From: an uncultured Chlorobiaceae bacterium
GTDB lineage: Bacteria; Bacteroidota; Chlorobiia; Chlorobiales; Chlorobiaceae
DNA: 34,424 bases
NCBI GenBank assembly: GCA_903942355.1
Contig: CAJAOR010000241.1
Span: 1 to 34,424 of the forward strand
Direction: 5' to 3'
Each line of letters starts with the position of its first letter. Position 1 is the stretch's first letter. The position numbers and the translations under genes are program-made. The notes below the pieces were generated by a model. The model was not told the DNA's origin. It ran no database searches and saw only the letters and a program-made list of their open reading frames with translations. Shown here piece by piece: positions 1-34,424 of the stretch.

Positions 1-337
1 AGGTGCCGAAAGGTCCCCTGATGGAGACGATCGCTCCCTGCCTGGCTTCGAACATGGCCGATGTTACGTGACCTGCCTTACGGATGCAGATCTCGACAAA
101 TTCATGGTTGCTGTTGTCGCTCGATATGGAGAGCGGAACCTCGCCGTATCCGGGTACTTCGAGCATGAGGAACTGGCCCGGCCTGAAGTTGAAGAGCTGG
201 CGCTCCACAGGGTCCACAATGCGCAAGAGAAACAGCTTCTCCTGTGAAGAGATGGGGACAGTGTTGGTGATCCGGCACTTGTAGCCCCGGTCGGTGATCA
301 TCACTTCGCATTTTTTCTTGAAGTCCGGGGACTTCAT
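1..337 (-). CDS. hyhG: Sulfhydrogenase gamma subunit, FAD/NAD(P)-binding reductase (partial, 3' end outside window)
   Basis: Reading the minus strand from the ATG at 337 gives 112 residues before the window ends. They form the N-terminal FAD-binding barrel of a ferredoxin-NADP reductase-like protein. PLSISS at residues 68-73 is the flavin-binding strand (usually RPxSI or PFSI), and GPFGT at 108-112 begins the pyrophosphate-binding turn. In type 3b [NiFe] hydrogenases this subunit passes electrons between NAD(P)H and the iron-sulfur beta subunit in the cytoplasm. It starts 17 bases after the hyhB stop on the same strand, as expected in a hyhBGSL operon; hyhS and hyhL should follow to the left. 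No clear Shine-Dalgarno is visible before this ATG, so the exact start is uncertain. The family call is firm for FAD/NAD reductase; the hydrogenase role rests on the neighbour. Confidence 0.8.
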
Positions 338-354
338 CGCGAACGGTTCACGGT

Positions 355-1434
355 TCAGGTCTTGAGGGTGGAGGGTAAAACGCATATCAGGCATGATTCT
401 CGCTCCAGTCTGAGATCGTTGATGACGTCTTTGGGATTGATGTCTGCCAGGCACGCACGGCCGCAGCGGTTGCATCCTACGCAGATCTGCTGGTTGTCGT
501 TTGCAGCAAATCCGCGGTAGTGGTGATAGTATCGGTATTTGAGCCGGTCGCCGTTCCTGGGCCTGAAATTGTGTCCGCCGGCAACCTGGGCGAAATCGAC
601 GAGGTTGCACGAGTAGAGGTGGTTCTGCCGTGAAGAGCCTTTGAGGTCGACGTCGAAACGCTCTTCGACGCTGTAACAGTAACAGGTAGGGCAGACCATT
701 GCGCAGGAGCCGCAGCTCAGGCACTTGTCGCCCCATTTCTGCCATATGGGTGAATCGAACTCGATGTCGAGGAAAACGGGCAGGCCGGTTACCTCGATAT
801 TGGTCTCAAAGCTCTGTTTGATCGTTTTGCGCCGTTCGATCAGGAGGCAGTTGTCTTCGTATGACGGCTCCTCGATCATGAACTCCTTAAGGAACGAGTA
901 TGCTTTGGAAGAGTTGATCGAGAGGTAGTACTTGTCGCCGATGTCCGAGCAGAAAAGGTTGAATCCGTGGTTGACCGTATGCCGGTTCATCGATTTGCAG
1001 AAGCAGTCCGGCAGGGGAAGGTGGTCCATGCCGATGATGAAGGTGTTTTTCCTGCGCGCAAGGTAGTATGGCGAAGGATAGGGGCCATTGAGCATGACCT
1101 CATCGAGCATGTTGATTGCACTGATATCGCACGGCCTGAGCCCGATCAGGATTATTGGCGGCGCTTCGTAGCGCACCTCCTGTTCCCAGTTTCCGTCTTC
1201 GAAGTTGAATCGCGACAGTTCGTCGCGGAAAGGCAGGAAGAAATGCTTGGCTGAAAAGTGGGTTACCGAATAGTCGAAATCAATTTCATCGGAAGATTTT
1301 ACCGCCGTGAACTGGTAGATCGGTTTGCCGCCTATACCTGTATCTACCTGTCGAGGTCCATAAGCAGTGTTTTGCTTGACGATCGCATCTATGAACTTCC
1401 TGAACTCTGTTTTTGATATGACCTTGTAAATCAT
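355..1434 (-). CDS. hyhB: Sulfhydrogenase beta subunit, 4Fe-4S ferredoxin-type protein
   Basis: This 359-residue cytoplasmic iron-sulfur protein matches the beta subunit of type 3b (sulf)hydrogenases and the AsrA family. Two C-terminal cluster motifs are visible: Cys238, 241, 244 and 248 ([12 protein letters not shown]), and Cys318, 321, 324 and 328 ([11 protein letters not shown]). The second Cys of LRPCDI in the N-terminal half is also typical of the family. It should relay electrons between the NAD(P)H-oxidising HyhG and the [NiFe] small subunit, or to polysulfide. I chose the ATG at 1434 because a GGAG lies 8 bases upstream; an ATG at 1458 would add eight residues (MSADGACL) but has no such site. 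hyhG follows 17 bases downstream, which supports an operon. Role is inferred from family and linkage. Confidence 0.85.
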
Positions 1435-1540
1435 GAGACAGGCTCCGTCTGCGGACATTCTGAAAAGGTCAGCACCACCTTCTTAAATGTACGCAAAAGC
1501 TCGCCGGAAGAAAAAACGATTCTTCAAGGGCCAGCCCCGC

Positions 1541-2824
1541 CTATCGCCGTTTTTCAAGAAGATAAACCTTGTCATGTTTTCTGACCTTTGCACACTTCAC
1601 AGTGATGTTGTCGCCTTTTACGGCATCGATATCATGCCGGTCATTGGTTAAAAAAGAGTCGGCAATCACGGTGACTACTCCAGTTTTTGGCCCCTGAATA
1701 GAGAGCTTGTCCTCTTTCTTGAGGCCACGAGCCATGATAAGAATCTCTGCCACTTCCACTTTCGGGTAATATTTGAGCACCTCTCCGATATAGGTTTTTT
1801 TCTCTTTTGCCAGTGAGCCGTATTCCCGTACCCATGCATCAAGGGGTTTTCCAAAATAAAACCCTTTCGAAAATCCGCGGTTGTAGACCGTGGCAAGCTC
1901 CTCTTTGAGCTGTGTTGTCAGTTTGCTGTACTCGTTTCTGAATTCCGGATCGTTGCGGCGGGTGGTACAGAAGTCGATAGAGCGGCGGTAGGCTGTTGTT
2001 GCCGTATGCACATATTCAGGGCTGCGGCTTCTTCCCTCAATTTTGAAGGCGGTAATTCCCGCATCCATGAGCACATCAATAAATTCTACGGTACAGAGGT
2101 CTTTAGGGCTCATGACATAATCAGTACCAAGCTCAAGCTCCTCGTTCTCTTCCGGATCGGTAATGATATACTGACGGCGGCAGGGTTGCACGCACTCGCC
2201 GCGATTTGCCGAGCGGCCGAACATATCCTGCGACATGAAACAGCGCCCTGAAACGGCGACGCACATGGCGCCGTGAACAAAACACTCAATTTGCACGTCG
2301 AGCCTGTCAGCTTTTATTCTGCTTGTAATATGGCGAACCTGTTCAAGGGTGAGTTCCCGGGCCAGCACAATCATTTTCGCCCCGAGGGAAGCATAGAACT
2401 TTACCGCGCTGTAACTGCTTACCGATGCCTGCGTCGAGATATGAAAGGGTATTCCGGTTTTCCGGGCGGCTTCAATCACCGCCATGTCGGAGCAGATCAC
2501 GGCATCGAATCCCGCTTTTTTGGCTGCAGTAACCGTCAGCGCCATCTTTTTCAGTTCGCCGTCATAGATAATGGTGTTCAAGGCCAGATATCCTTTGGCA
2601 TGGTACTCCAGGCAAAGGGCGTGAATGGCAGGAAAGTCTTCCGGAGTGAAATTGCTGCTTCCGGCACGCATGTTATACCCTTCGGCTCCAAAGTAGACTG
2701 CATCCGCACCGGCCTTCAGTGCGGTCAGCAATCCGGTCATGTCGCCGGCAGGCGCAATCAGTTCAACATTATTTTCGTGTATCACAAGCTTCAGTGGTTC
2801 AATTTTCAGGTGCCTTTTCGGCAA
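1541..2824 (-). CDS. Peptidase U32 family protein, TrhP/YegQ-like tRNA hydroxylation protein
   Basis: This protein has up to 427 residues and the U32 fold: ELIAPAGD near residue 21, AVYFG at 42-46 and the U32 signature [10 protein letters not shown] starting near residue 179. Four conserved cysteines (Cys188, 195, 211 and 244, the last in SPKDLC) match the likely iron-sulfur ligands of TrhP. TrhP acts with prephenate to hydroxylate U34 of some tRNAs. The length fits TrhP (about 450) rather than the longer RlhA. The reading frame has no early ATG: the longest version begins at TTG (2824), and a GTG at 2785 would shorten it by 13 residues while keeping the whole domain. Neither has a strong ribosome site. 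It begins 19 bases after the GIY-YIG gene stop, so the two are probably cotranscribed. The tRNA role is by family analogy; the older protease label is unlikely to be right. Confidence 0.8.
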
Positions 2825-2843
2825 TAACGTTTACAACCGGTTC

Positions 2844-3425
2844 TCACTTATCCTCAACAACCGGCGCATATTTGGCGCTTGTTATTGCCTCCGTTCTTAT
2901 GCGGGTAAGCTGTGCTGCAAAAGGGTGATGCTTGTTTCCCTGGATATTGAGCGGCAGCGGAAGCGAATGGAAAAGCTCATTTTCAAGATCCCACGGTTTA
3001 TCATGTTCTGCCCAGGTTACAAAGGCGTTTTCCTGCATCCATTGGTCGAGCCACTCTTCGCCTTTGCTGGTGAGCGTCATCCGCTTGCCGTTTCCAACCA
3101 TTCTTAGCGGGAATCCGCTTTTTTTTGCAAGCAGAATGCCCAGAGAGCGGCGCAGTGTGGAGCCGTCGGCTTTCCCATTAAAGTGATAACGAACCCTTTG
3201 CTGGATAGTCTGTGTGGCGTTTGCTTCCCCTTTTTTGTCTGGTGAACTCCCGATATAGAGCATTGTCAGCCCTTCATGGGTAAGGCACCCTTCAACGGGT
3301 ACACCCGGCGGAATCTCTTTGAAAAACCAGGCGTAAACACCATGTGCTTTGGCAACAGGGCATGGATTTGAAAGTACCTCTGCTCTTGAGTAGAGATGCG
3401 CGGGATTTGAAAAAACGGTGTTCAT
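2844..3425 (-). CDS. GIY-YIG domain protein
   Basis: This 193-residue protein has the two short elements that name the GIY-YIG fold: GVY at residues 29-31 and YIG at 57-59. A conserved arginine region (RVRYHF from residue 77) and a Glu-rich helix (ENE at 148-150) followed by LPLPLN and HHPF come next. This layout matches a stand-alone bacterial GIY-YIG family in which the Arg and Glu are catalytic-site residues, so nuclease chemistry is possible. No DNA-binding domain is visible, and the target is unknown. The gene lies between the 60-residue protein (47 bases upstream) and the U32 gene (19 bases downstream), all on one strand. No good ribosome site precedes the ATG. Confidence 0.7.
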   Translation of the reverse strand: MNTVFSNPAHLYSRAEVLSNPCPVAKAHGVYAWFFKEIPPGVPVEGCLTHEGLTMLYIGSSPDKKGEANATQTIQQRVRYHFNGKADGSTLRRSLGILLAKKSGFPLRMVGNGKRMTLTSKGEEWLDQWMQENAFVTWAEHDKPWDLENELFHSLPLPLNIQGNKHHPFAAQLTRIRTEAITSAKYAPVVEDK

Positions 3426-3472
3426 GCTATTTATATGTTAGAGCTTTGCTTCAAAGATGCGAACGGCATCTT

Positions 3473-3655
3473 CTACTTCTTGATATAGGCGTTCAGGCCG
3501 ATTGTCACCGGCTTGCCGTCAATCATGACGCTAGTGACCGTATTGCCGTGTGTGCTTGCAACAACAAGCGTCTTGCCTGACGACGATGGGGTTGGTGTTT
3601 CAAGGTCAATCTCTATGCAGAGCTTGCCGTTTTTGATCTCGACGGTCATGGGCAT
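3473..3655 (-). CDS. Conserved small protein, 60 aa, unknown function
   Basis: A 60-residue soluble protein with an N-terminal beta strand (TVEIKNGKLCIEIDL), a Pro/Ser-rich turn (TPSSSGKTLVVASTHGN), and an end (GKPVTIGLNAYIKK) typical of a small conserved family of unknown role that I have seen annotated only as hypothetical. It has no cysteine motif, signal peptide or membrane segment. Translation could begin at the first or third codon, since both are ATG. The gene is real rather than a chance reading frame because its first 11 codons and its upstream region were copied as part of the tandem duplication (see 4688-4750) and the protein pattern is family-like. A candidate promoter lies at 3695-3725. 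Confidence 0.65.
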   Translation of the reverse strand: MPMTVEIKNGKLCIEIDLETPTPSSSGKTLVVASTHGNTVTSVMIDGKPVTIGLNAYIKK

Positions 3656-3694
3656 GGCTGTATTGTTTTCAGGGTTGTGTCGAATTATCCGCTC

Positions 3695-3725
3695 AATATA
3701 GCGAAAAGAAGCGAGGAGGGGTAAA
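3695..3725 (-). promoter_or_regulatory. Candidate sigma-70 promoter for the 60-aa gene
   Basis: On the minus strand, TTTACC (3720-3725) lies 19 bases from TATATT (3695-3700), which is one mismatch from the consensus -10. The same block is kept almost unchanged in the second duplication unit near 4795-4825, upstream of the truncated gene copy. The 19-base spacing is longer than ideal, so this is a modest call. Confidence 0.3.
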
Positions 3726-3824
3726 CGGCACTTACGGCCGGTGCATTGCAGTAATTTGGTTGCGATTATAGCGATTTGCCGGGCAGATGGAGTTCTGCAC
3801 TCATAGCGCGGCTGAATAATTTGA

Positions 3825-3854
3825 TTGTATTTGATCTCAAATTATTTGTAGATT
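3825..3854 (+). promoter_or_regulatory. Candidate promoter of barrel gene A
   Basis: TTGTAT (3825-3830) and TAGATT (3849-3854) are separated by 18 bases. The same arrangement (TTGCAT, 18 bases, TAGATT) is found at 4937-4966 before the paralogous gene, although the surrounding leader has diverged. That conservation is the main argument, since the hexamers themselves are only partial consensus matches. Confidence 0.35.
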
Positions 3855-3910
3855 TAAAGTTAAAGGGTCGGGGTATGTGACGTTTTTTTAAACTCAAATG
3901 ATCTGAAAAA

Positions 3911-4540
3911 ATGAAAAAGAAATTATTGTTGCCTTTATTGCTTGCTGGTATGTGGGCCACACCAGCGATGGCAGCTAATACTTACGTCAGCGGCTCTGTT
4001 GGTTTGGGACTGCTTAATAATGCCGACGCCAGTGGCCCTGGTTTCACCCTTGATAATATTTTTGAATATGGCGCAGGGGTTCCGTTTGGTGTTGCTGTCG
4101 GGTACAAGTTTGATGAGTATCGTATTGAAGGAGCTGTTGGCTATCAGACTCATAGTGTGGATAAAAGGTTAGGGGTACCTGTGCCTGATGCTAGTGCTGC
4201 GGATGTGTCAATTTGGTCATTCATGGCCAATGGATATTATGATGTCAACATGAAAGATTCCTCCGTATCTCCATATTTGACGGCCGGTCTTGGTCTTGCT
4301 TCAGTTTCAGTGAGTAGTGTTAGTCATTCTTATGACAAAAGTGTATTTGCATGGCAGGTGGGAGCCGGCGTTGGCATCAAGGCGTCAGAGCACGTTGTCG
4401 TTGATCTTGGCTACCGTTATTTCCAGACGGCGAATATAGCCGTTGATAATATGGCCCTTATTCCTGAGCATGGTGTTGGGCCAGTTGATCTTACTCGTTC
4501 TGGAAGCAACATTCTGGCTGGTGTTAGGTACAACTTCTAA
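3911..4540 (+). CDS. Outer-membrane beta-barrel protein, duplicated copy A
   Basis: This 209-residue protein begins with a clear signal peptide (about residues 1-21, ending PAMA before ANTYVSG). It continues as alternating short strands and loops ending in GVRYNF; a terminal Phe preceded by aromatic/hydrophobic alternation is the usual recognition signal for outer-membrane barrel assembly. Size and pattern fit an eight-stranded OMP_b-brl/OmpX-type barrel. Copy B (5028-5651) is its near-identical paralogue. Differences concentrate at residues 42-56, 82-87, about 136-142 and 178-193, which look like loops, while stretches such as DVSIWSFMANGYYDV are unchanged. The start is shared by both copies (AATGATCTGAAAAA then ATG) and lacks a strong Shine-Dalgarno. 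The ligand or function is unknown; it may be structural or a surface receptor. Confidence 0.85.
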   Translation: MKKKLLLPLLLAGMWATPAMAANTYVSGSVGLGLLNNADASGPGFTLDNIFEYGAGVPFGVAVGYKFDEYRIEGAVGYQTHSVDKRLGVPVPDASAADVSIWSFMANGYYDVNMKDSSVSPYLTAGLGLASVSVSSVSHSYDKSVFAWQVGAGVGIKASEHVVVDLGYRYFQTANIAVDNMALIPEHGVGPVDLTRSGSNILAGVRYNF

Positions 4541-4570
4541 GAGTCGCCTTTATTATCTATGCAACAGTTT

Positions 4571-4602
4571 CCAGCAGGGGTTTTCTCCTGCTGGTTTTTT
4601 TT
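4571..4602 (+). terminator. Intrinsic terminator after barrel gene A
   Basis: CCAGCAGG (4571-4578) pairs with CCTGCTGG (4587-4594) across an 8-base loop and is followed by eight T. It lies 30 bases after the stop codon. The identical hairpin follows copy B. Confidence 0.9.
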
Positions 4603-4687
4603 ATGCCAAAAAGCAGCTTCGACGAGGGCACGGACATTCGGCTGCAGTGTTGGTTTAGCAGGGATGTCGTATCGATGGCCGCTTGTC

Positions 4688-4750
4688 TTATGGATGAGAA
4701 TACTTTGCTGCACATGACTTGCCGTTTTTGATCTCGACGGTCATGGGCAT
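4688..4750 (-). pseudogene. Truncated duplicate of the 60-aa gene
   Basis: Reading the minus strand from 4750 gives MPMTVEIKNGK, identical to the start of the intact gene at 3473-3655, then unrelated sequence (SCAAKYSHP) and a TAA. The break at 4718 is exactly the edge of duplication unit B. The upstream promoter-like block is also copied, so a 20-residue peptide might still be made, but it lacks most of the family sequence. Confidence 0.75.
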
Positions 4751-4936
4751 GGCGGTATTGGTTTTAAGTTTTTTGTCGAATTATCCGCTCAATATAGCGA
4801 AAAGAAGCGAGGAGGGGTAAACGGCACCTTACGGCCGGTGCATTGCAGATGATTGAGTGGGGGGGCTCTATTTGCGGGCCAATGGAGTTTTAAAAAATGA
4901 ACGTATGGAATTTATAGCATCGCGTAAATAAATTCA

Positions 4937-4966
4937 TTGCATTTCATGGCGGATTATTTGTAGATT
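4937..4966 (+). promoter_or_regulatory. Candidate promoter of barrel gene B
   Basis: TTGCAT (4937-4942), an 18-base spacer and TAGATT (4961-4966) match the arrangement before gene A. The spacer shares only its last part (ATTATTTG) with unit A, so strength could differ between the two genes. Confidence 0.35.
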
Positions 4967-5027
4967 CAGGTCAAAATTTTAGAATGGTGTGTCGTTTATT
5001 TCACTAACATTTGAATGATCTGAAAAA

Positions 5028-5651
5028 ATGAAAAAGAAATTATTGTTGCCTTTATTGCTTGCTGGTATGTGGGCAACACCAGCTATGGCAGCTAATACTT
5101 ACGTCAGCGGCTCTGTTGGTTTGGGACTGCTTAATAATGCCGACGCCAGTGCCCTTGGTGTCACCGTTGATAATATTTTAGAATTTGGCACGGGGGTTCC
5201 GTTTGGTGTTGCTGTCGGGTACAAGTCTGATGAGTATCGTATTGAAGGAGCTGTTGGCTATCAGACTCATGGTGTGGATAAAAAGTCAGGGGTACCTGTG
5301 CCTGATGCTTATGCTGCGGATGTCTCAATTTGGTCATTCATGGCCAATGGATATTATGATGTTAACATGAAAGATTCCTCCGTATCTCCATATTTGACGG
5401 CCGGTCTTGGTCTTGCTTCAGTTTCAGTTAGTATGAATAGTTATTCTGATGACAAAAGTGTATTTGCATGGCAGGTGGGAGCCGGTGTTGGCATCAAGGC
5501 GTCAGAGCACGTTGTCGTTGATCTTGGCTACCGTTATTTCCAGACGGCGAATATAACCGTTGATATGCCTGTTTCTGGGCATGGTGTTGTACCAGTTGAT
5601 CTTACTTGTTCTGGCAGCAATATTCTTGCTGGTGTTAGGTACAACTTCTAA
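5028..5651 (+). CDS. Outer-membrane beta-barrel protein, duplicated copy B
   Basis: This 207-residue paralogue of the 3911-4540 product has an identical 21-residue signal peptide and the same C-terminal GVRYNF assembly signal. Substitutions and a two-residue length change fall mainly in predicted loops: SALGVTVDNILEFGTG replaces SGPGFTLDNIFEYGAG, SMNSYSDDKS replaces SSVSHSYDKS, and DMPVSGHGVVP replaces a longer loop in copy A. Nearly identical DNA over long coding stretches, next to a diverged leader, suggests recent duplication or gene conversion with relaxed or diversifying change in loops. It has its own terminator and candidate promoter, so it is probably expressed independently. One cysteine (in TCSG near the C-terminus) replaces an arginine of copy A. 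Exact function is unknown. Confidence 0.85.
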   Translation: MKKKLLLPLLLAGMWATPAMAANTYVSGSVGLGLLNNADASALGVTVDNILEFGTGVPFGVAVGYKSDEYRIEGAVGYQTHGVDKKSGVPVPDAYAADVSIWSFMANGYYDVNMKDSSVSPYLTAGLGLASVSVSMNSYSDDKSVFAWQVGAGVGIKASEHVVVDLGYRYFQTANITVDMPVSGHGVVPVDLTCSGSNILAGVRYNF

Positions 5652-5681
5652 GGGTCACCTTCATTATCTATGCTACAGTTT

Positions 5682-5712
5682 CCAGCAGGGGTTTTCTCCT
5701 GCTGGTTTTTTT
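5682..5712 (+). terminator. Intrinsic terminator after barrel gene B
   Basis: CCAGCAGG (5682-5689) and CCTGCTGG (5698-5705) form an 8-bp stem followed by seven T, the same hairpin as after copy A. Confidence 0.9.
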
Positions 5713-5850
5713 ATGCCAAAAAGCAGCTTCAGCATTGCTTCCCAAAGTTCGTGCTGACCTGGCGAAAGGAAAATACAACCAGATTCCGCAACTGGAATGT
5801 GAGGCAACAAACCGTCAGTTGAAACTCAGGTGAGGACTATGTGACAGCGA

Positions 5851-5892
5851 GCATGCTTCATTTCCGTTATTTCGGGGAGAGATGGAGCATGC
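5851..5892 (-). terminator. Possible hairpin at the end of the carboxyltransferase operon
   Basis: GCATGCTTCAT (5851-5861) can pair with ATGGAGCATGC (5882-5892) with one G-U position, just past the biotin-carrier stop on the minus strand. There is no T-run after it, so it may be an RNA-stability hairpin or a chance inverted repeat rather than a terminator. Confidence 0.3.
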
Positions 5893-5899
5893 CCATGTT

Positions 5900-6295
5900 C
5901 TACTCGAATTCGATGAGGGCCTGACCGCTTTTGACGGCTTCTCCCGGTGACGCCAGAATCTTTTTGACGGTTCCGTCCGTATGGGCTGTAATATTTGTCT
6001 CCATTTTCATGGCTTCCAGCACGACGAGCAGGTCGTCTATCTGGAGTTTCTGCCCCACCTGAACATTAACCCGCTGCACAATCCCTGCGATGGGACTGCG
6101 GCAGACCTTATTGTCGGGCAGGCCGTCCGCAACAGGCTGAATCGCCAGAGGGTGGGGTAAAGGGGCGACGACAGGCTTCGACTGGATGGTGGACGTCAGT
6201 GCCTGAAACAGGTCCGGTGCCCGGCATTCCTCTCCTTCCAGTACCTCCACGTCAACGATATATTTTTTTCCGTCTATGGTCAAGATCAATTGCAC
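5900..6295 (-). CDS. Biotin carboxyl carrier subunit of an acyl-CoA/pyruvate carboxyltransferase
   Basis: This 131-residue protein ends in a biotinyl domain. The biotinylated lysine is Lys97 in EAMKM (residues 94-98), followed by the usual glycine-rich return strand and GQALIEFE at the end. The N-terminal part is a short beta region (MQLILTIDGKKY) and a Pro/Ala-rich linker around residues 38-58, as in 1.3S/MmdC-type carriers. The biotin arm would shuttle carboxyl groups between the PccB-like and PycB-like subunits encoded just upstream. It begins 11 bases after the 69-aa gene and is the last gene of the cluster. Its size is close to the 1.3S subunit of propionibacterial transcarboxylase (about 120 residues). 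Confidence 0.9.
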   Translation of the reverse strand: MQLILTIDGKKYIVDVEVLEGEECRAPDLFQALTSTIQSKPVVAPLPHPLAIQPVADGLPDNKVCRSPIAGIVQRVNVQVGQKLQIDDLLVVLEAMKMETNITAHTDGTVKKILASPGEAVKSGQALIEFE

Positions 6296-6306
6296 GGTCG
6301 TATTCC

Positions 6307-6516
6307 TTATTTAGTTGTGCTGAAGGTATGGGATGACTGAATTGAGACGCGTCCCATTTGAGACCAGGTACTTGGGCCCTGGTTGCTGATGAAACGGGCG
6401 CGGCATATCCGGACATTTTTTCCAAGATAGGCGGCGATGGCGACCGACATGATTGTCAGCAGCTCTTCTGTTATTTCAGCCTCACTGTTTACGGGCTCAG
6501 AGATGGTTGTTTCCAT
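6307..6516 (-). CDS. Small OadG/MmdD-like subunit of the carboxyltransferase complex
   Basis: This 69-residue protein lies between the PccB-like gene (10 bases upstream) and the biotin carrier (11 bases downstream), on the same strand. The middle (LLTIMSVAIAAYLGKNVRIC) and end (STWSQMGRVSIQSSH) resemble the cytoplasmic C-terminal part of the gamma/delta subunits of decarboxylase complexes, where similar short proteins hold the carboxyltransferase and biotin subunits together. There is no convincing membrane anchor, unlike OadG itself, so the complex is probably soluble. The match is a motif impression plus gene position. A search of its family for consistent linkage to 12S-type genes would settle it. 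Confidence 0.6.
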   Translation of the reverse strand: METTISEPVNSEAEITEELLTIMSVAIAAYLGKNVRICRARFISNQGPSTWSQMGRVSIQSSHTFSTTK

Positions 6517-6526
6517 TGGAATCGGG

Positions 6527-8071
6527 TTAAAGCGGAATCAGGCCGTGTTTCTTCTGGGGCCTGAATTCCCGTTTTGAATGGAGAAAATCGAGTGACATGG
6601 CCAGATAGCGGCGCGTTTCAGCCGGTTCGATGATGTCGTCTACCTGAAAATGTGCGGCTGCGGCGTAGGGGGTTGCAAAGGTTTCGCGGTACTCCTTAAC
6701 CAGTTCCTGGCGGCGCTGTGCGGGATTAGGGGCGTTCTTGATCTCGCTCTTGAAAATAATGTCTACGGCCCCATCAGCACCCATGACGGCTATTTCGGCC
6801 GAAGGCCATGAAACGACCCTGTCGGCGTCGAGGTCCTTGCTGCACATGGCCAGATAGGCTCCGCCGTAAGCCTTGCGGAGAACGACCGTGATTTTCGGAA
6901 CAGTGGATGCGGCATAGGCGAAGAGCATCTTGGCGCCATGACGGATGATTCCGCCATGCTCCTGCTCGATGCCGGGGAGGAATCCGGGGACATCGACAAA
7001 GGTGACGAGCGGAATGTTGAAGGCGTTGCAGAATCGGATGAAGCGGGCCGCCTTGTCTGAAGCGTTGATGTCGAGAACGCCGGCCATGACGTTTGGCTGG
7101 TTGGCTACGATACCTATCGCGCGTCCCTGAATTCTGGCTAATCCTATGACGATGTTGGGGGCGAAAGAGGACTGTATCTCCATGAAATCAGCCTTGTCTA
7201 CGATATGGCCTATGACCTCCCTGACGTCGTATCGCTGTTTCGGATCCAGCGGAATGACGGTGTTCAGACGCTTGTCCGGAATAATATCTTCTTCAGCCTC
7301 AAACAGGGGAGAGTCCTCCAGATTGTTTGAGGGGAGAAATGACAAAAGCCGTTTGCATATAGCGATGGCATCCAGATCGTCTTCAGCGATAAAGTGAACG
7401 ACTCCTGAGTTATTCATCTGGGCTGTTGCTCCTCCCAGCTCTTCGGCGGTAACCACTTCGCCGGTTACGGCTTTGATGACCGAGGGGCCGGTGATGAACA
7501 TCAGGGCTGTACGGGTCTGGATGATGAAGTCGGTCAAAGCGGGGCTATAGGCAGCACCGCCTGCACAGGGTCCGCAGATGATTGAGATCTGCGGCACAAC
7601 TCCGGAGAGCATGACGTTGTTATAAAATACTTTGCCGTAGCCGGAGAGACTGTCGATACCCTCCTGGATACGGGCCCCGCCCGAGTCGTTGATCATGATG
7701 AAGGGCGAGCCGGTTTTGAGCGAAGACTGCATCATCTGCACGATTTTATTGCAGTGGGCCTCACCGGCCGATCCGCCGACAACGGTGAAATCCTGGCTGG
7801 CCATATGCACCAGCCGGCCGTTGATACTGCCAGCTCCGGTGACGACGCCATCGGCTGCCATTTCCTTGTCCGTCATTCCGAAGTTGGTGCAGCGGTGTTT
7901 TGCAAAAAGTCCAGACTCCTGGAAGCTGTCATGATCGAGGAGTGCGTTGATGCGTTCCCGGGCGCTGAGACTTCCGGCCTCGTGCTGGCGATCGAGTTTC
8001 TCCTGACCGCCTCCCAATTGCAATTTTTCCTTCCGTTGGTTCAGATCCTGTACGATCGCGTCAATATTCAT
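6527..8071 (-). CDS. Propionyl/methylmalonyl-CoA carboxyltransferase (PccB/MmdA/12S-like)
   Basis: This 514-residue protein spans the full two-domain crotonase-fold carboxyltransferase. Near the N-terminus is LSARERINALLD, the acyl-CoA-side oxyanion motif SGGARIQEG covers residues 130-138, GPCAGGAAYSPAL follows, and the second oxyanion element is RKAYGGAYLAM in the C-terminal half. The end (HGLIPL after RPQKK) is typical of the family. It transfers carboxyl between biotin and propionyl-CoA (giving methylmalonyl-CoA), or the reverse. The gene lies 35 bases after the PycB-like stop and 10 bases before the 69-aa subunit, in one operon. Its length matches the 12S subunit of transcarboxylase as well as PccB; without a biotin carboxylase next to it, transcarboxylation is a serious possibility. 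Confidence 0.9.
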   Translation of the reverse strand: MNIDAIVQDLNQRKEKLQLGGGQEKLDRQHEAGSLSARERINALLDHDSFQESGLFAKHRCTNFGMTDKEMAADGVVTGAGSINGRLVHMASQDFTVVGGSAGEAHCNKIVQMMQSSLKTGSPFIMINDSGGARIQEGIDSLSGYGKVFYNNVMLSGVVPQISIICGPCAGGAAYSPALTDFIIQTRTALMFITGPSVIKAVTGEVVTAEELGGATAQMNNSGVVHFIAEDDLDAIAICKRLLSFLPSNNLEDSPLFEAEEDIIPDKRLNTVIPLDPKQRYDVREVIGHIVDKADFMEIQSSFAPNIVIGLARIQGRAIGIVANQPNVMAGVLDINASDKAARFIRFCNAFNIPLVTFVDVPGFLPGIEQEHGGIIRHGAKMLFAYAASTVPKITVVLRKAYGGAYLAMCSKDLDADRVVSWPSAEIAVMGADGAVDIIFKSEIKNAPNPAQRRQELVKEYRETFATPYAAAAHFQVDDIIEPAETRRYLAMSLDFLHSKREFRPQKKHGLIPL

Positions 8072-8106
8072 GGTGTCCTGACTATGCCCTGATTTTTATA
8101 TTATAA

Positions 8107-9606
8107 TTACTGGTAAGGCGTTACGGTTACCTTATGCTGTCGGCCGTTCATAGTCACGGAGTAGGTGATGGGGCCGGTGATCGCCCCCTGATGGCCTTCT
8201 GCGGGTTTGGTTTCCGACTCGCCGGTCGCAGGGTTCCGTCCAAGATTGCGAGGACCTTCGTGACGATCGGCAAAAAATTTTGGTGCAACCTGCGGGAACA
8301 TGGCATAGGTCAGCACATCTTCAGTCGTACCGTTGCATCCTGTCAGGGCGAGGGCCTCCCTGCGGAGCTTGTCCCACTCCGGTTTCAGGAGATCTGCCGG
8401 CCGGCAGGTGATAGGCTCTTTTTTGGCATGTTCATGAGCCATTTTTACAACATCCGGATTTTTTTCGCCAGGTACTGCGCCGTAATAGCCGAGCATGAGG
8501 TCGGCAAATTCACCAGTCAGTACCTTGTATCTTCCCATGAGGACGTTCAGGACTGCCTGGGTCCCTACGATCTGGCTGCTGGGAGTCACCAGTGGGACAT
8601 AGCCGGTATCCTTGCGGACAAGGGGAATCTCCTCCAGCACCTCTTTCATCCGGTCGCCTGCACCCTGCTGCCTGAGCTGGCTCTCCATGTTGGAGAGCAT
8701 GCCGCCGGGGATCTGGCTCTTGAAAATCTCCGTTTCCACGCCGGTAACATGGGAGAGGAACTCGCTGTATCGACCAAGCGCCGTCATGAAGTGGGCCTTT
8801 ACTTTCAGTACCCTTTCAAGGTCAACCCGGGTCGTAAAGCCTGTGCCTTCGAGCATCTCAATGAAGCTCTCGGTTGGATTGTGTCCCGGTCCAAGACTCA
8901 TGGAACTGATTGCGGTATCGACGCAGTCAACGCCGGCCTCAACCGCCTTCATCAGGCTGACGAGCGTAACACCGGTGGTGGCATGGGCATGGAGATGAAC
9001 CCGCAACTCCTTTCCGCAGGCGTCTTTTATTCCCTTTATTATATCATACGCGGCCTGAGGCTTGATGAGGGCCGCCATGTCTTTGATGCAGAGGGAGTCG
9101 ATTCCCATATCCTGCAGTCTCTTCGCCTGGTCTATAAAGAGAGCGGTGGTGTGAATGGGGCTGATGGTATAGGATATTGTACCCTGGGCATGCGCGCCGG
9201 CCTTTTTGACCGCCCGCACCGAGGTCTCTATATTTCGCAGGTCATTGAGGGCATCAAAAATGCGGAAAACGTCAATACCGTTTTCTGCCGACTTGTTGCA
9301 AAAGCGTTCCACAACCTCATCCTGATAGTGGCGATACCCAAGCAGGTTCTGGCCACGCAGCAGCATCTGCAGGGGGGTTTTGGGCATAAGACTCTTGAAG
9401 GTGCGCAATCGCTCCCAAGGGTCTTCGTTCAGAAAGCGGATGCATGAGTCGTAGGTTGCGCCGCCCCAGCACTCCAGGGACCAGTAGCCGGCCTCGTCGA
9501 GGTCTTGGCATGCTCCGAGCATATCTTCAATGCCCAGCCGGGTGGCTATCAGACTCTGGTGCGCGTCCCGCAGGGCAAGCTCGGTAATATCAATGATGCG
9601 ATTAAT
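8107..9606 (-). CDS. pycB: Pyruvate carboxylase subunit B / transcarboxylase 5S-like protein, ATT start
   Basis: The frame continues upstream of the first ATG (9522) and encodes ITELALRDAHQSLIATRL, the invariant N-terminal start of the HMGL-like carboxyltransferase domain; Asp14 of RDAHQS is a metal ligand. No ATG, GTG or TTG occurs between the in-frame TGA (9643-9645) and that motif. An ATT at 9604-9606 lies 7 bases after a GGAG, giving a 499-residue protein that aligns fully with the family. Further on are SLCIKDMAAL (carboxylysine region) and RVHLHAHATTG (metal-binding His pair). There is no biotinyl domain; the C-terminus ends at the conserved PYCB region. It moves carboxyl between biotin and pyruvate/oxaloacetate. 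It begins 23 bases after the propeller gene stop. Use of ATT is inferred; a sequencing error cannot be excluded. Confidence 0.85.
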   Translation of the reverse strand: MNRIIDITELALRDAHQSLIATRLGIEDMLGACQDLDEAGYWSLECWGGATYDSCIRFLNEDPWERLRTFKSLMPKTPLQMLLRGQNLLGYRHYQDEVVERFCNKSAENGIDVFRIFDALNDLRNIETSVRAVKKAGAHAQGTISYTISPIHTTALFIDQAKRLQDMGIDSLCIKDMAALIKPQAAYDIIKGIKDACGKELRVHLHAHATTGVTLVSLMKAVEAGVDCVDTAISSMSLGPGHNPTESFIEMLEGTGFTTRVDLERVLKVKAHFMTALGRYSEFLSHVTGVETEIFKSQIPGGMLSNMESQLRQQGAGDRMKEVLEEIPLVRKDTGYVPLVTPSSQIVGTQAVLNVLMGRYKVLTGEFADLMLGYYGAVPGEKNPDVVKMAHEHAKKEPITCRPADLLKPEWDKLRREALALTGCNGTTEDVLTYAMFPQVAPKFFADRHEGPRNLGRNPATGESETKPAEGHQGAITGPITYSVTMNGRQHKVTVTPYQ

Positions 9607-9617
9607 GGTATAACTCC
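9604..9617 (-). promoter_or_regulatory. Ribosome binding site deciding an ATT start
   Basis: GGAG at 9614-9617 is followed by 7 bases and then ATT (9604-9606) in the pycB frame. An ATG overlapping the GGAG (TAAATGGAG) opens a different frame that stops after five codons, so it cannot be the start. Spacing favours ATT as the initiation codon. Confidence 0.5.
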
Positions 9618-9629
9618 ATTTATATGTTG

Positions 9630-10445
9630 TTAACGGGTCAGGTCACCGTAAACAAGGTCGGTTTGAGGCCATGTAAACCCTTGTATTTGTACACCTGCCA
9701 GCGAGTAATTGTAAAGGTGGTTATTGGTACTTACATACATGTCATTATCTGATCCGCCAACAACTCCTCCAATCTCAAATGGCAGGGGGATAAAGGTGTG
9801 CTGGTTCAGGGTGACCAGATCTCTGACGGTAACACCGCGTTGTGAGCCAGTGTATGAGGCCAGCAACCTGTTGCAGGTAACAGCCAGATCGGTATAGACA
9901 ATGCCTGTATCAGGAAATGTCATGACTTTCAGGAGAGTACCGTTGTTTGCATAACGGTACAATTTATTGCCGGATGCCAGATACAGATCATTATTTGTTC
10001 CTGCGGCAATACCGTTAATACTGAAGCTGGTGGGAACAAAAGCGAGTTGATTGAGAGCCAGATCGCGAACAGTAAAACCTTGTTGAGAACCATTGTAGGA
10101 GGCATACACACGATTGCCCCGAACTGAGATATCGGTGTAGTTGACACCGGCATCAGGAAAATTCATATCCCTGATCAGCTCGCCGTTTACCGAATAGTTG
10201 TAAATATGATTTTTGCAAACCATATACAGGTCATTATTCGGGCCAGCGGCAATGCCATTGACCGCATGTGGAGTCTGGATAAATGAGACCTGCTGCAGAT
10301 TTAACGTACGAACGGTGACACCTTGCTGGACACCGTTATAGGCGGCAAAAAAGTTGTTTGCATGAGCTATCGCCGTCATGCTCAAAAACAAGCCCAACAG
10401 AACGGCAATCCTGAAAAGTCCGGTCAGATCAAATTTTTTGTTCAT
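9630..10445 (-). CDS. Secreted three-repeat beta-propeller-like protein
   Basis: This 271-residue protein has a signal peptide (residues 1-29, ending TAIAHA) and then three tandem units of about 81 residues (roughly 34-114, 115-195 and 196-271). Each contains YNGxQxGxTVRDL, NGIAAGxNNDLY, YxYxxNGxL and FPDxGxxYTDL. The unit looks like two NHL/YWTD-type propeller blades, so six blades in all. I see no catalytic motif, metal site or anchor. I chose the ATG at 10445 because GGAGG lies 5 bases upstream and a typical signal peptide follows; an ATG at 10478 would add 11 residues. It lies 23 bases before the pycB start on the same strand, but a functional link to carboxylation is not evident. Its partner is unknown. 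Confidence 0.75.
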   Translation of the reverse strand: MNKKFDLTGLFRIAVLLGLFLSMTAIAHANNFFAAYNGVQQGVTVRTLNLQQVSFIQTPHAVNGIAAGPNNDLYMVCKNHIYNYSVNGELIRDMNFPDAGVNYTDISVRGNRVYASYNGSQQGFTVRDLALNQLAFVPTSFSINGIAAGTNNDLYLASGNKLYRYANNGTLLKVMTFPDTGIVYTDLAVTCNRLLASYTGSQRGVTVRDLVTLNQHTFIPLPFEIGGVVGGSDNDMYVSTNNHLYNYSLAGVQIQGFTWPQTDLVYGDLTR

Positions 10446-10776
10446 GTGCCCCTCCGGTGTTTTAAAATGATAACTCATCCTTGAGCTTTAGAACGTGAAC
10501 ACAACAAAGCCGTGCATAACATCTGCAGCAAATGGACGGCGGAATATAATTAGTGCTAATGTAAAAAACAGATTCCGATTAGTAAAAAATCAAACCGATA
10601 ATACTGCTATAATTTTGCCGCACTTAAAGGGTTCGTTGACACTTGTTTATACTGTCGCGCGCCATCCAGTCAAATCCTCCTGCAATAATTTGCATAAGAA
10701 CGCTTAAATTCGGTGAATGGTCAACGGAGGGGCAGGGTTTCCATATGGACGCAGGTATAGCCTATAACGGTACAAA
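10446..10776. other. Divergent intergenic region, no gene recognised
   Basis: This 331-bp AT-rich region separates the minus-strand propeller gene from the plus-strand membrane protein gene, so it must hold promoters for both. I could not place either with good -35/-10 spacing. A 70-codon open frame at 10495-10707 has no ribosome site and no family-like sequence, and I do not call it a gene. Confidence 0.5.
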
Positions 10777-11613
10777 ATGAAGATCGAAACTATGAACGAA
10801 CGTTTTTTTCTGAAACTGCTGCTGGTTCTTTTTGCCGGGCTCATTGCGGCTGAAGTGCTGGTTGTGGTGCTTTTCGGGCTGCGTCTTGAGCTGATTCTTT
10901 TTTGTTTTATTGTTGCGGCGGCTTTGACCGGCATTGCGTTTGTTGTGCGGCTTTTGTTGGGGGAACGAACGCAGATTGACTCGGTTTCGATGCGGCGCGC
11001 AAGGGAGATGCGCGACGGCGTCATGCAGGAGAGGCTCGGGGAGTATGGTGTTGATGAGGAGTTTCTTGGCGGAAAAGTGGTGCGGCGTCCAAAAGGGAGC
11101 GTTTCCCGTTCAGCCCTCTCTCAGCAGCGTCCAGTTAGCAGCAGCCAGTCAGCAGCTCCGGTTACGGTATCGATTGAAGAGGCAATAAGGGTTCATGCAG
11201 AGATGTACGGAGGGCTTGGGCAGCTGTTGCAGATGATTGAGAATATTGATGAGGCTGCTTTCGGTCGCCTTGTGCAAAAAGCCGCTATGGGTGATCTTTC
11301 CCGTAAGGAGGTTATGCTCAAGATTGCTCTCATGGTTGATGAGAGCTCTCTTTCGGGTGGGGCTGATGGCGAAGCCGAAGGGGAGAGTCCGTGCATTCTG
11401 GAGGGCCACTCTATGGACAGGGAGAGTTTTGATGACTATATCCGCCGTTGCATGAACGGTGCCGGGGAGGAGTCGGAGAGTGCCGACAAGGGCTTTTCTG
11501 TTGAACTTGACGGTGAGGCTCTTTCACGGGGTTCCGGTGTGCCTCCCGCGGATTTTTCCCATGATCCGAAATCGGTGATTTCGAGTCTGAAGAGAGCGGG
11601 ATTGCCGTCATGA
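10777..11613 (+). CDS. Two-helix membrane protein with cytoplasmic tail, unknown function
   Basis: This 278-residue protein has two hydrophobic segments (about residues 10-34 and 38-61), then a charged, mostly cytoplasmic tail. The tail has a Ser/Gln/Pro-rich linker (about 110-130), a helical region (SIEEAIRVHAEMYGGLGQLL and following, about 132-185) and an acidic, disordered-looking end. No known domain is recognised. A second ATG at codon 6 (MNERFF) is an alternative start. Its stop overlaps the start of the methyltransferase gene by four bases (ATGA), so the two genes are translationally coupled and probably share a promoter. The first helix pair suggests a membrane anchor or adaptor; I cannot assign a function. 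Confidence 0.65.
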   Translation: MKIETMNERFFLKLLLVLFAGLIAAEVLVVVLFGLRLELILFCFIVAAALTGIAFVVRLLLGERTQIDSVSMRRAREMRDGVMQERLGEYGVDEEFLGGKVVRRPKGSVSRSALSQQRPVSSSQSAAPVTVSIEEAIRVHAEMYGGLGQLLQMIENIDEAAFGRLVQKAAMGDLSRKEVMLKIALMVDESSLSGGADGEAEGESPCILEGHSMDRESFDDYIRRCMNGAGEESESADKGFSVELDGEALSRGSGVPPADFSHDPKSVISSLKRAGLPS

Positions 11614-12416
11614 AGCCTGTTGAAATCGCGCCGTTGAGCAAGGCGAAGCTGAAGCTTTACACCAGACTTCATCAGAAAAAGTTCAGGGATCAGGAGGGGC
11701 TCTTTTTTGCGGAAGGACTTCGTACGGTCAGGGAGCTTTGCCTAAACTTGCCCGATCAGGAGATGCTCGTTGCCCTGCTCATCCGGGAAGGGGAAGCTGA
11801 GGCAGCCCGTTTTGCTCAGGCATGGAAGGGAAAACTGTTTTCAATAAGCGAAAAAGAGTGTTCACAGCTTGCCGAAACAGCAACATCGCAGGGCATATTC
11901 GGCGTTTTCCGCCAGCAGCTGCTGGTTGAGCATGTTGAAGAAGCCGGTTCGGCAAAGTCGGGGAGATCGTTCATGGTGGCGCTCGATGATGTTCAGGATC
12001 CGGGCAATGTGGGTACCATTCTGAGAACAGCGGTCTGGTTCGGGGCTGATGCCCTGATCTGCAGTGCCGGTACCGCCGACCGCTACAATGCAAAGGCAGT
12101 ACGATCTTGTGCGGGGAGCATCTATGCTATCCTTCATTATGGTGTTGAGCGCCTTGACCTTGAACTACGGCGGCTTCAGGAGCAGGGGTATTCGATTGTC
12201 TGTTCTTCGCTTGAGGGCAAGGATTTCAGGGAGTTCAGCTCCTGGCCTGAAAAACAGGTGCTGGTGATCGGCAATGAAGCCAACGGCATCAGTGAACCGC
12301 TTAGAGCGCTGGCCGACCGGCTGGTGCGCATACCCCATGGCGGTGCAAGCGTGCGGGTTGAATCGCTCAATGCTTCCGTATCCGCAGCCATTCTGATGGA
12401 GCGCTTGGCGCTATAA
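11610..12416 (+). CDS. TrmH/SpoU-family RNA 2'-O-methyltransferase
   Basis: This 268-residue protein has an N-terminal substrate-binding domain (FAEGLRTVREL near residues 33-43) and a C-terminal SPOUT domain with all three motifs. Motif 1 is DDVQDPGNVGTILRTA (126-141), with the Asn/Arg pair. Motif 2 is VIGNEANGIS (219-228). Motif 3 is IPHGGASVRVESLNASVSAA (241-260), where the knot binds S-adenosylmethionine. It most likely methylates a ribose in 23S rRNA (RlmB-like or TsnR-like); the exact nucleotide cannot be read from the sequence. Its start overlaps the upstream membrane-protein gene by four bases. A palindromic repeat block follows immediately and may end transcription. Confidence 0.9.
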   Translation: MKPVEIAPLSKAKLKLYTRLHQKKFRDQEGLFFAEGLRTVRELCLNLPDQEMLVALLIREGEAEAARFAQAWKGKLFSISEKECSQLAETATSQGIFGVFRQQLLVEHVEEAGSAKSGRSFMVALDDVQDPGNVGTILRTAVWFGADALICSAGTADRYNAKAVRSCAGSIYAILHYGVERLDLELRRLQEQGYSIVCSSLEGKDFREFSSWPEKQVLVIGNEANGISEPLRALADRLVRIPHGGASVRVESLNASVSAAILMERLAL

Positions 12417-12428
12417 ATTCCTATACCC

Positions 12429-12617
12429 GGGAACGCCGAGCTCCAGCTCGGCAGAAAAAGGGGATAATGTGCTGAACTCCAACTCGGCAGAAAAGGGGCT
12501 AATATGCCGAGCTGGAGCTCGGCGTTCCCGGGGCAGCTTTTGCTTTGAGAGATGGTTATAATTGCGGCAGAAAGGAGGATGATATGCCGAGCTGGAGCTC
12601 GGCGTTTCCGGGGCAGA
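12429..12617. repeat. GC-rich palindromic repeat cluster (four copies, REP/MITE-like)
   Basis: Four copies of an 18-base palindrome lie between the convergent methyltransferase and terC genes: 12435-12452 (GCCGAGCTCCAGCTCGGC), 12471-12488 (imperfect), 12506-12523 and 12586-12603. The last two carry GTTCCCGGGGCAG or GTTTCCGGGGCAG on the right; the first carries the mirror CCGGGAAC on the left, so copies 1 and 3 form a larger inverted repeat. Spacers share GGCAGAAAAGGGG and TAATATG-like words, which suggests repeated amplification of one unit of about 50-80 bases. No transposase is nearby. The hairpins could end transcription from both sides, but there is no T-run, so this is a repeat first and a possible terminator second. 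Confidence 0.85.
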
Positions 12618-12621
12618 TTGT

Positions 12622-13380
12622 TCAGGCACTGTCGCCATCAATATTCATGGTTGGATGAAGATGGAGCGGCTTTGCTACTTTTTTGCGCAGACGGATATTC
12701 AGCATTTCAACACTGACGGAAAAGGCCATTGCAAAATATATATACCCTCTCGGTATTTCAAAGCCGGCACCTTCGGCAAGCAGGGTGACGCCGACAAGAA
12801 TAAGAAAGCTCAGGGCAAGCATCTTGATGGTCGGGTGCTTTTCAACGAAATCGCTGATTGATTTGGCGGCAAGCATCATGATTCCGATGGAAATCATAAT
12901 GGCGATGATCATCACTTCGACATTTTTGGCAAGCCCGACGGCAGTAATAACCGAGTCAAGCGAAAAAATAATATCAATAACGGCAATCTGTAGCATGGTG
13001 ACGGCAAAAGTGCTGGCTGAACCGCTTTTTTTGCTTTCTTCTTCAGCGCCCTCAAGGCTCTGGTGGATCTCCTGGGTGCTTTTTGCAAGCAGGAAGAGCC
13101 CTCCGCCAATCAGGATTAGATCGCGTCCTGAAACATGGTGTTCAAGCACGGTGAACAGGCCGCCTGTAAGCCCCATAACCCAGGTTATTGAGAGCAGGAG
13201 GGCGATTCTGGTCAGCATGGCAAGCCCAAGCCCAATAATTCTTCCCTTGCCCCGTTGTTGTTCCGGCAGTCGTCCTACGATAATGGAGAGAAAGATAATG
13301 TTGTCGATGCCAAGCACAATTTCCAGAGCCGTCAATGTCGCCAGGGCAATCCATGCCTCCGGTTGCGTGATCCATTCCAT
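12622..13380 (-). CDS. TerC/Alx-family integral membrane protein
   Basis: This 252-residue protein has about seven membrane helices and the two hallmark acidic motifs of the TerC family: EIVLGIDN at residues 20-27 and IIFSLDSVITAVG beginning near residue 137, plus Asp136. These acidic residues lie in the membrane and are thought to bind a metal ion; members such as Alx export Mn2+, and others are linked to tellurite resistance. A charged loop (SLEGAEEESKKSG, about 118-130) separates the two halves. The start matches the family (MEWITQPEAW). It is transcribed towards the palindromic repeat block, and divergently from the aldehyde dehydrogenase gene across a 153-base gap. Substrate is inferred from family only. 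Confidence 0.85.
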   Translation of the reverse strand: MEWITQPEAWIALATLTALEIVLGIDNIIFLSIIVGRLPEQQRGKGRIIGLGLAMLTRIALLLSITWVMGLTGGLFTVLEHHVSGRDLILIGGGLFLLAKSTQEIHQSLEGAEEESKKSGSASTFAVTMLQIAVIDIIFSLDSVITAVGLAKNVEVMIIAIMISIGIMMLAAKSISDFVEKHPTIKMLALSFLILVGVTLLAEGAGFEIPRGYIYFAMAFSVSVEMLNIRLRKKVAKPLHLHPTMNIDGDSA

Positions 13381-13533
13381 AAGGTGTGATTAGGGTACGT
13401 GTTTTTTTTAAAACCACCATTAGCATTAGTAATGTAGTGAATGGATGGTGCTTGGCAAAAAACCAGAAGAACCCGTTTTTTCGTTACATTGGGATGACTT
13501 GTGTTTTTCTGGATGAATTGATTCTATTCCTTC

Positions 13534-14922
13534 ATGCAAAAAGATCAGTTTTTCCTTGAGTTGGCGATATTGAGAGAGACGTTTGAGAGTGGCATAACCC
13601 GCGATTTTGGTTGGAGGATTTCGCAGCTCAATGCACTCCAAAAATTTCTCCTTGAGTGCCAAAAAGAGATTGCGGCAGCAGTGCATGATGATTTCAGGAA
13701 GTCCACAGCAGAGACTTTTTTGACTGAGACGGCATATCTTCGCAGTGAAATCCGTTTTGCCCTGAAGCACCTTTCTTCATGGATGAAGCCTCGCAGGGTA
13801 TCCGTTCCGCTCATCTATCAGCCTTCAAAAGCATCCTGCTCTCCTGAACCTTATGGCGTTGTCCTCATTATCGGGGCATGGAACTACCCGTTCAACCTCT
13901 CTCTTGCTCCTCTCATCAGCGCCATTGCTGCGGGCAATTGTGCGGTCATCAAGCCCTCGGAACATGCTCCGCACAGCTCGGCACTCATTGCTGAAGGCCT
14001 TAGCCACTATCTTGACCAGAGTGCGATCAGGGTCATTGAGGGAGGCATGGACGTTAGCCAGACCCTGCTTGCCGAGCGTTTTGGCTATATTTTTTTTACC
14101 GGCAGCCGTACTGTCGGTCGGGAGGTCATGCATGCTGCAGCCCGTCATCTCACCCCGTTGACGCTCGAACTTGGGGGGAAATGTCCCTGTATTGTCGAAG
14201 AGAGCGGTGACGTCAGGGTGGCGGCCCGCAGGATTGTCTGGGCAAAGTTTCTCAACGGGGGGCAGACCTGTCTTGCGCCTGACTATGTTCTGGTGCATGA
14301 GAAGCGGGAGGCGGAGCTGCTCACTCATATGCAGGAAGCCATCACTGACTTTTATGGTGACGATCCCCGATTGAGTCCCGATTATCCCCGCATTGTCAAC
14401 ATGGAGCAGTACCGGCGGCTTGAAGAGCTTCTTTACGGTTCTTCGGTCTTGTGCGGGGGGAAGAGCGATCAGGGGGAGCGATACATCGCTCCGACCATTC
14501 TCCGGGGAGTAATGCCGGGCTCAACCATCATGCATTCGGAGATTTTCGGCCCCTTGCTTCCGGTCATTTCTTATACGGAGATTTCAGAAGCACTCGATAT
14601 TATTCGCAGTGTTGACGAGCCACTTGCACTCTATCTTTTTTCATCGGATCTGGATGTTCAGGATCGGGTTGTACGTGACTCTCGTTCAGGAGGAGTGTGT
14701 ATCAACGACTTGCTCTTTCATGCGGCAATTGCCGGTCTTCCTTTCGGAGGAGTTGGCAAGAGCGGATTCGGAGCCTATCATGGCAAGGCAGGCTTTGATG
14801 CCTTTTCCTTTCAGCGAAGCGTTCTTCGCCGGTCACTCTATCCCGATCCCGGCTTGCGTTATCCGCCCTACGGTTGGTGGAAGTTCATGCTGCTCAAACG
14901 TCTTGTCACTTTTTTCCAGTGA
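13534..14922 (+). CDS. Class 3 (ALDH3-like) NAD(P)-dependent aldehyde dehydrogenase
   Basis: This 462-residue protein has the complete ALDH fold. The catalytic cysteine is Cys246 in GGQTCLAPDYV, the general-base glutamate is Glu212 in LELGGKCP, and the oxyanion asparagine is Asn117 in GAWNYPF. The cofactor site includes FTGSRTVGREV. These positions agree with mammalian ALDH3 (Cys243, Glu209, Asn114). A family-typical C-terminal tail (WWKFMLLKRLVTFFQ) is hydrophobic and may touch the membrane, consistent with fatty-aldehyde oxidation. In a phototroph with abundant esterified alcohols and lipids this could detoxify long-chain aldehydes. It is followed 48 bases later by a patatin-like lipase, an arrangement that fits lipid turnover, though that is inference. 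Confidence 0.9.
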   Translation: MQKDQFFLELAILRETFESGITRDFGWRISQLNALQKFLLECQKEIAAAVHDDFRKSTAETFLTETAYLRSEIRFALKHLSSWMKPRRVSVPLIYQPSKASCSPEPYGVVLIIGAWNYPFNLSLAPLISAIAAGNCAVIKPSEHAPHSSALIAEGLSHYLDQSAIRVIEGGMDVSQTLLAERFGYIFFTGSRTVGREVMHAAARHLTPLTLELGGKCPCIVEESGDVRVAARRIVWAKFLNGGQTCLAPDYVLVHEKREAELLTHMQEAITDFYGDDPRLSPDYPRIVNMEQYRRLEELLYGSSVLCGGKSDQGERYIAPTILRGVMPGSTIMHSEIFGPLLPVISYTEISEALDIIRSVDEPLALYLFSSDLDVQDRVVRDSRSGGVCINDLLFHAAIAGLPFGGVGKSGFGAYHGKAGFDAFSFQRSVLRRSLYPDPGLRYPPYGWWKFMLLKRLVTFFQ

Positions 14923-14970
14923 AGGACTACTATCCGGCCTCTCGACCGGGAACCCTTTATTTTGTACGGT

Positions 14971-15726
14971 ATGAATAAAACAGCGCTTGCGCTTGGGGGA
15001 GGGGGTGTTCTCGGTGCGGCCCATGTTGGAGTGCTCAGGGCTCTGACTGAGCTCGATATCACGGTAACCATGGTCAGCGGTACGAGCATCGGTTCTTTTA
15101 TTGCTGCCTGCTATGCCTTCGGCAAAAGCTGGGAAGAAATTCGCGATATTGTTTTCGACCTCGACTGGCTTGATATGACCAGTTTGGCACTTTCGCAGTA
15201 CGGCCTTCTGTCGAACAAAAAAATGGGCAATATTGTCTGCGATCTGCTGGGCGATAAAAATATTGAAGATGCCCTTATTCCGCTGTCAATGGTTGCGACC
15301 GATATCGGCACAGGAAAAAAAGTTATTCTTACTGAAGGGGATGTGGCTGCCGCCGTAATGGCAAGCAGTTGTATCCCGGGTATTTTCAGGCCGGTGGAGT
15401 GCTCAGGCTCGCTGCTTGTTGACGGGATGCTTATGGAAAATGTTCCTGTTTCTCCTCTGGTTGAAGGTGGAGCGGAATCGATTATCTGTGTCGATCTTCT
15501 GGCCCGGCATACTTTCAACAAGCCTGAAAACATTATTGGCCTTCTGCTGAACGCCTTCTACACTACCATCACCAATACGACGGCGTTGCAGATCGAGGCG
15601 GCGGATTTATGTATTGCGCCTGATCTTTCGCGATTCAACCTGATTGATACGGGCTCAGTACCGGATATTATGGAGGCAGGGTACCGGGCAGCCCTTCCCG
15701 CGCTGAAAGCATGGAAAGAGGGATGA
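14971..15726 (+). CDS. Patatin-like phospholipase (RssA family)
   Basis: This 251-residue protein has the three marks of bacterial patatin lipases: the oxyanion loop [13 protein letters not shown] (residues 8-20), the nucleophile Ser39 in GTSIGS, and the catalytic Asp151 in VDGMLMEN. It should hydrolyse fatty-acyl esters from lipids. There is no signal peptide, so it is cytoplasmic or membrane-associated. I chose the ATG at 14971; an upstream TTG at 14962 would add only three residues (MYG). It follows the aldehyde dehydrogenase by 48 bases on the same strand, probably as an operon. Confidence 0.9.
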
Positions 15727-15805
15727 TGGTTTTGCTTTTGATACTGTTTTTGCCGTAATTAAACAGAATACTTCTTTGATCGGCTAACATCAACACGTAT
15801 CCATT

Positions 15806-16756
15806 ATGAAAAAAAGAGAAGCTTTTTGGATGCCGGCTCTTTTATCCGGTCTTTTTTCCATTTTTGCAGCCTCCAGCGTTTCGTATGCAGAGCCAGTCCG
15901 GCAACCTGTAAGGGAGTTGTATCGGCCTCCGGTTATCAGATTCCTTCCTGATCTTGCTGTTGAGGATATCAGGCTCAACAGTGACTGCCGCGTTGTTGTG
16001 AAAATCCGCAATAACGGACCAGGCAGGCTTCCCGACGATGTATGGAATGTTCATACGCCCAAAAGCGCTGGCATATACCTTTCCATAGACGGCCGGAAGT
16101 GGGGTGGTGCAACACTATGGGGTTTCGATCCGGCAAGGACCCTTCAGGGTTCCGGCGGGACGGCTGAATATACCAGCAACCTCCAGGTTTCTGCTCACTC
16201 AACAATCAGGGCTGAAATTGATCTCTGGAATGTTGTGGCAGAGAGCAATAAAGCCAATAATGTCTTGACGAAAACGCTCAGCTGCGGGGAGGCTCAGCAA
16301 GTGATTGAAGACTGCATTCCGTTCAATCCGAACACGATCGAGGTGAAAGAGATCGACGGCAGATGGAAGATCGTTGACGGCAGTCACTGGATTTTTGATT
16401 TTGGCAGCAAGAAGACTGAAGCTGAAAAGGCGTTCAGCATTATCCGCTATTACAGGATGAACAGTACCTGCTATGTCGGCCGCCCGGATCCTTCGTTTAC
16501 TTATCTGCTTGTTTCAGGAGGCGCTCCTGAAGGCGCATTTGCTGGCGAGGACAGCATTCCGTTCAATCCGGCCACGATTGAGGTAAAGGAGATCGGTGGC
16601 AGATGGAAGATTGTTGACGGCAGCCAGTGGATGTTTGATTTTGGTACCAATAAAGCGGAGGCTGAAACTGCTTTTGCCATCATTAAAAAGTACGGTTTCC
16701 GTTATTCCTGCTTTGTCGGCAGGCCTGCTCCTAGCTTTATTTATATGAGAAAATAG
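15806..16756 (+). CDS. Secreted CARDB-domain protein with a duplicated 80-residue C-terminal module
   Basis: This 316-residue protein has a signal peptide (about residues 1-28, ending SYAEP). A CARDB-like immunoglobulin-type domain covers about 48-160 (PDLAVEDIRLNSDCRVVVKI, RNNGPG, AEIDLWNVVAESNKANN), a domain usually found in cell-surface adhesion or matrix proteins. Two tandem modules begin at Cys170 and Ser250, with period 80 residues (240 bases). Each reads IPFNPxTIEVKEIxGRWKIVDGSxWxFDFG, then EAExAFxII, Y, CxVGRPxPSFxYL. DNA identity between the modules is high, so the duplication is fairly recent. I cannot name the module; it has paired cysteines but no catalytic motif. The product probably acts outside the cell or in the periplasm as a binding protein. 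Confidence 0.75.
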   Translation: MKKREAFWMPALLSGLFSIFAASSVSYAEPVRQPVRELYRPPVIRFLPDLAVEDIRLNSDCRVVVKIRNNGPGRLPDDVWNVHTPKSAGIYLSIDGRKWGGATLWGFDPARTLQGSGGTAEYTSNLQVSAHSTIRAEIDLWNVVAESNKANNVLTKTLSCGEAQQVIEDCIPFNPNTIEVKEIDGRWKIVDGSHWIFDFGSKKTEAEKAFSIIRYYRMNSTCYVGRPDPSFTYLLVSGGAPEGAFAGEDSIPFNPATIEVKEIGGRWKIVDGSQWMFDFGTNKAEAETAFAIIKKYGFRYSCFVGRPAPSFIYMRK

Positions 16757-16773
16757 TGCAAGGTATTGTTGCT

Positions 16774-16797
16774 GACCTCCCGGCCAGTCGGGAGGTC
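16774..16797 (+). promoter_or_regulatory. Perfect 9-bp hairpin in the leader of the deacylase gene
   Basis: GACCTCCCG (16774-16782) and CGGGAGGTC (16789-16797) pair perfectly across a 6-base loop. It follows the CARDB gene stop by 17 bases and precedes the deacylase ribosome site by about 35 bases. There is no T-run, so it is either a weak terminator for the upstream gene or an RNA-stability element. Confidence 0.4.
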
Positions 16798-16842
16798 GCA
16801 GCGGGTTCTTCTGTCAACCGCATTAACCAGAGAGGAGTTTTA

Positions 16843-17313
16843 ATGCCTATTCATAAATTGAGGGAATATCTTGACAGCCATGGCGCGAGGTATTTTGTAG
16901 TCAGCCACTCTCCGGCCTACACTGCTCAGGAGATCGCTGCTGCCGCTCATGTTCCGGGCAAGGAGCTGGCCAAAACGGTCATTGTCACTATTGCCGGCGA
17001 GATGGCTATGGTGGTATTGCCGGCATCCCGTCAGCTTGACTTTGAGCTTTTGCGCCAGTTGACCGGAACCCGCGATGTTGAACTTACCGGAGAGAAAGAG
17101 TTTGCCGGACTGTTTCCTGAATGCGAGATCGGTGCCATGCCGCCCTTCGGCAATCTTTACGGTATGGATGTTTATGTATCGGAAGAACTTGAAGATGATG
17201 ATGAAATTGCGTTCAATGCAGGAGCCCATACAGAACTGTTGCGGCTTTCGTATGAAAACTACAAGAGGCTGGTTCATCCGAAAGTTGCAAAGCTCTCTCT
17301 TCCTGTGAAGTGA
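16843..17313 (+). CDS. YbaK/ProX-domain aminoacyl-tRNA deacylase-like protein
   Basis: This 156-residue protein has the YbaK/aminoacyl-tRNA-editing fold: a short N-terminal helix, YFVVSHSPAYTAQEIAAAAHVPGKELAKTVIV (the helix and conserved Lys of the editing pocket, about residues 14-45), MVVLPASRQLD, and GAMPPFGNLYGMDVYVSE with the GxxPPFG motif. It ends in a short AxxLVHPK region. Such free-standing proteins remove mischarged amino acids from tRNA, most often Ala from tRNA-Pro or Cys from tRNA-Pro; which one applies here is not readable. I chose the ATG at 16843 because GAGGAG lies 5 bases upstream; a longer frame from 16756 would include a hairpin and no family sequence. Confidence 0.8.
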   Translation: MPIHKLREYLDSHGARYFVVSHSPAYTAQEIAAAAHVPGKELAKTVIVTIAGEMAMVVLPASRQLDFELLRQLTGTRDVELTGEKEFAGLFPECEIGAMPPFGNLYGMDVYVSEELEDDDEIAFNAGAHTELLRLSYENYKRLVHPKVAKLSLPVK

Positions 17314-17394
17314 TTGATCTGGTGCATGATGGATTTTTCCGGGGAAATGTTACCTTTGGCTCAGGCTAACTGGCTGGCCCGGATTCTTTTTCAA

Positions 17395-17426
17395 GATATC
17401 GATAGTCTGCAAACCGGATCGATATC
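17395..17426 (+). promoter_or_regulatory. Inverted repeat upstream of the glycosyltransferase-gnd-zwf operon
   Basis: GATATCGAT (17395-17403) and ATCGATATC (17418-17426) form a perfect 9-bp inverted repeat with a 14-base spacer, ending 21 bases before the glycosyltransferase ATG. Such a position suits an operator or an mRNA leader hairpin that affects translation. No regulator is identified. Confidence 0.35.
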
Positions 17427-17447
17427 AGCAGTATTTTTTTGTCTCTT

Positions 17448-18623
17448 ATGAAGATTGCTTTATACTCGGGGACTTATGTCAGGGACAAGGACGGCGCGGT
17501 AAAATCCATCTATCAACTGGTTGCCTCATTCAGGAAAAATGGCCATAGAGTTGCGGTGTGGTCTCCGGATGTTTCACGCGGGGATAATCATAATGGTTTA
17601 GCCGTTCACAGGATGCCTTCTGTGCCGATTCTGCTTTATCCTGATTACAAACTTGGTTTTTTTACGAAGGAGACCCGTCGGCAACTCGATGCGTTTGCTC
17701 CGGATATGGTGCATATTTCGACCCCTGATATTATCGGCAGAGAGTTCCTGCTCTATGCCAGAAAAAAAAACATCCCGGTAGCCTCGGCCTTTCACACTGA
17801 TTTTCCCTCCTATTTCAGCTATTACAGCCTTGGGTTTGCCGTGAAGTATGCCTGGAAATATCTGACCTGGTTTTATAACAACTGCAATACGGTGCTTGCT
17901 CCCAATGAGAGGGTGCGCCTGAAATTGGCTGATTATCATATCCGCAATATTGAAATCTGGTCGAGGGGTGTAGACAAGGAGCTTTTTGACCCATCGCGCC
18001 GCTCCGAAAAACTTCGTTCAACGTGGAATGCTGACGGGCGGAGTGTGATTGTCTACGCCGGACGTTTTGTGCTCTACAAGGATATCGAGGTGGTCATGAA
18101 GGTTTATGATCGCTTTATGCAGGGTGAATATGCCGATCAGGTACGGTTTGTCATGATCGGTTCCGGTCCTGAAGAGGAGGCGATGAAGCGAAGAATGCCT
18201 GCTGCGTTTTTTACCGGCTATCTTACAGGGGACGAGCTTCCTGAAGCCTATGCATCGGGTGATATTTTTCTTTTTCCTTCCACAACGGAGGCTTTTTGCA
18301 ATGTTGCGCTCGAAGCACTTGCTTCAGGCTTGCCTGTCGTTGTTTCTGATGTAGGCGGCTGCTGTGACATTGCTGACCGCTCGGCTGGGGGAATTGTTGT
18401 TCATCAGGGGAGTGTTTGTGACTTTTACAGCAAGTGCATTGAATTGCTTGGCGATTCTCTCCGGTATCGTGAATTGAGAGCTTCCGGCCTTGCTTATGCG
18501 GAGACCCAGTCCTGGTCTTCAGTTAACGGTTTCGTGATTGACCTCTATCAGGCGATGGTTGATTGTTCAAAAAAAAGTGATTATGCAGAAGAGTTTGTCC
18601 CTTTTGTTGATAATGCTAGATAG
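17448..18623 (+). CDS. GT4-family glycosyltransferase (MgtA/SqdX-like)
   Basis: This 391-residue protein has two Rossmann-like halves (GT-B). The N-terminal half starts MKIALYSGTYVRDKDGAVKS and has HTDFPSYFSYYSLG, typical of SqdX/MgtA/PimB relatives that add a sugar to a lipid acceptor. The C-terminal half has WSRGVDKELFDPSRR, VYAGRFVLYKD and the nucleotide-sugar EX7E motif (Glu281 and Glu289 in TEAFCNVALEALASGLPVV). The acceptor and donor cannot be fixed from the sequence; membrane glycolipid synthesis is a reasonable guess. No membrane helix is evident. I chose the ATG at 17448; a TTG at 17439 adds three residues. gnd begins 7 bases after its stop and zwf follows, so glycosylation and the oxidative pentose phosphate genes are cotranscribed. 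Confidence 0.8.
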   Translation: MKIALYSGTYVRDKDGAVKSIYQLVASFRKNGHRVAVWSPDVSRGDNHNGLAVHRMPSVPILLYPDYKLGFFTKETRRQLDAFAPDMVHISTPDIIGREFLLYARKKNIPVASAFHTDFPSYFSYYSLGFAVKYAWKYLTWFYNNCNTVLAPNERVRLKLADYHIRNIEIWSRGVDKELFDPSRRSEKLRSTWNADGRSVIVYAGRFVLYKDIEVVMKVYDRFMQGEYADQVRFVMIGSGPEEEAMKRRMPAAFFTGYLTGDELPEAYASGDIFLFPSTTEAFCNVALEALASGLPVVVSDVGGCCDIADRSAGGIVVHQGSVCDFYSKCIELLGDSLRYRELRASGLAYAETQSWSSVNGFVIDLYQAMVDCSKKSDYAEEFVPFVDNAR

Positions 18624-18629
18624 AAAATT

Positions 18630-19529
18630 ATGAAAGCTGGAGTTGTTGGTTTAGGGAAAATGGGGTGCAATATGGCAGAGCATCTTCTTGAATGCGGTCA
18701 CAATCTTGTGGTGTTTGATCTGATGGAAGAGGCGGTTGCCGCTCTCGGGGCAAAAGGGGCGATACCGGCAGCTTCCCTGCAGGAGCTTGCCAGTATGCTC
18801 GACTCCCCCCGTCTGCTTTGGCTGATGGTGCCCGCCGGCGCTCCGGTTGACAGTACGATAGAGCAGCTTGTTCCTTTGCTTGAGCAGGGTGATATCATTA
18901 TTGATGGAGGTAATTCACATTATAAGGATTCTGAACGGAGGGCCGTTTGGCTCAAGGAAGCGGGGATAACCTTTCTTGATGCGGGTACAAGCGGAGGTCT
19001 TGAAGGGGCCCGGCACGGAGCATGCATTATGGTTGGCGGCGAAAAAGCGGCTTATGACTTTATCGAGCCTCTGCTGAAAGATCTTTGTGTGGAACAGGGG
19101 TACGGCTATATGGGGCGCTCCGGCTCCGGCCACTTTGCCAAAATGGTTCATAACGGCATTGAGTACGGCATGATGCAGGCAATCGGCGAGGGGTTCAACC
19201 TGCTTGATGCAAGCGGGTACGATTTTAATCTTGAAGAGGTTTCAGGGGTCTGGGCTCATGGCTCGGTGATCCGCGGCTGGCTGATGGAGCTTATGGTGCA
19301 GGCGTTGCAGAAGGATCCAAAGCTCGATTATCTCAAGGGCTCCATTGCTGATTCAGGTGAAGGCCGGTGGACCGTCGAAGCCGCTCTGGAGCATGAGGTC
19401 TCGATTCCGGTTATCGCAGCTTCTCTTTTCAGTCGTTATCGTTCACGTTCGGACGAAAATCTGTCCGACAGGGCGGTTGCGGCGTTGCGCCATGAGTTTG
19501 GAGGACATGCTTTCATCGACAAATCATAA
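18630..19529 (+). CDS. gnd: 6-phosphogluconate dehydrogenase, decarboxylating (short, NAD-type)
   Basis: This 299-residue enzyme has the nucleotide-binding GLGKMG (residues 7-12), IDGGNSHYKDS, DAGTSGGLEGARHGACIMVGG and catalytic HFAKMVHNGIEYG (Lys171, His174, Asn175, Glu178). It oxidatively decarboxylates 6-phosphogluconate to ribulose 5-phosphate. At about 300 residues it belongs to the short class (YqeC/GndA) rather than the 470-residue form. The second beta strand ends in Asp30 (VVFDLMEE), where NADP-specific enzymes carry Asn-Arg-Ser/Thr; an acid here usually means preference for NAD. That is inference from the fold. It begins 7 bases after the glycosyltransferase and is followed 12 bases later by zwf. 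Confidence 0.95.
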   Translation: MKAGVVGLGKMGCNMAEHLLECGHNLVVFDLMEEAVAALGAKGAIPAASLQELASMLDSPRLLWLMVPAGAPVDSTIEQLVPLLEQGDIIIDGGNSHYKDSERRAVWLKEAGITFLDAGTSGGLEGARHGACIMVGGEKAAYDFIEPLLKDLCVEQGYGYMGRSGSGHFAKMVHNGIEYGMMQAIGEGFNLLDASGYDFNLEEVSGVWAHGSVIRGWLMELMVQALQKDPKLDYLKGSIADSGEGRWTVEAALEHEVSIPVIAASLFSRYRSRSDENLSDRAVAALRHEFGGHAFIDKS

Positions 19530-19541
19530 CCGGGCCACATC

Positions 19542-20975
19542 ATGCCGCAAAAGCTCGATAATTGCACCATCGTTATTTTTGGTGCGCACAGTGACTTGGC
19601 GGCCCGCAAGCTTTTCCCTGCGCTTTATGAACTTGCCCTTTGGGGTCATCTTCCCGATGATTACCGCATCGTTGGTGTCGGGCGAACTGCTCTTTCAACT
19701 GAAGAGTTCCGTTCAAAGGTGCAAGAAAAGATGGCCGGGCTCTTCCCTGAAACCATGCACGACAAAGAGGCTTTTGCCGCATTCTCTGCAAGGCTCTTTT
19801 ATGTGACGGTTGACTTTGCGGAAAGAGAGGGCTACAATGCTTTGCACAAGGAGCTTATTGGTGGTGGCGGAGAGTCGGGGATAGGGTGGAACCTTCTTTT
19901 TTACCTTGCTACGCCGCCCGCTCTTGCGCCGGTTATTGTCAGGAATCTTCAGCTTGCCGGTCTTGCAGAAAAAGATGCTTCTCCGGGCAGCTGGCGGAAA
20001 ATCATTGTTGAAAAGCCATACGGAAGCAACCTGCAGACGGCGCGTGAACTCAATAGCGTTATTGGAGAGGTCTTTGATGAAGAACGAACGTTCCGCATTG
20101 ATCACTACCTTGGCAAGGAGACGGTACAGAACATCATGGTCTTTCGCTTTTCCAACGGCATTTTTGAACCCTTGTGGAATCGCCAGAACATAGCCAGTGT
20201 TGCCATCACCATTGCCGAAGAGTTCGGAATTCGTGACCGCGGCGCCTTCTACGAAGAGGCGGGACTGTTGCGCGACATTGTACAGAATCACGCGCTTCAG
20301 CTTCTTGCATCAGTTGCCATGGAGCCGCCGGTCGATTTTTCAGCGGAATCGGTGCGTGATGAAAAGGCCAAGCTGCTCCGTTCCATCCGTCACTTTACTT
20401 TGGAGAGTGCCTCGCAGTCCATTGTTCTCGGTCAGTATGAGGGGTACCGTTCTGAAAAAAATGTTGCCTCGGACTCGACGGTTGAGACCTTTGCCGCGAT
20501 AAAGTTTTATGTCGATAACTGGCGATGGAAGGATGTGCCCTTTTATGTCAAGGCCGGAAAAAATCTGGCCGAAACGGTGACCGAGATTGTCATTACCTTC
20601 AAGTGTCCTCCCCAGAACTATTTCGGCCCTGCCGAGTCATGCAGCTATACTGCTAACCAGGTTATTCTGCGTATCCAGCCGGAAGAGACCATTGCCATCA
20701 AGTTCGGAGCAAAACGTCCCGGTGAGGCGGTGATTACCGATCCCGTCTATATGAAATTCGATTACAAGACTTCATTTGCCGCAGTGGGTGCAACTCCGTA
20801 CCATCGGTTGCTGCTGGATGCCATGGCTGGTGAGCAGATGAATTTTATCCGGCAGGACAGCGTCGAATACTCATGGGCGATTGTTGATGCCATCAGGGAG
20901 GCTGTTAAAGGTCAATCACCGGAGCCCTATCCGGTTCATTCATGGGGTCCTGAATCAGTGCAGGGCATCTCCTGA
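19542..20975 (+). CDS. zwf: Glucose-6-phosphate 1-dehydrogenase
   Basis: This 477-residue enzyme has the conserved catalytic site RIDHYLGKE (185-193), EKPYG (157-161) and the C-terminal substrate region ([20 protein letters not shown], about 326-345). It oxidises glucose 6-phosphate to 6-phosphogluconolactone. In the N-terminal coenzyme loop the usual GASGDL is replaced by [18 protein letters not shown] (from residue 14), so the second glycine is Ser17; this might affect coenzyme choice or affinity. Its 3' end overlaps the 3' end of the convergent pgl gene by 40 bases. The gene follows gnd by 12 bases. Confidence 0.95.
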
Positions 20976-21775
20976 GCGGCAAACCAGAAGAGTTTGCCGC
21001 ATTCCGGCTTAACGAGGCTTGCCGGTAGATCGCTCTTATGATTGAGAAATATTTTTTTCGCCAGTTCGCCCTTTTCCCGTCCTGCAGTAAAAAAAAGCAC
21101 GTTACGGGCATGGTTGATGACCGGCAGCGTGAGTGTCAGCCTCATTCCCGGTGGTTTCGCTTGTGGCGCATTGACCGCAATAACCCATTTCTTCTTCTCA
21201 TGGAGGGCTTCGGCGTTGCCGCTGAACAGTGACGCGGTATGGCCATCGTCACCGAGACCCAGCAGGACAAGGTCAAAGAGCGGCAAATCAGCCGGTTGCA
21301 AGCTCTCTTTGCTCAAGAAAAAAGTGCGTATGGCCGCTTCATACCCTCTTGCGGCCAGTTCGCTGTCAGCATTTTTGCCGTCCATTCTGAAAAAATGATC
21401 TTTGGCAATGTTGGAGTGCAGCAGCAGGGACTCTTTCACCATCCGGTAATTGCTGTCAGGATGATCACCCGGGACGCACCGCTCATCCCCCTGAAAAAGC
21501 CATGTTTGTTGTGGGAGAGGGTGGAGGGCCTGCTTGCCAGCGGAGCTGCTGTTGTTGGGCACCTCAAGGGCATAGTGCTCAAGGAGGCGGGTTGTAACCC
21601 CCTCTGCAAGCTTTTTATACAAGAGCCTGGGAGAGTTGCCGCCGGCAAGCACCAGCGAAAAACGTCCGTGATCGGCCACAGCTCGGTAGGCCTCGGAAAT
21701 TATGAGTGCTGCGGCGTGTTCCGTTATCTCCCTCTCATTGCCGCTGTAAAAGAATTTTTGTTCTGTACGGTTCAT
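20936..21775 (-). CDS. pgl: 6-phosphogluconolactonase (DevB type)
   Basis: This 279-residue enzyme carries the family marks: [18 protein letters not shown] (usually GGSTP), [19 protein letters not shown] and [19 protein letters not shown]. It hydrolyses 6-phosphogluconolactone between Zwf and Gnd. A stretch of about 20 residues near residue 70 ([18 protein letters not shown]) is a small insertion compared with typical members. I chose the ATG at 21775, which begins [13 protein letters not shown]; a GTG at 21808 would add 11 residues. Its last 40 bases overlap the zwf end on the opposite strand. All three enzymes of the oxidative branch therefore sit in one locus. Confidence 0.9.
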
Positions 21776-21976
21776 CTGCTGCTTCAGTTTTTCACAGGAA
21801 GATAACACTGTTGTGCCATATGCGTGCTGTGCATGAGTTGTTTTCAGTAAATCGCAAAGAGTGGCGGAGTGGGTTCATTCCGGAGCTATTCTGCTTGGCT
21901 TCAGCGGGGTTGTTGCGTAACTTGCACTGATGTTTTTTTGGTAATCCGGGGGCTCAACAGCGCAAAAAGCTTTTTT

Positions 21977-22672
21977 ATGCCACTTGATGATGGTTATGGT
22001 GTTCTGGCCGGCACCCTGCATAACTATTATTGCGATCGTTTCTTCAGCGATACGGAGTACTACCATTGCAATCTCAAGGTTCGTGCCGGAGCAAGAGTGT
22101 TTCGCTGTCCTGTCGACCTTGACAGCAAGAAAGAGGCTGACGGGATGCATTGGCGCGTGGTTGAACTGGAGCCTGATGCCTTTCAGTGGCTGCTCCATTT
22201 ACGTGAAGGATGGCATCCGCTTGATTCAGAACCCGGTTCGGGCGCTCTCGATTACTATCGCAGTTGGGAGCTTCAGCCTACCGGAGAGTGCATGGAGGCA
22301 TCGACTGAATGTGGCAACAGGGATTCCATTGCGCAGGCAGCCTTGCACGCCTTATGGAAATATGGTACCGGGCCAGCTGCATTCCGCGATCTTGAGCCTC
22401 TTCTTAAGCATTCGAGGAAACTCTTTATTTTTGGAGAACCATTCAGGCGCGGGCGTGGTGTGCACAATATTCACCAGAATCAGGGTGACCCGCCCCAGAG
22501 CCGGTGGCACCAGGAAAACGGAACGTGGCAGGATGGAGCCTTAGTGGCTCAGCGTTACGACAAGACAATAGCGGCATTTTTATGCAAATTCAAAACCCAG
22601 AGCTTTTTCCCCGACAGCTTTTGTGCCAGATTTCCTGAGGGCGAGATAATTGCAACGGAACAGCGTTATTGA
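21977..22672 (+). CDS. YukJ (DUF2278) family protein
   Basis: This 231-residue protein matches the DUF2278/YukJ family: it begins PLDDGYGVLAGTL, has DYYRSWELQP in the middle and the signature HNIHQNQGDPPQSRW followed by NGTWQDGALVAQ in the last third. The function of this family is not settled. There is no signal peptide or membrane segment. I chose the ATG at 21977 because homologues begin at PLxxYGVLKG; a longer frame from 21869 would add 36 residues with no family similarity. The gene lies downstream of and divergent from pgl, and no operon partner follows. Confidence 0.75.
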   Translation: MPLDDGYGVLAGTLHNYYCDRFFSDTEYYHCNLKVRAGARVFRCPVDLDSKKEADGMHWRVVELEPDAFQWLLHLREGWHPLDSEPGSGALDYYRSWELQPTGECMEASTECGNRDSIAQAALHALWKYGTGPAAFRDLEPLLKHSRKLFIFGEPFRRGRGVHNIHQNQGDPPQSRWHQENGTWQDGALVAQRYDKTIAAFLCKFKTQSFFPDSFCARFPEGEIIATEQRY

Positions 22673-22876
22673 CCGTTCTTTATAAAAAGGTGAGTTGATG
22701 ATACGTACTGTGATTTCAGGGTGTGTGGCTTTTGTTATTTAGGTTTGCGCATATGCATCTCTTTCGTAACTTGCAAGTATAAATCCAGCAAGTCATAAAG
22801 GCTTGTGCGGTTGAGCTGGCCGCCGGTTTATGGAAGTATTCCGTTTTTTCCCGGTTACGATTTTGATTAAGGCTAA

Positions 22877-22888
22877 ACGTTTAAACGT
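22877..22888 (+). promoter_or_regulatory. Perfect 12-bp palindrome 12 bases before a membrane-protein start
   Basis: ACGTTTAAACGT is a perfect palindrome, ending 12 bases before the ATG at 22901. It could be an operator. It is AT-rich in the centre and may be chance. Confidence 0.25.
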
Positions 22889-22900
22889 GGAAAAGATAAC

Positions 22901-23557
22901 ATGGCAGCGTTTGATTTTGGTGTGAAAATCGATCCCCAGGTGTTTGACAAGCGACTCAATACTCCCTGCACCGTCGATATACAGAACTATATCAGGCAAG
23001 GGTGGGAGATGTTCAAGGAGCATGTAGGGGAGTTTGTTGGGTTTACGCTTATTGTTTTCGTAGCGACTGTGGTTAGTTCTCGGCTTGCTTTTGCAGGCTC
23101 TCTTCTTATTTCAGCGGTTGTTGCATCGCTCACTGCCGGATACAGTATTGCGGCATTCAAGCTGATGAGCGGGCAACCGTTTGAGTTTGCCGATTTTTTC
23201 AAGGGGCTTAACTATTTTCTGCCTCTGTTTCTGGCCAGTCTTGCCGGTGGTTTTCTGGTCGGCGCAGGGCTGATGCTGCTGCTCATTCCGGGTATTTACC
23301 TTGCCGTTTCCTACCTGTTTGCCACTTTTTTTATTATTGATTATCGCATGGAGTTCTGGCAGGCATTGGAGACAAGCCGCAAAATCATTTCCAAAAACTG
23401 GTTTGCTTTTTTTGGTTTCTCTTTTGCCCTTTTCGCTATCAACCTGCTTGGAATGCTTGCTTTTGGTGTCGGGCTTCTCGTTACTATCCCTGTTACGGCG
23501 TGTGCTGCAGCGATTGCATACAAGGAGATTGTTGGTCTTTATTCTGGCGATTGGTAG
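22901..23557 (+). CDS. Multi-pass membrane protein, unknown function
   Basis: This 218-residue protein has a soluble N-terminal stretch of about 40 residues and then about five hydrophobic segments (VGFTLIVFVATVVSS, AGSLLISAVVASLTAGYSI, LPLFLASLAGGFLVGAG, YLAVSYLFATFFII and FAINLLGMLAFGVGLLVTI). A proline/isoleucine turn (LLLIPGIYL) and DYRMEFWQALETSRKII are typical of the broad DUF975/YciC-like group of membrane proteins. No catalytic residues are seen. The ATG at 22901 has only a weak GGAAAAG upstream. A DUF4282 protein follows 55 bases later and another membrane protein after that; the three probably form one transcription unit. Confidence 0.6.
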   Translation: MAAFDFGVKIDPQVFDKRLNTPCTVDIQNYIRQGWEMFKEHVGEFVGFTLIVFVATVVSSRLAFAGSLLISAVVASLTAGYSIAAFKLMSGQPFEFADFFKGLNYFLPLFLASLAGGFLVGAGLMLLLIPGIYLAVSYLFATFFIIDYRMEFWQALETSRKIISKNWFAFFGFSFALFAINLLGMLAFGVGLLVTIPVTACAAAIAYKEIVGLYSGDW

Positions 23558-23612
23558 GCAGAATTTTTTTGCTGAACGGTTCAAACAGTATCAATAAAAA
23601 AGAGAGAGCATC

Positions 23613-23927
23613 ATGGATACACATAGTTTTTTTTGCAAGCTTTTTGATTTTTCATTCAAGGAGTTTATTACCCTGCAGATCATAAAGTATCTTTACATAC
23701 TTGGAATTATTTTTTCAGCTTTTACCGCTCTTGCCTTTCTTATCGGGGGGTTTGCCTCTTTCAAATACAGTGTTGTACAGGGACTTTTAACCATTCTTTT
23801 TTCACCGGTTATATTCATTCTTTTGACACTCTCAGCAAGGCTTGCTCTTGAAGCTCTTGTTGCAACATTTCGTATTGCAGAGAATACAACCAAGCTGGTT
23901 GAGCAGGGTGAGCAGAAATCCTTGTGA
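23613..23927 (+). CDS. DUF4282-family small membrane protein
   Basis: This 104-residue protein has the DUF4282 layout: an N-terminal FFCKLFDFSFKEFITLQIIK motif, two membrane helices (about 24-48 and 58-82) and a conserved RLALEALVATFRIAENT end. The family is found in many bacteria with unknown role. It lies between two other membrane-protein genes on the same strand, with a 76-base gap to the next. Start is well placed after AGAGAGAG. Confidence 0.75.
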   Translation: MDTHSFFCKLFDFSFKEFITLQIIKYLYILGIIFSAFTALAFLIGGFASFKYSVVQGLLTILFSPVIFILLTLSARLALEALVATFRIAENTTKLVEQGEQKSL

Positions 23928-24003
23928 TGAGAGGTACTGCCGCAACAGGGAAGACGCAGAATATCTTTGCCTTTATTTCTTTTAAACTTAAAACTATACC
24001 ATT

Positions 24004-24531
24004 ATGACAGAAAACAGCTCGCCTGAGGAAAACAAGGGTGCTGGGCCAAAGGCTCAGGCAACGTCAGATCTGAAGGGCATTTTGTCTCAGCTTGAGGCAC
24101 TGCTTGATGAGTACATGGTGCAAAAAGCCCCATTTGCCCTGCCGCAAGAAGTCAAGGAGTTTCTTGTTAAGGTATCGCCATATCTGGTTATTGTTTTTGC
24201 GGTTATGGCGTTGCCCCTTATTTTTGCGGCTTTGGGTCTTACCGCCATTCTTTCTCCGTTTGCCATGATGGGCGGTTACAGCTACGGATTTGGGTGGGGG
24301 TTTAGTGCCACGGTAGGGCTTGTCATTTCGGTCATTACGCTTGTCATCGAAGTTATTGCCGTGCCGGGATTGTTCAAACGCACCAAAGGTGCCTGGACGT
24401 TGCTTTTTTATGCAAGCGTTATCAGTTTGATTGGAAGTATTATTTCTCTCAGCGGTATTGTCAGTGGACTCATCGGAGCTGTTATCGGGTGGTACATTTT
24501 GTTCCAGGTAAAAGAGTTGTACCAGAATTAA
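24004..24531 (+). CDS. Membrane protein, unknown function
   Basis: This 175-residue protein has a hydrophilic N-terminus with an amphipathic stretch (about 26-56: LSQLEALLDEYMVQKAPFALPQEVKEFLV) and then about four membrane helices (from about residue 59 to 168). A Gly-rich loop (MMGGYSYGFGWGFS) lies between two of them. I recognise the layout from uncharacterised membrane proteins but cannot give a function. It is the last gene before a clear intrinsic terminator. Confidence 0.55.
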   Translation: MTENSSPEENKGAGPKAQATSDLKGILSQLEALLDEYMVQKAPFALPQEVKEFLVKVSPYLVIVFAVMALPLIFAALGLTAILSPFAMMGGYSYGFGWGFSATVGLVISVITLVIEVIAVPGLFKRTKGAWTLLFYASVISLIGSIISLSGIVSGLIGAVIGWYILFQVKELYQN

Positions 24532-24550
24532 TAACCGAACTTCACCCTTC

Positions 24551-24587
24551 AAGCACCAGACAGGATGAAATCCTGTTTGGTGCTTTT
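24551..24587 (+). terminator. Intrinsic terminator after the membrane-protein cluster
   Basis: AAGCACCAGACAGGAT (24551-24566) pairs with ATCCTGTTTGGTGCTT (24570-24585) with one G-U pair and a 3-base loop, ending in four T. It separates the membrane cluster from the SIMPL gene. Confidence 0.9.
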
Positions 24588-24610
24588 CTGATGACATTGA
24601 AAAGGTAACG

Positions 24611-25339
24611 ATGAAAAAAACGAAGCTGATTGTTTTCAGTGCATGGTTGCTTGTTGCTGTGGCGGGTTTCTCTCAGACTGCCCGCGCTGAAGAGCCGCAG
24701 GTTGTGGTGTCGGCTGCAGGAAAGGTTTCGGTAAAGCCTGATATGGCAGAGTTTGGTGTTGTGGTAAAATCGGACGCCAAAAGTGCTGACAAGGCTGCTA
24801 TAGAGACTGCAGAGAAGTATCGCCGTGTGCAGGGTGCACTCCGGACGGCAGGTATTCCTCTTGAGGATGCACCTACAGCCAGCTATACGGTTTCTCCCGA
24901 CTGGGAGTGGGATCCGTCATTGGGGAAGAGCAGACTGAAAGGCTACAGTGCACGACATGCCATCATGGTGAAGGTGCGCACGCTCGGCATCATTGGTCGG
25001 GCTATAGATGCCGTAGTGCAGGCAGGGGCCGATGAGGTCCAGAGTATCAGTTTTTCATCGAGCCGTTACGAGGAGCTTCGTCAGCAGGCGCTTGCGGCTG
25101 CGGTCGGCAATGCCCGAAAGGATGCTGCAATCATGGCCAAGGCAGCGGGAGGCCATCTCGGTCAGTTGATTGAGGTGAGTGTCAGTCAGCCGGTCTATAA
25201 TGGCAGGTTCTCCATGGATACGATCTCCTTGAAGTCAGCTCCCTCGCCAGCTCCGACTGAAATAGCTCCATCTGATCAGGATGTCGTCGTCACGATCAGT
25301 TCACGCTGGCGCTTTGTCGCATCCCCTGTTGTGAAGTAA
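24611..25339 (+). CDS. SIMPL-domain (DUF541) secreted protein
   Basis: This 242-residue protein has a signal peptide (residues 1-26, ending TARA) and the SIMPL layout: VVVSAAGKVSVKPDMAEFGVVV, then SADKAAIETAEKYRRVQGAL, a central YTVSPDWEWDP and SISFSSSRYEELRQQALAAAVGNARKDAAIMAKAAG. It ends with the conserved QDVVVTISSRWRF strand. Family members are periplasmic or outer-surface proteins that oligomerise; their role is often linked to stress tolerance but is not settled. It starts 24 bases after the terminator and has a good ATG after GAAAAGGTAACG. Two L,D-transpeptidase genes follow about 200 bases later. Confidence 0.8.
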   Translation: MKKTKLIVFSAWLLVAVAGFSQTARAEEPQVVVSAAGKVSVKPDMAEFGVVVKSDAKSADKAAIETAEKYRRVQGALRTAGIPLEDAPTASYTVSPDWEWDPSLGKSRLKGYSARHAIMVKVRTLGIIGRAIDAVVQAGADEVQSISFSSSRYEELRQQALAAAVGNARKDAAIMAKAAGGHLGQLIEVSVSQPVYNGRFSMDTISLKSAPSPAPTEIAPSDQDVVVTISSRWRFVASPVVK

Positions 25340-25497
25340 TTTAGGGGGGGTGTAAATACGCCGATTTGACCATACCGAAAAAAACCTTATCTTTCTCCTC
25401 AATTTTGTGATTTATTTTGACGTGCTGCATGACGGGCACAGAGGTGTTGCTATTTTCCCCCTATGGGGGAGCGTTACGATGTTTTATGAGGTATGTT

Positions 25498-25511
25498 TTC
25501 TGCCGGCAGAA
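25498..25511 (+). promoter_or_regulatory. Perfect 14-bp palindrome before the L,D-transpeptidase pair
   Basis: TTCTGCCGGCAGAA is a perfect palindrome ending 32 bases before the start at 25544. A short stem with CCCCCTATGGGGG lies about 30 bases further upstream. Either could be an operator; no regulator is known. Confidence 0.35.
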
Positions 25512-25543
25512 CCTTCAAAGAGGTTTGGTTGGTTTAATTCTGA

Positions 25544-26230
25544 ATGTATGTTGCTATGTTTCGATTGATGATGGTGTTTTTTATGCTGCTTATGATGGCG
25601 TTTCCCGTAAAGGGCCAATCGCTGACTTTTGATGTTAATCCGTTCAAAAAAACCAGTTCCGTATTTTTCAAATTTCCTGAACTCCGAAACAAGATCAGTT
25701 CGCAGGTGCTCAGTGAGGCGCTTGCAGGATATCGAGCTCTCAAAGAGCAGGGGAAGGTAAGCCGTGACGGTATTCTGACGGTTATCGATTTCAATCGGCC
25801 TTCGGTTGATGAACGCCTTTTTGTTATTGATGTCAATCGGGGCAGATTGCTTTATTCGGCCCTTGTTGCGCATGGAAGCGGAAGCGGCGGGAACTATGCA
25901 CAAAGTTTTTCCAATGTTCCGGGCTCCCGCCAAAGCAGCCTTGGCTTTTATACAACAGGCGAAACCTATGACGGCAAGAACGGGTACTCGCTCAAGCTTC
26001 AGGGTCAGGAGAGGGGGATTAACGACAATGCCGAATCCAGAAGCATTGTTATCCATGGGGCGAACTATGTCTCTTACGATTTTATCAAAAAGCATGGTCG
26101 TCTTGGCAGAAGTGAGGGTTGTCCTGCTCTCTCTTTTGACACTTTTCAGCAGGTTATCGACCTTATCAAAGGGGGAAGCTGCCTCTTTATCTCCCATGAC
26201 GGCAAGGATTTCTTAGACAGTTTTTCATAA
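25544..26230 (+). CDS. Secreted L,D-transpeptidase-like protein (YkuD_2 type)
   Basis: This 228-residue protein has a signal peptide (about residues 1-24, ending PVKG) and the YkuD_2 (murein L,D-transpeptidase catalytic domain) pattern. The catalytic His171 is in SIVIHGANYVS, and Cys193 is in GRLGRSEGCPAL; FFAxxxxGFYTTGETY precedes it. L,D-transpeptidases link peptidoglycan stems or attach proteins to peptidoglycan in the periplasm. It begins with several close ATGs; the one at 25544 is the longest, and 25556 is an alternative. A larger YcbB-type enzyme follows 15 bases later, so the pair is likely cotranscribed. Confidence 0.85.
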   Translation: MYVAMFRLMMVFFMLLMMAFPVKGQSLTFDVNPFKKTSSVFFKFPELRNKISSQVLSEALAGYRALKEQGKVSRDGILTVIDFNRPSVDERLFVIDVNRGRLLYSALVAHGSGSGGNYAQSFSNVPGSRQSSLGFYTTGETYDGKNGYSLKLQGQERGINDNAESRSIVIHGANYVSYDFIKKHGRLGRSEGCPALSFDTFQQVIDLIKGGSCLFISHDGKDFLDSFS

Positions 26231-26245
26231 CGCAGATACTGACGT

Positions 26246-27919
26246 ATGATTGGTATTCTTCTTTTCTGGTTTGCCTTCAGTCCGGTTCCCTCCGTTCCGG
26301 TAAAACCTGCAACTGCTCAGCAAGAGCAGCTTCAGTCACAGCGAGAGCTTCCGGTTGGCACGACAGAAAAGATTCATGAACGCCTTAGCCGGCTGATGCA
26401 GCAGAAGAGTTACGAAGGCGGCACTGAACGGGCGCTCTTCAATATCCGGCTTCAGCGGTTCTATGCTGCAAGAGGCTTTCAGCCTGTATGGGCAAAGCGG
26501 ACGATGATTGCTGAACTGATTGCTGCGGTTGAGGAATCGGCTGATGACGGCCTTGATATGGCAGACTACCATATCAAAGAGATCAGGCAGATGTACAGCA
26601 AGCCGCCTGCAACTCCTGAACTGGCGGCCTGTTATGATGTTTTTTTGACCGATGTTTTTCTGACCTTTGCCGGTCATCTCCGTTATGGCAAGGTTGACCC
26701 CGAAACGCTTGATACGCACTGGAGCGTCGGTCATGCCAGAAATGGCAGTGTTATTGAGCACAAGCTGAACAATGCCATTGCCACAGCCCAGATTGCTACT
26801 GCGTTAAAAGAAATTCGATTGCAGCATCCAAAATACGATCTGCTGCGCAAAGGGCTGGCACGGTATCGCACCATTGAGCGCGAAGGCGGTTGGCCGGTTT
26901 TGGCGGAAGGAGTGAAGCTGCAAGAGGGGTCAAGGGAGAAACGTGTCGGCATGTTGCGTCAACGGCTCAAAGTGTCGGGTGATATTGCGGCTCTGAATAC
27001 GGATACCTCAACGGTCTACAACAGGGAGCTTGCTGATGCTGTCAAACGGTTTCAGAAGCGGAACGGTATGGAGGCTGACGGTGTGGTTGGAGCGTCGACC
27101 ATCCGTGTCATGAATATTCCTGTGGCGCGTCGTATTGATGAAATCCGCATCAATCTTGAGCGGTGCCGATGGTTTTTAAGTGACCTCGAACCGACCTGCA
27201 TCATGGTCAATATCCCCAGCTTTGCCCTGCAGTATATGGAAAATGGTCACCAGCGTTGGAGTACCCGGGTTATTGTCGGAAAACCGAAGCGTGAAACTCC
27301 GCTCTTCAAGGCTGATATGCAGTACGTTATCCTCAATCCCCAGTGGGTCATCCCGCCAACCATTCTTGACAAGGATGCCTTGCCCGCTCTTCGCAAAAGC
27401 AGCTCTTATCTCAGTCGCAAAAATCTGAAGATTATTGCCCAGAACGGCGGTGTTGTGGCTCCTTCATCGGTCAACTGGTCACAGTATTCGGCTGCGAACT
27501 TTCCCTACCGCCTGCAGCAAAGTTCAGGAGATCACGGCGCACTGGGCCGGATCAAGTTCCTGCTTCCGAACCGCTATATTGTTTACCTGCATGATACGCC
27601 AAGCAAGGAACTGTTTGCCGAGAGCAAAAGAACGTTCAGTTCAGGGTGTATCAGGGTACAAAATCCTCTGGATCTTGCGGCTCTGGTGTTGCAGGACAGT
27701 GTGCTCTGGAGCAGAACAAAAATTAATGCCGCAATCAACACCGGAAAAACAAGAATGGTCACTCTTCCGAAACGGATTCCGGTCTATATTTTGTACCTGA
27801 CAGCCACGGACGAAGGTGATGAACTGCAGTTCCGAGACGATGTATACAACCGCGATGATCAGGTCTTGAAGGCGCTCGACAAACCGCTCCAATATAAAAT
27901 GGACAGTTGCGGCTTGTAG
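26246..27919 (+). CDS. L,D-transpeptidase, LdtD/YcbB type
   Basis: This 557-residue protein has a hydrophobic N-terminus (about residues 1-18), a helical scaffold region, a peptidoglycan-binding repeat (LADAVKRFQKRNGMEADGVVG, about 265-285) and the YkuD catalytic domain. The catalytic pair is His449 in YLHDTPSK and Cys468 in FSSGCIRV. In Gram-negative bacteria these enzymes make 3-3 crosslinks in peptidoglycan, often under envelope stress. The layout (N-terminal scaffold, PG-binding, YkuD) matches YcbB. It begins 15 bases after the YkuD_2 gene and ends just before a bidirectional terminator. Confidence 0.9.
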   Translation: MIGILLFWFAFSPVPSVPVKPATAQQEQLQSQRELPVGTTEKIHERLSRLMQQKSYEGGTERALFNIRLQRFYAARGFQPVWAKRTMIAELIAAVEESADDGLDMADYHIKEIRQMYSKPPATPELAACYDVFLTDVFLTFAGHLRYGKVDPETLDTHWSVGHARNGSVIEHKLNNAIATAQIATALKEIRLQHPKYDLLRKGLARYRTIEREGGWPVLAEGVKLQEGSREKRVGMLRQRLKVSGDIAALNTDTSTVYNRELADAVKRFQKRNGMEADGVVGASTIRVMNIPVARRIDEIRINLERCRWFLSDLEPTCIMVNIPSFALQYMENGHQRWSTRVIVGKPKRETPLFKADMQYVILNPQWVIPPTILDKDALPALRKSSSYLSRKNLKIIAQNGGVVAPSSVNWSQYSAANFPYRLQQSSGDHGALGRIKFLLPNRYIVYLHDTPSKELFAESKRTFSSGCIRVQNPLDLAALVLQDSVLWSRTKINAAINTGKTRMVTLPKRIPVYILYLTATDEGDELQFRDDVYNRDDQVLKALDKPLQYKMDSCGL

Positions 27920-27973
27920 AAAATCCGCCAAAAACGGCGCTGGCCGACAGTTCCTCCACCCGACCGCTCAAAA

Positions 27974-28010
27974 AAAAAGCCCCCTATGCTTCTGGCACAG
28001 GGGGCTTTTT
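27974..28010. terminator. Bidirectional intrinsic terminator between ldt and csmB
   Basis: AAAAAGCCCCCT (27974-27985) pairs with AGGGGGCTTTTT (27999-28010) across a 13-base loop. T-runs on both strands mean it can end transcription from the L,D-transpeptidase side (plus) and from csmB (minus), whose stop is at 28030. Confidence 0.9.
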
Positions 28011-28029
28011 CAATAAAAAAGCCTACTTC

Positions 28030-28323
28030 TTACTTTTTAGGAGCAAAAGAAGAGGTGACGTTCTGGAAAACCTGGCCGACAGTATTGAGGACGTTGCCAA
28101 CAAGGTCCGAAGATGTTTTGACGGCACTGTTAACAAGTTCTGAAGAGGTTTTGACCGCACTGCCAAGAAGATCCGAAGATGTTTTGACAAGAGGCTCAAT
28201 AACCTGTCCTGCTGCCTTGATTCCAAGGTTCAACAGATCAAACTGCTGCTGGGCAAGTGATCCGACGGTTTTCAGAAGATTGTTGAAAGCAACTGAAAAA
28301 TCATTGATTGATTCGTTCGACAT
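28030..28323 (-). CDS. csmB: Chlorosome envelope protein, CsmB-type, with internal 11-aa repeats
   Basis: This 97-residue protein matches the CsmB/CsmF family of chlorosome envelope proteins. It begins MSNES, is Ala/Ser/Val-rich, and ends with the characteristic TSSFAPKK. The described CsmB of other Chlorobium is about 75 residues; here the central section carries three units of 11 residues (VKTSSDLLGSA, VKTSSELVNSA, VKTSSDLVGNV at 46-78), so the extra length equals two units (22). The protein coats the chlorosome surface, which holds bacteriochlorophyll. The likely source is duplication of one 33-base unit. No Shine-Dalgarno is visible. A bidirectional terminator lies just downstream. Whether this is the main CsmB or a paralogue (CsmF) cannot be decided without the rest of the genome. 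Confidence 0.85.
   Translation of the reverse strand: MSNESINDFSVAFNNLLKTVGSLAQQQFDLLNLGIKAAGQVIEPLVKTSSDLLGSAVKTSSELVNSAVKTSSDLVGNVLNTVGQVFQNVTSSFAPKK
28090..28188 (-). repeat. Three tandem 33-bp repeats inside csmB
   Basis: Three in-frame units of 33 bases code for VKTSSDLLGSA, VKTSSELVNSA and VKTSSDLVGNV. The shared DNA words include GAAGATGTTTTGAC and GAAGAGGTTTTGAC on the plus strand. Confidence 0.9.
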
Positions 28324-28683
28324 GGTATTTGTTATTTAAGGTTTATTGAATGTATACGTTGGTGAAAATGAATTTCGTCAGCGAGTAATGCGTAACGATA
28401 TAATAAAAGAGTGTTCCGGGTATTGTTCAGCCAATTTCCCGACCGCCTATGCTCGCCTCAGGGCTGATTCTATTCAGTCTGCCCGAGACTCATGACCCAC
28501 TATACCTCATCATAAGATAAAGTACAAAGTATTCCGTCAATTCACAGCAATAAATCGGGCAAGGGCGCTATTTTTTTCAGGAGCAAGGATCTCGCCCCAT
28601 ACCTTGCAATAATTTGACAATCCCTACGGATATGCGTAAATTAATACTGCGCGCACCCCATTAACATTACATCATGTACGTCA
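28324..28683. other. Divergent intergenic region between csmB and a lipoprotein gene
   Basis: This 360-base stretch holds no open frame with family-like sequence. It must carry the csmB promoter on the minus strand, which I could not place with good spacing, and the lipoprotein promoter on the plus strand (see 28614-28642). Confidence 0.5.
28614..28642 (+). promoter_or_regulatory. Promoter of the lipoprotein gene
   Basis: A perfect -35 TTGACA (28614-28619), 17 bases and TAAATT (28637-28642, 4 of 6 consensus). It lies about 42 bases before the start at 28684. This is the best sigma-70-like promoter in the window. Confidence 0.5.
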
Positions 28684-29424
28684 ATGAAATCAACCCTGAC
28701 AAGAAGTGCCGGTGTCCTGCTTCTCTCAACACTTGCACTCGTATCCGGCTGCTCCAAAAAATCTGATTCTGCAAAACCGGGAAGTGCGACTGAATCATCA
28801 GTCAACTCAAAGCCCAGACGTTACGAGATGCAGTCAGGTATTGTTTACTATGAACCACTGGTGATTATGGGGATAAAGAGTGTATCGACCCTTTACTTTG
28901 ATGATTACGGGCGCAGGGAGAGCCGCGAGAGCGTGACGGACTCGGAGATCATGGGCATGAAATCGCATGAAAAAAAGGTGGATATCACGGATGGCGATTA
29001 TATGATCTCCTATGAGCTCGAAAAAGTTGTCAATGGGAAGGATGAGACGAGCAAGGTGGCGACAAAAACAGATATCAGAAAGTTCAGGGAGATGGCCATG
29101 AAGATGGGCAATGGGCTTGATCCGGAACAGATGAAAAAGGATTTTGACTACCGCGAAGAGGGGAGTGAAGTTGTTGCCGGTGTTACCGGTACAAAATATT
29201 CCGTCTCGCTGAGCAAGGAGAAAAACACTCAGAGAGTATACGGGGTGCTCTATAAAAAAATAGCTCTCAAGACAGAAATGGGAGGCATCATGATCAAGGC
29301 CGCAAAGATCGAGGAAAATGCTTCTGTTCCCGCCTCAAAATTTGAGGTACCGGCAGGCTATACTATCAGGGAGGTCGATTTGGAAAAAGAGATGGCTGGT
29401 CCACGCAAAAGCGGCAACGAATAA
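28684..29424 (+). CDS. Lipoprotein, unknown function
   Basis: This 246-residue protein begins with a lipoprotein signal peptide whose lipobox is LVSG|C with Cys23 as the lipidated residue. The mature part is charged and soluble: GIVYYEPLVIMGIKSVSTLYFDDYGRRE, then VDITDGDYMISYELEK, and GVLYKKIALKTEMGG near the end. I do not recognise a domain; the pattern of a repeated IVYYEP/LYFDDYG core may be beta-rich. Lipid anchoring suggests the periplasmic face of one of the membranes. It is followed by an outer-membrane barrel gene 239 bases on, which has its own leader. Confidence 0.7.
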   Translation: MKSTLTRSAGVLLLSTLALVSGCSKKSDSAKPGSATESSVNSKPRRYEMQSGIVYYEPLVIMGIKSVSTLYFDDYGRRESRESVTDSEIMGMKSHEKKVDITDGDYMISYELEKVVNGKDETSKVATKTDIRKFREMAMKMGNGLDPEQMKKDFDYREEGSEVVAGVTGTKYSVSLSKEKNTQRVYGVLYKKIALKTEMGGIMIKAAKIEENASVPASKFEVPAGYTIREVDLEKEMAGPRKSGNE

Positions 29425-29662
29425 CAATGTGCAAAAACAGAGGACATGAGCATTCGCAACTCGGTAGTGTGGGGCGTTAATTTTGGTGTAGTATTGTGCT
29501 TGACATTCTTTTTGCGGTATTATTTTGTTTAAAAATATGTAAGATGATTAGTATATTCAAGCAGAAGGTAGGAACGAGCTGTCCAGCCAAAAGTTAAAGC
29601 AACAAAGACTGGGGGCTTGAGTGAAGTAATGTCGTCTAAAAAGAAAAAAACGGAGAATGGTC

Positions 29663-30283
29663 ATGAAAATGAGAAAAGCAGTTGGATTAGTGGTTCTTGC
29701 TCTTGCACTTGGTGCAGGGACAGCTTCAGCTTCAGTATCGGAAGGCAGGAATTGTGGTAAAGTCAGTGTAGGTTATCAGGGTCAGGATTTGATGGGTATA
29801 AATAACTTTAGTGACACCAGTAGTATTGGTTTAGGTGCTTTGAATGGATTGAGTGTCCGCAGTTGGGTTACCAACCAGGTAGGAATTGAAGGTAATCTCT
29901 ATGTTGGGAACTGGAAGAATAACGAAGGTGATGGAGAAGAGACTAATGAGGTTAGTGTTCTTTTAGGGACAGTCAAGGGTTTGTGGGCTCCTGTCGTAAG
30001 GGAGAACAGCCGCTTCTATGTAGGACTTGAAGTCGGTTTTGGGTCATACGATCAGCAAAACGTTTCTGGACCAGATGAGGGTTCAGCCGATAACGGCATC
30101 TATATAGTAAAACCGCTCATAGGGGTTGAGTATAATTTTGCCGGTATTCCTGAGCTTGGTATCAACTTTGAGGTTGGTTATCTCTTTGCCGGTGTTCATT
30201 GGGACGAGCAAGCTTATGAACTGGATGCAAAGAGCACTATGTCAGGTACTTCTGTTGGTTTGGGTGCGCACTACTACTTCTAA
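29663..30283 (+). CDS. Outer-membrane beta-barrel protein
   Basis: This 206-residue protein has a signal peptide (about residues 1-24, ending TASAS) and alternating strand-loop segments that end in GLGAHYYF with a terminal Phe, the outer-membrane assembly signal. It is distinct from the duplicated barrels at 3911 and 5028 but of the same broad OMP_b-brl kind. I chose the ATG at 29663 because GGAG lies 7 bases upstream; another ATG at 29657 is too close to that site. A TTGACA at 29500 with TATTTT 15 bases on may be a promoter, but the spacing is short. Two hairpins follow the stop. Confidence 0.75.
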   Translation: MKMRKAVGLVVLALALGAGTASASVSEGRNCGKVSVGYQGQDLMGINNFSDTSSIGLGALNGLSVRSWVTNQVGIEGNLYVGNWKNNEGDGEETNEVSVLLGTVKGLWAPVVRENSRFYVGLEVGFGSYDQQNVSGPDEGSADNGIYIVKPLIGVEYNFAGIPELGINFEVGYLFAGVHWDEQAYELDAKSTMSGTSVGLGAHYYF

Positions 30284-30310
30284 GCGGTAGTCTTTTACCT
30301 ACTTTGTGTG

Positions 30311-30375
30311 GACCCGGGTTATTTCTGATAGCCCGGGTCAGCAGTAAAGCCCTGTTTAACCGCAGGGCTTTTTTT
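30311..30375 (+). terminator. Two hairpins with T-run after the barrel gene
   Basis: GACCCGGG (30311-30318) pairs with CCCGGGTC (30332-30339), and AAGCCCTG (30347-30354) pairs with CAGGGCTT (30363-30370), followed by TTTTT. The second is a standard intrinsic terminator; the first may assist it. Confidence 0.85.
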
Positions 30376-30451
30376 ATGTCAAACAGTTCGCTTGATTTCA
30401 GCTTTCAGGTGTTATGTTTACAGTTTGGAAATGCAGTTGAAACCATAGAAC

Positions 30452-30991
30452 ATGAATGTTGTCCGCCAGTCCGTTTTGCTTGATGAATTGCTTGAAGGTT
30501 ACCGGCTTGTGCTTGGCGCCGATTACGATGGCTACCGCAACCACTGTTTGCGTCTCTTCAATTTCTGTGTCGCCCTGGCTGGCGATGACAAGGCAGCAGA
30601 GCATAAAATAGCCGTTGCCGCTGTTTTTCATGATCTCGGGATCTGGACAGAGAAGACCCTGGACTACCTTGCTCCTTCACAACTGCTGGCGCAGCGTTAT
30701 CTGGAAAAGAATTTTAAAGCTTCGTGGTGCAAGGAGATTGATACCATGATCAGCGAGCATCACAAGATTACCCGTTATCGCCTGAATCCCTCGTGGCTGG
30801 TTGAAGCGTTCAGAAAGGCTGACCTGATTGATCTGACAGGCGGACTGATCCGCTTCCGTCTGCCGGATGATTTTGTCTCGGATGTGCTTGATGCCTATCC
30901 AAACGCAGGATTCCATAAAATGCTTGCCCGACTCGCCGTCAAGCGGCTGAAAACCCATCCATTCAGCCCCTTGCCGATGATGAAGTGGTAG
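30452..30991 (+). CDS. HD-domain phosphohydrolase-like protein
   Basis: This 179-residue protein has the HD pattern: His31, the His60-Asp61 pair in VFHDLGIWT, His103/His104 in SEHHK and Asp124 in KADLID. These bind metal ions in phosphohydrolases. There is no signal peptide. The substrate (nucleotide, second messenger or other phosphoester) cannot be inferred. It stands alone, facing metH convergently. Confidence 0.75.
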   Translation: MNVVRQSVLLDELLEGYRLVLGADYDGYRNHCLRLFNFCVALAGDDKAAEHKIAVAAVFHDLGIWTEKTLDYLAPSQLLAQRYLEKNFKASWCKEIDTMISEHHKITRYRLNPSWLVEAFRKADLIDLTGGLIRFRLPDDFVSDVLDAYPNAGFHKMLARLAVKRLKTHPFSPLPMMKW

Positions 30992-31010
30992 CTTTTTGCA
31001 CTTGTTTCAT

Positions 31011-31057
31011 GAAAAACCCGGAGCAGCGGCTACTCTGTTGTAGAATCGCTCCGGGTT
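31011..31057 (-). terminator. Intrinsic terminator of metH
   Basis: On the minus strand AACCCGGAGC (31057-31048) pairs with GCTCCGGGTT (31024-31015), a perfect 10-bp stem, followed by T-rich sequence. It lies 28 bases beyond the metH stop and could also stop read-through from the HD gene, though without a T-run on the plus strand. Confidence 0.8.
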
Positions 31058-31085
31058 ACAAGGTATTGCATGGCGAAAAGTCTCC

Positions 31086-34424
<3,339 letters not shown>

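Follow-up and report, generated by a model that had tools for sequence, protein, structure and literature searches.

The window, a 34,424-nucleotide stretch of DNA of an uncultured Chlorobiaceae bacterium, encodes a 97-residue protein in which one 11-residue unit is repeated three times in tandem. Judged by family resemblance and gene order, it is a third, lineage-specific paralogue of the CsmB/CsmF family of chlorosome envelope proteins at its own conserved locus, and not CsmB. The repeat expansion is well supported, affects a paralogue from a known family, and lies within a wider pattern of 11-residue growth. The gene, its units and its neighbours are listed in Table 1; the neighbour gene names given there and below (L,D-transpeptidase, metH, pstS, etc.) are our own reading of the sequences.

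Table 1. Features of the window around the csm gene.
Feature	Position	Strand	Remarks
L,D-transpeptidase-like gene, convergent with csm gene	26246..27919	+	syntenic in most orthologous loci
Strong hairpin, then U-runs, in the gap between two convergent genes (likely bidirectional terminator)	27973..28018		fold -33.9 kcal/mol, z -5.2; consensus scan
csm gene, 97-aa CsmB/CsmF-family paralogue, judged not a CsmB orthologue	28030..28323 (stop codon included)	-	ORF, family and locus comparison
Unit 3, SAVKTSSDLVG	28096..28128	-	extra; absent from 75-aa orthologues
Unit 2, SAVKTSSELVN	28129..28161	-	extra; absent from 75-aa orthologues
Unit 1, PLVKTSSDLLG	28162..28194	-	present in every orthologue
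Putative lipoprotein gene, divergent from csm gene	28684..29424	+	syntenic in most 86/97-aa loci, also in L046 and L047
metH-like gene, locus marker	31086..34349	-	also adjoins 75/77-aa orthologues

The protein starts with MSNES and ends with FAPKK, and its units 1, 2, and 3 comprise residues 44–54, 55–65, and 66–76. The three in-frame 33-base units reported in the earlier note are borne out by the ORF, by Tandem Repeats Finder, and by shuffles. Tandem Repeats Finder places a 33-bp array of 2.8 copies at 28095–28188 with a score of 132, the top of 14 rows in the window. Pairwise identities among the three units amount to 23/33, whereas 5000 shuffled versions of the protein never exceed 12; with the unit length left free between 5 and 20, the score is 2.09 per position compared with a shuffle maximum of 1.4 (500 shuffles). 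At the DNA level, the units are identical to each other at 22, 26, and 27 of 33 positions, compared with 11–13 of 33 for the following 33 bases. The repeat is thus genuine and far above chance. Because a second 97-aa version, 98% identical, exists in another genome of the genus, an assembly artefact is unlikely. The two 97-aa genes are separated by a dS of about 0.2, and their repeats differ by seven synonymous and one nonsynonymous substitution. Their dN/dS is 0.045 in the repeats and 0.045 in the remainder, which means that both parts of the gene are under strong purifying selection.

The window protein has no significant family match in searches of Pfam, NCBIfam, and the PDB. It is, however, homologous over its full length to the proteins of the CsmB locus (alignments A1 and A2) and is 44–65% identical to family members at other loci (A1). 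Invariant positions of the family are N3, D8, Q25, P44, K47, and two glutamines near the C terminus (A1, A2). Among the genomes searched, the family is restricted to the chlorosome-forming green sulfur bacteria, being present in 86 of 86 Chlorobiaceae genomes and in 0 of 24 genomes outside the family Chlorobiaceae (rest of the order and phylum); CsmA is encoded in the window's genome as well. CsmB/CsmF envelope proteins have a mass of about 7.5 kDa and about 75 residues (PMC3175400), a size that the window protein exceeds. This mismatch does not exclude homology since 12 orthologues at the same locus have 75 residues; length simply varies within this locus. The window's genome, which is 77% complete, contains at least four family members: the window gene, a 75-aa protein on contig C76, another of 75 aa on C173, and a CsmF-like protein of 105 aa on C18. 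Elsewhere, several CsmB-family matches are clustered on each of three contigs (G016:C46, G005:C71, and G033:C13), and G016 holds 11 such matches in total.

Synteny tells three loci apart. Locus 1, marked by a phosphotransferase and a nucleotidyltransferase, holds the C173 gene (L032) and is found at 31 other fetched loci, including those of Chl. ferrooxidans, P. luteolum, and C. chlorochromatii; those of its proteins that were read have 73–75 aa. In complete genomes of the sister genus, it encodes MSNGTNIDVAGAINT... at 1.93–1.95 Mb of about 2.2 Mb. CT2054 is annotated as chlorosome envelope protein B in C. tepidum (PMC12285230). Lying at about the position expected for CT2054, the locus 1 protein fits CsmB/CT2054, an assignment made by position and sequence; the second member in the sister genus (MANESGN...APKQ) would by inference be CsmF. 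Locus 2 (pstS ... gph) holds the C76 paralogue (L031). Locus 3 is that of the window, in which the csm gene is located between the L,D-transpeptidase-like gene on one side and the putative lipoprotein gene and metH on the other, and it is common only to the orthologues of the window gene itself. The neighbours that define the csmB locus are absent beside the window gene, which therefore does not qualify as a CsmB orthologue, and its product is 44% identical to the C173 protein (A1). As the 75-aa protein of C173 holds the conserved CsmB locus in the same genome, the window gene is best assigned to a separate paralogue. Of the earlier description as an enlarged CsmB, family membership and repeat expansion stand and the name falls: a separate 75-residue CsmB elsewhere in the genome, which the earlier note had counted as evidence against its claim, is in substance what C173 provides. 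Its other counter-case, a uniform length of 97 aa among the relatives, is not what is seen, as one relative has 97 aa and the others have 86 or 75–77.

Rfam gives no match in the window. At some distance from the csm gene, the window contains two tandem outer-membrane–like β-barrel proteins (3911–4540 and 5028–5651, both + strand) that are identical at 183 of 209 aligned residues and in their N-terminal signal-like stretches. An intergenic 35-bp repeat of 2.5 copies with the palindromic motif GCCGAGCTCCAGCTCGGC lies at 12435–12523.

The 26 orthologues at locus 3 form a ladder of unit number. One unit gives proteins of 75 aa (12 genes) or 77 aa (L057 and L059), two units give 86 aa (10 genes, L036–L045, of which L036 and L042 both come from one MAG and each of which contains just one of the window units 2 and 3), and three units give 97 aa (the window gene and L035). 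The arithmetic of the earlier note, by which 97 and 75 residues differ by exactly two units, holds, with one-unit orthologues mostly having exactly 75 aa. An L,D-transpeptidase match is found in 24 of 25 fetched loci, and only an HD gene in L048. In a tree of the flanking genes, L047, a one-unit locus of 75 aa, pairs with the two 97-aa loci as their sister, and the main 86-aa clade adjoins this group; support is 100 for these groupings and 88–89 deeper. Because a 75-aa locus is placed beside the 97-aa loci with the 86-aa clade next to them, the copy number at locus 3 has changed repeatedly. The tree fits three changes either way, whether the 86- and 97-aa states arose by independent gain or by gain plus loss.

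Two further family loci show similar growth. The locus 2 paralogue has 74–75 aa in most species, including the window's genome. In relatives of the 86-aa clade (L115–L123), it reaches 86, 87, 98, 108 (four loci), and 120 aa by increments of an 11-residue unit of about GQLLQSATGTA, which is unlike the window unit; single-residue differences within this series occur near the C-terminal IP(A/V)KK. CsmF-like proteins have 74–75, 77 (L154), 79, 83, and 105 aa. The longest form (G000:C18, L162:1501–1818, + strand) contains a 22-residue (2×11) tandem duplication identical at 57 of 66 nucleotides, a step that takes the protein from 83 to 105 aa. Since a similar step is found at these two other loci, growth by 11 residues appears to be the main way in which the family alters its length. 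Eleven is not the sole step tolerated, as csmF orthologues also show length differences of 4 and 8 residues (75, 79, and 83) and trial inserts that come close to complete turns of the helix (7 and 14–15 or 18) keep the periodicity described below about equally well. The idea of a constant total of extra residues over the three expanded paralogues per genome was rejected, the totals ranging from about 30 to 74. Another repeat protein, of 231 aa with 27-residue repeats (VQGMISSVSSTTGQLIDGVTSTINSES), is encoded at G000:C74 (L034:1015–1710, - strand). It is perhaps CsmH-like by size, Pfam gave no identification for it, and it was dropped as a further example of 11-residue growth since its period of 27 is not a multiple of 11.

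In the family core, hydrophobicity has its peak period at 99°, compared with 98.2° for an 11/3 helix, so that a unit inserts three turns and leaves the hydrophobic face pointing the same way. The periodicity power is 15–19 in members of 75–97 aa and 22 in the 120-aa form, with shuffle maxima of 7.5–9. For the 11-residue periodicity with a continuous hydrophobic face, the power is 19.0 compared with a shuffle maximum of 8.05. The mean hydrophobicity of 40 aligned 75-mers is autocorrelated at lags of 7, 11, 22, and 29, and the phase of the hydrophobic moment is nearly constant at 19–33° through the units and the C-terminal part. Among trial inserts no longer than 13 residues, the periodicity is best preserved by one of 11. 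AlphaFold predicts two helices for the canonical 75-mer (5–40 and 45–71), split around the EP motif, and for the window protein helices 3–52 and 57–93, with a break at 53–56 inside the repeats, which counts against the reading favoured below. The confidence of both models is low (pLDDT 63 and 65; pTM 0.32 is given together with the pLDDT of 63), too low for a fold search.

Csm proteins are located in the chlorosome envelope, a protein–lipid monolayer (PMC3175400), and 11-mer helices are known to coat lipid surfaces, the longer ones targeting better (PMC5889406). Together with this lipid-monolayer envelope, the periodicity, the constant phase, and the models suggest helices that lie in the monolayer. 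The reading we favour as probable is that the family consists of amphipathic helices that coat the lipid monolayer of the chlorosome and evolve in length by steps of 11 residues, with the window gene encoding a third CsmB/CsmF-family protein. Each member would form a long amphipathic α-helix with a hydrophobic stripe repeating about every 11 residues per three turns (hendecad), most likely lying flat in the envelope monolayer with its hydrophobic face down, although a stable helix of this amphipathic kind might just as well pack into a coiled coil or a bundle. In the window gene, one 33-bp unit directly after the conserved EP motif would have been duplicated in tandem; the second helix would gain 22 residues, that is six turns, while its hydrophobic face stays in register. 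With its greater length, such a helix would be expected to have a stronger hold on the surface and to occupy a larger area per molecule, and envelope coverage or chlorosome size could be tuned in this way. That the protein is located in chlorosomes, binds lipid, and affects their size or shape is predicted from these features. The altered surface packing that the earlier note expected from the expansion is plausible, and the phase analysis gives this idea a specific form. A bolder version is tentative: green sulfur bacteria might tune the chlorosome coat through the number of hendecads that several proteins of the CsmB/CsmF family contain, much as length is tuned in perilipins, and this number might be an adaptation to the size of the chlorosome or to lake habitats with little light.

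Neutral replication slippage, by which 33-bp units come and go without functional effect because inserts of whole turns are tolerated, is the rival with most in its favour and is still unlikely. Tandem 33-bp DNA repeats are slippage-prone, copy number differs between close loci (97 aa compared with 75 in L047), and the 86-aa genes fill one clade. However, the repeat codons are as constrained as the remainder of the gene, and copy number is steady across that clade and between the two 97-aa genes despite their synonymous divergence; comparable growth at three loci points the same way, although neutrality of the copy number itself is compatible with all of these observations.

It is improbable that the paralogue coats another inclusion or membrane, as a phasin-like granule protein or a protein of outer-membrane vesicles or the envelope. 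Its neighbours do resemble cell-envelope genes, CsmB is listed in a proteome table of outer-membrane vesicles (PMC12285230), and sub-threshold matches to Phasin_2 reach E-values of 0.0036–0.05. Yet its nearest relatives throughout are CsmB/CsmF-family proteins, the family keeps to Chlorobiaceae among the genomes searched, and phasin matches under the curated cut-off are expected for any amphipathic helix. The phasin match (PF09361) scores 14.8 bits against the Pfam curated cut-off of 24.9, and matches to FliH and FliI are likewise sub-threshold and of the amphipathic-helix type. Least credible of all, to the point of being nearly discounted, is that the window gene is CsmB itself, enlarged. 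The start, the APKK end, and the length arithmetic agree with this, but synteny contradicts it: the conserved CsmB locus is occupied by a separate 75-aa protein here and elsewhere, and the window locus is a different one that only its own orthologues share.

The orthologues with one, two, and three hendecads, together with a second locus with up to four extra, provide a natural ladder that bears on how CsmB and CsmF proteins are arranged on the chlorosome and determine its size and shape. It is a ready test of whether these proteins coat the monolayer as amphipathic helices and whether their length matters. If so, bacteria would have arrived independently at the 11-mer strategy known from the coats of lipid droplets and lipoproteins. 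Within the limited coverage of the open literature searched, no report of repeats in Csm proteins or of this paralogue was found.

Compared with known systems, the window protein shares with CsmB (C. tepidum CT2054, Q46383) the MSN/MAN start, the EPL.KT motif, the APKK end, and a helical amphipathic core. It differs in its locus, in being 22 residues longer, in having three tandem units instead of one, and in being confined to some members of the genus. CsmF and its likely orthologues (G000:C18 and L154) belong to the same envelope motif family and show comparable length growth, whereas they belong to another sequence group, with about 28% identity across the region that aligns, and have another repeat unit and locus. 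The pst-locus paralogue L031 is 63% identical, and its versions in relatives lengthen by 11-residue steps to 120 aa; its unit GQLLQ..TGTA, however, is located closer to the C terminus, and it is unexpanded (75 aa) in the window's genome. Perilipins, apolipoproteins, and α-synuclein also contain 11-residue repeats that form a continuous amphipathic 3-11 helix, a likeness for which no homology is claimed. In perilipin 4, surface binding is set by the number of repeats and droplet targeting by the length of the 11-mer helix (PMC5889406). These proteins act on eukaryotic lipid droplets, lipoproteins, and vesicles, whereas the window protein is predicted to act on chlorosomes.
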